Notes under the pieces: generated by a model
Databases searched by the model: none
The model's input: the letters and a program-made list of their open reading frames with translations, nothing else
Told to the model about the DNA's origin: nothing
Program-made: the position numbers and the translations under genes
Shown: in pieces, positions 1-64,000 of the stretch
How positions within the stretch are numbered: the stretch's first letter is position 1
How the letters are laid out: each line of letters begins with the position of its first letter
From: Desulfarculus sp.
GTDB lineage: Bacteria; Desulfobacterota; Desulfarculia; Desulfarculales; Desulfarculaceae
DNA length: 64,000 nt
Assembly: GCA_003605055.1 (NCBI GenBank)
Contig: QZKP01000040.1
Span: forward strand, 1-64,000
Direction: 5' to 3'

Positions 1-203
1 CTGCGTTGCCGGCTTCGCTCGCGCCTGGATGTAGCTTTGGCTACACCTGCGGCGCTCGCTCGCCAGACGCCTTGTCTGCCGGCGGCTGGCTGTGCCGGGC
101 CAGGGTGCAAACTGTACCCGGCCCGATTGCAAGAGTTTTTCCTAACCACCCCCGAATAAGACTCGTATCAGTAAGACCGCCCAACCCTCATGAAATGTCC
201 GGG
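1..203. other. Intergenic segment with hairpins, no gene seen
   Basis: No credible coding frame was found in the first 203 bases. Two inverted repeats stand out: TGTAGC/GCTACA around a 4-base loop at 30-45, and a GC-rich hairpin at 96-125 listed separately. The segment lies downstream of the minus-strand YkgJ-like gene. It may be the edge of a dispersed GC-rich repeat, but only one copy is in view. Confidence 0.4.
96..138 (+). terminator. Candidate rho-independent terminator (plus strand)
   Basis: CGGGCC-A-GGGT (96-106) pairs with ACCC-GGCCCG (116-125) with a single bulged A, and a run of five T follows about ten bases later. The orientation suits a gene upstream of the window on the plus strand. 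Confidence 0.4.
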
Positions 204-1067
204 CTAGGTCATCCGGCGCAGCCGGGGCCGGTCGTCCGGGTCCAGCTCCACGGCCAGGCCGTAGGCCCGGGCGATGGCCGTGGCCGGCCGGCCCAGCAGC
301 AGCTTCAGCTCCGCGGCGCCGTAGCCGTAGCGGCCGCCGATGGCCGCGCGCAGGCCATGGTCCTGCTCCAGGACGGCCAGGGCCTCCTCGGCCGCCTGGT
401 CGTCGCCGCCCGCCGCCGCGGCCAGCAGGCCGGCCAGGCGCGCGGCCGGCAGCTTGCGCTCGAACTCCGCGGCCAGGGCCCGGGCCGTGTGGTCGCCGGC
501 AAAGGCCTGAGTTCGGGTCAGGCGGGGGCGGCCACTGAGCTGGCCGGCGTGGCGGCCGGACCAGCACTCCAGCCAGCGGCACTGCAGGGGCCGCTGGTCG
601 TAGATGGCGCAGCCGCCCGGGCCCAGAAACACGCAGGCCCCGCCCGGGGCCTCGCACAGCTTGATCAGCTCTTGCTCTAGCACCTGCCGCCGGCCCAGGC
701 GGGCGGAGTGGACCTCCTCGCCGGCGCGCAGAGTGTAGAAATGCTCCCGGCCTGGTCCCTGGGGCCCCAGCAGGGCCAGGTCCTCCTGGTACAGGGTGGG
801 GCTGCTCACCCGGCAACAGGCGCCGCAGCCCAGGCAGCGGGCCGCGCCGGCCAGCTCGGCCAGGCGGGCGGCCAGGGCGGCCTCCTGGCCAAAGCCAGCG
901 GCCAGCAGGCGGCAGAGCTCATCGTCGCGGGCCACCACCGCCGCCGCGCCCGGCGCGTCGCAGCCGCGCAGCCCGGCCAAGGCCGCGGCCGCGGCCTGGG
1001 TGGCAATGGACGGTCCCGCGGCCAGGGCCCGGGCCAGTCGCTCAGTTAGGGATTCCGTCGGCGGCAT
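204..1067 (-). CDS. YkgJ-family cysteine cluster protein
   Basis: A 287-residue protein with the cysteine pattern of the YkgJ family (putative zinc- or iron-chelating domain). A CxxCxxCC group lies at Cys78, 81, 84 and 85, and further cysteines at 138, 145, 153, 163 and 168 include the family-typical segment where Cys is followed by IYDQRP. The first 70 residues are an Ala/Leu-rich helical region without cysteines; the metal-binding domain fills the middle. The last 110 residues are again Ala/Leu-rich. The family has no established reaction, so metal binding is inferred from the motif. It lies 25 bases downstream of the PHP-domain gene on the same strand and is probably co-transcribed with it. 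Confidence 0.85.
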   Translation of the reverse strand: MPPTESLTERLARALAAGPSIATQAAAAALAGLRGCDAPGAAAVVARDDELCRLLAAGFGQEAALAARLAELAGAARCLGCGACCRVSSPTLYQEDLALLGPQGPGREHFYTLRAGEEVHSARLGRRQVLEQELIKLCEAPGGACVFLGPGGCAIYDQRPLQCRWLECWSGRHAGQLSGRPRLTRTQAFAGDHTARALAAEFERKLPAARLAGLLAAAAGGDDQAAEEALAVLEQDHGLRAAIGGRYGYGAAELKLLLGRPATAIARAYGLAVELDPDDRPRLRRMT

Positions 1068-1092
1068 GGCGGTTGGGTGCGCCGGGCCGGCC

Positions 1093-1755
1093 TCAGGACT
1101 GGCGGCCCAGGACCGCCTCCAGCAGACGACGGGAGTTGGCCCGGCACTGCTCCACCTGCTCGTCCTCCAGGCCGGCGCAGCGGCCCACCTTCTGGGCGAA
1201 CTCCCAGGCGATGAGGTCGCGGGGGGCGTGAGCGTCGGTGTTGATGCACAACAGGGCCCCGGCCGCCAGGCCCAGCCTGGCCACCTGGCCGTTGCCCAGG
1301 CTGTGCCCGCCCCGGGAGCTGATCTCCAGCATCACGCCCTTCTGCGCGGCCAGGGCCGCCTCCTGGGCGGTGAGCAGCCCGGGGTGGGCCAGGATGTCCA
1401 CGCCGGCCTCGATGCCCGCCCGGTTGGTGCCCGGCGCCACCGGCTCCACCGGGCTCTCGCCGTGCACCACCACGATCTGCGCCCCCAGGTCGTAGGCCTG
1501 GCGGGCCAGGGGGGCGATCAAATCCGGCGGCACGTGGGTCAGCTCCACGCCGGCGATGGTCTTGATGCGGTGGTGCTTGTTTAGCTGGTCGGCGGCAACG
1601 CGCAGGCGCGGCACCACCAGGTCCAGGTTGCTCATGTCGCCGTGGTCCGTGAGCGCCACCGCCGTAAGCCCCAGGGCCTCGGCCCGCTGCACCAGCTCCG
1701 AGGGGAGCAGAGCGCCGTCGCTGAACAGGGTGTGGGTGTGCAGATCAATCACCAC
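1093..1755 (-). CDS. PHP domain phosphoesterase (histidinol-phosphatase-like)
   Basis: A 220-residue protein made of a single PHP (polymerase and histidinol phosphatase) domain. The metal-binding signature is seen as LHTHT (His6, His8), a following Asp13, TDHGD near residue 36, then VVHGES, ILAHPG and NTDAHAP. These supply the His and Asp ligands for the di- or trinuclear metal centre of PHP hydrolases. PHP proteins of this size hydrolyse phosphate esters; the real substrate cannot be told from the sequence, and it need not be histidinol phosphate. It lies between the DUF151 gene and the YkgJ-like gene, all on the minus strand. Confidence 0.85.
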   Translation of the reverse strand: MVIDLHTHTLFSDGALLPSELVQRAEALGLTAVALTDHGDMSNLDLVVPRLRVAADQLNKHHRIKTIAGVELTHVPPDLIAPLARQAYDLGAQIVVVHGESPVEPVAPGTNRAGIEAGVDILAHPGLLTAQEAALAAQKGVMLEISSRGGHSLGNGQVARLGLAAGALLCINTDAHAPRDLIAWEFAQKVGRCAGLEDEQVEQCRANSRRLLEAVLGRQS

Positions 1756-1878
1756 TGGCCTCGCATGGCTAAAGGGGCCCGCCGGCCCCTGCTGGTTGGC
1801 CCAGCCCCCGGCGAGCCGCCGCAGGGCGGCCCGGCGGCGCCGGACAGAAAAATCCCCTGACCCCGCCCTGGAGGGGTC

Positions 1879-2361
1879 CTACATCTTGTACTTGCCGAAG
1901 TCCTCGGGGTCCATTTTCTCCAGGACCTCCTCCCAGCTCTTGTCCGCCTCGGCCCGGCCGCCCTGCCCCGGCTGCTGGGACTGCTCCAGCACCTTCTCGG
2001 CCACGAAGATGGGCGCTCTCGCCCGCAGCGCCAGGGCGATGGCGTCCGAGGGGCGGCTGTCCATGGTGGAGGCGCCCTGGGGGCCCTCCAGGTGGATCAA
2101 AGCGAAAAAGGTGTTTTCCTTGAGCTCGGTCACCTCCACCCGGCTCACCGAGCAGCCCAGGTGGCTGATCACGTTGCGCAGCAGGTCGTGGGTCATGGGG
2201 CGGGAGAAGGCCACCTTTTCCAGCTCGCTGGCGATGGCCGTGGCCTCTAAGAGCCCGATCCAGATGGGCAGGGTGTGCAACCCGTCCGGGTCCTTGAGAA
2301 TCAGGATGGGGCTGTTGGTGGACGGGTCGATGGTCAGCCCATGCACGGTCATGCGTATCAT
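1879..2361 (-). CDS. Bifunctional nuclease (BFN/DUF151) domain protein
   Basis: A 160-residue protein matching the BFN/DUF151 family. The order of conserved blocks is the expected one: LPIWIG near the N-terminus (residues 30-37), RPMTHDLL near 54-61, a short strand region, then SRPSDAIALALR near 102-113. Family members from plants and bacteria have been reported to have nuclease activity, but the cellular role in bacteria is unclear. The start overlaps the 3' end of miaB by four bases, so the two are probably translationally coupled. The pairing of miaB with a DUF151 gene is a common arrangement in Desulfobacterota. Confidence 0.85.
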   Translation of the reverse strand: MIRMTVHGLTIDPSTNSPILILKDPDGLHTLPIWIGLLEATAIASELEKVAFSRPMTHDLLRNVISHLGCSVSRVEVTELKENTFFALIHLEGPQGASTMDSRPSDAIALALRARAPIFVAEKVLEQSQQPGQGGRAEADKSWEEVLEKMDPEDFGKYKM

Positions 2362-3704
2362 GACGCCTCGCTCCCCGGGGCGGGCTCCAGGCGGCCCAGC
2401 AGGGAATTCTCCCGCCCCTGTTCTATGCGCACCTTGACCAGCCGCCCCACCAGCTCCGGGCCGCCGGGGAAATTGACCATGCGCCCGGCCCGGCAGCGGC
2501 CGCTGACCAGCCCCCGGCCCTTCTTGTCCGGCCCCTCCACCAGCACCTCGGCCGTCTGCCCCTCCAGTGCCCGGTGCAGCTCCAGGCCTATGCCTCGCTG
2601 CCGGGCTTGCAGCCGGCGCAGGCGCTCGGCCTTGACCGGCTCGGCCAGCTTGCCGGCCATGCGCCCTGCCCGGGTGAAGGGCCGGTCGGAGTACTTGAAG
2701 CTATATAGAAAATCGTATCTGACTTCCTGCAGCAGACTCAAGCTCTGCTGAAAATCCTCCTCGCTCTCCCCCGGGAAGCCCACGATCACGTCCCCGCCCA
2801 GGGCCACCCCCGGCACCGCGGCGCGCAGCCGCCGCGCCAGCTCCAGGTATTGCCCCCGGGTGTAGCCCCGGCCCATGGCCCGGAGCACCGGGTCGCTGCC
2901 CGCCTGGGCCGGCAGGTGCAGATGCTCCATGACCTTGGGCTCGCCGGCCAGGGTCTCTATCAGGGCCGGGCTCAGGTCCTTGGGGTGGCTGGTGGTGAAG
3001 CGCAGGCGCCACAGACCCTCCACCCCGGCCAAGCGCCGCAGCAGGCCCGCGAAGTCCAGGCCTCCTTCCGGGTCCCGGTAGGAGTTGACGTTCTGGCCCA
3101 GGAGGGTTATCTCGCGCACGCCGCGGGCCGCCAGGGCCTGGGCCTCGGCCAGCAGCTGGGCCGCGGGCCGGCTCTGCTCGCGGCCGCGCACGTAGGGCAC
3201 CACGCAGTAGGCGCAGAAGTTATCGCAGCCGCGCATCACCGTGACCAGGGCCTTGAGCCCGGGCCGGGGAGCCGGCGCCGGGGCCAGGGGCAGCTCCCGG
3301 GGCGCGGCCCCGGTCAGGGCCCGGCGGCGGCCCTTCCGGGCCTCGGCCACCAACTCGGGCAGGCGCTCCAGGGCGCCGGTGCCGAAAACGAAGTCCAGGT
3401 GCGGGATGTGCTTGAGCAGGCGGTCGCCCTCCTGCTGGGCCACGCAGCCGCCCACGCCGATGAGGAGCCCCGGCTTGGCCTCCTTGAGCCTCTTGAGGGC
3501 CCCCACGTAGGAATAGACCTTCTGCTCGGCCCGCTCCCGCACCGAGCAGGTGTTGAGCACGATCAAGTCCGCCCCCTGGGGCTGGTCCACCTCGGTGTAG
3601 CCCAGGGAGGCCAACAGCCCGGAGATGCGCTCCGAGTCGTAGGCGTTCATCTGGCAGCCGAAGGTGGCTATGTGCACGCTTCTCTGCGGCGCGGGGCCGG
3701 ACAT
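2358..3704 (-). CDS. miaB: tRNA-2-methylthio-N6-dimethylallyladenosine synthase
   Basis: Radical-SAM methylthiotransferase that converts i6A37 to ms2i6A37 in tRNAs reading UNN codons. The N-terminal UPF0004 domain carries three [4Fe-4S] cysteines (17, 53, 87). The radical SAM CxxxCxxC is at Cys160, 164 and 167 in the segment MRGCDNFCAYC. The C-terminal TRAM domain ends in the typical EGRENSLLGRL region. The length of 448 residues is normal. An upstream TTG at 3719 would add five residues; the ATG at 3704 is chosen because the first conserved strand (HIATFGC) follows it at the usual distance. Product and motifs are certain; the start is slightly uncertain. Confidence 0.95.
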   Translation of the reverse strand: MSGPAPQRSVHIATFGCQMNAYDSERISGLLASLGYTEVDQPQGADLIVLNTCSVRERAEQKVYSYVGALKRLKEAKPGLLIGVGGCVAQQEGDRLLKHIPHLDFVFGTGALERLPELVAEARKGRRRALTGAAPRELPLAPAPAPRPGLKALVTVMRGCDNFCAYCVVPYVRGREQSRPAAQLLAEAQALAARGVREITLLGQNVNSYRDPEGGLDFAGLLRRLAGVEGLWRLRFTTSHPKDLSPALIETLAGEPKVMEHLHLPAQAGSDPVLRAMGRGYTRGQYLELARRLRAAVPGVALGGDVIVGFPGESEEDFQQSLSLLQEVRYDFLYSFKYSDRPFTRAGRMAGKLAEPVKAERLRRLQARQRGIGLELHRALEGQTAEVLVEGPDKKGRGLVSGRCRAGRMVNFPGGPELVGRLVKVRIEQGRENSLLGRLEPAPGSEAS

Positions 3705-3721
3705 AGCTGGGTTTCCCAAAC

Positions 3722-3751
3722 TTGGTGAAAGTATGCTAGAAAAACTATACC
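3722..3751 (+). promoter_or_regulatory. Candidate sigma70 promoter for the rhomboid gene
   Basis: TTGGTG (3722-3727) and TATACC (3746-3751) are separated by 18 bases, in a short AT-rich patch between the divergent miaB and rhomboid genes. The -35 box is weak. Confidence 0.35.
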
Positions 3752-3820
3752 TTGGGCCCTCGGCGATGCAAGGACTTTGCCCCCGCGGGCCCAGGAGCCT
3801 GTGCAGGCGGGAGGGCGGCT

Positions 3821-4486
3821 ATGATACCCATCCGGGACGAAAACCCCACCCAGCACGTCCCCGTGGTCACCCTGGGGCTCATCGGCCTGAACCTGGCGGT
3901 GTTCATCTACCAGCTTCTGCTGCCCCCGCAGGCCGAGTACGTGTTCATCCACCAGTACGGGGTGGTGCCCCTGTGGTTCACCGGCCAGGCGCCCACGCCG
4001 GCCCAGTTGTCCTGGCTGCCTCAGCCCCTGACCCTGGTCAGCTCCATGTTCCTGCACGGCGGCATATTCCACGTGGCCGGCAACATGCTCTACCTGTGGA
4101 TATTCGGCAACAACATCGAGGACGTGCTGGGGCCGGTGCGCTTCATCGTCTTCTATCTGGCCGGCGGGGTGGCGGCCAGCCTGGCCCACGTGGTCATCGG
4201 CCCCTCCTCGCCCCTGCCCATGATCGGGGCCTCGGGGGCCATCGCGGCGGTGCTGGGGGCCTATTTCCTGCTCTATCCCCGGCACAAGGTGGTGGTGCTG
4301 ATCTGGTTCTTCTTCTACGTGCAGTTGGTGCGGGTGCCGGCGGTGCTGGTGCTGGGGGTCTGGTTCCTGCTGCAGGTGCTGGGCAGCGGCGGGGCGGGCG
4401 TGGCCTGGATGGCCCACGTAGGGGGCTTCGTGGTGGGGCTGGTGCTTATCCGCTTTTTCCTGCCCCGGCCCCGCCGACTGCGCTAG
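3821..4486 (+). CDS. Rhomboid family intramembrane serine protease
   Basis: A 221-residue polytopic membrane protein. It starts MIPIRDENPT, a typical N-terminus for bacterial rhomboids of this subfamily. Rhomboid hallmarks are HVAGNMLYLWIFG (His84, Asn88) in TM2, GASGAI with the catalytic Ser138 in TM4, and His199 in AHVGGF in TM6, completing the Ser-His dyad. Six hydrophobic segments are visible. The ATG at 3821 is preferred over upstream starts because a GGAGGG precedes it and the longer reading is low-complexity. It stands alone between divergent miaB and a convergent secreted protein. Its substrate is unknown. Confidence 0.92.
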   Translation: MIPIRDENPTQHVPVVTLGLIGLNLAVFIYQLLLPPQAEYVFIHQYGVVPLWFTGQAPTPAQLSWLPQPLTLVSSMFLHGGIFHVAGNMLYLWIFGNNIEDVLGPVRFIVFYLAGGVAASLAHVVIGPSSPLPMIGASGAIAAVLGAYFLLYPRHKVVVLIWFFFYVQLVRVPAVLVLGVWFLLQVLGSGGAGVAWMAHVGGFVVGLVLIRFFLPRPRRLR

Positions 4487-4498
4487 GCCGGCCGCGGC

Positions 4499-4927
4499 CT
4501 ACTTGACCGGCCCCTTGACCTCTATGCGGCCCACCTCTTCCAGGCGGATGCGGAAGTTGCCGTAGTCGGTCTTGCCCGTGGCCAGGAGCTGGGGCTTGAC
4601 CTCCATCTGCACCCGCTTGCCGTCGGTCAGGGTCAGGGAGGCGCTGAGCTTGCCCTGGACCTTGCGCAGCTCCACCAAGCGCACCTTGTTCAGGGGCACG
4701 GCCAACTCGCCCTGGCCCAGCCGGCCCAGCACAAAGTCCTGGCCCTCGATGGAGAACTCCTTGAGCGTCACCTGGGTGCCCTGAACGTCGGTGAGCACCA
4801 CCAGGTAGTTGCTGCGGGGTTCGGGGATGCTGGTGGGTCCCTCCCCGCCGCCAATGCCCATGGCCAGGAGCAGGGGCAGGGACAGCAAGAGACACGCTAA
4901 GGCCAGCAGACGCATTTTGTGGGCCAT
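4499..4927 (-). CDS. Hypothetical secreted protein
   Basis: A 142-residue protein with an N-terminal signal peptide (MAHKMRLLALACLLLSLPLLL..) and no lipobox cysteine, so it is probably periplasmic. The mature part is rich in beta-forming residues, with strand-like stretches such as NYLVVLTDVQGTQVTLKEFSI and a basic second half. No family is recognised. The start is fixed by AAGGAGG four bases before the ATG at 4927; a longer in-frame reading to 5053 has no ribosome site. It is convergent with the rhomboid gene, 12 bases away. Confidence 0.65.
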   Translation of the reverse strand: MAHKMRLLALACLLLSLPLLLAMGIGGGEGPTSIPEPRSNYLVVLTDVQGTQVTLKEFSIEGQDFVLGRLGQGELAVPLNKVRLVELRKVQGKLSASLTLTDGKRVQMEVKPQLLATGKTDYGNFRIRLEEVGRIEVKGPVK

Positions 4928-5150
4928 GTGGCCTCCTTGCAGGCTTTGGTTGGCGGCTCCGGCCCCGCCGGCCGGCGGACCCTGATGCACGGAGCCTGTT
5001 TTTTTGGTATCACGCCCCGCCCCCGCCCGCCAAGTAAAAACCGCAGGCAGCATATTGTTTGGTGCTCCTGGTGGGCGGGTGGTATGCTGGATTTGTTCAG
5101 TGCATTAGCCGGCCTGCCCTGATTCTCGCGGGAGAGCACGAGTCTGCTTG

Positions 5151-6194
5151 ATGTTCAGTGAACTGCGCCGCCGTTGGAGGATCATCCCCGCCTGGGTAAA
5201 GGCCATCCCCGTGGTGGCGCTGCTGATCCTGCTCAGCCTGGCCTATTATCACCTGGTGCACATCGGCTCGGACCTGGTGCCCCTGGTGCAGAGGTTGTTT
5301 TTCCTGCCTCTGTTCATGTCCTGCCTGCTTTTTGGGCTGTGGGGGGGCCTGCTCTGCGCGGCCCTGATCTCCCTCAGCCAGATACACTCCCTGTTCATGC
5401 CCGGACAGAGCCCCCACGGCAGCCTGACCATGTTCCTAGAGGTGGGCCTGTACTTCTTCACCGGATTCATCACCGGCCTGCTGGTGGACCGGGAGCGGCG
5501 CGAGGCCCGCCGGCTGCAGCAGGCCGAGAACCTGGCCCTGCTGGGCCAGGCGGCCGCGGCCGTGGCCCACGAGCTAAAGACCCCCCTGGTGGCCATCGGG
5601 GGCTTTGCCCAGCGCATCCACAAGGACCTGGGGGAGGATCACCCCTACCGCGAGCAATTGCGCATCATCGTGGATCAGGTGGCCCACATGGAGAACCTGC
5701 TGCGGGAGATGCTGGATTTCACCCGCCCCCTGGAGTTGAAGCTGGGCCAGCAAGACCTGGGCAACCTGTTCGGCGACGTGATGGCCCTGGCCTCCCTGTC
5801 GGCCAAGGAGTCGGGGGTGTCCCTGAACGCCGAGCTGCCCCCGGAGGGGCTGAGCGTGCGGGCCGACGGCGGCCGCCTCAAGCAGGTGCTCTTGAACCTG
5901 GTGCAGAACGCGGTGCAGGCCTCGCCCCGGGGCACGGAGGTCCTCCTGCGCGCGCAGCCGGCCGGCGAGGAGATCGTGCTCCAGGTGCAGGACAGCGGCG
6001 CGGGCATCTCGCCCCAGGACCTGGAGCGCATCTACTTTCCCTTCTACACCACCAAGCGCAGCGGCACCGGCCTGGGCCTGGCCATCAGCCAGAAAATCGT
6101 CAAGGCCCACGGCGGCCGCCTGAGCGTGGAGACCGGCTCCCAGGCCGGCACCACCTTCGGGGTGCACCTGCCCGCAAACGGCCCCGCCGCCTAG
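5151..6194 (+). CDS. Membrane sensor histidine kinase
   Basis: A 347-residue kinase. The first 115 residues contain three to four hydrophobic segments, with no large extracytoplasmic sensor loop. A short linker then leads to the HisKA domain with phospho-acceptor His140 in AAVAHELKTPL. The ATPase domain carries the N-box (Asn253 in LNLVQNAVQ), G1 DSGAGI (281-286) and G2 GTGLGL (305-310), so it should be catalytically active. No response regulator is adjacent, so it is an orphan; the partner and signal are unknown. The start at 5151 is one codon after an alternative TTG. Confidence 0.88.
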   Translation: MFSELRRRWRIIPAWVKAIPVVALLILLSLAYYHLVHIGSDLVPLVQRLFFLPLFMSCLLFGLWGGLLCAALISLSQIHSLFMPGQSPHGSLTMFLEVGLYFFTGFITGLLVDRERREARRLQQAENLALLGQAAAAVAHELKTPLVAIGGFAQRIHKDLGEDHPYREQLRIIVDQVAHMENLLREMLDFTRPLELKLGQQDLGNLFGDVMALASLSAKESGVSLNAELPPEGLSVRADGGRLKQVLLNLVQNAVQASPRGTEVLLRAQPAGEEIVLQVQDSGAGISPQDLERIYFPFYTTKRSGTGLGLAISQKIVKAHGGRLSVETGSQAGTTFGVHLPANGPAA

Positions 6195-6210
6195 AGCCGC
6201 CCGCGCCGGG

Positions 6211-7065
6211 CTAACCCCAGCGCAGCTTGGTGCGCAGTATCTCGAAGTAATCGCGGAAGGGGGACTGGATCAGGCGCACCGTGTGCTGGGAGCGCCGCAC
6301 CAGGATCTGGTCGCCGGGGTGGAGCTCCAGGCCCACCTGGCCGTCGCAGGTGAGGGTGGTCTCCAGGGCGCGGGAGCCCAGGGTGACGGTCAGGCCCATG
6401 TCCGGCGCCAGCAGCAGGGGGCGGTTGCTCAGGGCAAAGGAGCAGATGGGCGCCACCACGATGCAGTCCAGGGAAGGATGGCAGATGGGCCCGCCGGCCG
6501 AGAGGTTGTAGGCGGTGGAGCCGGTGGGGGAGGAGATGATCAGGCCGTCGGCCAGAAAGGTGGTCAGCTCCGAGCCGTTGACCGCGGCCTTGAGCTCCAC
6601 GATGCGGGCCAGGGCCGCCTTGTTGATCACCAGGTCGTTGAGGGCCGTGACCTGGGCCAGCACCTGCCCCTGGCGCACCAGGTGGCCTTCGAGCATCAGG
6701 CGCGGCGGGGCCTTGTAGTTGCCCTGCAGCACCATCTCCATGGCCGGCAGCATCTCCTCCGGGGCCAGGGCGGTCAAGAAGCCCAGGCCGCCCAGGTTCA
6801 CCCCCAGGATGGGGGCCGCCTCCAGGCCCGAGGCCACCACCAGGCGCACCGCCCCCAGCATGGTGCCGTCGCCGCCCAGCACCACCACCAGCTCGCCGTC
6901 GGACGGCAGCAGGGGCTCGGGGCCGTTGGCCGCGCCGGGCTGGCCGCTGCGGGCCTCGCGCAGAACCGCGGCCGAGCCGCGTCCCTCCAGCCAGGCGGCC
7001 AAGGCCCGGGCCTGCTCACTGGCGGCCGGGGTGTGGGCCTTGTAGATTATAATCACCTTGGGCAC
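6211..7065 (-). CDS. nadK: NAD kinase
   Basis: ATP-dependent NAD+ kinase making NADP+ in the cytoplasm. The 284-residue length is normal for the family. The GGDGT active-site motif is at residues 64-68, NDLVINK follows in the middle, and the C-terminal domain carries the glycine-rich SPTGSTAYNLSAGGPI segment. The downstream ALSNRPLLL block is also typical. The gene is convergent with the histidine kinase (16 bases) and divergent from the following hypothetical gene. Confidence 0.95.
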   Translation of the reverse strand: MPKVIIIYKAHTPAASEQARALAAWLEGRGSAAVLREARSGQPGAANGPEPLLPSDGELVVVLGGDGTMLGAVRLVVASGLEAAPILGVNLGGLGFLTALAPEEMLPAMEMVLQGNYKAPPRLMLEGHLVRQGQVLAQVTALNDLVINKAALARIVELKAAVNGSELTTFLADGLIISSPTGSTAYNLSAGGPICHPSLDCIVVAPICSFALSNRPLLLAPDMGLTVTLGSRALETTLTCDGQVGLELHPGDQILVRRSQHTVRLIQSPFRDYFEILRTKLRWG

Positions 7066-7140
7066 AGCCGCCCTCCCAGGGGCACGCTAGCAAAAAGCGC
7101 CCCGCGGCTCAAGGAAATTGACCCGCGCGCCGGGGAGTCC

Positions 7141-7848
7141 ATGGCCAACGAGGAATTCATACAGGCCCTGCAGCAGTCGGTCAAGCAGGAGATAGTGCAG
7201 AACTATTTCCGGGAGCGGCGCATCATCGAGGAGGAGATAGTCCTGGTCACCGAGGCGGCCAGCGCCTTTCTGGGCGGGCTGGCCGCCTGGGACAGGGCCG
7301 CGGCCCTGCTGGGCCGGGCCCTCTTAAGCGCCCAAGGCCGCAAGCTGTTCTTCGCCCTGGCCGGCCTGGAGCCGCCCGATCCCCGGGCCGTGGAGTTGGC
7401 CGCCCCGGCGGTGGGGATGCGGCCCATCCGGGGCCTGACCCACGCCGGCCGCTACCAGAGCCTGGTGGCCGGCCTGTACCAGGGGCTCTGGGAGCAGGCC
7501 CAGGAGCTCAAGCAGGAGCGCCAGCGGGCCCTGGACCTGCTGCAGGAGGTCAACGGCGACATCCGCGCCTTCGAGGCCAACCACGACCTGATGGGCCTGG
7601 CCGCCTACCTGCGCTCCCTGGACCCGGCCGAATTGCAGCGCCGCAAGATCCTGGGCGTGAACTTCACCGCCGCGGAAAGGGCCCTGTCCGCCGAGGCCCT
7701 GTCCTTCAAGCCCCTGAAGGTGGCCGCCATGGGCCTGGACCACGAGGCCCCCTCCCCGCGGCCGCCCCGCCAGGTGCTGGCCGAGGCCAAGGATATCCTC
7801 CAGGGCCTGGCCCGGGAGCGCCCGCAGGAGCTCCGGCGGTTCCTCTAA
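7141..7848 (+). CDS. Hypothetical protein, helical
   Basis: A 235-residue protein of unknown function. It is predicted to be almost entirely alpha-helical, with long amphipathic stretches (for example EQAQELKQERQRALDLLQEV) that could form a coiled coil. It has no transmembrane segment, signal peptide or recognisable catalytic motif and contains no cysteine. The ATG at 7141 begins MANEEFIQAL. In-frame upstream codons run antisense through nadK and are rejected. It precedes the CoA-transferase genes by 67 bases on the same strand, which may or may not be meaningful. Confidence 0.6.
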   Translation: MANEEFIQALQQSVKQEIVQNYFRERRIIEEEIVLVTEAASAFLGGLAAWDRAAALLGRALLSAQGRKLFFALAGLEPPDPRAVELAAPAVGMRPIRGLTHAGRYQSLVAGLYQGLWEQAQELKQERQRALDLLQEVNGDIRAFEANHDLMGLAAYLRSLDPAELQRRKILGVNFTAAERALSAEALSFKPLKVAAMGLDHEAPSPRPPRQVLAEAKDILQGLARERPQELRRFL

Positions 7849-7915
7849 GGACGCCGTCCTTGCGCGCCAGAAATTTTTTTGCTATGCCGGGGGGGCCGGC
7901 AAGCGCGGAGGGGCC

Positions 7916-8842
7916 GTGGGCAAACCGATGAACAAGGTCAAGAGCTTGGCCCAGGCGGTGGCCGGGCTGGTGCGGCCCGGCGACAAGGTGGCCCTGGGCT
8001 GCGGCCTGGAGGCCTTCATCCCCTTCGCGGCCAGCCACGAGATCATCCGCCAGGGCATCGGGCCCCTGACCCTCATCGCGCCCATCTCCAACATCGGCAT
8101 TGACCAGATCATCGCCGCCGGCCTGGCCGAGGAGGTCATCGCCGCCTGGGTGGGCAACGTCTCCACCGGCGTGGGCTACAATTTCCGCCGGGCGGTGGAA
8201 GAGGCCCAGCCCCGGCCCCTGCGGGTGTATAACCACACCAACTTCTCCATCACCCTGGCCCTGGAGGCCGGCTCCCGCGGCCTGCCCATGGCCGTGAGCC
8301 GCTCGCCCCTGGGCAGCGACATTATCCGGGACCACCCCCACTTCCAACCCTTCACCTGCCCGCACAGCGGCCAGAAGCTCCTGGCCGTCAAGGCCTTGAA
8401 CCCGGACGTGGCCCTGATCCACGTGCAGCGGGCCGACGCGGCCGGCAACGGCCAGGGCTGGGGGGCCAGCGGCTTCACCCGCCAGGCGGCCCTGGCCGCC
8501 CAGCGGGTGCTCTTGACCTGCGAGGAGCTGGTGGACAGCCAGGCGATCCGCTCCGACCCGGACCGCACCCTGGTGCCGGGGCTGTTGGTGGACGCGGTCT
8601 GCCCGGTGCCCTGGGGCGCCCACCCCTCGCCGGTGCAGGGCTACTACGACCTGGACAACGATTTCTTCGTGGAATACTCCCGCTGTAGCAAGGACCCGGC
8701 AAGAGCCCAGGCCTGGCTGCGGGCGTGGATCCTGGACCTGCCGGACCGGACGGCCTACCTGGACCAACTGGGCCCCGCCCGCCTGAAAAGGCTCAAAATG
8801 AGCCACAGCGCCCTGTCCAGCCCCGTGGAGTACGGCTGGTGA
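7916..8842 (+). CDS. CoA-transferase alpha subunit (GctA-like)
   Basis: A 308-residue protein resembling the alpha subunit of family I CoA transferases of the glutaconate CoA-transferase type. Visible blocks include VRPGDKVALGCG near the N-terminus, the long central IGIDQIIAAGLAEEVIAAWVGN segment, and DVALIHVQRADAAGNGQGWG in the second half, a family hallmark. The GTG at 7916 follows GGAGGGG closely; the ATG at 7928 is the alternative. It overlaps the beta-subunit gene through a GTGA junction, as expected for a heterodimeric enzyme. The CoA acceptor cannot be deduced; a dicarboxylic or aromatic acid would fit the window. Confidence 0.85.
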   Translation: MGKPMNKVKSLAQAVAGLVRPGDKVALGCGLEAFIPFAASHEIIRQGIGPLTLIAPISNIGIDQIIAAGLAEEVIAAWVGNVSTGVGYNFRRAVEEAQPRPLRVYNHTNFSITLALEAGSRGLPMAVSRSPLGSDIIRDHPHFQPFTCPHSGQKLLAVKALNPDVALIHVQRADAAGNGQGWGASGFTRQAALAAQRVLLTCEELVDSQAIRSDPDRTLVPGLLVDAVCPVPWGAHPSPVQGYYDLDNDFFVEYSRCSKDPARAQAWLRAWILDLPDRTAYLDQLGPARLKRLKMSHSALSSPVEYGW

Positions 8843-9594
8843 GCCGCTACACCCCGGCCGAGATCATGGTGGCCGCCGCTGCCCGCCAGATAAAAGACGG
8901 CGAGGTGGTGTTCGTGGGCATGCGCCTGCCGCTGCTGGCCTTCAACCTGGCCACGGCCACCCACGCCCCCCACGCCCTGGGCGTGTTCGAAAACGGCGTG
9001 ATCCGCGACCGCCCGGCCACGGCCCCCATCATCACCATGGGCGATGCGCCCAACCAGTGCCAGGCCCTGAAGCTGTGCGACCTGGAGGGGGTGATGAGCC
9101 TGCTCGGCCGGGGCCGGGTGGACCTGGGCTTCATCGGCGGGGCCCAGGTGGACCAGTGGGGCCACGTGAACACCCACCGGGTGGAGATGCCCGGCGGCAG
9201 GTTCCTGCGCCTGCCCGGCTCCGGCGGCGGGGCGGATATCGCCTGCCTAGCCGGCCGCCTGTTGATCGTCATGAAGCACGAGCGGCGCCGCCTGGTGCCC
9301 CAGGTGGACTTCATCACCTCCCCGGGCTGGGGGCCGCGGCCCGGCTGGCGCCAGGAGCAAGGCCTCCTCCGGGGCGGCCCGGCCGCGCTGATCACCTCCC
9401 TGGGCGTATTCACCTTCCCCCAGGGCCGGGCCGTGCTCTCATCCCTGCACCCTGGCGTGAGCCTGGAGCAAGCGACCGCTGAAACCGGCTGGGAACTGCT
9501 CAGGGACCCCCATCTGCAAACCACCCCGGAACCAACACCCCAAGAGCTGGAGATCATTAGACGTTTTGATCCCCAGGGCTTCTGGACCCACTGA
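8839..9594 (+). CDS. CoA-transferase beta subunit (GctB-like)
   Basis: A 251-residue partner of the preceding subunit. It opens with RYTPAEIMVAAAARQIKDG and continues with VFVGMRLPLLAFNLA, both characteristic of the GctB family. Glu51 in VFENGVIRD is the likely nucleophile that forms the glutamyl-CoA thioester, by position relative to the family. The segment RVDLGFIGGAQVDQWGHVNT is also conserved, as is LPGSGGGADIA. The GTG start at 8839 overlaps the alpha-subunit stop (GTGA), so translation is coupled. Product class is secure; substrate is not. Confidence 0.87.
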   Translation: MSRYTPAEIMVAAAARQIKDGEVVFVGMRLPLLAFNLATATHAPHALGVFENGVIRDRPATAPIITMGDAPNQCQALKLCDLEGVMSLLGRGRVDLGFIGGAQVDQWGHVNTHRVEMPGGRFLRLPGSGGGADIACLAGRLLIVMKHERRRLVPQVDFITSPGWGPRPGWRQEQGLLRGGPAALITSLGVFTFPQGRAVLSSLHPGVSLEQATAETGWELLRDPHLQTTPEPTPQELEIIRRFDPQGFWTH

Positions 9595-9603
9595 TTTTTT
9601 TGG

Positions 9604-9632
9604 TTGACAAGCCCCCGCCGCTTCCTTATAGT
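9604..9632 (+). promoter_or_regulatory. Strong sigma70-type promoter
   Basis: A consensus -35 TTGACA (9604-9609), an exact 17-base spacer and a near-consensus -10 TATAGT (9627-9632). It drives the DUF2080 gene at 9743 and probably the GNAT gene behind it. It is among the best sigma70 matches in the window. Confidence 0.75.
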
Positions 9633-9635
9633 TAC

Positions 9636-9649
9636 AATGTAGCTACATT
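9636..9649. promoter_or_regulatory. Perfect 14-bp palindrome at the start site (putative operator)
   Basis: AATGTAGCTACATT is a perfect palindrome beginning four bases after the -10 box, so it covers the expected transcription start. A further half-site ATGTAGC recurs at 9659-9665. The position suits a repressor that blocks initiation. The AbrB-like protein encoded just downstream is an obvious candidate, by inference only. Confidence 0.6.
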
Positions 9650-9742
9650 TTAGTTATCATGTAGCAGGCCCCAGGGCGGAGTTCACGGCATGCCCTGGGG
9701 CGCCCCCCCAGGGCGTGGACAGGCCCGAACCAAGAGTGCCCT

Positions 9743-9943
9743 ATGAGCGAAGCCAGCAAGACCGCCCCCCTCTCCCCGGCCCCGCCCAACGAGGCGGCCG
9801 GCGAGACCCGCCGCAAGGCCAAGTTCGAGGTCTTCGGCGAGGAGATGATCGAAAAAGAGGTCAAGCAGAGCGGCAACTCGGGCCGGGTCTACCTGCCGCC
9901 GGAGTGGGTGGGCAAAAACGTCAAGATCATCCGCATTGATTAA
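9743..9943 (+). CDS. DUF2080-family AbrB-like small protein
   Basis: A 66-residue protein whose C-terminal half (VKQSGNSGRVYLPPEWVGKNVKIIRID) matches DUF2080, a family named transposon-encoded or transposase-associated in databases. The GNSGRVYLPPEW core resembles the swapped-hairpin AbrB/MazE fold, so it is probably a small DNA-binding protein; this is inference. The first 30 residues are Pro/Ala-rich and probably disordered. No transposase is nearby. It is transcribed from a strong promoter with a palindromic operator and is followed 13 bases later by a GNAT gene. Confidence 0.75.
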   Translation: MSEASKTAPLSPAPPNEAAGETRRKAKFEVFGEEMIEKEVKQSGNSGRVYLPPEWVGKNVKIIRID

Positions 9944-9956
9944 GGCGAGGGTCAGG

Positions 9957-10394
9957 ATGGGAGCCTTACAACTGCGTCCGCTGAGCAAAAAAGACCTGCC
10001 GGACGTGGAGCGCATCCAGGCCCACGTCACCCGCCAGCCGGTGCCCCAGCCCTGGATGGACATGGTGGCCGAGCATGTGGACCAGCAGCACCGCATAGGT
10101 CTGGTGGCCGAGCAAGACGGCGATGTGGTGGGCTTCATCCTGGGAGAGATCAAGATCGGCGGCTTCGGCACCGAGCTCTCCGGCTGGCTGGAGCTGGTGG
10201 GCGTGGACCCGGACCAGATGGGCGCCGGCGTGGGCGCGTCCCTGGCCGCCGAACTCTTCGCGGAGTTGGGCCGGCGGGGAGTCCAAGAGGTGTTGACCGC
10301 GGTGCGCTGGGACCGGGGCGACATGCTGGCCTTCTTCAAGAAGGTGGGCTTCGACCAGAGCCCCTTCATCAACCTGCACCGCCGCGGAGACTAA
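9957..10394 (+). CDS. GNAT family N-acetyltransferase
   Basis: A 145-residue single-domain GNAT acetyltransferase. The acetyl-CoA-binding motif A lies in GVDPDQMGAGVGASL, preceded by the LELVGV beta-4 strand, and the C-terminal segment FFKKVGFDQSPFINL is typical of the subfamily. The ATG at 9957 is chosen over a TTG at 9936, which would overlap the upstream gene. It forms a two-gene unit with the DUF2080 gene. A related GNAT lies at the other end of the low-GC island (18555-19007). The substrate is unknown; protein lysines or a small amine are both possible. Confidence 0.85.
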   Translation: MGALQLRPLSKKDLPDVERIQAHVTRQPVPQPWMDMVAEHVDQQHRIGLVAEQDGDVVGFILGEIKIGGFGTELSGWLELVGVDPDQMGAGVGASLAAELFAELGRRGVQEVLTAVRWDRGDMLAFFKKVGFDQSPFINLHRRGD

Positions 10395-10617
10395 CCAAAA
10401 ACCTGGGCCGCCCGCCGGGCGCGGGGCGCAGCTTGCGGGATTAGGGACGCGCCCTGGGCCCTGGCGCCGGGCGGCCTTGTGAGATTCATCCCGGATGCTT
10501 TGGCCATGACCGAGATGTTCGGCGGAAACGAAGCTCCCCCCAGCAAGCTGAGGGGCATCAAAGAGCGCAGAGCTTCAGTTGCCGCAAGTTTAATATATCA
10601 TACCCGCGAGGACAAAA
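10395..10617. other. Intergenic composition boundary upstream of the bam operon
   Basis: The left half is very GC-rich with imperfect inverted GGGCCG/CGGGCGGCC elements that could terminate the GNAT unit. From about 10560 the sequence turns AT-rich, as in the bam genes. GAGG lies six bases before the bamB ATG. No clear sigma70 or sigma54 promoter was identified. Confidence 0.4.
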
Positions 10618-12633
10618 ATGAGGTACGCCGAGACGGGGTATAACTTAGAAATTGATCTTTCCCGAGGAAACATTGAGAGGGTACAAACCGACCCAAGGGA
10701 CACTGAGCTTTATCTGGGGGGGCTAGGTACCAACGCGAAGATAATATGGGATAGGGTCCCCCCTGAAGTTGAACCGTTTTCTCCCGATAATCTGCTGATA
10801 TTCAGCGCCGGCCTTCTATGTGGCACACCCGCCACCGGCTGCAATCGCACCATTGTCACTACCATTTCGCCTCAGACTTTATTAATGGCATTTTCAATGA
10901 TGGGTGGGTTTTGGGCGCCGGAATTGAAGTATGCCGGTTACGACAAAGTGATCATTCGCGGCAAGTCCCCCAATCTGGTTTATTTGTGGATAAATAACGA
11001 CAAAGTAGAAATACGCGATGCCTCTCATTTGCAGGGTAAAGGCGCGGTTGAAACCGCGGAACTTATTCGACGGGAGTTGAAGGAGCCGAAAGCCCAGGTG
11101 GCGGCTATCGGTCTGGCCGGTGAAAACAGGGTCTATTTTGCTTCCATCGAGCAGGGCAGGTCCAGCGCCAGCCGAGGCGGAATAGGCGCCGTTATGGGAG
11201 ACAAAGGGTTAAAGGCGATAGCCGTTCGTGGAACAAAGGACCTCAATATTGCCCGGCCGGCTGAATTTATGGAGCTTTGCAACGAAGTACTGGCATATAT
11301 AAAATTTCGAAATGAAAACCCAATTCCGGGGGTAATGCCCATTTTAGCCGGGCTTGGGTCACCCCAAGAGATGAAAGTCCATGATGAAAAGTGGCACACA
11401 GAAAATTTCTCCTGGGGAAATTCCCGCCTCCGCAGAAAGGATTATTGGAACGAGGAAATCGCAAAACAGTGGTCCGACACCCTGGAAAATATGCGGACGC
11501 GGTTAATAAGTTGCTATAACTGTCCGATGAAATGCGGGGCGACAATTTCCCCCCCGGGACTCCCAACATACATGATGAAATGCTTCTCGAAACTTACTTA
11601 TACCATGGCGGCTATGTCAGACCTGGAATTTGGTTTGGGTATCGCTCAAAGTGCCACGGAATATGGGGTGGATGGATTCTCAGCCCCACAAGTTATGGCC
11701 TTCGCCGTGGAACTTTATGAAGCCGGCATTTTGACTGACGACGACATGCCTGGATTTCCGTCCGATAACGAGGAGAGATTTTACTGGTTGCTCGACAGAA
11801 TTGTTCGGCGGGAAGGGATAGGAGATGTTTTGGCCAATGGCACTTATTGGGCGGCCAAACAGATCGGTAAAGGCGCAGAAGCATATGCGCATAATAATAT
11901 CAAAAAGCATGAGCAACTGCCTCTCAAGCTATCCATGCTGAATCCCATTTATTTCCTTATGTATGCTACCGGCGAGAAGATAAACATCACCCAAATTGAA
12001 GGGCAGTTCCCCCAGGCGCCTTTTCCTAAGAAGGAACAGAGAGAAGAGTTTGTAAAGGATTGGTTCCAGGTTCCTGATGAAAAGTTTAAACAATATTTTT
12101 TGGGCTGGGATCCACGCGGGGAAAAATCAATGCCATATTACCCAACTGTTGAAATGAGTTGTGATATCGTTGACTGGCAAGAGAGGATGCACTACATTGA
12201 TGACGCCCTCGGCATGTGTGCCGGCTTGTCATCATTCCCCCTGAAGCCTCCGTATCATATACACAATTATCCGAAATTTATCTCCTCAGGGGCCGGGATC
12301 GATATGGATGAAGCCAAACTAACGCAAGCCGCCAAAAGATACCGGACCTTAGTTAGAGCCAATAATATAAGAAGAGGCATGAGGAGAAAAGATGAGAAGC
12401 CTCCAGAGAACCATTGGAAAAAAAGGTTTCCCGAGCTTGAAAAGGAGCTATTAGATACGTACTACAATTTTAAGGGGTGGAATAACCAGGGTATTCCCAC
12501 TAAAGAGTCTTTACATGAATTGGGTTTGGATTACGTATTTGAAGACTTCGTTAAGAGGGGAATCTTGACAGATAATGAAGATGCATCACCCAAATATACT
12601 TTGGCGGAAAAAGCGCAGGAGGTGCAGCCTTGA
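10618..12633 (+). CDS. bamB: Benzoyl-CoA reductase BamB-type tungstoenzyme subunit (AOR family)
   Basis: A 671-residue aldehyde:ferredoxin-oxidoreductase-family protein. The N-terminal domain runs from YNLEIDLSRG through SMMGGFWAPELKYAGYDK, typical for binding the tungsten bis-pyranopterin cofactor. The [4Fe-4S] ligands are Cys299, 302 and 306 (CYNCPMKC) plus a distal Cys534 (GMCAGLSS). Glu251, His255, His260 and Cys322 fall at the positions I recall for the active site of Geobacter BamB, which supports assignment to the class II benzoyl-CoA reductase rather than a generic AOR. In that enzyme this subunit reduces benzoyl-CoA to cyclohexa-1,5-diene-1-carboxyl-CoA. It is first in a five-gene operon. 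A paralogue acting on a related acyl-CoA cannot be excluded. Confidence 0.88.
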   Translation: MRYAETGYNLEIDLSRGNIERVQTDPRDTELYLGGLGTNAKIIWDRVPPEVEPFSPDNLLIFSAGLLCGTPATGCNRTIVTTISPQTLLMAFSMMGGFWAPELKYAGYDKVIIRGKSPNLVYLWINNDKVEIRDASHLQGKGAVETAELIRRELKEPKAQVAAIGLAGENRVYFASIEQGRSSASRGGIGAVMGDKGLKAIAVRGTKDLNIARPAEFMELCNEVLAYIKFRNENPIPGVMPILAGLGSPQEMKVHDEKWHTENFSWGNSRLRRKDYWNEEIAKQWSDTLENMRTRLISCYNCPMKCGATISPPGLPTYMMKCFSKLTYTMAAMSDLEFGLGIAQSATEYGVDGFSAPQVMAFAVELYEAGILTDDDMPGFPSDNEERFYWLLDRIVRREGIGDVLANGTYWAAKQIGKGAEAYAHNNIKKHEQLPLKLSMLNPIYFLMYATGEKINITQIEGQFPQAPFPKKEQREEFVKDWFQVPDEKFKQYFLGWDPRGEKSMPYYPTVEMSCDIVDWQERMHYIDDALGMCAGLSSFPLKPPYHIHNYPKFISSGAGIDMDEAKLTQAAKRYRTLVRANNIRRGMRRKDEKPPENHWKKRFPELEKELLDTYYNFKGWNNQGIPTKESLHELGLDYVFEDFVKRGILTDNEDASPKYTLAEKAQEVQP

Positions 12634-13208
12634 TGGGTGATAAAAAAAAGAAAATAGTTAAAACAATCAAAGTTGATGTTGATAAATGCAATGGCTGCCG
12701 GGCATGTGAGATGGCCTGCTCCGCATTTCACGCTGTACCGAAATATAGCAGCAATAATCCCGAGAGGTCTCGTATCCGGGTGATTCGTGAACCACTAAGA
12801 GACTTATATGTACCCGTATACGCTGGTGACTATACTCCCGCCGAATGCGCGGGCAGAGATAAGTACACGATTGACGGGAAGGAATACGACGAGTGCGCCT
12901 TCTGCAGGGCTTCCTGCCCCTCCAGAGGTCTTTTCAAAGAGCCCGATTCCGGTCTCCCTCTAAAATGCGACATGTGCGAAAGCGATCCGCCGTTAGCTGA
13001 GCCCTTATGTGTGCAGTGGTGTTTAGCTGATGCCCTGACTTACGAAGAAAGGGAAGAGGAAGTCGAAGAAGAAGAGAGCCTGGATGAGATGGAGATAGGG
13101 CTTGAATCACTGGCGAACAAATATGGATTAAATAAGATAATGGATACCGTCGCACGAATGTCAATGTCTAAGAAGGGCATGAGCGTTAAGGCGAAAGAAG
13201 AGGATTAA
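12633..13208 (+). CDS. bamC: BamC-type ferredoxin-like electron transfer subunit
   Basis: A 191-residue iron-sulfur protein of the HybA/DmsB type. The first cluster motif is at Cys19, 22, 25 and 29 (CNGCRACEMAC). Further cysteine groups follow in ECAFCRASCPSRG and LKCDMCESDPPLAEPLCVQWC, giving about three [4Fe-4S] sites. The C-terminus is a charged Glu-rich stretch (REEEVEEEESLDEME) followed by a basic tail. In the class II benzoyl-CoA reductase, BamC links the tungsten subunit to the Hdr-like module. The ATG overlaps the bamB stop (TGATG); AGGAGG lies ten bases upstream. Confidence 0.85.
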   Translation: MGDKKKKIVKTIKVDVDKCNGCRACEMACSAFHAVPKYSSNNPERSRIRVIREPLRDLYVPVYAGDYTPAECAGRDKYTIDGKEYDECAFCRASCPSRGLFKEPDSGLPLKCDMCESDPPLAEPLCVQWCLADALTYEEREEEVEEEESLDEMEIGLESLANKYGLNKIMDTVARMSMSKKGMSVKAKEED

Positions 13209-13216
13209 GAAATACA

Positions 13217-14368
13217 GTGGAAACTGTAGCCGACTTCAAAGAGATTATAGATCTCATAAAAGCGAACGGTGGAGAAGCTTTCAAACGCTGCTACCAGTGC
13301 GGATTATGCGATACGGTTTGTCCGTGGAATAGAGTTAGAACCTTTAGCATGCGCAAGATAGTCCGCCAGGCTACGTTCGGTTTGACTGATATAGAAAGTG
13401 AAGACATCTGGCGTTGTACTACCTGCGGAAGATGCCCTCAACAGTGCCCCAGGGACGTAAAACAAATAGAATCCGGGGTGTCCTTGCGCAGGATTGCCAC
13501 GGAATATGGGGTCTTTCCCACTTCTGTCCGTCCTATCCGCACCATAAGCGCAAGCCTCGTTGGCGAAGGCAACCCCTTAAGCGAGGAGCGGAAAAACAGG
13601 GCAAAGTGGGCAGAAGGCCTTTCTGTCAAAACGTTCAGCGAGGGGATGGAAATATTATATTTCCCTGGCTGCTACCTCAGCTATGACCCACGATTAAAAA
13701 AGGTAGCTAGAGCCACAGCCAATATCCTAACCTCGGCAGGGGTGGATTTCGGAATACTGGGCTCCAAGGAGAATTGCTGCGGCGAGAGCATCCGCAAGAC
13801 GGGCGATGAGGAATTATTCAAACGTTTAGCCAGAGAAAACATAAAAACTTTTATCGATAATGGAGTGAAGAAAATCCTTGTTTCTTCCCCTCATTGCTAT
13901 CATACCTTCAAAAACGAGTATACCGAATTTATGGTGAACTTCGAGGTGGTTCATATATCTCAATATTTATTCGATCTTATTAATGAGGGAAGGCTCGAGC
14001 TTAACAAGGAGTATGGGAAGAAAGTTACTTATCACGACCCATGTTACCTGGGTCGGCATAATGGCATATATGACGAGCCCCGCGAGGTCTTAAAGAAAAT
14101 ACCTGGTCTAGAGCTGAAGGAGATGCCTGACTCGCTGAAAGATAGCCTTTGTTGCGGAGGGGGCGGGGGCAGGATTTGGATGGAAACCCCGAAGGGTGAA
14201 AGATTCTCCGACCTCAGGGTAGAACAAGCTATCGGGGTCGGGGCTGAGGTGCTGGTTACTTCCTGCCCATATTGCATCACCAATCTTGAAGATAGCCGTT
14301 TAAATCTGGAGGATGGTGAAGTCATAGATATTAAGGACATCACAGAGATTATCCAGGAAGCTATTTAA
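13217..14368 (+). CDS. bamD: BamD-type HdrD-like subunit with CCG domains
   Basis: A 383-residue protein. The N-terminal part has two [4Fe-4S] motifs (Cys25/28/31/35 and Cys67/70/73/77). The C-terminal part carries two cysteine-rich CCG domains: ENCCGES near residue 190 paired with ILYFPGCY, and LCCGGGGGRIW near 312 paired with YHDPCYLGRHNG. This is the architecture of heterodisulfide reductase HdrD/HdrB, where the CCG cysteines hold noncubane clusters. In the Bam complex it belongs to the Hdr-like module proposed to bifurcate electrons. The start is a GTG at 13217, eight bases after bamC. Confidence 0.85.
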   Translation: METVADFKEIIDLIKANGGEAFKRCYQCGLCDTVCPWNRVRTFSMRKIVRQATFGLTDIESEDIWRCTTCGRCPQQCPRDVKQIESGVSLRRIATEYGVFPTSVRPIRTISASLVGEGNPLSEERKNRAKWAEGLSVKTFSEGMEILYFPGCYLSYDPRLKKVARATANILTSAGVDFGILGSKENCCGESIRKTGDEELFKRLARENIKTFIDNGVKKILVSSPHCYHTFKNEYTEFMVNFEVVHISQYLFDLINEGRLELNKEYGKKVTYHDPCYLGRHNGIYDEPREVLKKIPGLELKEMPDSLKDSLCCGGGGGRIWMETPKGERFSDLRVEQAIGVGAEVLVTSCPYCITNLEDSRLNLEDGEVIDIKDITEIIQEAI

Positions 14369-14401
14369 GCAACCGCAGGAACCTGATGAGGACCTAGATA
14401 A

Positions 14402-17400
14402 GTGGAAAAAGAAACTGCTGAGGGACAGCTTTTAAAAATTCCCGCAGACGGCAATTTTGGAGATGTTCTGGTTGTCGGGGGGGGGATCAGCGGTATTCAA
14501 GCCGCCCTTGATCTTGCCACTTCGGGCTTTAGGGTTTTTTTGGTTGATAAAGCGCCTACCATCGGCGGCAAGATGGCCCAGCTTGACAAGACCTTCCCCA
14601 CCAATGACTGCTCCATGTGCATTGAGTCTCCCAAGTTTATTGAATGTGCTAGGCACCCAAATATAGAGATTCTGACTTATACCGAAGTTGACAGCGTAGA
14701 AGGGAACGCAGGAGACTTCAAGGTAACTCTGATTAAAAAGCCCAGATACATTATTGAGGATAAGTGCACGGGTTGTACGGTCTGTGTAGAGTACTGTCCG
14801 GTCAAGGTCCCTGATCAATTTAATCAAAACTTATCGTCGAATAAAGCCGTCCACATATATTTTTCTCAAGCCGTTCCCCTGGTCACTTATATAGACGAAA
14901 ACTGCCTTTACCTTAAAGACAAGAAATGTTCTATTTGCGTAGGAGCTTGTAAGAATAAAGCCATAGACCTCCATCAAGAAGCGGAGAAGGTAGAAATAAA
15001 AGTAGGGGCAATTGTCCTGGCTCCGGGCTATGAGATATTTGATCCTAAGTTGAGGGGCGACTATGGCTACGGAACAATGGAGAACGTGGTAACTAGTCTC
15101 GATTTCGAACGGTTATTATGTGCCACCGGGCCCCACGAAGGTGAGATATTACGCCCTTCCGATAAGAAGCACCCACATAAAATAGCCTGGATTCACTGCG
15201 TCGGTTCCAGACAGGTTACCCCGGGCGGTAACAGCTATTGTTCCGCGGTATGCTGCTCGTATATCCAGAAGCAGGTGATCTTGGCAAAAGACCATGACGC
15301 CGAGATGCAGGCTGCGATATTCCATAACGATATCCGGTCCTATGGCAAAGATTTCGAACGATTCTACCAAAGGGCAGAGAAGCTTCCCGGGGTTAAATTT
15401 ATTAGAAGCTACGTATCAATCGGAAAAGAGATCCCGGAAACTAAAAACATCACGATAATATATGCTACCGACGAGGACGGAGTAAAAGAAGAAGAGTTCG
15501 ATCTGGTGGTATTAGGCGTTGGCTTGAACCCTCCTGCTGCTGTGAAGGGCCTGGCGGAAAAGTTCGGTATCGAGCTCAATTCTTACCAATTCTGTAAAAA
15601 CAATCCTGTTAATCCTATTGAGACCTCTCGCCCGGGAATTTTTGTAAGCGGCGCCTTCCAGGGTCCCATAGATATCCCCGAGTCGGTGGTAACCGCCAGC
15701 GGGGCTGAGGCCCTTTGTGGTCAACTCCTTGCTCGCCGGCGAGGGAAGCTGGCCAAGGAAAGGATATATCCACCGGAAAGGGATGTCTCCGAAGAAGAGA
15801 CCAGGGTGGGTGTCTTTGCGTGTCATTGCGGGGCCAACATCGGACGGGTAGTAAATATTCCTTCCCTAGTTGAATATGCCAAGACCTTAGACAATGTGGT
15901 TCACGCTGAAGAAGGCCTTTTTATATGCTCCACGGATGCTGCCGAGCAAATCGCAAACACCATCCGGGAAAAAGGGCTCAACCGCGTGGTTGTCGCCGCC
16001 TGCACCCCCAAAACCCATGAGCCGTTATTCCGGGACACGCTGCGGGAAGGGGGCATTAATCAATACTTCTTCGACATGGCCAATATCAGAGAACATTGCT
16101 CCTGGGTCCACTCCCGCGAAAAGGAAGACGCCACCCAAAAGGCGAAAGATATAGTCCGGATGTCGGTGGCCCGCTCCGCCCTTTTGCAGCCCTTACAAGA
16201 ATTTGATCTGCCCGTAAACAAGACGGCGTTGGTGGTCGGCGGAGGCGTGGCCGGCATGACCAGTGCCCTGAGCCTGGCCAACCAGGGATTTGAGGTTTAC
16301 CTGGTGGAAAAGGAGAAGGACCTGGGGGGGATGGCCCGCAGGCTTCACTACACGCTGGAAGGGCTGGATGTTCAAGCATATTTGCAAGATGTTATACGCA
16401 AGGTTTATCAGCATCAGTTGATTCACGTATTGACCGATGCCACCATCACAGAGGTTTCCGGTTATGTGGGGAATTTCATAACCAAGGTGCAGTCTGAAGG
16501 AAGGATCAAAGAGATACTCCACGGAGCAGCCATCCTGGCTACCGGGGCCGCAGAATATAAACCCACCGAATACCTTTATGGGCAAGATGATAGGGTGTTG
16601 ACCAACCTGGAGTTGGAAGAGCAAATCACCAAGAGAGAAGAAAGACTGATTAACTCCCAAAGCCTGGTGATGATCCAGTGTGTAGGCTGCAGACAAGAAG
16701 ACAGAAATTACTGCGCCCGGATTTGTTGCAGCCAGTCTGTAAAGAACGCATTGAAACTAAAAAAGATAAATCCCCAGATGGATGTCTATATCCTTTTTCG
16801 GGATATGCGAACCTATGGATTTAGAGAGGATTATTACCGAGAAGCGTCAAATAAAGATGTAAAATTCATCCGCTATGAGCCGCGAAATAAACCCCAAATG
16901 GAAGCTGTTGAGGAGGGTGGTCAGAGTATTTTAAAGGTCACCGTGACCGATCCTATTTTAGGTCAGGAGCTTGCCATAGCTGCCGATTCGATCGCTTTGG
17001 CTGCCGCCGTTATTCCCTCGGCAGGAAGCCAGGAAATATCCCGATTATTCAAGGTGGCTATGAGCCCAGACGGTTTCTTCCAGGAAGCCCATGTAAAATT
17101 GAGACCTGTTGACTTTGCCGCCGAAGGCATTTTCCTGTGTGGCACAGCCCACTATCCCAAGCACATGGCGGAGACGATCAGCCAAGCCTATGGAGCTGCC
17201 GGCCGGGCTGTAACTCTTCTCTCGCAGGATTCAGTCAGAGCTTCCGGCTCTGTCGCCGAGGTGAACGAGAGTGCGTGCATAGCGTGCGGGGCATGTACGG
17301 CGGCTTGCGCCTATGGCGCCATACAGTTTGAGGACACAAAGCAAGGCAAAAAGGCCGTGGTTAATCCTGCTCTCTGTAAAGGAGATGGCCTCTGTAACGC

Positions 17401-17500
17401 AGTGTGTCCGACAGGCGCTGTTTCCCTAAAGCACTACACCGATGAAGAAATTTTTCGCCAAATCGACGCGGCGGTTCCAGACGTTGCCGCAGCCCGCTAA
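14402..17500 (+). CDS. bamE: BamE-type HdrA-like flavoprotein (duplicated)
   Basis: A 1032-residue HdrA-like protein with two FAD-binding halves. The first Rossmann motif is VVGGGISGIQAAL (about residues 20-32), followed by the HdrA-type DKTFPTNDCSMC insertion and two cysteine motifs (CTGCTVCVEYCP, CSICVGACKN). The second motif is VVGGGVAGMTSAL (about 610-622). A C-terminal ferredoxin domain has CIACGACTAACAYGA and CKGDGLCNAVCP. HdrA is the site of flavin-based electron bifurcation in heterodisulfide reductases, and BamE is thought to play the same role, driving endergonic ring reduction without ATP. The start is a GTG at 14402. Confidence 0.87.
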   Translation: MEKETAEGQLLKIPADGNFGDVLVVGGGISGIQAALDLATSGFRVFLVDKAPTIGGKMAQLDKTFPTNDCSMCIESPKFIECARHPNIEILTYTEVDSVEGNAGDFKVTLIKKPRYIIEDKCTGCTVCVEYCPVKVPDQFNQNLSSNKAVHIYFSQAVPLVTYIDENCLYLKDKKCSICVGACKNKAIDLHQEAEKVEIKVGAIVLAPGYEIFDPKLRGDYGYGTMENVVTSLDFERLLCATGPHEGEILRPSDKKHPHKIAWIHCVGSRQVTPGGNSYCSAVCCSYIQKQVILAKDHDAEMQAAIFHNDIRSYGKDFERFYQRAEKLPGVKFIRSYVSIGKEIPETKNITIIYATDEDGVKEEEFDLVVLGVGLNPPAAVKGLAEKFGIELNSYQFCKNNPVNPIETSRPGIFVSGAFQGPIDIPESVVTASGAEALCGQLLARRRGKLAKERIYPPERDVSEEETRVGVFACHCGANIGRVVNIPSLVEYAKTLDNVVHAEEGLFICSTDAAEQIANTIREKGLNRVVVAACTPKTHEPLFRDTLREGGINQYFFDMANIREHCSWVHSREKEDATQKAKDIVRMSVARSALLQPLQEFDLPVNKTALVVGGGVAGMTSALSLANQGFEVYLVEKEKDLGGMARRLHYTLEGLDVQAYLQDVIRKVYQHQLIHVLTDATITEVSGYVGNFITKVQSEGRIKEILHGAAILATGAAEYKPTEYLYGQDDRVLTNLELEEQITKREERLINSQSLVMIQCVGCRQEDRNYCARICCSQSVKNALKLKKINPQMDVYILFRDMRTYGFREDYYREASNKDVKFIRYEPRNKPQMEAVEEGGQSILKVTVTDPILGQELAIAADSIALAAAVIPSAGSQEISRLFKVAMSPDGFFQEAHVKLRPVDFAAEGIFLCGTAHYPKHMAETISQAYGAAGRAVTLLSQDSVRASGSVAEVNESACIACGACTAACAYGAIQFEDTKQGKKAVVNPALCKGDGLCNAVCPTGAVSLKHYTDEEIFRQIDAAVPDVAAAR

Positions 17501-17540
17501 TGACCAAAGCACGGATTGCTGACTTAGGAGACAGAGACGA

Positions 17541-18383
17541 ATGGGTGCAGGACTTGTGGCGAAGCCAAGGATCATAGGTTTCCTATGTAATTGGTGAGGA
17601 TACTCCGCTGCGGACTTGGCTGGAGTTTCCAGACTACAATATTCGACCGAGATCAGGATCGTTCGGCTCATGTGCACCGGCAGAGTCGACCTGTCCTTTA
17701 TTCTCCGGGCCTTCTCCAATGGAACCGACGGGGTGTTTATCGGCGGTTGTTGGCCTGGCGAATGTCATTACATTACCGATGGAAATATCCATGCCTTGAA
17801 CATGGTGAATCTGTGTAAAAAATTAATGGAGCACATAGGTGTTAACCCCCAAAGATTAAGGCTTGAATGGCTATCCGCCTCGGAAGGAATCCGTTTCGCC
17901 GAAGTTATGAATGACTTTGGCAACCAACTGAAAAATTTAGGACCTCTTGGCATAGGCGAAGGAATAGACCAAGATGAATTAAAGTCCAAGCTTCAAGAAG
18001 TTACCAAACTAATCCCCTACATTAAGCTGGTGAAGAAGGATAAGCTGGCGTTACGTCTTAAAGAAGAAGAGTATAACGAGCTATACACCAGTGACGAGGT
18101 GGACAGGTTATTTAGCGAAGTACTCTCGTACTATATTGATCCGGATAAGTGTCAGGCCTGTCAGATTTGCTTTAGGAGATGCCCTGTAGAAGCGATTGAA
18201 GGCGGCAAGAACCAGATCCATGTAATTGACCAAGATATATGCATAAAATGCGGAACCTGCTTTGAGGTTTGCCCCCCTCGCTTTGCTGCGGTGAATAAGA
18301 TTTCCGGCCAGCCGGTTCCGCCCCCTATTCCTGAAGAACAAAGAACTATAGTCAGAAAGAGTAAAGGAAAAGGCGGGGGCTAA
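17541..18383 (+). CDS. bamF: BamF-type MvhD-like selenoprotein
   Basis: The ATG at 17541 opens a frame that reads MGAGLVAKPRIIGFLCNW, meets TGA at 17595-17597, and continues in the same frame (GYSAADLAGVSR) to 18383, giving 280 residues with selenocysteine 19. The motif LCNWxGYxxADLAG is the N-terminal [2Fe-2S] region of MvhD (methyl-viologen hydrogenase delta), where this position is normally Cys. Other cysteines at 45, 70 and 75 complete the site. The C-terminus adds two [4Fe-4S] motifs (CQACQICFRRCP, CIKCGTCFEVCP). BamF is a known selenoprotein in some benzoate degraders. A start at 17616 after the UGA would remove two ligands and is rejected. Confidence 0.88.
17598..17630 (+). promoter_or_regulatory. 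Candidate SECIS element in bamF
   Basis: Immediately 3' of the UGA, GGATACTCC (17598-17606) can pair with GGAGTTTCC (17622-17630) with one mismatch around a 15-base loop. Bacterial SECIS hairpins occupy this position and recruit SelB. The apical GU typical of E. coli is not obvious, so the exact structure is uncertain. Confidence 0.5.
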
Positions 18384-18554
18384 TAGTCGGGCGGCTGCCT
18401 GACCGCCATACTTAAACTCGCGATCGGCCCCCGAGAGGACCAACTGTAAGATCAACTCGCAGCTACTACAGGTTAAACCAGCAAGCCATTAAATCTACAC
18501 GGATCGGCCGGCCCCTTCCCGGTCCTCTACCAGGGCGGGAGGGTTTAATAAAAT
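18384..18554. other. Intergenic region between convergent bamF and GNAT genes
   Basis: There is no open frame of note. A GC-rich imperfect inverted repeat near 18510-18545 followed by TTTAATAAAATC could terminate bam transcription. Confidence 0.35.
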
Positions 18555-19007
18555 CTAAATATCTAACTCAAGATTTATCATATCGCCCTCCTGGAAGCCC
18601 AGGCTGTTAAAAAATTTCAATAGCTTCCAGTCCCGCCGCTTTACAAACGTATATATGGTATCTACCCCCCCTTTCTTCAAGTTTTTAGCCATTTCCGCAA
18701 ACAGGATCTTTGCGATGCCCTTTCTTTGAAAGTCAGGGTCTACGCCAATGGTATCAATCCATCCAATATTTTCCGGAACGCCATATTCCCACCGGCTTGC
18801 GCCGCCGATAATAAAACCGACCACCTTGCCATCCAATTCAGCAACAAGGGAGGAAATCGGCGAGCGTTTCTCCACCAACTCAAGCTTCATTTCCCAATAT
18901 TCGGGCCTTGGTTTCCCCAGAACTTTGATGTCAATTTCAACTATTGGATATAAATCCGAGGGAACCATAGTGCGAACAACAGGCGAACTGGAAGATTTAT
19001 CGCTCAT
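18555..19007 (-). CDS. GNAT family N-acetyltransferase (island copy)
   Basis: A 150-residue GNAT domain. Motif A is GVDPDFQRKGIAKILF, with the QRKGIA pyrophosphate-binding loop; VVGFIIGG is the preceding strand, and FFNSLGFQEGDMINLELD ends the fold. AAGGAGG precedes the ATG at good spacing. The base composition is AT-rich like the bam genes, so it belongs to the island. It is convergent with bamF. Its C-terminal block is similar to that of the GNAT at 9957-10394, so both ends of the bam operon carry a related acetyltransferase. Control of acyl-CoA enzymes by lysine acetylation is conceivable but unproven. Confidence 0.85.
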   Translation of the reverse strand: MSDKSSSSPVVRTMVPSDLYPIVEIDIKVLGKPRPEYWEMKLELVEKRSPISSLVAELDGKVVGFIIGGASRWEYGVPENIGWIDTIGVDPDFQRKGIAKILFAEMAKNLKKGGVDTIYTFVKRRDWKLLKFFNSLGFQEGDMINLELDI

Positions 19008-19150
19008 GACACCCTCCTTTATTTGAAGAATTAATTTATTTGTCCGGAATTATACGGCATGCACCGCCATTTACTTGTTTCAAATCTTGTGGCGCAGCTT
19101 TTTGCCGATTGCCGAGGCATTGCGCTGAACCGAGTGGACTGCGGAGTGGT

Positions 19151-20011
19151 TCATTTGATGCTTTGGCCTGGTTTGGGGGTGGCATCGAAGACAACCCGCT
19201 CCGCGCCGTTGAAAACCAGAAACCTGGTGGCCTTGGCTCTGCCGATGACCACCATGCCCATGTCCCTGGCCAATTCAAGCCCCATTTGAGTCACGCCGGA
19301 CTTGGAAACCAGCACCGGGATGCCCATGAAGGCCGCCTTCATCACAATCTCCGAGGTCAGTCGGCCGGTGGTGAAGAGAATCTTGTCCTCTCCGGCCATG
19401 CCGTCGAGCCACATGCGCCCGGCGATGGCATCGGCCGCATTGTGCCGGCCCACGTCTTCCACGGACATAAGCACGCGTTCTCCCTGGCACAAACAGCAGC
19501 CATGCACCGAGCCGGCCAAGCGGTAGATGGGGTTAAGGGGAGCAACGGCCTTGAGCACCTGGTAGATGGTGGACTGGCGCACCCGCGCCTGGGGCAGCTT
19601 CTGCTCGTAGAGCTTGTCCACGGTGCAACTGAACAAGGTTCCCTGGCCGCAGCCGCTGGTCACCGTCACCCGAGAGAGCTTTTTCTCCAGGTCCGGTATT
19701 CCTTGGCCGTGGCGGGTGGAAACGTTCACCGTCTCCCGGGCCCAGTCCACCTCCACCGACTCTATGTCCTGGATCCGTTCCAGCAGGCGCTGGTTGTGCA
19801 GATAGCCCAGGGCCAACTCCTCGGGGTTGGTGCCCAGGGTCATCAAGGTGACTATCTCCCGGCCGTCAACCTTGATGGTAAGAGGCGACTCCCCGGGTAT
19901 GGCCACCTGCCTGGGTTTGCCCAGATGGTCAAACACCTCCACCTGGTGCACCGGCGGCAGCCCGGCCCGGCTCAACCGAGGTTGCGGAGGCGTCTTTTTT
20001 GCTGGGGCCAT
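19151..20011 (-). CDS. fdhD: Formate dehydrogenase accessory sulfurtransferase
   Basis: A 286-residue FdhD. It transfers sulfur from a cysteine desulfurase to the bis-MGD cofactor of formate dehydrogenase, without which the enzyme is inactive. Conserved blocks include ESPLTIKVDG, LMTLGTNPEELALGYL, VTSGCGQGT with Cys121, EDVGRHNAADAIAG near the middle, and TTGRLTSEIVMKAAFMGIPVLVSKSG. The second cysteine of the E. coli-type CxxC (position 124) is Gly here; another Cys follows at 129. High GC marks the right flank of the island. The client is presumably the selenocysteine formate dehydrogenase at 40.8-43.5 kb. Confidence 0.93.
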   Translation of the reverse strand: MAPAKKTPPQPRLSRAGLPPVHQVEVFDHLGKPRQVAIPGESPLTIKVDGREIVTLMTLGTNPEELALGYLHNQRLLERIQDIESVEVDWARETVNVSTRHGQGIPDLEKKLSRVTVTSGCGQGTLFSCTVDKLYEQKLPQARVRQSTIYQVLKAVAPLNPIYRLAGSVHGCCLCQGERVLMSVEDVGRHNAADAIAGRMWLDGMAGEDKILFTTGRLTSEIVMKAAFMGIPVLVSKSGVTQMGLELARDMGMVVIGRAKATRFLVFNGAERVVFDATPKPGQSIK

Positions 20012-20391
20012 AATGCTTATAATCCTGCAATTATGCGGCAGCCGCCGCGATTCACCTCATTTGGAGAATTCTGCTGCTCCCCGTATGCACCGGCGCTCGG
20101 TTGGACAGCATGCAACGGCTTCCTGACCCATCCATCAACGCGATTTCTCACTGAAAATACAGCCGGAATCGCAATTGTCCCGGCTGTAAGTATAGTAGTT
20201 CATTTTCGTTTCGCCGGTCAACGGCGCCCACCCTCTCAACCAGTGGCCCGCGGCGGGGCCATGTGCGCCCTGCGCCAGGGAGCGGCGGTGATTGGAACGG
20301 CCTGTTCTAGACGGACCCCGGCGGCGGGGCTAAGATTAAATAGACCCTGCGGGGTCCCCTTTCCCGGCCGCCCAGAGCGAGAGAGACCTAC
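20012..20391. other. 380-base region without a convincing gene
   Basis: It lies between divergent fdhD and the small Cys protein. It contains a strong inverted repeat (listed separately) and AT-rich patches near 20150-20215 that could be promoters in either direction. No open frame has a ribosome site or recognisable product. Confidence 0.4.
20158..20188 (-). promoter_or_regulatory. 9-bp perfect inverted repeat in the fdhD leader region
   Basis: TACAGCCGG (20158-20166) and CCGGCTGTA (20180-20188) form a perfect stem with a 13-base loop. On the minus strand it is followed by TTTT, like an attenuator, about 150 bases upstream of fdhD. The function is unknown. Confidence 0.4.
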
Positions 20392-20658
20392 ATGACCTGT
20401 TCCGCGCAAAAGGAGGCCCAGCTAAGGGCCCAGGGCTGGCGCAAGCAGTTCATGACCGACGAGCCCCGGCTCAGCGAAGCGGTGCAGGAGTACCGCGAGT
20501 TGGGCTTCGAGGTGCACCTGGAGGCCGTGGACTCCGCGGCCTGCTCCGAGGCCGGGGGCTGCGTCTCCTGCTTTGAGATGCCCGAGGCGGCCGCCCGCTA
20601 CAAGATCATCTTCACCCGTAAGGCCCTTGGCCCCTGCCCGGACGACGACCGGTCCTAG
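20392..20658 (+). CDS. Small hypothetical protein with a Cys cluster
   Basis: An 88-residue protein not recognised as a named family. The C-terminal half has Cys51, Cys57 and Cys60 (ACSEAGGCVSC) plus Cys3 and Cys82, a spacing that could bind zinc or an iron-sulfur cluster. The N-terminal half is helical and charged (QKEAQLRAQGWRKQFMTDEPRLSEAVQEYRELGFEV in outline). There is no signal peptide. The ATG at 20392 follows a GAGAGAGA stretch that can serve as a ribosome site. The reading frame and GC usage look genuine; the function is open. Confidence 0.6.
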   Translation: MTCSAQKEAQLRAQGWRKQFMTDEPRLSEAVQEYRELGFEVHLEAVDSAACSEAGGCVSCFEMPEAAARYKIIFTRKALGPCPDDDRS

Positions 20659-20754
20659 CCCCCCGCCGCGCGCCTGCCCGCCGGCTCCGCGTATGCGCCG
20701 ACCGCCCGGGCTCCGGGGTATTGTCCTGCGGCCGCCCGAGGGCTAAGATTTGTC

Positions 20755-21588
20755 ATGCCCTGCACGCCCGCCAAACGCCGGCTCCGCCTGGCCGCGGTCG
20801 CGATCCCCTTGCTCCTGGGCCTGGCCCTGGGCGCCGGGCCGGCGCACGAGCCGGCCCGCTGGCGGGAGCTTCGGCCGGGGCTGGAGTTCGCCTTCCTGCA
20901 GAACGTGGCCTCGGCCCGCAGCGGCAGCGCCCGGGTGGCGGTGCTGCGGGTGGACCCGGCCCGCTTCAGCTTCCGGGTGCTGGCCGCCCCGGCGGGCCAG
21001 GCTGGCCTCACCGCCGGCCAGTGGCGGCGGGCCAGCGGGGCCCTGGCCGTGTTCAACGCCGGCCAGTACACCGCCGAGCGCAAGTACCTGGGCCACCTGA
21101 TGCAGGATGGCAAGACCCTGAGCCGTCCGGTGCCCCAGCAGGACGGCTTGTTCCTGGCCGAGCCCGCCGACGAGAGCCTGCCCCGGGCCCGGGTCATTGA
21201 CCAGCGCTACACGGCCTATGACCCGGCCAGCAGCCCCTACCGCCAGGCGGCGCAGTCCCTGATGCTGGTGGACCGCTTCGGCCAGGTGCGGGTGCGCCGT
21301 TCCAACCGGGTGGCCCACCGCACGGCGGTGGCCGAGGACGACCAGGGCCGCATTCTGGTGCTGGTCACCGAGGGCGGGCACACCCTCTGGGAGCTGGCCC
21401 ACGCCCTGTTGGCCAGCGGCCTGGGCCTGAGGGAGGTGATGTCCATGGACGGCGGGCCCGAGTCGCAGTTGGACGTCAAGGTGGATCAGTTCAGCTACCA
21501 GCAGTTCGGCCGGGCCCCGGCCGCGCCGGACCTGCCCTGGTTGCGCCAGCCCCTGCCGGCGGCGCTGGCCGTCCTGCCGCGCCAGTAA
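20755..21588 (+). CDS. NAGPA-type phosphodiester glycosidase domain protein, secreted
   Basis: A 277-residue protein with an N-terminal signal peptide (hydrophobic residues 12-27) and a domain of the NAGPA family (N-acetylglucosamine-1-phosphodiester alpha-N-acetylglucosaminidase, DUF2233-like). Typical signatures are VFNAGQYTAERKYLGH, the RRSNRVAHRTAVAEDDQGRILVLVTEG region and the strongly conserved MSMDGGPESQL near residue 230. Bacterial members are thought to cleave phosphodiester-linked sugars in wall or envelope glycans. The product is probably periplasmic. It converges on ftsZ. Confidence 0.85.
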   Translation: MPCTPAKRRLRLAAVAIPLLLGLALGAGPAHEPARWRELRPGLEFAFLQNVASARSGSARVAVLRVDPARFSFRVLAAPAGQAGLTAGQWRRASGALAVFNAGQYTAERKYLGHLMQDGKTLSRPVPQQDGLFLAEPADESLPRARVIDQRYTAYDPASSPYRQAAQSLMLVDRFGQVRVRRSNRVAHRTAVAEDDQGRILVLVTEGGHTLWELAHALLASGLGLREVMSMDGGPESQLDVKVDQFSYQQFGRAPAAPDLPWLRQPLPAALAVLPRQ

Positions 21589-21612
21589 AATTCAGTCATC
21601 AGTAAAGGTGGG

Positions 21613-21646
21613 GGCCGCCGGGGCCGGGGGTGCGACCCCGGCGGCC
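21613..21646. terminator. Hairpin between convergent NAGPA and ftsZ genes
   Basis: A perfect 11-bp stem, GGCCGCCGGGG paired with CCCCGGCGGCC, with a 12-base loop. On the minus strand TTTACTG follows a few bases later, a poor U-tract. It may end ftsZ transcription. Confidence 0.45.
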
Positions 21647-21716
21647 GTGGGCATGGGGACCTGGCCGGAGTTTGTCAGGCGCGGGAAGCGCCTCTCCCGC
21701 CAGGGGGTTGGGGCTC

Positions 21717-22886
21717 CTAGTCGGCCTGGCGGCGCAGGAACGCCGGCCAGTCCAGGTCATTGGTGTCGCGCGGCGCCTGGCCGCCCCTGGGCAGGGGGGA
21801 GAGGTGGCCCAGGGAGGCGTTGGTGTTGCGCCGGTAGGTGGGCGGCTTGAGGTGGTCTATCTCGCTGATGTCCACCTCGCCGCCGCCGGCGGCCACGCGC
21901 TTGAGTTCGCGGTGCTGCTGGGGCTCGCCGATGCCGGTGGCGATGACCGTCAGGCGCATGCGGTTTTCCATGCTCTCGTCGATCACCGTGCCCCAGATGA
22001 TGTTGGCGTCCTCGTGGGCTGCTTCCTGGATGAAGGTGCTGGCCTCGCTCACCTCCTCGATGGTGATGTCGGCCGAGGCGGTGATGTTCACCAGCACCCC
22101 CCGGGCACCCTGGATGGTGATGTCCTCCAGCAGCGGGTTGTTGATGGCCCGGTTGGCCGCCTGCAAGGCGCGGTCGTCTCCGGAGGCCTCGCCGGTGCCC
22201 ATCAGGGCCACGCCCATCTCGGCCATCACCGTGCGCACGTCGGCGAAGTCCAGGTTGATCAGGCCGGGGGTCATGATCAGGTCGCTGATGCCGCGCACCG
22301 CGTACAAGAGCACCTCGTCGGCTTTTTTGAGCATGTCCGCGAAACGGGCGTTCTTGGGGGCCAGACTGCGCAGGCGTATGTTGGGGATCACGATCAAGGT
22401 GTCCACCACCTTCTTGAGCTCCTCCACGCCCTCCTCGGCCTGCCGCAGGCGCCGCTTGCCCTCGAAGTCGAAGGGCTTGGTGACCACGGCCACGGTCAGG
22501 GCCCCGACCTCCTTGGCCACCTCGGCTATCACCGGCGCCCCGCCGGTGCCGGTGCCGCCGCCCAGGCCGGCGGTGACAAAGACCATGTCGCTGCCGGCCA
22601 GCAGCTCCTTGATCTTGTCCCGGTCCTCCAGGGCGGCCTGGCGGCCCACCTCGGGGTCGGCGCCGGCGCCCAGGCCGCGGGTGAGGTTGCGCCCCAGTTG
22701 CAGTTGCACGCGGGCCTGGCTGCGCTCCAGGGCCTGCAGATCGGTGTTGGCGGCGATGAACTCCACGCCCTGCAGACCCGCGATGATCATGTTGTTGAGC
22801 GCGTTGTTGCCTCCGCCGCCGATGCCCACCACGCGCAGCTTGGCGCTGGCATTGAGGTTGTCTACCATCTGAATCTCCATGCTCAT
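21717..22886 (-). CDS. ftsZ: Cell division protein FtsZ
   Basis: The tubulin-like GTPase that forms the Z ring. At 389 residues it has the nucleotide loop [11 protein letters not shown] (21-31), the tubulin signature GGGTGTG (109-115), and the T7 loop [12 protein letters not shown] variable linker follows. The extreme C-terminus [13 protein letters not shown] corresponds to the conserved peptide that binds FtsA and ZapA/SepF-like partners. The start at 22886 has GGGGGAGG upstream; an ORF extending to 23060 runs into ftsA and is rejected. It is the last gene of the dcw cluster. Confidence 0.97.
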
Positions 22887-22908
22887 GGCAACCTCCCCCG
22901 AAGAGGTC

Positions 22909-24135
22909 CTAGATGACGTCCTTGAACCATTTGCGCATGCGCTTGGTGACACGGTTGAAGATGTGCACGTCGCGTATGCGGAACTTTTCCTCGTCGCGGT
23001 TGCGCAGCCCGTAGAGCAGCAGCCCCACCGCGGTGGCGTACATGGGGTTGTTGACCACATCGCTCAGGCCCCCCACGCCGATGGGGTAGCCCAGGCGCAC
23101 CGGCATGTTGAAGATCTGCTCGGCCATCTCCACCAGCCCCTCCAGCACCGAGGAGCCGCCGGTGAGCACCACGCCGCCGGCCAGGCCCGGACCCTGCTGG
23201 CTCTGGTCGATCTCCATCTTGGCCAGGGTGAGTATCTCCTCCACCCGGGCCTCCAGTATCTCGGCCAGGAGCTGGCGCCCCACCCGCTGCGGCGGCCGCC
23301 CGCCCACGCCCTCCACCGAGACCACCTCGTCCTTGCCCACCAGGGAGGTGAGGCAGCAGCCGTAAACCTGCTTGAGCTTCTCGGCGGCGGCGATGGGGGT
23401 GCGCAGGCCCATGGCCAGGTCGGTGGTCAGGTTGTTGCCGCCCAGGGCCACGCCGCCGGTGTGCTTGATGCCCTGGCCGTGGAACACCGCCAGGTCGGTG
23501 GTGCCGCCGCCGAAGTCCACCAGGATCACGCCCAGGTCGCGCTCCTCGCGGGAGAGCACCGCCTCGGCGCTGGCCAAGGACTGCAGCACGATGTCGTTTA
23601 CGTCCAGGCCGGCGCTGTTGCAGCACTTGATCAGGTTGTGCACGCTGGCCACCGCGCCGGTGACCAGGTGCACGTCGGCCTCCAGGCGCAGGCCGGTCAT
23701 GCCCACCGGGTCGGTGATGCCGCCGCGGCCGTCCAGGAGGTACTGCTGGGGCAGGATGTGGATCACCTCCCGGTCGGTGGGGATGGCCACCGCGCGGGCG
23801 TTGTCCACCACCCGCTCCTTGTCCTTGGCCGTCACCTCGTCGCCCTTGATGGCGATCACCCCGTGGGAGTTGAAGCCCTTGACGTGCCCGCCGGCGATGC
23901 CGGTGTTGACGCTGGTGATCTCCACCCCGGACATCAGCTCGGCCTCTTCCACCGCCTTTTTGATGCTGGCCACGGTGGTTTCGATGTTGACCACCACGCC
24001 CTTGCGCAGCCCCTCGGAGGCGTGGCTGCCCATGCCCAGGATGTCCACGCTGTTGCCGCTGACCTCGCCCACCACCGCGCAGATCTTGGTGGTGCCGATG
24101 TCCAGGCCCACGATGATTTCGCTGCCCTTTTTCAT
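22909..24135 (-). CDS. ftsA: Cell division protein FtsA
   Basis: An actin-like ATPase that tethers FtsZ to the membrane. Its 408 residues open with [25 protein letters not shown], the phosphate-1 motif; the 1C subdomain, [16 protein letters not shown] (phosphate-2) and [11 protein letters not shown] (adenosine motif) follow. The C-terminus is basic and amphipathic ([14 protein letters not shown]), fitting the membrane-targeting helix. The ATG at 24135 overlaps the ftsQ stop (ATGA). Confidence 0.96.
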
Positions 24136-25017
24136 GCAGCCTCCCGCGCCAGGCGCACCACGGTGCGCCGCGGCGACTCCAGGTCGATCAGCCGGGCCCG
24201 CTTGAGCTCCCCGCGGCGCTCCAGGTCGGCCCGCACCCGCCCCAGCCGCTGCAGCCCGCCGGCGAAGTCGCTGAAGCCCAGGCGCACCACCGGCGGCAGG
24301 TCGCTGTACACCAGGCTCAGGCCCCACACCCGGTCCAGGTGTATCTGGCTGAGCCGTCCGCCGGGGGCCAGCTCCGCCGGCGGCAGGACGGCCAGCAGGC
24401 GGCGCGCCGCGGCCAACAGAAAGAGAATCTCCTCGTCCGGGGAGAGCAGGTCGGCCCGGCTCAGACCGCTGAGCACCGGCAGGTCCCGCTCCAGCCGCCC
24501 GTCGGCCGGGGCCAGGGGCTTCAGCTCCCGGTTTAGGTAGAACAGGCGGCCCTCCACCAGGGCCAGCAGCAGGGGCTGGCGCTCGCTGATCGTGATGCGC
24601 AGGCTGCCGGGCAGGCGGCGCTCAAGGCTGGCCTCCTGCACCCAGAGCAGGCCGCGCAGGCGCTCTTGTATCTTGCCCACCGGCAGGGCCAGCAGGTTGC
24701 TGTCCGCGCCCACCTGGGCCACGCGCAGCACCTCCAGCCGGCTGAGCAGCTTGGTGCCCAGCACCTCCACCCGCGAGACGGCGAAGGCCCGGCTGCTGCT
24801 GAGCAGGCACCAGCCGCCCAAGAGGACGGCGCTGACCAGGGCCAACAGCGCCGCCAGCCCGCCCAGGCGGGCGGCCAGGCGGCCGGCGGCCTTCAGCCCC
24901 GGCCGGGGACGCTTGACCGCCGGCCGGCGCCGGGCCACGCTCTGCTGCTGCAGGCTGGGGTTCAGCCGGCCGCTGTTGCCCCGGACCTTGGCGGCCGCGG
25001 GCTTGTTGCGCCCTGGT

Positions 25018-25025
<8 letters not shown>
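24132..25025 (-). CDS. ftsQ: Cell division protein FtsQ
   Basis: A bitopic divisome protein of 297 residues. The cytoplasmic tail of about 50 residues is basic and Pro-rich; one transmembrane helix (LAALLALVSAVLLGGWCLL) follows at about residues 52-72, then the POTRA domain starting FAVSRVEVLGTKLLSRLEV. The remainder is the FtsQ/DivIB beta domain. The cytoplasmic tail is longer than in E. coli FtsQ. It overlaps murB by eight bases upstream and ftsA by four bases downstream. Confidence 0.93.
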
Positions 25026-25912
<887 letters not shown>

Positions 25913-25923
<11 letters not shown>

Positions 25924-27298
25924 GGCCCTCCCCTGCCTGGGCCAGCTCCTCGGCCAGGCGCCAGACGTCGCCGGCGCCCATGGTCAGCACCACGTCCTGG
26001 GGCCCCAGTATCTGCTCCAGGCGCTCGCGGGCCGCCTCCGGGCTGCCCAGGTACTGCACCGAGCGGTGGCCGTGGGCCCGGATGGCCTCGGCCAGGGCCG
26101 CGGCGCTCACCCGGGGGTCGGCCGGCTCGCCGGCGGCGTAGATGTCCAGCACCAGCAGCTCGTCGGCGCCATAGAAGGCGGTGGTGAACTCGTCGAACAG
26201 GTCCCGGGTGCGGCTGTAGCGGTGGGGCTGGAACACCACGATCAGCCGCTGGCGAGGCCAGCTTTCCCGGGCCGCCTCCAGGGTGGCCTTGATCTCGCTG
26301 GGGTGGTGGCCGTAGTCGTCCAGCACCAGGGCCCCCCGGGCGGTGCGGCCCTTGTGCTCGAAGCGCCGTCCCACCCCCGCGAAGCCGGCCAGGGCGGTGA
26401 GGGCCGCCTCCCGGGCCACGCCCAGCTCCTGGGCCACGGCCAGGGCGGCCAGGGCGTTGAGGGCGTTGTGCCGCCCGGGCAGGGGCAGATCCACCTGGCC
26501 GGCCGGCCGGCCCTGGGCATAGAGGGTGAAGCGGCTGCCCTCGCCCCGGGGCTGGTAGTCGCGGGCCTGCAGGTGGGCCTGGGAGGAGAATCCGTAGGTG
26601 ATGGTGCGCTTGTTCACCCGCGGGATCAGGCCGGCCAGGCGGGGGTCGTCCAGGCAGAGGATGGCCGCGCCGTAGAAGGGCACCTTGTTCATGAACTCCA
26701 CGAAGGCGTCCTCCAGGGCCTGCTCGGTGCCGTAGTAGTCCATGTGCTCGCGGTCCACGTTGGTCACCACCACCACCACCGGGCTCAGGCGGTTGAAGGA
26801 GCCGTCGCTCTCGTCGGCCTCGGCCACCAGGAACTCGCCCTGGCCCAGGCGGGCGTTGCTGCCCAGGGCGGCCAGCTTGCCCCCCACCACCACCGTGGGG
26901 TCCAGGCCGCCGGCGGCCAGCAGGGTGGCCACCAGGGAGGTGCAGGTGGTCTTGCCGTGGGCCCCGGCCACCGCCACCCCGTACTTGAGGCGCATCAGTT
27001 CCGCCAGCATCTCCGCCCGTGGTATAACTGGAATCAACCCCTGACGAGCGGCGATCACCTCCGGGTTGTCCGGCTTGACCGCCGAACTGAAAACGACCAC
27101 GTCGGCGCCGGCCACGTTGTTTGGGTGGTGTCCGCTAAACACCCTTACACCCAACGTGGCCAGGCGCCGCGTGGTCTCGCTCTGCTTCAAATCGCTGCCC
27201 GAGACCTGGTGGCCCAGGTTGACCAGGACCTCGGCGATGCCGCTCATGCCCACCCCGCCGATGCCCACGAAATGGATTTTCTGGCGCTTCTGGTACAT
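25913..27298 (-). CDS. murC: UDP-N-acetylmuramate--L-alanine ligase
   Basis: Adds L-Ala to UDP-MurNAc, the first Mur ligase step. Its 461 residues start with the UDP-binding FVGIGGVGMSGIAEVL; the ATP loop GAHGKTTCTS is near residue 112, with AEADESDGSF and NVDREHMDYYG downstream. The C-terminal domain includes DDYGHHPSEIKATL and FQPHRYSRT. The ATG at 27298 overlaps the murG stop by one base (TGATG). A longer in-frame reading to 27706 lies antisense-like within murG and is rejected. Confidence 0.96.
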
Positions 27299-28401
27299 CA
27301 GGCGGCCTCCTGCAAGAGCTGCAGGCAGCGCCGGGCGATGTCCGCGGCCGCCTGGGGGCGGGCCAGGGACCGGGCCCGCGCCTCCAGGTCCCGGCGCCGA
27401 TCCTCGGCCTGCATCAGCTCCAGGATGGCCGCGGCCGCGCTCCGGGGGCTCAGATCTTCCTCCGGCAGCAGCCGGGCCGCGCCGGCCTGCACCAAGGCCT
27501 GGGCGTTGAGGCGCTGGTGGTCGCCGGCGGCGTAGGGATAGGGCACGCAGACCATGGCCCGGCCCGTGGCCAGGCCCTCGCTGAGGGTGCCGGCCCCGGC
27601 CCGGCAGAACACCAGGTGCGCCCAGCCGTAAGAGCGGCCCACGTCCTCGATGAAGGCCGCCGCCTCGGCCGGGAAGCCGGCCTGGGCGTAGGCACGGCCC
27701 ACCCATTCCTGGTCGGCCGGGCCGGTCTGGTGGATGAAGCGCAGGCGGCCTTGCTGGCCGGCCAGGTGGGCCAGGGCGCCGGTGAGGGCCTGGTTCAGGC
27801 TGTGCGCCCCCTGGGAGCCGCCGATGACCAGCACGTGGAACTCTTGGGCGGCCGGCGGCCGCTGGGCCGCGGCCGCCTGGGCACGCTCCAGCAGCTCGGG
27901 ACGCACCGCGTTGCCGGTGAACTCGGCCCGGCCGGCCGGGAACCGCTCGGCCGCGTCCGGGAAGGCCACGAAGATCACCCGGGCCAGCCGGCCCAGCACC
28001 CGGTTGGTCAGGCCGGGGGCGGCGTTCTGCTCCTGCACGGCCAGGGTCACCCCGGCCAGGCGGGCGGCCAGGCCCAGGGGCAGGGCCGCGTAGCCGCCCA
28101 CGGCCAGCACCAGCCCCGGCCGGTAGCGGCGGATCAGGCCCAGGGCCCTGAGCACCGCGCCGGGCACCACCGCCAGGGAGGCCAGGCGTCCGGCCAGGCC
28201 CGCGCCCCGGAAGGCCCGCGCCTTGAGCACCTCCAGCTTGTAGCCCGCCCGGCCCAGCACCCGCGTCTCCAGTTCGCGGCCGGCGCTGACGAAGGCCAGG
28301 CGCAGCCCGGGACGCATGGCCTGCATCTGGCCGGCCACGGCCAGGGCCGGGAAGAGATGGCCGCCGGTGCCGCCGCCGGCTATGAGCACGCAGCCGCTCA
28401 C
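27298..28401 (-). CDS. murG: Lipid II synthase (GlcNAc transferase MurG)
   Basis: A peripheral inner-membrane glycosyltransferase (GT28) that transfers GlcNAc to lipid I. Its 367 residues contain the N-terminal GGGTGGHLFPALAVA loop, a central VLVIGGSQGAHSLNQAL, and the C-terminal UDP-GlcNAc site HLVFCRAGAGTLSEGLATG with VPYPYAAGDHQRLNA. Catalysis feeds the lipid II flippase. It overlaps ftsW by four bases and murC by one. Confidence 0.96.
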   Translation of the reverse strand: MSGCVLIAGGGTGGHLFPALAVAGQMQAMRPGLRLAFVSAGRELETRVLGRAGYKLEVLKARAFRGAGLAGRLASLAVVPGAVLRALGLIRRYRPGLVLAVGGYAALPLGLAARLAGVTLAVQEQNAAPGLTNRVLGRLARVIFVAFPDAAERFPAGRAEFTGNAVRPELLERAQAAAAQRPPAAQEFHVLVIGGSQGAHSLNQALTGALAHLAGQQGRLRFIHQTGPADQEWVGRAYAQAGFPAEAAAFIEDVGRSYGWAHLVFCRAGAGTLSEGLATGRAMVCVPYPYAAGDHQRLNAQALVQAGAARLLPEEDLSPRSAAAAILELMQAEDRRRDLEARARSLARPQAAADIARRCLQLLQEAA

Positions 28402-29525
28402 GCCTGCCTCCTATGCCCGGCCGCCACCGCCAGCAGGATGCCCACGCAGGCGAAGTTCACCACCAGCGAGGAGCCGCCGTAGCTGATGAAGGGCAGGGTC
28501 AGGCCCTTGGTGGGCAAGAGCCCCATCACCACCGCGGCGTTGATGAAGGCCTGCAGGCCGATGATCAAGGTGGCCCCCAGGGCCAGGTAGCTGCCGAAGA
28601 GCTCCCGCGCCTCCAAGGCCACCTTCAGGCCGCGCAGAATGAGCACCAAAAACAGGGCCAGCACCAAGAGGACGCCCCACAGGCCCAGCTCCTCGCCCAG
28701 CACGCTGAAGACGAAGTCGGTGTGGGGCTCGGGCAGGTAGAAGAGCTTTTGCCGGCTGGCCCCCAGCCCAGCGCCGGTCAGCCCGCCCGACCCCAGGGCG
28801 AAGAAGCTGTGGATGATCTGGAAGCCGGCGCCGTTGGGGTCGGCCCAGGGGTCCCAGAAGGTCAGCAGCCGCTCGAAGCGGTAAGGGAAGAGCACGATCA
28901 GCATATAGGCCAGGGGCGCGGCCGCAATCAGGAGCCCCAGCAGATAGACCAGGCGCGCCCCGGCCACGAAGAGCATGGCCACCGTCAGGGCGAACAGGAT
29001 CACGCTCATGCCCAAGTCCGGCTCGGCCAGGACCGGTATGATCATCACCACCGCCACCCCCAGGTGGGGCAGCAGGCCTCGGCTGAAGCTCTTGATCTGG
29101 TCGGAGTGCACCGACAGGGAGTAGGCCAGGTACACCACCAGGGCCAGCTTGGCGAACTCGGCCGGCTGGATGGACAGCGGCCCGATGCGCAGCCAGCGGG
29201 TGGCGCCGCCGGCCTCGTGGCCCACCCCGGGCAAGAGCACCAGCAGCAGAGGAAGCAGCACCCCCAGCAGCAGATAGTAGGCCGCGCGCTCCAGGCGGCG
29301 GTAGTCCAGGGAGGCCAACAGCCCCATCACCAGCAGGCCCGCCATCACGTGCAGCAGTTGGGACTTGAAGAAATAGGCCTCGTCCAGATAGCGCTTGGCG
29401 GCCAGGGCGCTGCTGGCCGAATAGACCATGAACAGCCCTATCCCGGCCAGGGCCAGGGCGGACAGGAGCAGCAGGGGGTCGCCCACCCGGCTGGCGGCCA
29501 GGCCCCGCATCTGCCCTGCTCTCAT
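28398..29525 (-). CDS. ftsW: Peptidoglycan glycosyltransferase FtsW (SEDS family)
   Basis: A SEDS-family polytopic membrane protein of 375 residues with about ten hydrophobic helices. It polymerises lipid II at the septum together with FtsI. Family signatures include FMVYSASSALAAKRY in the first TM region, the central LAEPDLGMSVILF with the conserved EPD motif, and the C-terminal GLTLPFISYGGSSLV. The ATG at 29525 with GAGG upstream is preferred to a TTG at 29540 that would overlap murD. Confidence 0.94.
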   Translation of the reverse strand: MRAGQMRGLAASRVGDPLLLLSALALAGIGLFMVYSASSALAAKRYLDEAYFFKSQLLHVMAGLLVMGLLASLDYRRLERAAYYLLLGVLLPLLLVLLPGVGHEAGGATRWLRIGPLSIQPAEFAKLALVVYLAYSLSVHSDQIKSFSRGLLPHLGVAVVMIIPVLAEPDLGMSVILFALTVAMLFVAGARLVYLLGLLIAAAPLAYMLIVLFPYRFERLLTFWDPWADPNGAGFQIIHSFFALGSGGLTGAGLGASRQKLFYLPEPHTDFVFSVLGEELGLWGVLLVLALFLVLILRGLKVALEARELFGSYLALGATLIIGLQAFINAAVVMGLLPTKGLTLPFISYGGSSLVVNFACVGILLAVAAGHRRQA

Positions 29526-29532
29526 GGTCGCC

Positions 29533-30879
29533 TCAGCCAAGGGAGGCCTCCTTCACCAGCTCCCGGAAGTGGTCGCCGCGCTGGGCATAGCCCCGATAGG
29601 CGTCGAAGCTGGCGCAGCCCGGGGAGAGCAGCACCGCCTCGCCGGGCCGGGCGCCGGCCCGGGCGCGCGCCACGGCGCTGGCCAGGTCCGGGACCACCTC
29701 GCTGGCCACAAAGGCGGCGATCTGGCGGTGGATGCTGGGTCCGGCCTCGCCGAAGCAGACCACCCAGCGGGCCCGCTGGGACAACAGCGGCCCCAGGCCG
29801 CCGAAGTCGCCTTCCTTGTCCCGCCCGCCCAGCAGCAGCACCACCTGGCGCTCCATGGCCCCCAGGGCCGCGGCCACCGCGCCCACGTTGGTGCCCTTGC
29901 TGTCGTCGAAGAAGGCCACCCCGCCCTGCTCGCCCACGAACTGCAGGCGGTGGGCCAGGCCGGGGAAGCTGTCTATGACCTGCTGGATGGCCTCCGGCCG
30001 GGCCCCACAGGCCACCGCGGCCAGGGAGGCGGCCAGCAGGTTGAGGCGGTTGAAGCCGCCGGGCAGGTGGCTGGCCGCGGTGCTCAGGCGCAGGCCCCGG
30101 CCCGGCCCCGGCTCCAGCACCAGGCCCCCGTTCTCCAGCCAGCCGCCGGGGCGGTGGGGGCCGCGGGCGCCGTAGGCCCAGACCACGGCCGGGGCCTGGT
30201 CGCGGCGGCGCCAAACCTCGGGGTCGTCGGCGCAGAGCACGGCCACGTCGTCCTGGGCCTGGCGCACCAGCAGGCGGAACTTGCTGGCCGCGTAGGCCGC
30301 GAAGTCCGGGTAGCGGTCCAGGTGGTCGGGGTTGATGTTGAGTATCACCGCCACCCGCGGCCGCAGGCGGTCCATGGTGTCGGTCTGGAAGGAGCTCACC
30401 TCCAACACCGCCCAGTCCGCCCCCCGGCTTTGCAGAGCCAACTCGCTGGCCGGGGTGCCCAGGTTGCCGCCCACCAGGGTCTTGAATCCGGCCTGGGCCA
30501 GCATGCGGCCCACCAGGGTGGTCACCGTGCTCTTGCCGTTGGTGCCGGTGACCATCACCGCGGGGCAGCGCAGGAAGCGCCAGCCCAGCTCCAGTTCGCC
30601 GATCACCTCGGCGCCGCACCGGCGGGCGGCTTCCACCTCGGGCAGGCGGTGGTCCACGCCCGGGCTGAGCACCACCAGCTCGGCCCAGTCGAAGTCGGCC
30701 CGGTTGTGCCCGCCCAGGCTCAGGCGGGCCCCGGCCGCGCCCAGCTCCTGGGCGGCCGGCGGTTGCGGCATCAGGTCCGTGGCGCGCACCTGGGCGCCCT
30801 GGCCCAGGGCCAAGAGCCCCGCCGCCAGACCCGAGGCCCCCAGCCCCACCACCAGCACCTTTTTGCCCTTGAGCTCCAC
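29533..30879 (-). CDS. murD: UDP-N-acetylmuramoyl-L-alanine--D-glutamate ligase
   Basis: Adds D-Glu to UDP-MurNAc-L-Ala. Its 448 residues have the N-terminal VLVVGLGASGLAAGLL, the ATP loop GTNGKSTVTTL near residue 113, EVSSFQTDT and ILNINPDHLDRY, and the C-terminal FFDDSKGTNVGA and LLSPGCASFDAY. The GTG start at 30879 overlaps the mraY stop region; the open frame upstream to 31206 runs through mraY. Position between mraY and ftsW is the canonical dcw order. Confidence 0.95.
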   Translation of the reverse strand: MELKGKKVLVVGLGASGLAAGLLALGQGAQVRATDLMPQPPAAQELGAAGARLSLGGHNRADFDWAELVVLSPGVDHRLPEVEAARRCGAEVIGELELGWRFLRCPAVMVTGTNGKSTVTTLVGRMLAQAGFKTLVGGNLGTPASELALQSRGADWAVLEVSSFQTDTMDRLRPRVAVILNINPDHLDRYPDFAAYAASKFRLLVRQAQDDVAVLCADDPEVWRRRDQAPAVVWAYGARGPHRPGGWLENGGLVLEPGPGRGLRLSTAASHLPGGFNRLNLLAASLAAVACGARPEAIQQVIDSFPGLAHRLQFVGEQGGVAFFDDSKGTNVGAVAAALGAMERQVVLLLGGRDKEGDFGGLGPLLSQRARWVVCFGEAGPSIHRQIAAFVASEVVPDLASAVARARAGARPGEAVLLSPGCASFDAYRGYAQRGDHFRELVKEASLG

Positions 30880-30881
30880 CG

Positions 30882-31964
30882 CTACCTCAGCTTCAGGGTG
30901 CTCATGGCCACCAAGGCCAGCACCACGGCTATGATCCAGAAGCGCACGATCACCTTGGGCTCGGCCCAGCCCTTGAGCTCGAAATGGTGGTGCAGGGGGG
31001 CCATCTTGAAGATGCGCCGGCCGCCGGTCATCTTGAAAAAGCCCACTTGCAGGATCACGCTGATCGTCTCCACCACGAAGATGCCGCCCACCAGCACCAA
31101 GAGAATCTCGTGCTTGGTGCTCACGGCGGTGATGCCCAGGGCCCCGCCCAGGGCCAGGGAGCCGGTGTCGCCCATGAATACTTGCGCGGGATACGCGTTG
31201 TACCAAAGGAAGCCCATCACCGCCCCCACCACCGCCCCGCAGAACACGGCCAGCTCGCCGGCCCCGGGCACGTAGAGCAGTTGCAGGTAGCTGGCGGTCT
31301 TGACGTTGCCGGTGACGTAGCTCAGCACCAGGTAGGTGCCGGCGGCGATCAACACCGGCCCGGCGGCCAGGCCGTCCAGGCCGTCGGTGAGGTTGACCGC
31401 GTTGGCCGTGCCCACCAGGATGAATATGGCCAGGGGCACGTAGCCCCAGCCCAGGTCAGGCAGCACGAACTTGAAGAAGGGCAGCGAGAGCTTGGTGCTG
31501 TAGCCCGGGTGCCAGTACAAGGCCAGGGCCGCGCCCAGGGCCACCAGGGCCAGGGCCAGCAGCTTGGTGCCGGCGCGCAGGCCGGCCTCGTTGGAGCGGC
31601 TGACCTTCTTGCGGTAGTCGTCGATGAAGCCGATCAGCCCGTAGAGCAGGGTCACCCCCAGGGCCAGCCAGAGGTAGAAGTTCTTCAGGTCCCCCCAGAG
31701 CAGCAGGGAGACGGTCATGGCGAAGATGATCAGCACCCCGCCCATGGTGGGGGTGCCGGCCTTGGCCTTGTGGCTCTCGGGACCCAGGTGCCGGATGTAC
31801 TGGCCCACCTGCATCTGCTGCAGCTTTTGGATTACCCAGGGCCCCATCATCCAGGCCAGGAGCAGGGCCGTCACCGCCGCGTAGATGGTGCGGAAGGTGA
31901 TGTAGCGGAAGACGTTGAAGGCGCCGAAGAAGTCGCTCAGGGGATACAGCAGGTAATACAGCAT
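30882..31964 (-). CDS. mraY: Phospho-N-acetylmuramoyl-pentapeptide transferase
   Basis: An integral membrane enzyme that transfers phospho-MurNAc-pentapeptide to undecaprenyl phosphate, forming lipid I. Its 360 residues contain about ten transmembrane segments and the conserved motifs [22 protein letters not shown] with the catalytic Asp pair, [12 protein letters not shown] and, near the C-terminus, [17 protein letters not shown], which is diagnostic for MraY. Its stop lies just before the murD start; its ATG abuts murF. Confidence 0.96.
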
Positions 31965-33361
31965 CAGGCGTCCTCCCCCGGCTGGCCGCTCAGGGCGGCC
32001 ACCACCCGCTCCATGGCCATGGCGCGCGAGCCCTTGACCAGCACCACGTGCTCGGCGGTGAGGCGGTGGCGGGCCTCGGCCAGCAGCTCCGCGAGGTCGC
32101 TGAAGGCCAGGGCCTTGGACCCGCCCCGGCCCTGGGCGTCGGCGCCGGCCGCCACCTGGGCGGCCTGAGCGCCCAGGGCCAACACCAGGGTGCAGCCGGC
32201 CTCCACGGCCTGGGCCCCGGCCCGGCGGTGCAGCTCGGGCGCGCCGGGGCCCAGCTCCAGCATGTCGCCCAGGATCAGGGCCATGGGCCGGCCCTGGGCC
32301 ACCTGGCTGAGCACCATCAGGCCCGCGGCCAGGGAGGCGGGGTTGGCGTTGTAGGTGTCGTCCAGCAGTGCGGGCCCGCCGGGGCGGCCGGCCAGGCCCA
32401 GGCGGCCGGGCAGGGGCCGGAAGGCCTCCAGGCCGGCCCGGATGGCCGCGCCGCCCTGGCCCAGGGCGTAGGCCGCGGCCGCGGCGGCCAGGGCGTTCAT
32501 CAGGTTGTGCCGTCCGGGCGCGGCCAGGCTCACCTCCAGCGCGGCCTCGGGCAGCTCCAGGCTGAAGCGCTGGCCCAGGCCGGCCGGCTGGAAGCCGCTG
32601 GCGCTCACCTGGGCCCCTTTTGACAGGCCGAAGGTCAGCACCCGGCAGGAGAGCCTCCGGGCCCAGGGAGCCAGGTAGGGATCGTCCAGGTTCACCACCG
32701 CCGTGGCCGCCGGGCTCAGGCCGGCGAAGAGCTCGCCCTTGGCCGCGGCCACCGCCTCCAGGGAGCCCAGGGGGCCTAGGTGGGCCGGGCCCACGTTGGT
32801 TATCACGCCGGCCTCGGGGGCGGCGATCTGGGTCAGGCGGGCGATCTCGCCCGGCGCGTTCATGCCCATCTCCACCACCACCGCGCTGTGGGCGGCGCTG
32901 AGCTTGAGCAGGGTCAGGGGCAGGCCGATGAGGTTGTTGAAGTTGCCCTGGTTCTTGAGCACCTGGTGGCGCTGGGCCATGATGGCCGCCAGCATCTCCT
33001 TGCAGGTGGTCTTGCCGTTGCTGCCGGTCACCGCCGCCAAGAGCGCCGAGTGCTCCCGGCGCCAGGCCGCGGCCAACTCGCCCAGGGCGGCCAGGGTGTC
33101 GGGCACGGCCAGCAGGCAGGCCCGGGGGCTCCCCGGCAGGGCGAAGCCGCGCCGCACCATGGCCGCGGCCGCGCCGGCCTCCAGGGCGGCGGCCACGTAG
33201 TCATGGCCGTCGAAGTGGGGGCCGCTCAGGGCCACGAAGAGCTGGCCCTCCTGCACCTGGCGCGAGTCGGTGCTCACGCCGCTGAAGGCCTGCTCGGGCG
33301 GGTCGCCCCGCAGGGCGGCGCCAGTGGCCGCGGTCACGAAGAGGTGATCAAGCCTGGGCAC
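31964..33361 (-). CDS. murF: UDP-MurNAc-tripeptide--D-alanyl-D-alanine ligase
   Basis: Adds D-Ala-D-Ala to complete the pentapeptide precursor. Its 465 residues show the N-terminal [19 protein letters not shown] (UDP-binding), the ATP loop [30 protein letters not shown], and the C-terminal [15 protein letters not shown] and [10 protein letters not shown]. It overlaps murE by 14 bases and mraY by one. Confidence 0.95.
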
Positions 33362-34892
33362 TGGTCGCCTCCCCGCCGGCCCGCCGGGCCAGGGCCGCGG
33401 CCGCCTCCTGGCGGTCGTCGAAGTGCCGCCGCTGGCTGCCGATGATCTGGTAGTCCTCGTGCCCCTTGCCCGCGATCAAGATCACGTCCTGGGGCCCGGC
33501 CGCGGACACGGCCAAGGCGATGGCCTCCGCCCGGTCCGGCTCCACCAGGTAGGCAGGGCCCTTGCTCTCCAGGTCGCCCGCCCGGCGGGCGCCGGCGGCC
33601 TGCAGGCCCGGCTCGATCATGGCCATGATGGCCAGGGGGGCCTCGCTGCGCGGGTTGTCGCTGGTCAGCACGGCCAGGTCCGCGCCGGCCCCCACCGCCC
33701 GGCCCATGAGGGGCCGCTTGCCCTGGTCCCGGTCGCCGCCGGCCCCGAAGACGCAGATCAGGCGGCCCGGGGTGAGCGGGCGCAGGGCCGAGAGCACGCT
33801 GCGCAGGGCCTGGTCGCTGTGGGCGTAGTCCACGAACACCGCCGGGCCGTCCGCCGGGCCCGGCACCCGCTGCAGGCGGCCGGGCACGCCCCGCACCGTG
33901 GCCAGGGCATGCTGGATCTCGCCGGGGTCCAGGCCCAGGGCCAAGCCCACGGCCACGGCCGCCAGCAGGTTCTGCAGGTTGTACAGGCCCACCAGGCGGG
34001 TATGGGCCTGGAAGGAGCCGGCCGGCCACACCACCCGGCAGGAGCCGCCGGTGAGGCCGGTGACCGGGTCCAGGCCGCGCACCCGCGCCGCCGGGGAGAA
34101 GCCGTAGGTCAGGGTGCGCAGGCCCAGGCCGGCGCACTCGCCGGCCAGGCGCGAGCCGCGCGGGTCGTCCAGGCAGACCACCGCCGCCGGGTCCTTGCCC
34201 ACCCGCCGGGAGCGGGGCAGCACCTGGTTGAACAGGCGGCGCTTGGCGTTGAAGTAGGACTCCATGTCGCCGTGGTAGTCCAGGTGGTCCCGGGAGAGGT
34301 TGGTGAACACCGCCGCGTCGAAGAAGCAGCCGGTGACCCTCTCCTGCTCCAGGGCGTGGCTGCTCACCTCCATCACCACCCCGTGGGCGCCCGCGGCCAG
34401 CATCTGGGCCAGGGCCGCCTGCAAATCCAGGGACTCGGGCGTGGTCATGGCCGCCGCCTGGCGGCTGCCCGGCCAGCGCACCTCCACCGTGCCCAACAGC
34501 CCCACCCCGCCCCGCCGGGACAGGAGGGCCTCCACCAAGTAGGTGACCGTGGTCTTGCCGTTGGTGCCGGTGACCCCCACCAGGCTCAGGCGGCGGCTGG
34601 GCTGGCCGAAGAAGCGGGCCGCGGCCAGGGCCAGGCTCCGGCGGGCGTCGGCCACCAGCACCTGGGGCAGCTCCACCTCCAGGGGCCGCTCCACCAGGGC
34701 GGCCAGGGCGCCGGCCTGGGCAGCGGCGGCCACGAAGTCGTGACCGTCGGCCCGCTCGCCCTTGAGCGCCGCGAAGAGCATGCCCGGCCGCACCCTGCGG
34801 GAGTCGTAGGCCAGGCCGCTGACCTCGGCCGCGGGCAACTGGCCGCGCACCTGCTGCACCTCCATGACCTCCAGCAGCGCCTTGAGCTGCAT
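33348..34892 (-). CDS. murE: UDP-MurNAc-dipeptide ligase, meso-diaminopimelate type
   Basis: Adds the third stem residue. Its 514 residues carry DSRRVRPGMLFAAL, the ATP loop GVTGTNGKTTVTYL, TTPESLDLQ, VMEVSSHALEQ and DYAHSDQALRS. The specificity loop reads LTSDNPRSE, i.e. the DNPR signature of meso-diaminopimelate-adding enzymes, so the wall is of the DAP type. The C-terminus has IAGKGHEDYQI. The ATG at 34892 overlaps the ftsI stop (TGATG); the longer in-frame reading upstream is antisense-like and dropped. Confidence 0.95.
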   Translation of the reverse strand: MQLKALLEVMEVQQVRGQLPAAEVSGLAYDSRRVRPGMLFAALKGERADGHDFVAAAAQAGALAALVERPLEVELPQVLVADARRSLALAAARFFGQPSRRLSLVGVTGTNGKTTVTYLVEALLSRRGGVGLLGTVEVRWPGSRQAAAMTTPESLDLQAALAQMLAAGAHGVVMEVSSHALEQERVTGCFFDAAVFTNLSRDHLDYHGDMESYFNAKRRLFNQVLPRSRRVGKDPAAVVCLDDPRGSRLAGECAGLGLRTLTYGFSPAARVRGLDPVTGLTGGSCRVVWPAGSFQAHTRLVGLYNLQNLLAAVAVGLALGLDPGEIQHALATVRGVPGRLQRVPGPADGPAVFVDYAHSDQALRSVLSALRPLTPGRLICVFGAGGDRDQGKRPLMGRAVGAGADLAVLTSDNPRSEAPLAIMAMIEPGLQAAGARRAGDLESKGPAYLVEPDRAEAIALAVSAAGPQDVILIAGKGHEDYQIIGSQRRHFDDRQEAAAALARRAGGEATSAQA

Positions 34893-36871
34893 CAGGCGCC
34901 TCCGGTGCCCAGGCCCAGCTGCACGCTGAGCAGCTTGCCCTGCAGGGGACGGCCCGGGGCCGGCCGCTGGGTCTGCACCCGCCCCCAGCCGCTGGCCCGC
35001 ACCTGCAGGCCGAAGCGGCTGGCCAGGGCCAGCACCTGGCGCAGGGTCAGGCCGCTGAGGTCCGGGGCCAGGCCCTGGGCCAGGTCTGCCGCGGGGGCGG
35101 CGTTGCGCCGGGGCGGGGCCGGCCGCGGACGGGCCGGGGCCTGGGCCCTCAGCAGCGGCGGCCGGGGCGGGGCGGAGGGCACGCCCAGGGTCTCCAAGGC
35201 GGCCCGGGCCATGGCCGCCCAGGCCGGAGCGGCCACTACGCCGCCGTAGTGCTGGCCCTGGGGGGTGTCTATCATCACCAGCAGAGCCGCCTTGGGGTCC
35301 TCGGCCGGCAAAAAGCCCACGAACAGCGCCAGGTAGTCGGTCTGGGAGTAGCCGCCGCCGGGCTTCAGCTTCTGGGCGGTGCCGGTCTTGCCGGCCACGC
35401 GGAAGGACCTCACCCGGGCGGCGGTGCCGGTGCCGCCGGGCTGGGTGACGCTGACCATCATGCGGGTGAGTATCTGGGCCTCGCCCCCCCCCAGGGGACG
35501 GCCGGTCACCTGGGGCTGGTTCTCCTTGACCAGGCGGCCGGAGGGGTCCACCAGGGCCCGCACCACGAAGGGCCGCATCAGCACGCCGTTGTTGGCGATG
35601 GCCGCCACGGCCGTGGTGAGCTGCAGGGCGGTGACCGCCACGCCCTGGCCGAAGGCGATGTTGGCCAGCCCCACCGGGCCCCACTGGGCGGCCGGCCGCA
35701 GGATGCCGCCGGACTCGCCGGGCAGGTCCACGCCGGTGGCGTGGCCGAAGCCGAAGGCCAGCAGGGCGCGGTAAAAATCGCCGGCCCCCACCTGGCGGCC
35801 CACCTTGGCCGCGCCGATGTTGGAAGAGTACTTGATGATCTCGGCCAGGTTCAGGCGCCCGTGGGGGTGGGTGTCGTGGATGACGCGGCCGGCCAGCCGC
35901 CAGCGGCCGTTCTCGCAGTCAAAGCGCTCATCCAGGCTCACCCTGCGGCTGCTCAGGGCGGCGGCGGCCAGGAAGAGCTTGAAGGTGGAGCCGGGTTCGA
36001 AGACGTCGGTGATGGAGCGGTTGCGATAGCTCTGGCGCGGGTAGCGCTGGTACACGTTGGGGTTGAAGGCCGGCAGCGAGGCCATGGCCAGGATCTCGCC
36101 GGTCTGGGGGACCATGACCACCGCCTGGCCGCCTTGGGCCCGCCAGCGCCGGACGGTGGCGGCTAGAATCTTCTCCACCTGATATTGCAGGCCCTTGTCT
36201 ATGGTCATGATCAGGTGCAGCCCCTCGGGCAGGTTGGCGATGGCCCGCCCCGAGAGGTGGAAGATGCGGCGCTTGGCGTCCAGCAGGCGGGTCTCGGTGA
36301 GGGCCTGGCCGCGCAGGCTGCTGTCGTAGGCCTGCTCCAGCCCTTCCAGGCCGCGGGCGTCCGCGCCGGCGAAGCCCAGCAGGTGGCAGGCCAGGTCGGT
36401 GTAGGGGTAGAAGCGCCTGGGCTCCTTGACCAGCCCCACGCCCTCCAGGTCCAGAACCCGCACCGCCTCGGCCTGCTCCGGGTTCACCCGCCGGGCCAAC
36501 CAGACGAAGCCCTTCTCGCTGCGCAGGCGGCCGATCACCTCCGCGGCCGGCAGCCTCAGGGCCTTGGCCAAGGCGCGGCCGGTCTTCTGGGGATGGGGAA
36601 TGGCCACCGGGCGGGCGTAGACGCTGTCGGTGTCCAGGCTCAGGGCCAGCTCCTGCTGGTTGCGGTCGTAGATCACGCCGCGGCGGGGAGGGATCTGCAC
36701 CTGGCGCATGATCTCCTTCAGGGCCTTCTGCTGCAGGAACTCCCGCTGCCAGACCTGCAGGTCCAGGGCCCGCCCGGCCAGGACACCGCAGATCAGCACA
36801 AAGGCGAACCCGGCCACCCGCAGGCGCAGGCGCAGCCAGCGCTTGGCCTCCTGGGCCTGGCTCCGGGTCAC
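34892..36871 (-). CDS. ftsI: Septal transpeptidase FtsI with C-terminal PASTA-like domain
   Basis: A class B penicillin-binding protein of 659 residues. A short cytoplasmic tail precedes one transmembrane helix (about 19-35). The PBP dimer domain begins RRGVIYDRNQQELA. The transpeptidase active site shows STFK (Ser295, Lys298), SSN (349-351) and KTG (495-497). After a Pro/Ala/Arg-rich linker (about 575-600) a C-terminal PASTA-like module (DLSGLTLRQVLALASRFGL) follows, an addition absent from E. coli FtsI but common in Gram-positive and deltaproteobacterial homologues. Confidence 0.94.
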   Translation of the reverse strand: MTRSQAQEAKRWLRLRLRVAGFAFVLICGVLAGRALDLQVWQREFLQQKALKEIMRQVQIPPRRGVIYDRNQQELALSLDTDSVYARPVAIPHPQKTGRALAKALRLPAAEVIGRLRSEKGFVWLARRVNPEQAEAVRVLDLEGVGLVKEPRRFYPYTDLACHLLGFAGADARGLEGLEQAYDSSLRGQALTETRLLDAKRRIFHLSGRAIANLPEGLHLIMTIDKGLQYQVEKILAATVRRWRAQGGQAVVMVPQTGEILAMASLPAFNPNVYQRYPRQSYRNRSITDVFEPGSTFKLFLAAAALSSRRVSLDERFDCENGRWRLAGRVIHDTHPHGRLNLAEIIKYSSNIGAAKVGRQVGAGDFYRALLAFGFGHATGVDLPGESGGILRPAAQWGPVGLANIAFGQGVAVTALQLTTAVAAIANNGVLMRPFVVRALVDPSGRLVKENQPQVTGRPLGGGEAQILTRMMVSVTQPGGTGTAARVRSFRVAGKTGTAQKLKPGGGYSQTDYLALFVGFLPAEDPKAALLVMIDTPQGQHYGGVVAAPAWAAMARAALETLGVPSAPPRPPLLRAQAPARPRPAPPRRNAAPAADLAQGLAPDLSGLTLRQVLALASRFGLQVRASGWGRVQTQRPAPGRPLQGKLLSVQLGLGTGGA

Positions 36872-37185
36872 GGCAGCACCCTCACCCGGTCGGCCGGCGG
36901 CGGGGTCAGGCCCAGGCGGGCCCCCTCGCGCTCCAGGCGCTCGGGCGAGCGCAGGTTGTTAAGCTCCACCTTGAGCCGCCGCTTGACCTCCATCAGCTCC
37001 CGCTGCACGCTGGCGGCTTGGCTGGCCTGGTAGGAGAGGTTCAGGACCCGCACCTCGGTGAATATGTAGAAAAGGCAGGAGGCGGTGATCAACCCCAGCA
37101 CGAACAGCGCCTGGTGCAGGCTCAGGGGGAACCAGCCGGCTCCCGCGGCCAGCCGCCGGTTGCCTATGCGCAGGCTTACGTTCAC
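36868..37185 (-). CDS. ftsL: Cell division protein FtsL
   Basis: A small bitopic protein of 105 residues: a short N-terminal tail, a transmembrane helix (ALFVLGLITASCLFYIF, about residues 25-41), then a leucine-zipper-like coiled coil (VQRELMEVKRRLKVELNNL). FtsL links FtsQ/FtsB to FtsWI. Sequence conservation in the family is low, so the identification rests on size, topology and position between rsmH and ftsI. The GTG start at 37185 follows AGGAGG and overlaps the rsmH stop (GTGA). Confidence 0.85.
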   Translation of the reverse strand: MNVSLRIGNRRLAAGAGWFPLSLHQALFVLGLITASCLFYIFTEVRVLNLSYQASQAASVQRELMEVKRRLKVELNNLRSPERLEREGARLGLTPPPADRVRVLP

Positions 37186-38126
37186 GCCGCCTCCTGGGTG
37201 CGCAGCGCGGCCCGCAGACGGGCCGAGCGGGCGCGGGGGTTGTCCTCCACCTCCTGGGGCCGGGGGCGCCGCAGGCGGCCCAGGGGGGTGAAGAGCGGCC
37301 GGCGGCCGCAGGCGCACACCGGCAGCCCCGGCGGGCAGGTGCAGGGCCGGGCCCAGCGGCTGACGGCCTGCTTCACGCGCCGGTCCTCCAGGCTGTGGTA
37401 GCAGAGCACCGCCAGGCGGCCGCCCGGGGCCAGCCAGCGCGGCGCCTGCTCCAGGAAGCGCTCCAGCATGCCCAGCTCGTCGTTGACCGCCAGGCGCAGG
37501 GCCTGAAAGACCTGGGTGGCCGGGTGCAGCTTGCGCCGGCGGCGCTCGGCGGCGGGCAGGGCCGCGCTCACCAGCTCGGCCAGGCGGCCGGTGGTGGCGA
37601 TGGGCTCCTCACCCTGGGCGGCGGCCAGGGCCCGGGCGATGCGCCGGGCAAAAGGCTCCTCGCCCAGCCTGGCCAACAGGCGGGCCAGCTCATCTTCGCC
37701 GAGTCTGGCCAGGAGCTGGGCGGCGGACTCCCCCCGGCCGGACATGCGCATGTCCAGGGGGGCGTCCTGCCGGAAGCTGAAGCCGCGCGCCGCCTGGTCC
37801 AGTTGCATGGAGCTGACCCCCAGGTCCAACAGGATGCCGTCGGCCGGCCCCCGTCCCCAGGCCTGCAGCTCGTCGCCGATGTGATCGAAGGTGGCTTCCA
37901 CCAGCCGCACCCTGTCCGCATAGGGCTCCAATTGGCGCCGGGCCGACTGCAAGGCCTGCGGGTCCCGGTCCAGACCCAAGAGCAGCCCGGCCGGAGCCGA
38001 GGCGGTCAGAAGGGCGGCGGCGTGGCCGGCGGCGCCCACGGTGCCGTCCACGTAGAGGCCGCCGCGCCCCGGCTCCAGGGCGGCGAGCACCTCGGCCAGC
38101 ATTACCGGCCGGTGCCCGGCGCCCAT
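37182..38126 (-). CDS. rsmH: 16S rRNA (cytosine(1402)-N4)-methyltransferase
   Basis: An SAM-dependent methyltransferase for N4 of C1402 in 16S rRNA. Its 314 residues begin HRPVMLAEVLAAL, typical for RsmH, then the SAM-binding YVDGTVGAAGHAAALL, LLDLGVSSMQLDQAARGFSF, and the C-terminal CYHSLEDRRVKQA. It lies between mraZ (3 bases) and ftsL (overlap), the universal position in dcw clusters. Confidence 0.96.
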   Translation of the reverse strand: MGAGHRPVMLAEVLAALEPGRGGLYVDGTVGAAGHAAALLTASAPAGLLLGLDRDPQALQSARRQLEPYADRVRLVEATFDHIGDELQAWGRGPADGILLDLGVSSMQLDQAARGFSFRQDAPLDMRMSGRGESAAQLLARLGEDELARLLARLGEEPFARRIARALAAAQGEEPIATTGRLAELVSAALPAAERRRRKLHPATQVFQALRLAVNDELGMLERFLEQAPRWLAPGGRLAVLCYHSLEDRRVKQAVSRWARPCTCPPGLPVCACGRRPLFTPLGRLRRPRPQEVEDNPRARSARLRAALRTQEAA

Positions 38127-38129
38127 GAC

Positions 38130-38570
38130 TTAGATCCCCAGCTCGGCCATGAAGGAACTGAGGTCTCCGAAGTTCTCTTGAATGCGCGTCCGCTCCTGGT
38201 ACCAGCGCTCCTTGTCCCAGAGCTCGAAGTTGTTCTGCATGCCTACCAGGAGCACCTGTCCGTCCAGGCCCGCCAGCTCCCGCAGGGGCTGGGGGACGAG
38301 GACCCGGCCTTGTTTGTCCAGGGTGCAGTCGGTGGCGCCGCTGATAAAATAACGCCGGAAGGCCTGCACGCGCGGGTCCACCTGGGACTGGCGGCTGACC
38401 TTGTCTGCTATGCTGCGCCACTCCTCGTGGGGGTAGCACACCAAGCAGCGGTCGGAGGTGGTGAGCACCACCCGCTCGTCGCGCCGGGCCTTGAGCACGT
38501 CGCGGAAGCGGGCGGGTACGGCCACCCGACCCTTGGCGTCGAGATTATGCAGCGACCAACCCGTGAACAC
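38130..38570 (-). CDS. mraZ: Transcriptional regulator MraZ
   Basis: A 146-residue protein with two SpoVT-AbrB-like repeats: one starting SLHNLDAKGRVAVPARFRDVL, the second TLDKQGRVLVPQPLREL, each with the DxxGR motif. MraZ forms ring-shaped oligomers and binds TGGG direct repeats in its own promoter. Exactly such repeats lie 24-57 bases upstream of the start codon, so autoregulation of the dcw cluster is very likely. It is the first gene of the cluster. Confidence 0.96.
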   Translation of the reverse strand: MFTGWSLHNLDAKGRVAVPARFRDVLKARRDERVVLTTSDRCLVCYPHEEWRSIADKVSRQSQVDPRVQAFRRYFISGATDCTLDKQGRVLVPQPLRELAGLDGQVLLVGMQNNFELWDKERWYQERTRIQENFGDLSSFMAELGI

Positions 38571-38593
38571 CTGGACTCCTTGGGCAGGAGTAA

Positions 38594-38627
38594 CCCACTA
38601 ATCCCCACTAAAACCCACCTGGACCCA
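38594..38627 (-). promoter_or_regulatory. MraZ operator: four TGGG boxes with 10-bp period
   Basis: On the minus strand TGGG occurs at four positions exactly ten bases apart (complement CCCA at 38594, 38604, 38614 and 38624). The repeat unit is TGGGnnnnnn with a partially conserved TTAG or CAGG tail. The first box shares its T with the end of the -10 hexamer, so bound MraZ would cover the transcription start. Confidence 0.9.
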
Positions 38628-38656
38628 CTATAGGGGGGTGAAAGACCGCATGTCAA
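38627..38656 (-). promoter_or_regulatory. dcw cluster promoter (sigma70 type)
   Basis: On the minus strand TTGACA (38656-38651) and TATAGT (38632-38627) are separated by 18 bases. It lies directly upstream of the MraZ boxes and about 60 bases before mraZ. Confidence 0.8.
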
Positions 38657-38776
38657 GAAATAAACAACAAAAAAGGCACATTCTGTCTTCCTGGGCCTGA
38701 TACTCTCCACCCCTGGTAGGACCCAAGAACCGGCACCCCACTTTTGGGGGTTCGCTTAGCAAAAAACCAGCGTTTA

Positions 38777-38798
38777 TAGGCTCAGAGTTCTGAGCCTA
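38777..38798. repeat. Perfect 10-bp inverted repeat
   Basis: TAGGCTCAGA and TCTGAGCCTA flank a central GT. On the minus strand TTTTTT occurs about a dozen bases after the repeat, so an operator or an atypical terminator are both possible. Confidence 0.5.
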
Positions 38799-39133
38799 GC
38801 GCGCCGGGCGAAGGGCGGCCCCGCGGCCGTCTCTGGCCGGGGCCAACGGCGGGTTGGGCTGGTGGTAGAAGGTGGGGCGATTGCTCCGGCCGGACTCCAC
38901 GGCCGCGCGCCGGGGCCGCCGCCTCCAGCGCCCTGGCAGGCGCCGTGGGTTGCGTCGCAGCCAAGGGCGCGGCTGCAGGGTCCGGCCAACCGGTCTCGCC
39001 GGCAGCTAACCGGCGGTGCTTGCCCATGCTCCGGCTCGCGCCTGCTTCTTCCGTCCCGGAGCAACCCATGACCATCTCCCTGCGCGTGCGCATCAGCGAC
39101 GCCGGACGCCGCTGACGCGACTGCGCTGCCGCC

Positions 39134-39157
39134 GCGCACCACGCCGCGCACCACGCC
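39134..39157. repeat. Two tandem copies of a 12-bp unit
   Basis: GCGCACCACGCC is repeated twice in direct succession, followed by a partial third copy (GCGCA). Confidence 0.55.
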
Positions 39158-39421
39158 GCGCAAAGAAAAGCTGAGCGGCCCGCCAACTCCAGATCGCAGT
39201 GCAACGCGCCGGCCAACAGCGCGCGCGACGACGATGCGCGCAACGACAATTTCGATGCGTGCTGAAAAAACCGCCGCCGCCCGCGCGTGGCTGGCATCGC
39301 AAACGAGCCCTTAATTGCGCGGTGAAACGAGGCCGGGTGCGCGCGGCCCCGCGGCGACGGGCTCGGAGAAGAGAAACTGGTTTGCACCCCGGTGGCAAAG
39401 GCTTTTTTTGGGCAATGCATG

Positions 39422-39451
39422 TTGACGCCCGTTGTCTCAGGGTGTTATGCT
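39422..39451 (+). promoter_or_regulatory. Candidate sigma70 promoter for the HU gene
   Basis: TTGACG (39422-39427) with TATGCT (39446-39451) at an 18-base spacer. It implies a leader of about 175 bases before the HU start codon. Confidence 0.55.
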
Positions 39452-39574
39452 GCTTTTAGTTTTTGAACACATGCAATTTTTACATTGGCGGCGTAGCGAC
39501 TGGGACATCCTGGATTTGCCTTTGTCCTCGAGAGCCGCAGCATTGAATCGCACCGATGCCCAACCAATAAGCGT

Positions 39575-39593
39575 CCTCCCCAACGTGGGGAGG
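39575..39593 (+). promoter_or_regulatory. Leader hairpin upstream of HU
   Basis: CCTCCCCA pairs perfectly with TGGGGAGG around a three-base loop, 40 bases before the HU ATG. The 3' arm resembles a ribosome-binding sequence sequestered in a stem. A role in mRNA stability or translation is possible. Confidence 0.45.
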
Positions 39594-39633
39594 CGAGAAA
39601 AAGCAAACCAGGAGAAAAGGATTAGGAGGAGGC

Positions 39634-39924
39634 ATGGCTAAGACACCGGCCACCAAGGCGGACATGATCGACAAGGTTGCCAAAGACGCTGGCATCTCCA
39701 AGGTGGCGGCCAAGGCTGCCCTGGAGTCTTTCGTCGATATGTGCCGCAAAGAGGTAAAGGCCGGCCGCTCCTTCCGGGTGGCCGGACTGGGCACCTTCGC
39801 GCTCAAGAAGAGCAAGGCCCGCAAAGGCGTGAATCCTGCCACGGGACAGCCCATCAAGATCAAGGCCAGCAAGCGCATGGTCTTCAAGATGAGTTCCGCG
39901 GTGAAGGGTCAGCTAAACAAGTAG
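39634..39924 (+). CDS. HU family DNA-binding protein
   Basis: A 96-residue HU/IHF-type nucleoid protein. The N-terminal helical dimerisation part (KADMIDKVAKDAGISKVAAKAALESFV) is followed by the beta-arm region with the family signature GRSFRVAGLGTFALKKSKARKGVNPATGQPIKIKA, including the Pro that intercalates into DNA in the arm. AGGAGGAGG precedes the ATG. HU-alpha, HU-beta and IHF-like assignments cannot be separated here. It has a long leader and its own promoter. Confidence 0.94.
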   Translation: MAKTPATKADMIDKVAKDAGISKVAAKAALESFVDMCRKEVKAGRSFRVAGLGTFALKKSKARKGVNPATGQPIKIKASKRMVFKMSSAVKGQLNK

Positions 39925-40237
39925 GCTCCCCTCTTCTTGCGCAGGGGCCGGCTCTGCCCCCACAAGGCCGGCTCCCGCAGAGCCAAGCGCCTGGCTGCCC
40001 GCGCGGGAGCGCAGGGCGGCGCGGCGGTGGAGGCCAGGGTTGGCTCAGGGGCGATTGCCGCTGAGCAGGGCGCGGCCGCGAAAGGCCTCCATAACCGTAG
40101 GGCGGTATGAATTCGTGCCTGGTCAGAGTCCAGGCCGGGTGGGGGAGCGCCGCAATGACCAGCCCGCCTGCACCACCGGTGGTGCAGGCGGGCTTATTTG
40201 TGCTTACCTTAGGACCAGGCGCTAAGGGAGAAGCGGC
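39925..40237. other. 313-base region between HU and the HsdR-N-like gene
   Basis: There is no protein frame of note. The sequence is rich in GC hairpins, including a 34-base perfect palindrome at its right end (listed separately). A small structured RNA is possible but no known family was recognised. Confidence 0.4.
40161..40194 (+). terminator. 34-base perfect palindrome, likely terminator
   Basis: A 17-bp stem beginning AGCCCGCCTGCACCACC is followed by its exact reverse complement with no spacer, then TTATTTGTGCTT. The size suggests a strong transcription end for the HU region, although a protein-binding palindrome is also possible. Confidence 0.55.
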
Positions 40238-40750
40238 ATGGACGCGCAGCGCGATCTGATCAGCGGGCAGCCCCTGCCCCCGGGCGATGACGAGCCGGTG
40301 CGGCAGCAGATCGAGGCCCTGCTCTTAGGGCTGGGCTATGACCGCAGCGAGGTGACGGTGGACGCGGCCCGCGAGGTCATGAGCGACGGCGACCGTCTGC
40401 GGGTGCTGGCGGACCTGCTGGTGCACAGCCAGGGCCGGCCGGCTTTGGCGCTGCGCTGCGCGCGGGGCTCAGTGGTCACGCGCGAAAAAGAGGCCCTGGC
40501 CGTCGCCCGCCTGATCCACGAGCACTGGCTGCCCCTGGCCGTAGTCAGCAACGGCGCGGATGCGGAGCTGCTGGACACCCTGAGCGGCCGGGTGCTGGCC
40601 TATGGGCTAGCCGCCATCCCCGGCCCGCAGGAGCTGGCCGCCCGCCTGGCCGGGGCAGCCGCGCACCATCCCACCCCGCAGGAGACCCAGCAGGCGGCCC
40701 GGGTGTACGCGGCCTTCAGCGCCTTCCACTGCCAGGCCTACTGCCGCTAA
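40238..40750 (+). CDS. Type I restriction enzyme R-subunit N-terminal-like (HSDR_N) domain protein
   Basis: A 170-residue stand-alone protein resembling the HSDR_N/HSDR_N_2 family (nuclease-like N-terminal domain of HsdR). Visible features are VRQQIEALLLGLGYDRSEV near the N-terminus, GRPALALRCARGSVVTREKEALAVARLI in the centre (the position of the PD-(D/E)xK core), and the C-terminal helices. The acidic residues expected for an active nuclease core are not clearly present, so catalysis is doubtful. No helicase or methylase genes are nearby. The protein type is frequent in Desulfobacterota, with unknown function. Confidence 0.75.
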   Translation: MDAQRDLISGQPLPPGDDEPVRQQIEALLLGLGYDRSEVTVDAAREVMSDGDRLRVLADLLVHSQGRPALALRCARGSVVTREKEALAVARLIHEHWLPLAVVSNGADAELLDTLSGRVLAYGLAAIPGPQELAARLAGAAAHHPTPQETQQAARVYAAFSAFHCQAYCR

Positions 40751-40761
40751 GACGGCCGGCT

Positions 40762-40795
40762 AAAAAAAGAGGGAGCGCCATCTCTGGCGCTCCCT
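40762..40795 (-). terminator. Rho-independent terminator after fdhA
   Basis: A perfect 10-bp stem AGGGAGCGCC / GGCGCTCCCT with a six-base loop (40770-40795), followed on the minus strand by seven T (complement 40762-40768). It lies 22 bases after the fdhA stop and may act for the convergent HSDR_N gene too. Confidence 0.85.
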
Positions 40796-40816
40796 GATCT
40801 GCGGACAGGCCTTTGC

Positions 40817-43513
40817 TCAGGCGGCCTTGGCCACCTGCACCGCGCAGACCTTGTACTCGGGAATCTTGGACACCGGGTCCAGGGCCGGGTTGGTCAAGAG
40901 ATTGGCCGCGGCCTCGGCGTAGTGGAATGGGATGAAGATCACCCCCCGCCCCACCCGCTCGGTGACCCAGGCCTTGGCCTGTATCTCGCCCCGGCGGGAG
41001 GCCACCCGCACCTGGTCGCCGTTGGCCAGGCCCAGGGACTGGGCGTCGGCCGGGTTTATCTCCACCAGGCACTCGGGCGCCATGTCCTCCAGGCCCACCG
41101 CGCGGCGGGTCATGGTGCCGGTGTGGTACTGATATAAAATTCGGCCGGTGGTCAGGGTGTAGGGATAAGCCTCGTCGGGCAGCTCGGCCGGCTCGGCGTG
41201 CTCCACCGCGTGGAACAGGCCCTTGCCGCGCGAGAAGCTGTCCACGTGCAGCACGCAGGTGCCGCCGTGCTCGGTGTCCGGGCAGGGCCAGTGCAGGCCG
41301 CCCAGCTCCTCCAGGCGCTGGTAGTTGATGCCGGCGTAGGAGGGCGTCACCTTGGCGACCTCCTCCATGATCTCCGCGGGCCCGCCGTAGCCCCAGCTTC
41401 CGCCCAGGCGCTTGCCCAGCTCGGCGATGATCTTCCAGTCCGGCCAGGCCTGGCCCGGCGGGCTGGCCGCCTTGCGTATGCGCTGCACCCGGCGCTCGGT
41501 GTTGGTGAAGGTGCCGTCCTTTTCGGCCCAGCAGGCGCTGGGCAGCACCACGTCCGCCTCCTGGGCGGTCTCGCTGAGGAAGATGTCCTGCACCACCAAA
41601 AAGGGCAGCTTGGCCAGGGCCTTCCGGAGGTGGTTCAGGTCCGGGTCCGAGAGCAGGGAGTTCTCGCCCATGATGTACAGGGCCTTGAGCTTGCCCTGCG
41701 CGGCGGCGTCTATCATCTCGGTGACGGTCAGGCCGGGCTTATCGCTGAGGCTGGCCAGTCCCCAGGCCTGGGCGAACCTGGCCCGCATCTCGGGGTTGGC
41801 CACCTTCTGGTAGGCGGGGAAGTCCGTGGGCAGGGCGCCCATGTCGCAGGCCCCCTGCACGTTGTTCTGGCCGCGCAGGGGGTTCACGCCGGCCGACTCC
41901 TTGCCCACGTTGCCGGTGGCCATGGCCAGGTTGGCCAGGGCCTTGACGTTGTCCGTGCCCACCGTGTGCTGGGTGATGCCCATGGCGTAGAAGATGCCGG
42001 CCCGCTCGGCCGCGCCGAACAACCGCGCCGCGGCCTCAATGTCCGCGGCCGGCACGCCGGTGATCTTCTCCACCGTGGCCGGGTCGTATTTTTTCAGCGA
42101 CTCCTTCAAGGCCTCGAAGCCCTCGGTGCGCTTATCTATGAACTTTTGGTCCTGCAGGCCGTCGCGCAGGATCACGTGCAGCAGGCCGTTGACCAGGGCC
42201 AGGTCCGTGCCCGGCCGCTGCCGCAGCCAGATGGCCGCGTCCTGCACCAGGGGTATGCGCCGGGGGTCGGCCACGATGATCTTGGCGCCCTTGTGCAGCA
42301 CCGCGCGGCGCATCACCGTGCCGATCACCGGATGGTTCTCTGTGGTGTTGGAGCCTATGACCAGCATCACCGGGCAGTCTTCGATCTCGGCGATGGAGTT
42401 GGTCATGGCGCCGGAGCCGTAGGAGGCGGCCAGACCGGCCACCGTGGAGCTGTGTCAGAGACGTGCGCAGTGGTCCACGTTGTGCGTGCCCACCGCGCTG
42501 CGGATCAGCTTCTGGAAGAGGTAGTTCTCCTCGTTGGTCACCCGCGCCGAGGACAGCCCGCCGATGGCGTCGGGCCCCTCGCTGGCCATGATCTCCTTGA
42601 ACTTGGCCGCCACCAGGTCCAGGGCCTCGCCCCAGGTGGCCTCCCGGAAGGAGCCGTTCTCCTTGATCAGGGGCGTGGTGAGGCGGTCGGGCGAATGCAC
42701 GAAGTCGTAACCGAAGCGGCCCTTGACGCAGAGCCGGCCGAAGTTGGGGCCCTGGTTGTCCGCGGCGGTGATCTTGACGATCTTGCCCCGCTTGGTGTGG
42801 AGGTACATCTGGCAGCCCACCCCGCAGTAGGGGCAGGTGGTCTTGGTCTTGCTGGTCTCCCAGGTGCGAGCCTGGCCCCGGGCCTTCTTCTCGGTCAGCG
42901 CGCCCACCGGGCAGGCCTGAACGCACTGTCCGCAGAACACGCAGTCCGAAAGATGATAGGCCCGGTCCCCGGCGGTCACGATCTTGGCCCGCGCGCCCCG
43001 GTAGCCGAAGCCGATGGCCCGGTTCACCTGCACCTCGTTGCAGGCCTGCACGCAACGGCCGCAGAGGATGCACTTGCTGAAGTCCCGCACGATCAGCGGG
43101 TTGTCCTGCTCGATGGGATAGGTCTGGGTCATGCCCAGGAAACGACCCGCCTGCACCCCGTACTCATAGGCCAGGGCCTGCAGGCCGCAGGCGCCGTTGG
43201 CCTCGCACAGCAGGCAGTTATGGTCCCCGCTGGAGAGCAATAGCTCCACGTTCAGGCGCCGGGCCGTGTGCACCTTGCCCGTGTCGGTGGACACCTCCAT
43301 GCCCGCCGCGGCCGGCAGGGCGCAAGAGGCCACCAGGGTGCGGGCGCCCTTGACCTCCACCAGGCAGATGCGGCAGGCCCCGGTGGGCGTGGCGTCCTTC
43401 AAGTAGCACAGGGTGGGGATGCGTACCCCGTTGCGCCAGGCCACCTGCAGGATGGTTTCGCCAGGGGTGAACTCCAACTCCCGGCCGTCAATGGTGAGCT
43501 TGGACTGAGCCAT
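40817..43513 (-). CDS. fdhA: Formate dehydrogenase alpha subunit, selenocysteine-containing
   Basis: One continuous 898-residue frame interrupted by a single TGA at 42457-42455, codon 353, in HNVDHCARL-Sec-HSSTVAGLAASYGSGAMTNS, the hallmark active-site segment of molybdenum/tungsten formate dehydrogenases. The N-terminal 220 residues form a NuoG-like iron-sulfur module (plant-type 2Fe-2S cysteines, CLLCEANGACGLQAL, CILCGRCVQACNEV, CVFCGQCVQACPVGALTEKK); CPYCGVGC near residue 225 starts the bis-MGD catalytic domain. It resembles the soluble cytoplasmic FdhA of acetogens. No NuoE/F-like partner genes are adjacent, so the electron acceptor is open. FdhD is at 19-20 kb. Confidence 0.94.
42425..42443 (-). 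promoter_or_regulatory. SECIS element of fdhA
   Basis: Eleven bases after the UGA, GGTGGCC and GGCCGCC form a 7-bp stem (one G-U pair) around the loop GGTCT. The same GGUCU sits at the apex of the E. coli fdhF SECIS at the same distance from its UGA. Confidence 0.8.
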
Positions 43514-43571
43514 GGCTTACTCCACGGGCGTTAATCTAAATGATGCTGGGCCTTGAGAATCTAATCCGTTT

Positions 43572-43600
43572 TGCATATGCCATTTCGCTGCCGAAGTCAA
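43572..43600 (-). promoter_or_regulatory. Candidate promoter for fdhA
   Basis: On the minus strand TTGACT (43600-43595) and TATGCA (43577-43572) are separated by 17 bases, about 60 bases before the fdhA ATG. The -35 is good and the -10 is weak. Confidence 0.5.
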
Positions 43601-43630
43601 TGGCTAAGCACCCCGCGCGGGAATGCAAAG

Positions 43631-43671
43631 GCCGATGAGGCGGCGACAAATCGCCTTTCATCCCTATCGGC
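43631..43671. promoter_or_regulatory. Composite inverted repeat upstream of the fdhA promoter
   Basis: GCCGAT and ATCGGC enclose an inner GGCGA/TCGCC hairpin with a four-base loop. It lies just upstream of the fdhA -35 box, so an activator site is more likely than a terminator. No known motif is matched. Confidence 0.4.
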
Positions 43672-43774
43672 TTAGTAGTGATTATCCCACAGCCAGCCGG
43701 GGCAAAGGAAGGCCCTTTCGCCGGCCGGAGCCTATGCGCGGGCCGCGGCGGCTGCCGCGGAGCGGGCCGCCCGG

Positions 43775-43803
43775 TTTGGTCCGCCAGCCCGGTTGTCTAT
43801 AAT
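43775..43803 (+). promoter_or_regulatory. Candidate promoter for mscS
   Basis: A perfect -10 TATAAT (43798-43803) with a weak -35 TTTGGT (43775-43780) at 17 bases. It is followed by a leader of about 95 bases. Confidence 0.55.
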
Positions 43804-43906
43804 GGACCAAAGGCCTCTGGCCCGGATGGCGCGGCCGGACGCGGGGCCGCGGATGAATCCACGACCGCAGACGGGCCGCGGGCGCCCGTACAAAGGAGGA
43901 AGTCTT

Positions 43907-44727
43907 ATGGAAAGCCTGCTCAGCGAGATCAAGCAGTGGATAGCCCGTACGGCCTGAGCCTGCTGGGGGCCGTGCTCATCCTGGTGCTGGGCTTCATGGC
44001 CTCCCGGATGGTGGTGCGCCTCATCCAGAAGATAATGCGCCGGGCCAAGATGGAGGAGACCCTGGTCTCCTTCGGCGGCAACCTGCTGCGCTTCGGGCTC
44101 TACGCCTTCGTGATCATCGCCGCCCTGAACCGGGTGGGCTTTCAGACCGCCTCCATCATCGCGGTGCTGGGCGCCGCCGGCCTGGCCATCGCCCTGTCCA
44201 TGCAGGCCAACCTGGCCAACCTGGCCGCCGGCGTCTTGATCCTGGTCTTCCGGCCCTTCAAGCTGGGCGATACCATCGAGACCTCCAGGACCCTGGGCAG
44301 CGTGGAGGTCATCACCATCACCAACACCCAGGTCCGGGAGCCGGACGGCAGGCTGGTGATCCTGCCCAACAACAAGGTCTTCACCGAAAAGCTGGTCAAC
44401 GTCAGCGCGGCCAAGGTGCGGCGCATAGACCTGGTGGTGGGCATCGGCTACGACGACGACCTGCTCAAGGCCAAGCGGGTGTTGCAGGAAATCCTGGCCC
44501 AGGATCCCCGGGTGCTGGCCGAGCCCGCGCCCGCGGTGCAGGTGTTGGAGCTGGCCGACAGCAGCGTGAACCTGGCCGTGCGGCCCTGGGTGAACAACGC
44601 CGACTGGTGGGCCGCCCGCTGCGACCTGACCGAGCGCATCAAGCTGCGCCTGGACGCCGAGGGCGTCTCCATGCCCTTCCCGCAACGCGACGTGCACCTG
44701 CACTCCGCCGCCCCGTCCCCGGCCTGA
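43907..44727 (+). CDS. MscS-family mechanosensitive channel, apparent frameshift near residue 13
   Basis: A good AAAGGAGG site and ATG at 43907 start MESLLSEIKQWIA, but this frame ends at a TGA after 16 codons. The next frame continues immediately with YGLSLLGAVLILVLGFMAS and the full channel: TM helices, the pore-lining GAAGLAIALSMQANLANLAAGVLILVFRPFKLGDTIE, and the beta domain with VLPNNKVFTEKLVN. The total of 821 bases is one short of 274 codons, so one base is missing near 43945-43955. It is either a sequencing error or a real mutation. A GTG at 43936 could start a 263-residue product. Small-conductance channels of this type release solutes on hypo-osmotic shock. Confidence 0.75.
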
Positions 44728-44743
44728 GCCCAGGCATCAGAAA

Positions 44744-44772
44744 GGCCCGCCGGGGAGGCTACCCGGCGGGCC
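44744..44772 (+). terminator. Terminator after mscS
   Basis: GGCCCGCCGGG and CCCGGCGGGCC form an 11-bp stem with a seven-base loop, followed by GGCTGTTTGAG. It lies between convergent mscS and cydB. Confidence 0.65.
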
Positions 44773-44817
44773 GGCTGTTTGAGATTTGCGGCCCCCCGAT
44801 TGGGGCCGGCGCCCGGG

Positions 44818-45840
44818 CTAGTAACCCTCGTCGTAGGCCAGGTCCTCGGGCTTCACCTGATGCCGGAAGTAGTAGTAGACCCAGACCTGGTAGGCCAGGA
44901 CGATGGGCACCATCACCAGGGCCACCCCCAGCATGATCTTCAGGGTCAGGGGGCTGGAGGCGGCGTTAGTCACCGTAAGGCTGGCCGCCGGGCTGAGGGA
45001 AGAAGGCAGCAGGTTGGGGTAGAGCCCCACCACCCCGAACAGGGTGGCGCCGGCCACCACCACCGCGTTGCAGGCCCAGGCCTTCCACATGGCCCCGGCC
45101 TGCAGGAACCAGCGCGTGGCCAGCAGGCCGAGCACGGCCAGCAGGGGTATGATGAACAGCGCCGGATTCTCCAGGTAGTTGGCGTACAGGTTGGTGCTGA
45201 ACCAGGTGGCCACCAAAAACAGCACCGCCAGCACCAAGAGAGGCGGCCACAGCGCCCGGGCGTACTTCTGGGCCCGGGACCGCAGCTCGCCGCCGGCCTT
45301 GATGCCCAGCCACAGGGCGCCGTGATAGCAGAACAGGCACAGGAACAACAGGCCGCCCAGCAGGCCGTAGGGGTTGAGCAGGGTGAACAGGGTCCCCCGG
45401 TACACCCCCTCGGCGTCAATGGGGATGCCCCGGAAGATGTTGGCGAAGGCCACCCCGAACAAGAGCGCCGGCACCAGGCTGCCCAGGAACAGGCAGAGGT
45501 CCCAGGCCTCGCGCCAGCCGCGGCCCTCCATCTTGCCCCGGTACTCCAGGGCCACGCCGCGGATGATCAGGGCGAAGAGGATGAACATCAGCGGCGAGTA
45601 CAGGGCCGAGAACAGCACCGCGTAGGCCTTGGGGAAGGCGGCGAAGGTCACCCCGCCGGCGGTGATCAGCCAGACCTCGTTGCCGTCCCAGAAGGGGCCC
45701 ATGGCCTGGTACACCACCTTTTTGTCCTCTTCGCTCTTGGTCACAAAGGGCGAAATGGTCCCCAGGCCCAGGTCAAAGCCGTCCAGCACGAAGTAGATGG
45801 CCCAGAGCAGGCCCCACAGCAAGAACCAGATAGTCTCCAT
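44818..45840 (-). CDS. cydB: Cytochrome bd-type quinol oxidase subunit II
   Basis: A 340-residue membrane protein with about eight to nine helices. The N-terminus METIWFLLWGLLWAIYFVLDGFDLGLG and the PFWDGNEVWLITAGGVTFAAFPKAYAVLFSALY region are typical of CydB. With CydA it reduces O2 to water without proton pumping, which in an anaerobe serves oxygen protection. It follows cydA by 18 bases. No separate CydX-like small ORF was noticed after it. Confidence 0.94.
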   Translation of the reverse strand: METIWFLLWGLLWAIYFVLDGFDLGLGTISPFVTKSEEDKKVVYQAMGPFWDGNEVWLITAGGVTFAAFPKAYAVLFSALYSPLMFILFALIIRGVALEYRGKMEGRGWREAWDLCLFLGSLVPALLFGVAFANIFRGIPIDAEGVYRGTLFTLLNPYGLLGGLLFLCLFCYHGALWLGIKAGGELRSRAQKYARALWPPLLVLAVLFLVATWFSTNLYANYLENPALFIIPLLAVLGLLATRWFLQAGAMWKAWACNAVVVAGATLFGVVGLYPNLLPSSLSPAASLTVTNAASSPLTLKIMLGVALVMVPIVLAYQVWVYYYFRHQVKPEDLAYDEGY

Positions 45841-45858
45841 GACTGACTCCTCCCCTCT

Positions 45859-47172
45859 TTAGGCCGCGGCCAGGGGCTCGGGGCCCCGCTTGGCGTAGCG
45901 GGCCATCAGCCAGAAGGCGGTGATGCCCAGCAGGCCGTAGAAAACGATGAAGGCGATGAAGGACACCGCCACCTGGTGGGCGTCCACCGGGCTCACCCCC
46001 TGCGCGGTGCGCATCAGGCCCCAGACCAGCCAGGGCTGCCGCCCCACCTCGGCCACCATCCAGCCGGCCTCGATGGCGATGTAGGGCAAAGGGATGGCCA
46101 GCAGCATGAAGCGCAGGTAGCGCGGGTTGTCCGTGAGCCGGTTGCGCACAAACAAGCCCCACACGGTCAGGAGCACGAACAAAAAGCCCAGGCCCACCAT
46201 GATCTTGAAGGCCCCGAAGGTGAGAAGCACCGGCGGCCGGTCCTCGGGCTTGAAGTCGTTCAGGCCCTTCACCTCGGCGTTGGGGTCGTGAAAGGCCAGC
46301 AGGCTCAGGGCGCCGGGGATGGGCAGTATCTCGATGAGGTTGCCGCCGCCGTCCGGGCGGGGCATGGCGAACAGGTATATGGGCGCCCGCTTTTGGGTCT
46401 TCCAGTGTGACTCCATGGCCGCAAGCTTGCTGGGCTGGGCCTTGGCCACCTCGCCGCCGTTTAGGTGGCCCTGCACCACCTCGAACAGGGAGAAGATCAG
46501 GGCGAAGATCAGGGCCATGCGGAAGGAGCGGGTGAAGAACTCCACCTCGCGCTTCTTGAGCAGGTGGTAGGCGCTCACCCCCATGACCACGAAGCCGGCC
46601 ACTATGTAGGCCCCGCTGACCGTGTGCATGAACTCGACGACCGCGAAGCGCTGGGTGATGATGGCCAGGAAGTCGTCGAGCTCGGCCCGGCCGTTGCGCA
46701 GCACATAGCCCACCGGGTGCTGCATCCAGGCGTTGGCCGAGAGGATCCAGTAGGCGCTGATGTTGGTGGCCGCGGCGATGAGCCACATCACAAAGGCGTG
46801 GGCCCTGGGCGAGAGCCGGTTCCAGGTGAAGATCCACACGCCGATGAAGGTGGACTCCAGGAAGAAGGCGATGGTGGCCTCGATGGCCAACAGCGAGCCG
46901 AAGATGTCGCCCACGTAGGCCGAGTAGCGCGCCCAGTTGGTGCCGAACTGGAACTCCAGGGTGATGCCGGTGACCACGCCCAGGGCGAAGTTGATCACGA
47001 AGATCTTGCCCCAGAAACGGGCCATGCGTTTGAATTCCTGGTTGCCGCTGACGGCCCAACGGGTCTCCATGATGGCCAGCAAGATGGACAGACCCAGGGT
47101 CAGCGGCACGAACAGGAAGTGGAAGAAGGTGGCTGCGGCGAACTGCAGCCGGGAAAGCAACAACACCTCCAT
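45859..47172 (-). CDS. cydA: Cytochrome bd-type quinol oxidase subunit I
   Basis: A 437-residue polytopic protein. The N-terminal RLQFAAATFFHFLFVPLTLG carries the haem b595/d ligand His18, AVVEFMHTVSGAYIVAG a second His, and AGWMVAEVGRQPW is the conserved GWxxxExGRQPW block. The periplasmic quinol loop is short, as in the CIO/short-Q-loop subgroup, which explains the length being well below the E. coli 522. The ATG at 47172 follows AGGGGG; a TTG two codons earlier is less likely. It is the first gene of the cydAB operon. Confidence 0.94.
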   Translation of the reverse strand: MEVLLLSRLQFAAATFFHFLFVPLTLGLSILLAIMETRWAVSGNQEFKRMARFWGKIFVINFALGVVTGITLEFQFGTNWARYSAYVGDIFGSLLAIEATIAFFLESTFIGVWIFTWNRLSPRAHAFVMWLIAAATNISAYWILSANAWMQHPVGYVLRNGRAELDDFLAIITQRFAVVEFMHTVSGAYIVAGFVVMGVSAYHLLKKREVEFFTRSFRMALIFALIFSLFEVVQGHLNGGEVAKAQPSKLAAMESHWKTQKRAPIYLFAMPRPDGGGNLIEILPIPGALSLLAFHDPNAEVKGLNDFKPEDRPPVLLTFGAFKIMVGLGFLFVLLTVWGLFVRNRLTDNPRYLRFMLLAIPLPYIAIEAGWMVAEVGRQPWLVWGLMRTAQGVSPVDAHQVAVSFIAFIVFYGLLGITAFWLMARYAKRGPEPLAAA

Positions 47173-47193
47173 GGCCAACCCCCTTTGCTGAAT

Positions 47194-47212
47194 GAGAATA
47201 GTTATTATTATT
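47194..47212 (-). promoter_or_regulatory. Fur-like AT-rich site before cydAB
   Basis: GAGAATAGTTATTATTATT matches the classical 19-base Fur box (GATAATGATAATCATTATC) at 13 positions by eye. It lies 22 bases upstream of the cydA ATG. Iron or redox control of the oxidase is possible but unproven. Confidence 0.35.
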
Positions 47213-47323
47213 GGAATCTAGCAGAGCCAAGGAAGGCGAGTCAAGAGGATTGCTCTAAAAAGATTGTAGGGCCATTGCCGGCCTGCCGGGCAAGCTTAAT
47301 TAGGCCCCGGGCCTTTTTACTGG

Positions 47324-47352
47324 TTGGGGGCAGCCCCGCGGTGTTCTATAAT
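47324..47352 (+). promoter_or_regulatory. Candidate promoter for the CBS-domain gene
   Basis: A perfect -10 TATAAT (47347-47352) with TTGGGG (47324-47329) at 17 bases. Confidence 0.55.
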
Positions 47353-47416
47353 CAAGCAGGGAAACGATCGTCCGCGGCAGGCCCGCCGGCCCGCTTGGCC
47401 TGGGAGGAGGATTCAA

Positions 47417-48058
47417 ATGAAGATAAAGCACTGGATGACCCCTGACCCCATCACCGTGAGCCCGGAGACCCCGCTGCCCCAGGCCAGCAAGATCATGGCC
47501 GAGAACAAGATCCGGCGCCTGCCGGTGGTGGACAAAAAGGGCCGCCTGGTGGGGTTGCTCACCAGCCGCAACGTCATCGAGGCCATGCCCTCGGCCGCCA
47601 CCACCTTGAGCGTGCACGAGATGTACGCCCTGCTGGAAAAGCTCACCGTGGGCGAGGTGATGCACAAGAACCCCCTGACCGTGGGGCCCGATGACCGGGT
47701 GCAGGAGGTAATTCAGCGGGGCCAGAAGGAGGGCATCGGCGCCTTCCCGGTGGTTGAGGACGGCAAGCTGGTGGGCATCGCCACCGAGACCGAGATCATC
47801 AACGCCCTGATGCAGCTCATCGGCGCCCGGGAGGGCACCTGCGTCATCGAGCTGGAGGGCGTGGAGCTGGGCAAGGAGGTGGGCGCCACCGGCCGCATCG
47901 CCGGCGTCATCGAAAAGCGCGGGGTGCCGGTGGAGGCCATCTTCACCGCGCCCCACCGCGGCCGCCCGGGCAACCAGGTCTTCATCCGGGCCCGCACTCC
48001 GCACAAGGCCAACCTGCAGGCCGACCTGGACGCGGCCGGCTTCAAGGTGGTCATCTAG
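47417..48058 (+). CDS. CBS domain protein with C-terminal ACT-like domain (AcuB-like)
   Basis: A 213-residue cytoplasmic protein. The first CBS motif starts WMTPDPITVSPETPLPQASKIMAENKIRRLPVVD; the second is EVMHKNPLTVGPDDRVQEVIQRGQKEGIGAFPVVEDGKLVGIATETEI. The last 75 residues (TCVIELEGVELGKEVGATGRIAGVIEKRG) have the fold pattern of an ACT domain. CBS pairs bind adenosyl nucleotides, and this architecture is seen in AcuB-type proteins with an unclear role in acetate or acyl metabolism. AGGAGG is well placed before the ATG. It is monocistronic with its own promoter and terminator. Confidence 0.85.
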   Translation: MKIKHWMTPDPITVSPETPLPQASKIMAENKIRRLPVVDKKGRLVGLLTSRNVIEAMPSAATTLSVHEMYALLEKLTVGEVMHKNPLTVGPDDRVQEVIQRGQKEGIGAFPVVEDGKLVGIATETEIINALMQLIGAREGTCVIELEGVELGKEVGATGRIAGVIEKRGVPVEAIFTAPHRGRPGNQVFIRARTPHKANLQADLDAAGFKVVI

Positions 48059-48082
48059 CCCCGCCCACAGATAGACGCGCCG

Positions 48083-48112
48083 CGGCCGGCCCTCCGGGGC
48101 CGGCCGTTTTTT
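48083..48112 (+). terminator. Strong rho-independent terminator
   Basis: CGGCCGGCCC and GGGCCGGCCG pair perfectly around a TCCG tetraloop and are followed by six T (48107-48112). It ends the CBS-domain gene. Confidence 0.9.
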
Positions 48113-48126
48113 CTCCGCCCGCTCGG

Positions 48127-49266
48127 CTAGTCTATGGTCTGCCGGTAGCGCTTCAGGGCCACGGTCATCATCACCAGCATGAACAGGGCGATGGGCCACA
48201 ACTCGGGCCAGCACTGGGCCAGGCCGTTGCCCTTGAGCAGGATGCCCCGCACCAGGCGCAGGTAGTGGGTCAGCGGCAGGGCCGAACCGATGGTCTGGGC
48301 CCAGTCGGGCATGCCCCGGAAGGGGAACATGAAGCCCGAGAGCAGGATGGAGGGCAGGAAGAACAAAAAGGACATCTGCACGGCCTGGAGCTGGTTCTGG
48401 GCCACGGTGGAGAAGGTGATGCCCACCATCAGGTTGGCCGCGATGAACAACAGCGACACCGCGAACAAGAGCACTAAGCTGCCCACCTCGGGCACCCGGA
48501 ACAAATAGCGGGCGGCCAGCACGATCAAGGCCATCTGCACGTAACCCACCAGGATGTAGGGCAAGAGCTTGCCCAGCATCACCTCCAGGGGCCGCACCGG
48601 CGTGGTCAAGAGGTTCTCCATGGTGCCCCGCTCGCGCTCCCGGGTCACGGCCAGGGAGGTGATCACCACCATGGTCATGGTCAGCACCACGCCCATCAGG
48701 CCGGGCACGATGTTGTACTGGGTCAGGCCCTCGGGGTTGTAGCGGCGGTGGACGATCACCTCCACCGGCCCCGGGCCGGCGCGCAAGCGGACCAGGGGGC
48801 CGGCCAGGTCCCGCTCTAGGGCCTGGTTCACCAGGGTGCCCAGGGCGAAGACGGCGTTGCCCACCGCGGCCGGGTCGGTGGCGTCGGCCTCCAAGAGAAC
48901 CTGGGGCCGCTGCCCCCGCACCAGGCGGCGGCTGAACTCCGCCGGCACGCTGACCACGAACTGCACCCGTCCCTCGGCCAGCAGGCGCTCGATCTGGGCC
49001 TCGCTGCGGGCCACGGTGGTCACCCGGAAGTAGTCGCTGGTCTGCATGGCCGCCAGGATGCGGCGGGCGAAGGGGCTTTGTTCGGTCACCAGCACCGCCG
49101 TGGGCAGGTGCTTGGGGTCGGAGTTGATGGCGTAGCCGAAGATTATCAACTGCAGCAAGGGGATGCCGATCATCATGCCGAAGGTCAGGCGGTCCCGGCG
49201 CATCTGCACGAATTCCTTGACCACCATGGCCCACAGCCGGGCCGGGGAAAACCAGGAGCTTCTCAT
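48127..49266 (-). CDS. ABC-2 type transporter permease
   Basis: A 379-residue permease of the YhhJ/YbhS type. One N-terminal transmembrane helix (FGMMIGIPLLQLIIFGYAIN) is followed by a large periplasmic domain (about residues 50-180) and five C-terminal helices, including the ABC-2 signature TRERERGTMENLLTTPVRPLEVMLGKLLPY. It is the last gene of the operon and overlaps the ATPase stop (ATGA). Only one permease is encoded, so the transporter probably works as a homodimer. The family exports drugs or other hydrophobic molecules; the substrate is unknown. Confidence 0.88.
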   Translation of the reverse strand: MRSSWFSPARLWAMVVKEFVQMRRDRLTFGMMIGIPLLQLIIFGYAINSDPKHLPTAVLVTEQSPFARRILAAMQTSDYFRVTTVARSEAQIERLLAEGRVQFVVSVPAEFSRRLVRGQRPQVLLEADATDPAAVGNAVFALGTLVNQALERDLAGPLVRLRAGPGPVEVIVHRRYNPEGLTQYNIVPGLMGVVLTMTMVVITSLAVTRERERGTMENLLTTPVRPLEVMLGKLLPYILVGYVQMALIVLAARYLFRVPEVGSLVLLFAVSLLFIAANLMVGITFSTVAQNQLQAVQMSFLFFLPSILLSGFMFPFRGMPDWAQTIGSALPLTHYLRLVRGILLKGNGLAQCWPELWPIALFMLVMMTVALKRYRQTID

Positions 49267-50186
49267 GAAGCGCCCCCCTCCCCGCTCATCAGGCTGATGA
49301 ATACCTCCTCCAGGCTGGTGGCCACCTGCCGCCACTGGTGGGGCGCCACCCGGAAGGGCTCGATGCTGCGGCCCAGGGCTGCGGCGTCCCGGCCGCTGAC
49401 GTGCAGGCTGTTGCCGAAGGCCACCACCTGCTCCACGCCGGGCAGGCCCTGCAGGCGGCGGGTCAGCTCGTGCAGGTCGCCGCCGGTGACCGCCCAGGTG
49501 GTCAGCCCCTGGCGCTCCACCACCTCCTCCACGGTGCCCTCGGCCAAGAGCCGGCCGGCGGCGATGTAGGCCAGGCGGTGGCAGCGCTCGGCCTCGTCCA
49601 TGTAGTGGGTGCTGATCAGGGCGGTGATGCCCTCGGCGGTGAGCTGGTGCACCCGGTCCCAGAACTCCCGGCGGGCCTTGGGGTCCACGCCGGCGGTGGG
49701 CTCGTCCAATAGCAGCAGCTTGGGCCGGTGGATCAGGCAGGAGGCCAGGGCCAGGCGCTGCTTCCAGCCGCCGGAAAGGTTGCGGGCCAGGTGCTGGCGA
49801 TAGGGCTCCAGCTCCAGGCGTTCGGCGGTCTCGGCCACCGCTTGGCGGCGCTGGGGCACGCCGTACATGGCCGCGATGAAGTTCAGGTTCTCCTCCACGG
49901 TCAGGTCCTCGTAAAGGCTGAAGCGCTGGGCCATGTAGCCCACCTGGGGCTTGATCTGGCGGCTGCCGCGGATCACGTCGAAGCCCAGGCAGGTGCCGCT
50001 GCCCCCGTCGGGGGTGAGTAGTCCGCAGAGCATGCGGATGGTGGTGGTCTTGCCCGCGCCGTTGGGGCCCAGGAAGCCGAAGACCTCGCCCTGGCGCACG
50101 GTCAGGGACACCCCGTCCACCACCGTGTGCGGGCCGAAGCGCTTGACCAGGCCCTGTACGTCTATGATGACCGCCGCCTGGTTCAC
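49263..50186 (-). CDS. ABC transporter ATP-binding protein (export type)
   Basis: A 307-residue ATPase. Walker A is GPNGAGKTTT, the Q-loop YMAQRFSLYEDLTV, the signature NLSGGWKQRLALA, Walker B LLLLDEPTAGVD, and the switch His is in ISTHYMDEAERCHR. The C-terminal 80 residues form the extension typical of CcmA/YhiH-type export ATPases. The GTG start at 50186 overlaps the HlyD stop (GTGA). It forms one export complex with the neighbouring permease and adaptor. Confidence 0.92.
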   Translation of the reverse strand: MNQAAVIIDVQGLVKRFGPHTVVDGVSLTVRQGEVFGFLGPNGAGKTTTIRMLCGLLTPDGGSGTCLGFDVIRGSRQIKPQVGYMAQRFSLYEDLTVEENLNFIAAMYGVPQRRQAVAETAERLELEPYRQHLARNLSGGWKQRLALASCLIHRPKLLLLDEPTAGVDPKARREFWDRVHQLTAEGITALISTHYMDEAERCHRLAYIAAGRLLAEGTVEEVVERQGLTTWAVTGGDLHELTRRLQGLPGVEQVVAFGNSLHVSGRDAAALGRSIEPFRVAPHQWRQVATSLEEVFISLMSGEGGAS

Positions 50187-51148
50187 TGTCCCTTGGCCGC
50201 GGCCAGGCGCACCTGCATGGGCTGGCCGGGGTTGAGCGCGGCCTGGCCGGGGGTGGGCCGGGCCTCCACCAAAAACACCAGCTTGGCCCGGGTCTCCTGG
50301 CTGTAGATCACCGGCGGGGTGTACTCGGCCCGGGGGGAGATGTAGCTGACGGCCGCGGTGAGGCCGGCCGGGCAGCCGTCGCAGGACAGGCGCACGCTCT
50401 GGCCCAGGCGCAGGCCGGAGAGCTGCTCCTCGGGCACGAAGAAGCGCACCTTGACATCCCCGGGCAGCAAGAGGGCCAGCACCGGCTGCCCGGCCGCCAC
50501 CCACTCGCCCGGGGTGTAGAAGGTGTCGAACACCCGGCCCGCGGCCACCGCGCTCTGGCTCATGCGCTCCAGGCTCCATTGGGCCTGGGCCAGGCGGGCC
50601 CGCAGCGCCTTCACCTCCTCGGCCGCGGCCTGGATCTGGTCGCTGCGCGCCCCCAGGCGGGCGGTCTGCAACTGGGCGCTGATCTCGGCCACCTGGGCCT
50701 GGTCGCGCAGAAAGGCGGTGCGGGACTGGTCCAACTGCTCCTTGGCGATGGAGTGCTGGGCGTAGAGCTTCTGGCGGCGCTGAAACTCCAGTTGGGACAG
50801 GCGCAGGGAGCTCTGGGTCCGGCGCAGGGCCGCCTGGATGGCGGCGATCTCGCTGGGGCGCTGGCCCTTCTGGAGGTCGGCCAGGCGGGCCTGGGCCTGC
50901 TGCAACTGCCGGTCCGCGGCCTCCACGGCCTGCTGCTGCTCGAAGGCCTCCAGGCGGAAGGCCAACTGGCCGGCCTGCACCGCCTGGCCCCGCTGCACGG
51001 CCAGCTCCTTCAGGTACCCGCCGGCCGGCGCGGCCAGGTAGGTCAGCTCGGCCTCCACGTAGCCCTGGTAGCGGCCGGCCTCCTCCCCGGAGGAGCAGGC
51101 CGCGGCCAGCAGGGCCAGGGCGGCCAGGATCAGAAGCCGCCCTTTCAC
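50183..51148 (-). CDS. HlyD-type membrane fusion lipoprotein
   Basis: A 321-residue periplasmic adaptor. The N-terminus MKGRLLILAALALLAAACSSG is a lipoprotein signal with Cys18 as the lipid-modified residue. A biotinyl-lipoyl-like half (APAGGYLKELAVQRGQAVQAGQLAFRL), a long alpha-helical hairpin (about 60-180), the second lipoyl half (AAGRVFDTFYTPGEWVAAGQPVLALL) and a beta-barrel follow. It links the ABC pump to the outer membrane, resembling YbhG/YhiI. The GTG start at 51148 overlaps the DUF2461 stop. No TolC-like gene is adjacent. Confidence 0.9.
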   Translation of the reverse strand: MKGRLLILAALALLAAACSSGEEAGRYQGYVEAELTYLAAPAGGYLKELAVQRGQAVQAGQLAFRLEAFEQQQAVEAADRQLQQAQARLADLQKGQRPSEIAAIQAALRRTQSSLRLSQLEFQRRQKLYAQHSIAKEQLDQSRTAFLRDQAQVAEISAQLQTARLGARSDQIQAAAEEVKALRARLAQAQWSLERMSQSAVAAGRVFDTFYTPGEWVAAGQPVLALLLPGDVKVRFFVPEEQLSGLRLGQSVRLSCDGCPAGLTAAVSYISPRAEYTPPVIYSQETRAKLVFLVEARPTPGQAALNPGQPMQVRLAAAKGQ

Positions 51149-51846
51149 ACCGCCGCCTGCCGGACCAGGGCCAGGAGCCACTTGTGGATGGGCAGCATGG
51201 CCCGGTAATGGGGCAGGCACCAGTCCGGCAGCTCGGCGGTGTAGAACTGGGGCGGTATCTCCGCCTCGCGCCAGGCGTAGAGCCCGTTGTATTTGAGCAG
51301 CTCGGCCCGGGGGTGGTCGGCCGCGTATCCCCGCGGCACCCGCTGGAAATGCTCCCCGCCCACCTGGTAGCCGGCTTGTTGCACCTGGCCCACGGCCTTG
51401 GCCAGGGCCGGGCCCCGGCGGGGGTCGGCCGCGGCCTCGCGGAAGGCGGGCAGCAGCTTGTCCGGGAAGCAGTGCATGCCCACGGCCAGCATCACCTGGG
51501 GCGGCTGGAGCTGGAAGTAGAAGCCCGGGCACTCCATGCGGCCGCCGGGGCCCTCCCACCACCACAGGCCCAGGTGCTCCTTGTAGGGCGTCTTGTCCTT
51601 GGAAAAGCGGGTGTCGCGGTTGATGCGGAACAGGCTCTTGTTCACCCGGGGGTCGGCCTGCACCCCGCGGGAGAGGGTGCCCAGCAGCCGTCCCAGGTCC
51701 ACCACCAAATCCCGGCTGGGGGCCTGCACCTGGCTCTCGTACACCTGGCGGTGCTCATCGAACCAAGTCTTGTTGTTGTAGCGGGCCAGTTCCGCGAAGA
51801 ACCGCACCGTCTGCGGGGAATATCCCTGGAAGCCTTGCGCGGCCAT
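51145..51846 (-). CDS. DUF2461 (TIGR02453) family protein
   Basis: A 233-residue protein of the DUF2461 family. Typical elements are FFAELARYNNKTWFDEHRQVYESQV near the N-terminus, NKSLFRINRDTRFSKDKTPYKEHLGLWWWEG in the middle, and RGYAADHPRAELLKYNGLYAWRE toward the end. The family function is unknown. It overlaps the start of the HlyD gene (GTGA), so it is the first cistron of the export operon, an unusual association that may be incidental. Confidence 0.88.
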   Translation of the reverse strand: MAAQGFQGYSPQTVRFFAELARYNNKTWFDEHRQVYESQVQAPSRDLVVDLGRLLGTLSRGVQADPRVNKSLFRINRDTRFSKDKTPYKEHLGLWWWEGPGGRMECPGFYFQLQPPQVMLAVGMHCFPDKLLPAFREAAADPRRGPALAKAVGQVQQAGYQVGGEHFQRVPRGYAADHPRAELLKYNGLYAWREAEIPPQFYTAELPDWCLPHYRAMLPIHKWLLALVRQAAV

Positions 51847-51904
51847 GCTCGCTCCTCCCGTTGCAGGCCCAGTCTAGATTATAGCGCAGCCCCGGCCCGG
51901 GGCG

Positions 51905-52924
51905 TCACAGCCCCTCCGGTCCGCCGTGCTTACGGAGCAGGCCGCGGAGCTGGTGATAGCTCAGGCCCAGGCGCCCGGCGGCCTGCCGCTGATTGTAGCG
52001 CGCCTCTCGCAGGGCCTGGGCCAAGAGCCGGCGCTCGAAGCGGGCCACCGCCTGCTTGAAGGGCAGCCCCGGGGCGGCTGCGGGCGCGGGCTCCTCCGGC
52101 GGGGCGGCCGGGGCGGCCGGTGCGGGCGGGGCGGCCGGGGCATAGGGCGAGGCAAAGGGGTCCAGGAGCACCTCCTGCACCACCCCGCCGGCGCTGCGGT
52201 ACACCGAGCGCTCCACCACGTTCTTCAACTCGCGCACGTTGCCCGGCCAAGGGTGGGCCAACAGGGCCTCCTGGGCCGCGGGGGCCAGCTCCGGCGGCTG
52301 GGGCCGGCCCAACTCCGCGGCCATGCGGGCCGCGAAATGCCGGGCCAGGAGCAGCACGTCCTCGCCCCGGGCCCGCAGGGGGGGCAGGGTCAGCACCTCA
52401 AAGCTGAGCCGGTCCAACAGGTCCTGCATGAAGCGCCCCTGCCGGGCCAGGGCCGGCAGGTCGGCGTGGGTGGCCCCCAGGATGCGCACGTCCACCTGCA
52501 CCGGCCGGCTGCCTCCCACCCGCTCAAAGGAGCCGTACTCCACCGCGCGCAGGATCTTCTCCTGCACGGTGAGGGGGATGTTGCCGATCTCGTCCAGGAA
52601 CAGGGTGCCGCGGTGGGCGCTCTCGAAGCGGCCCAGGCGGCGGCGGTCCGCGCCGGTGAAGGCCCCGGCCTCGTGGCCGAACAGCTCGGCCTCGATCAGG
52701 GACGGGGCCAGGGCCGCGCAGTTCAGGGCCACCAGGGGCTCGCCCCACCGCGGGGATAGGTAGTGCAGCCGGGCCGCGGCCAGCTCCTTGCCCGTGCCGC
52801 GTTCGCCCGCCAGCAATACCGGCCGCTCTGCGGCGGCCACCCTGGACAGGGCCTCTTGGAAGGCCAGGAAGGCCTCGCTCTGACCCAAGGCCTCGCCCGG
52901 CGGGTTGGCGTCCGGCTCTCTCAT
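51905..52924 (-). CDS. pspF: Psp operon transcriptional activator PspF (sigma54-dependent)
   Basis: A 339-residue bacterial enhancer-binding protein. It lacks an N-terminal receiver domain, as PspF does. The AAA+ core shows Walker A GERGTGKE (40-47), the sigma54-contacting GAFTGA (87-92), Walker B GTLFLDEIGNIP, and the arginine-finger region LLDRLSFEVLTLPPLRAR. A Pro/Ala linker leads to a Fis-type HTH (NQRQAAGRLGLSYHQLRGLLRKHG). PspF activity is normally held down by PspA, encoded divergently. The linker is longer than in E. coli. Confidence 0.93.
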   Translation of the reverse strand: MREPDANPPGEALGQSEAFLAFQEALSRVAAAERPVLLAGERGTGKELAAARLHYLSPRWGEPLVALNCAALAPSLIEAELFGHEAGAFTGADRRRLGRFESAHRGTLFLDEIGNIPLTVQEKILRAVEYGSFERVGGSRPVQVDVRILGATHADLPALARQGRFMQDLLDRLSFEVLTLPPLRARGEDVLLLARHFAARMAAELGRPQPPELAPAAQEALLAHPWPGNVRELKNVVERSVYRSAGGVVQEVLLDPFASPYAPAAPPAPAAPAAPPEEPAPAAAPGLPFKQAVARFERRLLAQALREARYNQRQAAGRLGLSYHQLRGLLRKHGGPEGL

Positions 52925-52925
52925 G

Positions 52926-52960
52926 TAGTCATTTATACTATTTTTTAGCTAAATATACTA
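52926..52960. promoter_or_regulatory. Two candidate PspF upstream activating sites
   Basis: TAGTCATTTATACTA (52926-52940) and TAGCTAAATATACTA (52946-52960) are 11/15 identical and lie exactly 20 bases, about two helical turns, apart. Each is an imperfect palindrome of TAG and CTA ends. They directly precede the pspF start codon and are about 100 bases upstream of the pspA -24 element, as in E. coli, where they also mediate pspF autorepression. Confidence 0.65.
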
Positions 52961-53057
52961 AATATTATTTATTTTACTAACACTACGGTAAACCGCCGCT
53001 TAGGGGGATTATTGGGTAACATTTTAATATTATTGCCATAAAGTGCAGTGGCCTCTT

Positions 53058-53074
53058 TTGGCCCGCTTGTTGCT
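53058..53074 (+). promoter_or_regulatory. Sigma54 (-24/-12) promoter of pspABC
   Basis: TTGGCCCGCTTGTTGCT fits the consensus TTGGCACGnnnnTTGCW with the GG and GC dinucleotides at the required distance of 12 bases. It lies 67 bases before the pspA start codon. Confidence 0.88.
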
Positions 53075-53140
53075 CTGCAAGTGAGCCGAACCGGCGGCCG
53101 AGCAGGCGTGCAGCCGCCGCCAATTCTCAGGAGGACGGAC

Positions 53141-53833
53141 ATGGGCGTATTCACCAGGCTGCGTGATATCATTAGTTCCAACATAAACTCCATGCTGGAC
53201 CGGGCCGAGGACCCTGAAAAGCTCATCCGGCTGATCATCCAGGAGATGGAAGACACCCTGGTGGAGATCAAGGCCTCCTGCGCCGGGGCCATGGCCGCGC
53301 GCAAGAAGGTCGCGCGGGACCTGGAGGCCATCCGGCAGCGGGCCGCCGACTGGCAGGCCAAGGCCGAGTTGGCCGTGGACAAGGGCCGCGAGGACCTGGC
53401 CCGGGAGGCCCTCTTGATGCGCCGGGACTTCAGTCAGCGGGCCCAGGAGCTGGAAGAGGAGCTGGCCGCCAGCCAGGAGGTGGTGGAGCAGTACCACCAG
53501 GACATCGCCCAGTTGGAGCAGAAGCTGGCCTCGGTGCGCGAGAAGCAGCGGGTGCTGGTGCAGCGCCACAAGCTGGCCCGCCAGCAAAAGCGGGCCCAGG
53601 GCGACATCCGCCGGGCCGATTCGGCCGCGGTGCTGATGCGCTTCGAGCAGTTCGAGAACCGGGTGGAGCGCATGGAGGCCGAGGCCAAGCTGGTCAACCT
53701 GCACCGCCAGCCCGGCCTGGCCCGGGAGATTGACCGCCTGGCCGGCGACGAGGAGGTGGAGCGGGAGCTGACCGCGCTAAAGCGCCACAAGGCCCAGCCC
53801 CCGGCCCCCCGCCCGGCCGGCGAAAACGACTAA
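53141..53833 (+). CDS. pspA: Phage shock protein A
   Basis: A 230-residue PspA/IM30-family protein, an ESCRT-III-related membrane-stabilising coiled-coil protein. The N-terminal amphipathic helix (MGVFTRLRDIISSNINSMLDRAEDPEKLIRLI) binds stressed membranes; long heptad-rich helices fill the rest (for example QRAQELEEELAASQEVVEQYHQDIAQLEQKL). It should sequester PspF when membranes are intact. AGGAGG precedes the ATG at 53141. It is the first gene of pspABC and is driven by the sigma54 promoter. Confidence 0.95.
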   Translation: MGVFTRLRDIISSNINSMLDRAEDPEKLIRLIIQEMEDTLVEIKASCAGAMAARKKVARDLEAIRQRAADWQAKAELAVDKGREDLAREALLMRRDFSQRAQELEEELAASQEVVEQYHQDIAQLEQKLASVREKQRVLVQRHKLARQQKRAQGDIRRADSAAVLMRFEQFENRVERMEAEAKLVNLHRQPGLAREIDRLAGDEEVERELTALKRHKAQPPAPRPAGEND

Positions 53834-53849
53834 GGAGGCAGTGTCCGCG

Positions 53850-54083
53850 ATGATGACGGCGATCTTGGGGTTCGTGGCGCTGGTCCTGGCCCTGCTGGGG
53901 GGGGTGGCCCTGGCCATCGTGCGGATGATCAAGGGCCCCCGGGCGCGCAAGCAGGACCAAAGCTCCCAGGAGGAGGCCCGGCTGATCCAGGACCTGCACC
54001 AGGGGCTGACCCGCATGGAGCAGCGCATCGAGGCCTTGGAAACGATCCTGCTGGAAAAGGACAAGAAGGGGCAGCAGTCATGA
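53850..54083 (+). CDS. pspB: Phage shock protein B-like
   Basis: A 77-residue protein with one N-terminal transmembrane helix (ILGFVALVLALLGGVALAIVRMI) followed by a cytoplasmic amphipathic helix RLIQDLHQGLTRMEQRIEALETILLEKD. The pattern MEQRIEALETIL matches PspB. PspB and PspC relay membrane stress to PspA. AAGGAGG fits the ATG at 53850 better than a GTG only two bases after it (53841). It overlaps pspC by four bases. Confidence 0.82.
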   Translation: MMTAILGFVALVLALLGGVALAIVRMIKGPRARKQDQSSQEEARLIQDLHQGLTRMEQRIEALETILLEKDKKGQQS

Positions 54084-54460
54084 AACGCCTTTACCGCAAC
54101 CGGCGGGGCCTGTACCGCTCCCGGCAGGGCGTGCTGCTGGGGGTCTGCCGGGGTCTGGCCGACTACTTCGACTTCTCGGTAATCTGGATCCGCATCCTGG
54201 CCGTGCTGGCCTTCGTCTTGACCGGCTTCTGGCCGGTGGCCATCCTCTACCTGGTCCTGGCCCTGATCATGAAGCCGGCGCCGGTGAAGGCGCCCCTGAG
54301 CGAGGACGAGGAGGAATTCTACCACTCCTACGCCGATAGCCGGAGCATGGCCCTGGGCCGCCTCAAACGCACCTACGAGCAACTGGAGCGGCGCCTGCGG
54401 CGCATGGAGGACGTGGTCACCTCGCGGGACTTTGACTGGGAGAGCCGGGCGCGCGGCTGA
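54080..54460 (+). CDS. pspC: Phage shock protein C
   Basis: A 126-residue PspC-domain protein. The domain starts LYRNRRGLYRSRQGVLLGVCRGLADYFDFSVIWIRILAVL and contains one or two hydrophobic helices (about 40-70). The C-terminal 50 residues are a charged coiled coil (LGRLKRTYEQLERRLRRMEDVV), as in PspC of proteobacteria. It converges on the hybrid histidine kinase with 14 bases between stops. Confidence 0.93.
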   Translation: MKRLYRNRRGLYRSRQGVLLGVCRGLADYFDFSVIWIRILAVLAFVLTGFWPVAILYLVLALIMKPAPVKAPLSEDEEEFYHSYADSRSMALGRLKRTYEQLERRLRRMEDVVTSRDFDWESRARG

Positions 54461-54474
54461 AGGGCGCCCGCACC

Positions 54475-57400
54475 TCAGGAGGCGTCCAGGACCTCCCGCA
54501 CCATGATCAGCAGGTCTTGCAGGCGGTAGGGCTTGTTGATCATCCTGCAAGCCCCGGTGGCGAGTAGTTTGTTGCGCAGGCCGCTCTGGGTGTAGCCGGT
54601 GGCCACGATCACCTTGGCCTGGGGGTTCTTGGCCAGCAGCTCGGCCAGGCAGCGCTCCCCGCCCATGCCGGGCATGCCCAGGTCCAGAATCACCAAATCC
54701 ACCTGCCCTGACCGCTCCTGGTACATCTCCAAGGCCCCCTCACCGCTGTCGGCGGTGAGCACCTGGTAGCCGCGGCCAGCCAGCAGTTGGCGGGTGGACT
54801 CCAGGATGGCCGCCTCGTCGTCCACCACCAGGATGGTCTCCCGTCCGCCGCGGGGCTGGGGCGCCGGCCCGGCCTCGGGCTGGGCCGCGGCCTCCTCGGC
54901 CGACAGGGCGGGCAGGTAGATGGTGAAGCAAGCGCCCTGGCCGGGCTGGCTCTGGCAGGCGATGTACCCCTGGTGCCCCTCCACGATGCCATAGGCCGAA
55001 AACAGGCCCAGCCCGCTGCCCTCGCCCACCTTCTTGGTGGTGAAGAAGGGCTCGAAGACGTGGCGCAGGGTCTCCTCGTCCATGCCCTGGCCGTTGTCGC
55101 TGACCGTGAGCACCACGTGCGGGCCGGGCTTGAGCGCCGGGTGCAGGCGGCAGAACTCCTCGTCCAAGACCGCGTTCTTGGTCGCGAAGATCAGCCGGCC
55201 GCCCTGGGGCATGGCGTCGCGGGCGTTGGCCCCCAGGTTCATCAAGAGCTGCTCCAACTGGTTGGCGTCGCCCTTGACCAGCCACAGTTCCGGCTGCAGG
55301 CGGGCATCCATGCCGATCATCTTGGGGATGGTGCGCTCCAAGATGGTCACCGCCTCGGCCACCTTCTGGTTCAGGTTCAGGGGCGCCAGCCGGGAGTCGG
55401 CCTTGCGCCCGAACTCCAGCAGCCGGCGCACCAGGTCCGCGGCCCGGTTGACCGCGTCGTCTATCTGCTGGAGTTGGCCGCGGCCGAGCTGGTCCAGGCC
55501 GGGGCGCTCGGCCATAAGCTGCACGTAGCCGCCCACCTGCTGCAGAATGTTGTTGAAGTCGTGGGCAATGCCGCTGGCCAGCACGCCGACGGCCTCCATC
55601 TTCTGCACCTGCACGACGTGCTCCTGGAGCTGCTTGAGCTCCCGCTGGGCCAGCACCCGCTGGGTGACCTCCCGCCCGGAGCCGCTGACGTAGGGCTCCT
55701 GCCCCGGGCGCTGCACCAGGACGTTGTGATACTCCAGGTAGTGCAGGCCGTCCTCCTGGTCCAGATATGCGCACACCCCCTCTGCCCGGCCCTCCCGCTG
55801 CATAGCGGGCAAGTACTCCTGCCTGAAATCCACGGCGTCCTCTGAGCGCATGAAGTCAGTAATGAGCCGGCCCACCACCTCCTCCAGGGAGCGGCCCATG
55901 GCCTTTAGCACCGCCAAGTTGGCCGAAAGCAGGCGGCCGTCCAGGTCGTGGGTGTAGATGAAGTCGCCGATGGTGTTGAACAGGTTGCGGTAGCGCCTCT
56001 CCGACTCCTTGAGCGCATCCTCGGCCTGACGGCGCCGGGCAGCCAACATGGCGTGGGCCACCTGGTCGGCGATGGCCCCGGCAAAGGCCGCCTCGTCCTC
56101 GCTCCAGCGCCGGCGCTGGCCGCCGTGCTCCAGGCAAACCACCCCCATCAACCGCCCTTCCAGACGCACGGCCGCGTCCAGCCGGGAGGCCGCCGGCTGG
56201 GCCGAGGGCAGGGCCTGGTAGAACTGGCCGGTGCGGGGGTCGCTGGCCGCGTCGCTGGCCTCCACCGTGCGGCCGGCCTCCAGGGCCGCGAAGTAATCCG
56301 GGCCCTGGGCCACAGCCAGCTCCGGCCCCCGGCCGTGCTCGCGTTGGGCGGCCTCGAATTGATCCAGGCACTGGAGCCTCTCGCGATCCGGGCTCAGCAG
56401 CCATACGCTGGCGCGCTCCACCTGCAGGGCCTGGGCGGCCAGTTCGTTGAGCTGGCCCAGGGCGGCCTGCAACTGGCCGGTGGCGATGGCCTCCAGGGCG
56501 GCGGCCTGCACGATGGCCACCTGCTGACGGCCCACCCGCTCCAACCGGGCCAGGTTCTCCTCTTCGGCCCGCTTGTGCTCGCTGATGTCCCGGAAGAAAA
56601 CCTGCAAGGCCGGCCGCCCCTCCCAGTCCACCACCCGGGCGGACACCTCCATCCACTTGACCCGCCCGTCCTTGGTGAGCATGCGGCAGGAGAAGGCCCG
56701 CGGCCCGGCCTGGCCGGCGATGCGGGCCCGATAGCGCTGCACGGCCTGCTGCAGGTCCTCGGGGTGTAAAAACACCTCCGGCCCCAGGCCCACTGCCTCG
56801 GCCGGCTCCCAGCCCAGGATCTCCTTCATGGCCTGGTTGGCATAGACCACCACCTCGTCCTGCACCACCGCGATCAGCGCGCTGGACTGCTCCACCAGGT
56901 TTCGGTAGCGGGCCTCGGAATGCTGCAGGTCGTCGGCCATGCTGCGCAGGCGGTTGAGGTCGCTGGCCACCATCAGCACCCCGCGGCCGGGTTCGTTGCG
57001 GGCGAACATAGAGCTGCTGACCAGGCAGCGCACCGGCTGCCCGTTGCGGTCGGGCAGGTCCACTTCCTCGCCGCGCACCTGGCCCTTGAGCAACCGGGCC
57101 AGGAATTCCCGCGACTCGCTGGGGCGGGCCTGGGCCGGGCGCAGCACCTCCTCCACCCGGCGGCCCAGGATCGCCTCCAGCCGGGGATAGCCCAGCAGCT
57201 CGGCCAGGCTCCGGTTGGCCCAGGTTAGGCGCCCGCCCTGCAGGCGGGCCAGGCCGCTGGGCACCGCCTGGACCATGGCCCGGTACATGGCCCGGGGGGA
57301 GATCACCTTGCCGTAGCGCTTGATGCCCACGAACAGGGCCAGGGCGATGGGCGAAACCGCCAGGTTGGCCAAGGCCGGGAAGCCGGGGCCGGCCTTGGCC

Positions 57401-57984
57401 ATGTACCACTGAGCCAGTCCTTGCAGGACCAGGGCCAGGACGCCGCCGGCCACCAGCATGTACTTCTCGCGGCGGGCGTCCGGGTCCTGCTCCCGGCGGG
57501 CGTGCCGGTACAGGGCGGTCAGCATGGCCAGCATGAAGATGAAGCAGTAGAGGAGGAAGGCCTGCCACCAGGGGTTGAAGTGGCTGGAGGCTCCCAGGCT
57601 CACGCCGTACAGCCGGGCGCTGGTCCAGTTGGGCTCGGTGAGGGCGGTCAGATAGAATCCCAGGCCGGGCCCGTATATCCACAGGCGGTCCCGCCAAAGG
57701 ACCGGCCGCATGAGAGTCAGGATCAGCTCGCCTACAAAGGCCGGCACCATGAGGGGCAGAAAGCTCAACCAGCGGTAGAGGGTGAAGGCGGTCCCGGGGT
57801 AGTGGGTGACGGCGGTGAGGCTGACCAGGGCATCGAAAAAGGCCCAGGCCATGGCCCAGACCAGCCAGCGTTCCACGGCCCCGGTCTTGGGGTCGTCCGG
57901 GTTATAGCGCCCTAGATAGACCAGCAGCGCTACGGCGTAGCCCACCGTGAAGGCCAGATTGAGCAGGTAATAGGTCGGAAACAT
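54475..57984 (-). CDS. Large hybrid sensor histidine kinase (7TM-PAS-PAS-GAF-PAS-kinase-REC)
   Basis: A 1169-residue kinase. The first 240 residues have about seven hydrophobic helices resembling the HisK N-terminal 7TM domain. Two PAS domains follow (from about 270 and 365; RNLVEQSSALIAVVQDEVVVYANQAMKEILGWEP), a GAF domain (about 510-660), a third PAS (RYRNLFNTIGDFIYTHDLDG), a HisKA domain with GIAHDFNNILQQVGGYV, an ATPase domain (DNGQGMDEETLRHVFEPFFTTKKVGEGSGLGL) and a C-terminal receiver with VDLVILDLGMPGMGG. The start MFPTYYLL at 57984 is preferred to one 41 codons upstream. Its signal and partner are unknown. Confidence 0.88.
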   Translation of the reverse strand: MFPTYYLLNLAFTVGYAVALLVYLGRYNPDDPKTGAVERWLVWAMAWAFFDALVSLTAVTHYPGTAFTLYRWLSFLPLMVPAFVGELILTLMRPVLWRDRLWIYGPGLGFYLTALTEPNWTSARLYGVSLGASSHFNPWWQAFLLYCFIFMLAMLTALYRHARREQDPDARREKYMLVAGGVLALVLQGLAQWYMAKAGPGFPALANLAVSPIALALFVGIKRYGKVISPRAMYRAMVQAVPSGLARLQGGRLTWANRSLAELLGYPRLEAILGRRVEEVLRPAQARPSESREFLARLLKGQVRGEEVDLPDRNGQPVRCLVSSSMFARNEPGRGVLMVASDLNRLRSMADDLQHSEARYRNLVEQSSALIAVVQDEVVVYANQAMKEILGWEPAEAVGLGPEVFLHPEDLQQAVQRYRARIAGQAGPRAFSCRMLTKDGRVKWMEVSARVVDWEGRPALQVFFRDISEHKRAEEENLARLERVGRQQVAIVQAAALEAIATGQLQAALGQLNELAAQALQVERASVWLLSPDRERLQCLDQFEAAQREHGRGPELAVAQGPDYFAALEAGRTVEASDAASDPRTGQFYQALPSAQPAASRLDAAVRLEGRLMGVVCLEHGGQRRRWSEDEAAFAGAIADQVAHAMLAARRRQAEDALKESERRYRNLFNTIGDFIYTHDLDGRLLSANLAVLKAMGRSLEEVVGRLITDFMRSEDAVDFRQEYLPAMQREGRAEGVCAYLDQEDGLHYLEYHNVLVQRPGQEPYVSGSGREVTQRVLAQRELKQLQEHVVQVQKMEAVGVLASGIAHDFNNILQQVGGYVQLMAERPGLDQLGRGQLQQIDDAVNRAADLVRRLLEFGRKADSRLAPLNLNQKVAEAVTILERTIPKMIGMDARLQPELWLVKGDANQLEQLLMNLGANARDAMPQGGRLIFATKNAVLDEEFCRLHPALKPGPHVVLTVSDNGQGMDEETLRHVFEPFFTTKKVGEGSGLGLFSAYGIVEGHQGYIACQSQPGQGACFTIYLPALSAEEAAAQPEAGPAPQPRGGRETILVVDDEAAILESTRQLLAGRGYQVLTADSGEGALEMYQERSGQVDLVILDLGMPGMGGERCLAELLAKNPQAKVIVATGYTQSGLRNKLLATGACRMINKPYRLQDLLIMVREVLDAS

Positions 57985-58170
57985 CCCTACTCCCGCGGTG
58001 GCTGGACAGCCGCCCCCCCGGGCGCTCAAAGTGCCTTCCACGGCCGCAGCTTCTTGGCTGCTGGACGCGTGCGGACGCAAGGCGACACGCGGCCGATGCG
58101 AGACCATCTTAGCAGGCCCGGCCGCAAGAATAAAGCGGGCAAACGGTGCTTGATTTCAGGTCCGGAGGGG

Positions 58171-58731
58171 CTATCGGGGCGCGGCGCGGCCCAGGGAAAA
58201 GAGCTCCTGGTTGAGCCGCTTATGCTGGGGCGGCAGGTCTTGGCCCAGGGCCCGCTGCAGCGCCTCCGCCCCCCAGGGCAGGGCCTGGGCCGCGGCCGCG
58301 GCGCCCAGCAGCACCAGGTTGGCCCCCTTGGCCGCGCCGGCGCCCGCGGCCAGGCCGCTGGCGTCCGCGCAGATTGCGCGCACCTTGTGCCGCGCCAGGG
58401 CCCGGCGGGCCTGGGGCGAGAGGAAGCCCAGGTCCGGGGCGTTGACCACCAGGGCTGCGCCCGGGGCCAGAAAGGAAAGATTGCGCACCGCCTCGCCGGG
58501 GTCCAGGGCCAGGAGCAAATCCGCCCGGCCCGCGGCCACCAGGGGACCCTGGAAGCGGCCCACCTTCAGGTGGCTGACCACCGCCCCGCCCCGCTGGGCC
58601 ATGCCGTGCACCTCGCTGATCAGCACGCGACGGCCCTGGGCCCGGGCCGCGGCGGCCAGCACCCGGGTGACGAACAGCACCCCCTGGCCGCCCACCCCGG
58701 CCACCACCGCCTGCCAGTCGCGGGCGTTCAT
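58171..58731 (-). CDS. iorB: Indolepyruvate:ferredoxin oxidoreductase beta subunit
   Basis: A 186-residue gamma-domain protein of the 2-oxoacid:ferredoxin oxidoreductase superfamily. The signature WQAVVAGVGGQGVLFVTRVLAAAA is at the N-terminus, followed by SEVHGMAQRGGAVVSHLKVG, diagnostic for IorB. With IorA it converts aryl pyruvates (from Phe, Tyr, Trp transamination) to aryl-acetyl-CoA and reduced ferredoxin. The ATG at 58731 overlaps the iorA stop (ATGA). It is the last gene of the cluster. Confidence 0.93.
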   Translation of the reverse strand: MNARDWQAVVAGVGGQGVLFVTRVLAAAARAQGRRVLISEVHGMAQRGGAVVSHLKVGRFQGPLVAAGRADLLLALDPGEAVRNLSFLAPGAALVVNAPDLGFLSPQARRALARHKVRAICADASGLAAGAGAAKGANLVLLGAAAAAQALPWGAEALQRALGQDLPPQHKRLNQELFSLGRAAPR

Positions 58732-60806
58732 GAACCGGCCTCCTGGGCGACGATGGCCCCGTGGCCGCAGACCTCCAGGCACAGGCCGCAGTCCACGCAC
58801 CAGGCCCGGTCCACCTGCACCCGGCCCTGGGCGTCGGCCTTGAGCGCCGGACAGGCGAACCAGCTCAGGCACAGACCGCAGCCCACGCAGGCCCCGGCCG
58901 GCTCCAAGACCATGCTGTGGGTGGGGCAGACCTCGGCGCAGAGCCGGCAGCCGGTGCATTTGGCCGCCTGCACCCGGATCAGGCCTTTGCGCCGGCGGGT
59001 CAGGGCCCCGGCCGGGCAGATGGCCAGGCAGCGGCCGCAGTCAGTGCAGGCGTGCTGGCGGCCGTCGAAGACGGCCTTGACGTCCGGGGCGGCGCCGGCG
59101 ACCTGCACCGGCCTCTTGACCGGCACGGCCTCGGCCGGCCGCTGGGCCGCGCAGGCGTGGCGGGCGATGATCACCGCCATGGCGCCCTCGGGGCCCCGGG
59201 CCTGTCGCCAGGCCTTCTTCAGGGTGCGGCGGGTCAGCGCCAGGTCGTAGGGATCTATCTCCTCTATCCACTCCACCCCGCAGCCCTGCACCAGGGCCCG
59301 CAGGTTCACCGGCCGGCCGGGGTGGCCGTCGGCGGTCAGGCCGCTCTCGGGCGTGGGCTGCATGCCAGTCATGGAGGTGGTCTCGTTGTCCAGGATCACC
59401 AGCACAAAGGCCGCGCCGTTGTACACCGCGTTGACCAAGCCGGCGGCGCCGGAGTGATAGAAGGTGCTGTCGCCGATGGTGGCCACCACCGGGGTCGCTT
59501 GGCCGTCGCGCTTGAAGACGCGGCTCAGGGAGCTGGCGAAGGTGATGGCCGCGCCCATGTCGTGGCAGGTGTCCACCGCGCCCTGGTTCAGGCCCAGGGT
59601 GTAGCAGCCGATGTCGCTGGGGTACACGCCGCCGGGCAGGGCCCGGCGCAGGGCGAAGAACATTGCCCGGTGCGAGCAGCCCGGGCAGAGGTTGGGCCGC
59701 CTGAGCGGCGGCTGGTCCGGCACGGTCAGCAGCCTGCCCCGGGGCCGGGGCACCCGCACCCGGGCCTCCCGGAGGGCCCGCTCCAGCACCGAGCCCAGCA
59801 CGTCCGGGGTCAGCTCGCCGGCCGAGGGCACGTGGCCCGAGCCGCGGCCCCAGAGCCGGTCGCGCTGCGGGGACAGAAGCTCCAGCAGCGGCTCGGTCTC
59901 CTCCAGGACCAGCACCCGGCCGCAGGAGGACAGCAGCTCGCGGACCGGCTCTATCGGCAGGGGATAAGGCATGGCAGTCTGCAGGAAGGGGATCGCCCCC
60001 TCCTCCACGGGCAGGCCCAGCTCGGCCAGCAGGTCCCGGGCCAGGGCCGCGGCCACGCCCGAGGCCAGGATGCCCAGGCGGGCTTTGGCCCGGGCCGGCG
60101 CGTGCCAGATGTTCAGGCTCCGGCTGGCGCTGGCCCAGGCGGCGATACGCGCCATTTTGGCGTTCAGGGCCTGGTGCAGGGCCAGGCGCATCTTGGGGAT
60201 GGCCGCCCAGCGGAAGGGGTCCTTGACGAAGACCGCCGGCCGCTGCACCTCCCGGGGCGCGCGCAGGCCGATCACCTGGCGGCCGTGGCAGACGCGCAGG
60301 GTGGGCCGGATCATCACCGGTATCTGGAAGCGCTCGGAGAGCCGATAGGCCGGGGCCACCAGGTCCCGGGCCATGGCCGGGCTGTCCGGGTCCAGGACCG
60401 GCAGCTTGGCGAAGTGGGCCAACAGGCGGCTGTCCTGCTCGGTCTGGCTGGAGTGGGGGCCCGGGTCGTCGGCGCTGATGAGGATCATGCCGCCGATCAC
60501 GCCGATGTAGGCCGCGCTCATCACCGGGTCCAGGGCCACGTTGAGCCCCACCTGCTTCATGGCGCAGGCCGTGCGCTGGCCGGTGTAGGCCGCGGCCAGG
60601 GCCACCTCCACGGCCACCTTCTCGTTGACCGACCACTCGCAGTAGGGCGGGTGGGCCCGCTCGCGGCCGAAGGCCGCCACCGCGGGCAGTATCTCGCTGC
60701 TGGGGGTGCCGGGGTAGGCGGTCATCACCTGCACGCCGGCCTCCACCAGGCCGCGGCCCAGGGCCTGATTGCCCAGCAGTATCTCCTGCCGCCTCTGCTT
60801 GGCCAA
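58728..60806 (-). CDS. iorA: Indolepyruvate:ferredoxin oxidoreductase alpha subunit, with extra ferredoxin motifs
   Basis: An IorA-type thiamine-diphosphate enzyme of about 692 residues. The N-terminal pyrimidine domain shows TAYPGTPSSEILPAV and CEWSVNEKVAVEVALAA; the ThDP-binding motif is GDSTFYHSGAAGLVNAVYNGAAFVLVILDNETTSMTG, and LCPGCSHRAMFFALR is family-typical. The C-terminus has four cysteine motifs (about 587, 617, 640 and 670) where IorA normally has two. A TTG start at 60806 is proposed because there is a GGAG before it and upstream hairpins lie in the longer reading to 60872; the start is uncertain. Confidence 0.9.
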   Translation of the reverse strand: MAKQRRQEILLGNQALGRGLVEAGVQVMTAYPGTPSSEILPAVAAFGRERAHPPYCEWSVNEKVAVEVALAAAYTGQRTACAMKQVGLNVALDPVMSAAYIGVIGGMILISADDPGPHSSQTEQDSRLLAHFAKLPVLDPDSPAMARDLVAPAYRLSERFQIPVMIRPTLRVCHGRQVIGLRAPREVQRPAVFVKDPFRWAAIPKMRLALHQALNAKMARIAAWASASRSLNIWHAPARAKARLGILASGVAAALARDLLAELGLPVEEGAIPFLQTAMPYPLPIEPVRELLSSCGRVLVLEETEPLLELLSPQRDRLWGRGSGHVPSAGELTPDVLGSVLERALREARVRVPRPRGRLLTVPDQPPLRRPNLCPGCSHRAMFFALRRALPGGVYPSDIGCYTLGLNQGAVDTCHDMGAAITFASSLSRVFKRDGQATPVVATIGDSTFYHSGAAGLVNAVYNGAAFVLVILDNETTSMTGMQPTPESGLTADGHPGRPVNLRALVQGCGVEWIEEIDPYDLALTRRTLKKAWRQARGPEGAMAVIIARHACAAQRPAEAVPVKRPVQVAGAAPDVKAVFDGRQHACTDCGRCLAICPAGALTRRRKGLIRVQAAKCTGCRLCAEVCPTHSMVLEPAGACVGCGLCLSWFACPALKADAQGRVQVDRAWCVDCGLCLEVCGHGAIVAQEAGS

Positions 60807-60848
60807 TTCCGTGCTCCGCGGGGGGGCGATAAAACCGAGGGCTAAAAT

Positions 60849-60868
60849 AACCCGGCCGGGGCCGGGTT
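60849..60868 (-). terminator. Second hairpin after livK
   Basis: AACCCGGC and GCCGGGTT form an 8-bp stem with a four-base loop, followed on the minus strand by ATTTTAG. It lies between livK and iorA. Confidence 0.6.
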
Positions 60869-60875
60869 GCAAGTC

Positions 60876-60906
60876 GCGGCGGCCGGGGCCGGGCCCCGGC
60901 CGCCGC
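60876..60906 (-). terminator. GC-rich hairpin after livK
   Basis: A perfect 13-bp stem (GCGGCGGCCGGGG and its complement) with a five-base loop, seven bases after the livK stop. Together with the next hairpin it may attenuate readthrough into iorAB. Confidence 0.65.
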
Positions 60907-60912
60907 GGGTGG

Positions 60913-62112
60913 TTACTTGGCCGTGACGAACTGGCCGCCCTTGACCTGCAGGATGACCATGGAGTCCTCGCCCAGGCCGTTGTGGTCCTGGGGGCTGAGG
61001 TTGTACACGCCGCTGACGCCCACGTAGTTCTTGGTCTTCTCCAGCTCCGCGCGCACCTTGTCCGGGTTGGTGCCCACCTTCTTCATGGCGTTGGCCAGCA
61101 GATACACCGCGTCCCAGGCGTAGCCGGAGTGGGTGTTGATGGGGTAGCGCTTGTCGTACTTATACACGTCGGTGTACAGGCGCACGAACTCGGCGATGAC
61201 CTTCTTCTGGGGGTCGCTGTCGGGCAGGCCCTTGTAGACCATGAGCTTGGTGGCCGGCATCAGGTCGCCCTCGGCCGCGGCCCCGGCCAGCTTCAGGTAG
61301 CTGGGCCCGGGCACGCCGTGGCACTGGAACAGGGGCATCTTAAGCCCCAGAGCGTGGTGGTTCTTGGAGACGATGGCCGCGGCCGGGCCGATGGTCCAGC
61401 AGATGATGACCGCGGGCTTCTTGGCCGCCAGGGCCGTGAGCTGGGTCTTCATGTCCACGTCCTTGGGGTTGAACTGCTCGCTGCCCACGATGCTCAGGCC
61501 GTACTTGGGGGCCAGCTTTTTCACCCAGACCGCGCCGTCGCGGCCGAAGCCGTCGCTGGCGCTGAGCAGGCCGATCTTGGTCAGGCCGTGGGCCTTGAGA
61601 TAGCCCAGCACCTTGGCCACCGCCACCGAGGAGCGCTGGGGTGCCTTGAACACGTAGCGGGCGGTGCCCAGGTCCATCTTGCCCAGCTTGCCCTCCATGA
61701 TCACCGGGTCGCCGCCCACGGTCATCACGGTGGGCATCTTGGCCGCCTCCACCTGCTTCTTGACCGCCATGCCGGTGCCGGTGCGGGTGGGGCCGATCAC
61801 CCCGGCCACCTTGTCCACGCTCACGAACTTCTTGAAGGCCATCACCGCCTTGGTGGGCTCGCCCTCGGTGTCGGCCAGCACCAGCTCGATGGGCCGGCCC
61901 TGGATGCCGCCCTCCTTGTTGATCTTATCCGCCACCATGATGGCCACCAGCTTGGTGGGCGCACCGATCACCGCCGCCGGCCCGCTCAGGGCGAAGAAGG
62001 CCCCGATCTTCACCGGCTCGAACTTGGTGCCCGAGGCCATGGCCGGCGCGGCCAGGGCCGAGGCAACCAGCAGGCATATTGCCAGCAGGGCCAGTTTGCG
62101 CAGTCCTCTCAT
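60913..62112 (-). CDS. Branched-chain amino acid-type ABC transporter substrate-binding protein (LivK-like)
   Basis: A 399-residue periplasmic binding protein. The signal peptide (RGLRKLALLAICLLVASALAAPAMA) is followed by the type I periplasmic-binding fold: VKIGAFFALSGPAAVIGAP at the start, GGIQGRPIELVLADTEGEPTKAVMAFKKFV, GVIGPTRTGTGMAVK, and a C-terminal hinge. In clusters with IorAB and PaaK, LivK-like proteins often bind aromatic acids or amino acids; this is inferred from context. The permeases LivH/LivM and LivG presumably lie beyond the window next to livF. Confidence 0.9.
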   Translation of the reverse strand: MRGLRKLALLAICLLVASALAAPAMASGTKFEPVKIGAFFALSGPAAVIGAPTKLVAIMVADKINKEGGIQGRPIELVLADTEGEPTKAVMAFKKFVSVDKVAGVIGPTRTGTGMAVKKQVEAAKMPTVMTVGGDPVIMEGKLGKMDLGTARYVFKAPQRSSVAVAKVLGYLKAHGLTKIGLLSASDGFGRDGAVWVKKLAPKYGLSIVGSEQFNPKDVDMKTQLTALAAKKPAVIICWTIGPAAAIVSKNHHALGLKMPLFQCHGVPGPSYLKLAGAAAEGDLMPATKLMVYKGLPDSDPQKKVIAEFVRLYTDVYKYDKRYPINTHSGYAWDAVYLLANAMKKVGTNPDKVRAELEKTKNYVGVSGVYNLSPQDHNGLGEDSMVILQVKGGQFVTAK

Positions 62113-62166
62113 CTCCTGCCTCCCTTGGTTTGGCCCCTGCCGCGCGCGCGGGGGGCCGTCTTTGGT

Positions 62167-63450
62167 CTATGCGAAGCGGCGGTCGAACACCCGCTGCGAC
62201 TTGCGCTCGCTGCGAGGCAGACTGCCGTAATCCACGATCTCCACCTTGGCGCTGACCAGGATGGTGTCCTTGACGCGCTTGGCGATGGCCGCGGCCAGGG
62301 CCGGGTCCTCGCCGGCGCGGCCCTCGGGCGCCCGCTCCACCTTGACGGTCATGTAGTCCCGGCCGTCCTCCCCGTGCTCCAGGATCACCTGGTACTCGCT
62401 GCCCACGCCCTGGCCCGCGGAGAGCACATGGTCAATCTGGCCGGGGTAGATGTTCACCGCCCGGAACTTGATCATGTCGTCGCTGCGGCCCAGGATGCGG
62501 TCGTGGCGGGGCAGTAAGTTGCCGCAGGCGCAGTCTCCGGGCAGCAGGCGGGTCAGGTCCCGGGTGCGGTAGCGGATGAGCGGGGCCGCCTCTTTGCACA
62601 GGGTGGTGACCACCATCTCCCCGGTCTGCCCCGGCTCCACCGGCTGCAACGTCTCTGGGTCCAGTACCTCCAGGATGTAGTAGTCGGCCCAGTAGTGGAT
62701 GCCGGCATGGGCCGCGCACTCCAGGCCGGTGCCCGGGCCGTAGAGCTCGGTCAGGCCCGGGATGTCGAACAGCTCGGCGCCCAGGCCCTGGGCGATGCGC
62801 TGGCGCATGGCCTGGCTGGTGCGCTCGCTGCCGTAGATGACCTTGTTCAGCTTGACTTGGCCCAGCAGCCCCCGGCGGGTCAACTCCTCGGCCAGGAGTA
62901 GGGCCATGGAGGAGGTGCAGCAGATCACCGTGGTCTGGAAGTCCAGGAGGAACTGGCACTGCATCTCCAGGTTGCCCGGCCCCACGGGCAGGGCCAGGGC
63001 CCCGAAGCGCTCGCAGCCGGCCTGGAAGCCCGCGCCCGCGGTCCACACGCCGTAGCCCACCGCGATCTGCACCCGGTCGGCCCGGGTGAGCCCGGCCATC
63101 TGGTAGCAGCGGGCGAACATGTGGGCCCAGTCGTCTATGTCCTTTTGGGTGTAGGCCAGCACCTTGCGCTTGCCGGTGGTGCCGCTGCTGGCGTGGATGC
63201 GCACCACGTCGGTGAGCGGCACCGAGAGCAGGGGGAAGGGGTAGCCAACGCGCAGGTCCTCGGCGGTGGTGAAGGGCAGGCGTTGCAGGTCCTTTAGGCT
63301 CTGGATGTCCTCCGGGGCCGCGCCGGCCTGGTGCAGGCGCTGGCGATAGAAATCGCTGCCCTCATAGGCGTGGCGCACGGTCCACTGCAAGCCCTTGAGC
63401 TGGTGCGCGGCCAGCCCTGCTTGATCGCCAAAGAAAGGCATGAAGCTCAT
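62167..63450 (-). CDS. paaK: Phenylacetate-CoA ligase family protein
   Basis: A 427-residue acyl-adenylate-forming enzyme of the PaaK family. The P-loop is HASSGTTGKRKVLAYT near residue 88; TELYGPGTGLECAAHAG and the C-terminal GRSDDMIKFRAVNIYPGQID hinge follow, with YMTVKVE in the lid domain. The length matches PaaK (about 430). It converts phenylacetate, or a related aryl acid, ATP and CoA to the aryl-CoA. It lies between livK and livF and upstream of iorAB, consistent with aromatic amino acid or arylacetate use. The precise acid is not certain. Confidence 0.9.
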   Translation of the reverse strand: MSFMPFFGDQAGLAAHQLKGLQWTVRHAYEGSDFYRQRLHQAGAAPEDIQSLKDLQRLPFTTAEDLRVGYPFPLLSVPLTDVVRIHASSGTTGKRKVLAYTQKDIDDWAHMFARCYQMAGLTRADRVQIAVGYGVWTAGAGFQAGCERFGALALPVGPGNLEMQCQFLLDFQTTVICCTSSMALLLAEELTRRGLLGQVKLNKVIYGSERTSQAMRQRIAQGLGAELFDIPGLTELYGPGTGLECAAHAGIHYWADYYILEVLDPETLQPVEPGQTGEMVVTTLCKEAAPLIRYRTRDLTRLLPGDCACGNLLPRHDRILGRSDDMIKFRAVNIYPGQIDHVLSAGQGVGSEYQVILEHGEDGRDYMTVKVERAPEGRAGEDPALAAAIAKRVKDTILVSAKVEIVDYGSLPRSERKSQRVFDRRFA

Positions 63451-63455
63451 ATCTG

Positions 63456-64000
63456 CTAGCTCCCTTGACTGGGCCGGGGGGCCGGGGCCCCGGGCCGGGC
63501 CCGCCGCGGCCCCAGGAAGGCCTCGCGCAGCATCTCGTCGGCCAGTATCTCTTGCGGCGTGCCTTGGTGGCGGATGCGGCCGTTGGTGATGATATAGCCC
63601 CGCTGGGCCACGGACAATGCGCCCAGGGCGTTCTGCTCCACCAAGAGCACCGAGCAGCCCTGGGCCGGCAGGTCGCGCACCACGCCCAGGATCTCAGCGG
63701 CGATCTTGGGGGCCAGGCCCAGGGAGGGCTCGTCCAACAGCAACAGCTTGGGCCGGGCCATGAGCCCCCGGGCCATGGCCAGCATCTGTTGCTCGCCGCC
63801 GCTGAGCGTGCCGGCCTCCTGGTCCAGGCGCTCGGCCAGCACCGGAAAGATGGCCAGCACCCGCTCCAGGTCGCGCTGCACCCGCTCCCGCTGCCGGCGG
63901 CGCAGGCGCAGGTAGGCCCCCAGCTCCAGGTTCTCGCGCACGCTCAGGGGCCCGAAGAGCTGGCGGCCCTCGGGCACCTGCACCACCCCGGCGGCCACCA
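63456..64000 (-). CDS. livF: Branched-chain amino acid-type ABC transporter ATPase LivF (partial)
   Basis: The C-terminal 180 or so residues of a LivF-type ATPase; the start lies beyond the window. Visible are QVPEGRQLFGPLSVRENL (Q-loop region), the signature LSGGEQQMLAMARGLM, Walker B LLLLDEPSLGLAP, and LLVEQNALGAL in place of the usual switch His segment, normal for LivF. The Walker A motif is outside the window. The last 25 residues are a Pro/Arg-rich tail. It is six bases upstream of paaK. Confidence 0.9.
   Translation of the reverse strand, partial: VAAGVVQVPEGRQLFGPLSVRENLELGAYLRLRRRQRERVQRDLERVLAIFPVLAERLDQEAGTLSGGEQQMLAMARGLMARPKLLLLDEPSLGLAPKIAAEILGVVRDLPAQGCSVLLVEQNALGALSVAQRGYIITNGRIRHQGTPQEILADEMLREAFLGPRRARPGAPAPRPSQGS

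Follow-up and report, generated by a model that had tools for sequence, protein, structure and literature searches.

Introduction

The gene at positions 17541-18383 of the 64,000-nt stretch of Desulfarculus sp. DNA analysed here (the window; contig QZKP01000040.1 of assembly GCA_003605055.1) is interrupted by an in-frame UGA, and the question is whether this codon ends a decayed gene, lies ahead of a shorter one, or is read as selenocysteine (Sec). We consider it highly probable that the gene belongs, as bamF, to a bamBCDEF cluster for a class II (tungsten) benzoyl-CoA reductase, that it starts at ATG 17541, and that UGA 17595-17597 encodes Sec by way of a downstream hairpin. The evidence comprises a frame open through one UGA, alternation of Cys and UGA at that codon, constraint on the hairpin codons beyond that exerted by the protein, selA, selB, and selD in the genome, and the neighbouring bam genes. 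The W/Se-containing class II enzyme was reportedly studied by Loeffler and colleagues (2011) and by Huwiler and colleagues (2019), and Peters 2004 is reportedly the work cited for Sec proteins in Desulfococcus multivorans.

The MvhD family is already known to include Sec proteins, and the window's bamF adds a case. In the available portions of the papers concerned, the Sec form of the MvhD/FlpD family is listed as CxxU (PMC13188914), Desulfobacterium autotrophicum has four mvhD genes with Sec (PMC2702500), and D. multivorans has Sec in mvhD and bamE (PMC5109826). Similarly partial texts list the bamF of Geobacter metallireducens as a hydrogenase delta subunit (PMC1924859) and describe the BamF of Geotalea daltonii as a predicted selenite-binding subunit, with selenocysteine appearing solely in a reference title (PMC13119186). 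An earlier note on this DNA, made from the letters alone, held that Sec in BamF had already been reported; we met no such statement in the available portions of the open-licence texts searched, where Sec is reported for BamE (PMC5109826).

A Reading Frame Open Through a Single UGA

Read from ATG 17541, bamF contains a sole in-frame TGA, at 17595-17597, and continues to a stop TAA at 18381-18383 (Table 1). With TGA translated as Sec, the product has 280 residues and begins MGAGLVAKPRIIGFLCNWUGYSAADLAG..., which bears out the earlier claim that this reading restores the motif LCNW-Sec-GYSAADLAG. When C was substituted for Sec, a profile search placed an FlpD/MvhD domain (PF02662) at residues 11-134 (164.6 bits, E 1.2e-48, Pfam cut-off 22.3), and a two-cluster [4Fe-4S] ferredoxin domain lies toward the C terminus, at about residues 197-245. 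By sequence, the best solved relatives of BamF are MvhD of 5odc and its kin. The window's BamF shares the FlpD domain and the CNWC/U motif with the Sec form of the MvhD/FlpD family; however, it differs in having the ferredoxin domain and in sitting in a bam cluster. In MvhD, the FlpD domain carries a [2Fe-2S] cluster, which has four ligands, and links an HdrA-like subunit with its partners.

Table 1. Features of the bam region, in window coordinates
Feature	Positions	Strand	Basis or remark
bamB, tungsten subunit of class II benzoyl-CoA reductase	10618..12633	+	match to 4z3w
bamC, iron-sulfur electron-transfer subunit	12630..13208	+	274 bits vs 4z3w chain E; start as listed
bamD	13217..14368	+	position and domains (CCG, Fer4; HdrC/HdrB- and GlpC-like)
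bamE	14402..17500	+	position and HdrA likeness; without in-frame TGA
Likely ribosome-binding site of bamF, AGGAGA	17526..17531	+	sequence
bamF, predicted selenoprotein gene	17541..18383	+	280 residues with Sec at 19; FlpD/MvhD domain and C-terminal ferredoxin domain
In-frame UGA, codon 19	17595..17597	+	TGA 90, TGC 12, TGT 7 of 109 matches listed, own included
Standard-code frame, truncated	17616..18383	+	TTG start, 255 aa (table 11)
Conserved SECIS-like hairpin, CUGGA-GUU-UCCAG	17620..17632	+	apical loop 17625-17627; 27 nt past the UGA

The Window's bam Cluster

The genes upstream of bamF support its assignment. BamB aligns with the benzoyl-CoA reductase 4z3w over residues 1-651 (1270 bits) and retains Cys322, Glu251, His255, Glu257, and His260; in class II benzoyl-CoA reductase, Cys322 is the W ligand and the other four residues form the Zn site, according to the available part of PMC12096430. 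The gene order is bamBCDEF, with BamB and BamC assigned by their match to 4z3w and BamD, BamE, and BamF by domains and position. Across 102 loci with a BamF-like match, a BamE homologue (at least 60% identity) was found in 100, and BamB, C, D, and E were all found in 40, many of the loci being too short to span the whole set. These results support the bam context of the gene. In the few downstream frames scanned, no bamGHI domains were found. On the other side, ahead of bamB, two frames at 7916-9594 carry CoA-transferase domains.

Cys and UGA Alternate at Codon 19

Homologues were assembled from two sources: 30 loci, taken from among more matches listed for the window's genome and 19 family genomes, and 80 named loci from a species-genome collection, the best 80 of 342 relatives. 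Two of these 110 loci do not reach codon 19 and another contributes two matches, giving 109 matches. Since one of the six search patterns has Cys at codon 19 and is unable to match UGA, the search was not biased to UGA. Aligning homologues at position 19, as had been suggested, showed UGA/Cys alternation of a degree that chance would not produce: among the 109 matches listed, 90 have TGA (89 if the window's gene is left out) vs. 19 with Cys (TGC in 12, TGT in 7), and no other codon occurs at this position. Seven of the 109 are MvhD paralogues scoring below 200 bits (6 Cys, 1 TGA); without them, the BamF-like matches listed number 102, i.e., 89 TGA and 13 Cys. Removal of two identical rows left 88 UGA and 19 Cys distinct genes, all 107 of which have Cys16 and 105 of which have Trp18. 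In 31 aligned rows, of 102 available, the Cys/Sec columns 16, 19, 45, 70, and 75 are invariant. Cys16 and Sec19, which the earlier note took for cluster ligands, are thus two of five candidates for four ligand places, and Sec19 may be either a ligand or a redox-active neighbour of the cluster. As in other class II clusters, the window's bamF follows bamBCDE, and UGA likewise stands at codon 19 in the loci analysed from Geobacter, Geomonas, and Geotalea.

The UGA is a single base away from TGC or TGT, as would be expected if it were a real stop produced by decay of bamF or by a sequencing error. However, 87 other distinct homologous rows carry the same codon, the remainder of the frame is open, and the hairpin codons described below accompany UGA and not Cys. 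Considering these observations together, we judge a real stop to be very unlikely.

The protein could also begin after the UGA, at TTG 17616 or ATG 17670, leaving the upstream part untranslated. The standard code lists only a frame of this kind and that frame is open past the UGA; as the earlier note had remarked, it starts at TTG 17616, and no AGGAGA-like site is seen immediately upstream of it. AGGAGA does, however, precede ATG 17541, by 9 bases. Codons 8-18 have a mean protein identity of 71% to the 87 other UGA genes, and their differences from these genes, as a plain count with no dN/dS test, are 385 synonymous and 278 changing. Further, a start-like codon is present at codon 26 in only 31 of the 88 UGA genes, and in 40 of them the first such codon is at 44. 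Of the seven Cys genes of the window's family, six have no stop within the match and one has TAG. It is therefore most improbable that translation begins downstream of the UGA.

A Hairpin Conserved at the Codon Level

If UGA encodes Sec, a SECIS element would be expected close behind it. We calculated synonymous entropy among the 88 distinct UGA genes, using the 87 columns in which one amino acid with a degenerate code occupies at least 80% of rows. The lowest values belonged, in order, to codons 30, 29, 28, 27, and 31 (0.295 for codon 31, vs. a mean of 0.76 over the 87 columns). These codons, GCT GGA GTT TCC AGA, spell the hairpin CUGGA-GUU-UCCAG. The next lowest entropy, 0.32, was at codon 4 (17550-17552), which lies outside the hairpin and is GGA in 51 of the 57 rows that have Gly there. 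The hairpin codons accompany UGA: GGA28 occurs in 82/88 UGA genes vs. 4/19 Cys genes, GTT29 in 82/88 vs. 8/19, TCC30 in 84/88 vs. 8/19, and AGA for Arg31 in 76/88 vs. 0/19 (75/87 vs. 0/13 in BamF-like rows alone), although Fisher values for these contrasts overstate independence because the Cys genes are akin, belonging mainly to two tree groups. The entropy ranking, made within UGA genes, is unaffected by that kinship.

The five pairs of the hairpin are formed in 97.4% of 380 cells, a value reached by none of 500 shuffles, and the sole consensus helix returned by RNAalifold is the hairpin's 4-bp core. Covariation is scant, with both-sided changes at one pair, a pair count that 50 of 500 shuffles also reach. 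At that U-A pair, a both-sided change to G-C is seen in 2 of the 76 distinct rows, while 3 rows break the pair; the closing A-U is missing in 7 rows, which leaves a 5-nt loop with G second. Versions of the hairpin slid by -1 or +2 outscore it on covariation. The case for this predicted element is thus one of codon conservation and not of covariation.

For bacterial SECIS elements, the available part of PMC13188914 sets a loop of 3-9 nt carrying G in the first two positions, a stem of 4-16 bp, a distance of 16-37 nt from the UGA, and a folding energy no higher than -7.5 kcal/mol. Within those limits, as there stated, are the hairpin's loop (GUU), stem (5 bp), and spacing (27 nt). Its energy alone, -5.3 kcal/mol, is above the limit of -7.5, while the segment 17595-17640 reaches -9.8 with the hairpin core forced and -14.6 in a different fold when folded freely. 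Among homologues, the core is part of the free minimum in 57 of 87, and forcing it brings 85 of 87 to -7.5. The bamF hairpin is therefore like a bacterial SECIS element in its small apical loop starting GU, its 5-bp stem, and its distance from the UGA, but unlike one in that it is not the lowest-energy fold in the window.

Of four segments folded, only 17595-17640 clearly stands out (-14.6 kcal/mol, z -2.44, equalled in 5 of 200 shuffles; the other three had z of -1.86, -0.28, and -1.16). Its lowest-energy fold was considered as the SECIS and rejected: the pairs of that fold are formed in 73.2% of 836 cells (76 distinct rows), and 377 of 500 shuffles score as high. A stem-loop does follow the UGA, as had been noticed, but the conserved hairpin is the one at 17620-17632, and the lowest-energy fold of 17595-17640 is another, unconserved structure.

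A covariance model had also been suggested as a check. A model of the hairpin region (R1, with the window's row included), run on the window's own genome, matched the window and then the three other UGA MvhD genes (E 4e-6 to 0.009), yet it matched a Cys MvhD too (E 0.5). Since the model partly scores protein-coding likeness, as the Cys match indicates, it offers no independent proof. An Rfam search of the window gave no match above the gathering score.

The Selenocysteine Machinery

The genome encodes selA (606 bits), selB (383 bits), and selD (372 bits), all above the curated cut-offs, and four of its nine FlpD domains have one TGA. The selD gene (locus L017) has a UGA of its own, in AAG-U-AAK. 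The fourth gene that the earlier note had asked for, selC, was not found in the assembly's 78 contigs by a family search, a stricter family search, a tRNA pattern, or a relative's gene, the tRNA-Sec family searches having scored 150 of 845 and 127 of 847 candidates. The genome's nine weak hits to the tRNA-Sec family are other tRNAs according to ARAGORN, which found no tRNA-Sec near selA, selB, or selD. A very short tRNA pattern gave 21 matches in the genome and was uninformative, and the flanks of a relative's selC showed no clear synteny here. Relatives do have the gene: a tRNA-Sec above the cut-off is present in 12 of 20 family genomes (the window's own counted as a miss) and in 5 of 7 same-genus genomes, and ARAGORN agreed for all nine relative loci run, of 13. 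With 78 contigs and a completeness of about 94%, the assembly most likely misses selC because of a gap.

A missing selC would also fit suppression of the UGA by a near-cognate tRNA (Trp or Cys), with no Sec in the product. However, selA, selB, and selD are present, five of seven same-genus genomes have a tRNA-Sec, and under such suppression the constraint on the hairpin codons would serve no purpose. We regard near-cognate suppression as exceedingly unlikely. The codon-19 counts, the hairpin-codon constraint, and the three sel genes uphold the earlier note's central claim, that bamF is a selenoprotein gene with Sec at codon 19; from the sequences, Sec would indeed be inserted there and, by analogy with MvhD, Sec19 would lie at an MvhD-type iron-sulfur site.

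Distribution of the Sec and Cys Forms of BamF

On a quick tree of 100 rows, the Sec/Cys state needs 3 changes, 2 of which are forced by starred branches, compared with a shuffled mean of 12.4. Records of Sec-BamF carry the phylum labels Thermodesulfobacteriota, Chloroflexota, Bacillota, Planctomycetota, Gemmatimonadota, and others. Among the matches listed, a BamF-like gene with UGA occurs beside one with Cys in 7 of 20 family genomes (pairs L033/L050, L036/L053, L037/L052, L040/L051, L054/L041, L055/L043, and L056/L042), and the Cys members of the seven pairs are one starred tree group. These pairs may be selenium-dependent isozymes for aryl-CoA reduction.

The window's BamF stands apart from its same-genus orthologues on the tree. 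A Peptococcaceae MAG labelled Bacillota shows the highest identity to it, 75-78% (75% over 194 columns in the tree), and its best same-genus match among those listed has 72%. Transfer, paralogy, or a misbinned contig are possible origins; if the contig was binned in error, the sel genes of this assembly would have no bearing on the window.

BamF comes in two forms, one of about 280 aa that has two 4Fe-4S motifs and one of about 255 aa that has none, and each is found with Sec and with Cys. In the 102 rows scoring above 200 bits, two motifs occur in 57 UGA and 7 Cys rows, one motif in 2 UGA rows, and none in 30 UGA and 6 Cys rows, some of which may be cut by contig ends. Six motif-less loci (L131, L134, L139, L113, L117, and L124) are not so cut and have frames of 255-257 residues. 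Three of them, L131, L134, and L139, are the BamF of Geobacter, Geomonas, and Geotalea, which at 255-256 residues lack the ferredoxin motifs, unlike the window's BamF.

Proposed Mechanism and Implications

In the mechanism that we propose, the ribosome would start at ATG 17541 and read UGA 17595-17597 as selenocysteine, the hairpin at 17620-17632, 27 nt downstream of the UGA, recruiting SelB with Sec-tRNA(Sec). By analogy with MvhD, the FlpD domain of BamF would carry a [2Fe-2S] cluster. BamF would then serve as the electron link between the HdrA-like BamE and the other parts of the complex, and its added two-cluster ferredoxin domain could act as a further electron relay.

Annotation under the standard code would shorten BamF, an electron-transfer subunit in the anaerobic breakdown of aromatics, by 25 residues, two conserved Cys/Sec positions among them, and the present case is chiefly useful for correcting the annotation of bamF. 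The nearly fixed hairpin also provides a simple handle for finding Sec-bamF genes. A broader reading, which we put forward only tentatively and think rather doubtful as it stands, is that Sec-BamF is the default state and moves with the bam cluster and the nearly fixed SECIS hairpin across many phyla, with few switches between Sec and Cys, and that the pairs in the family could be isozymes. A dependence on Sec, if true, would tie benzoate degradation to selenium supply.
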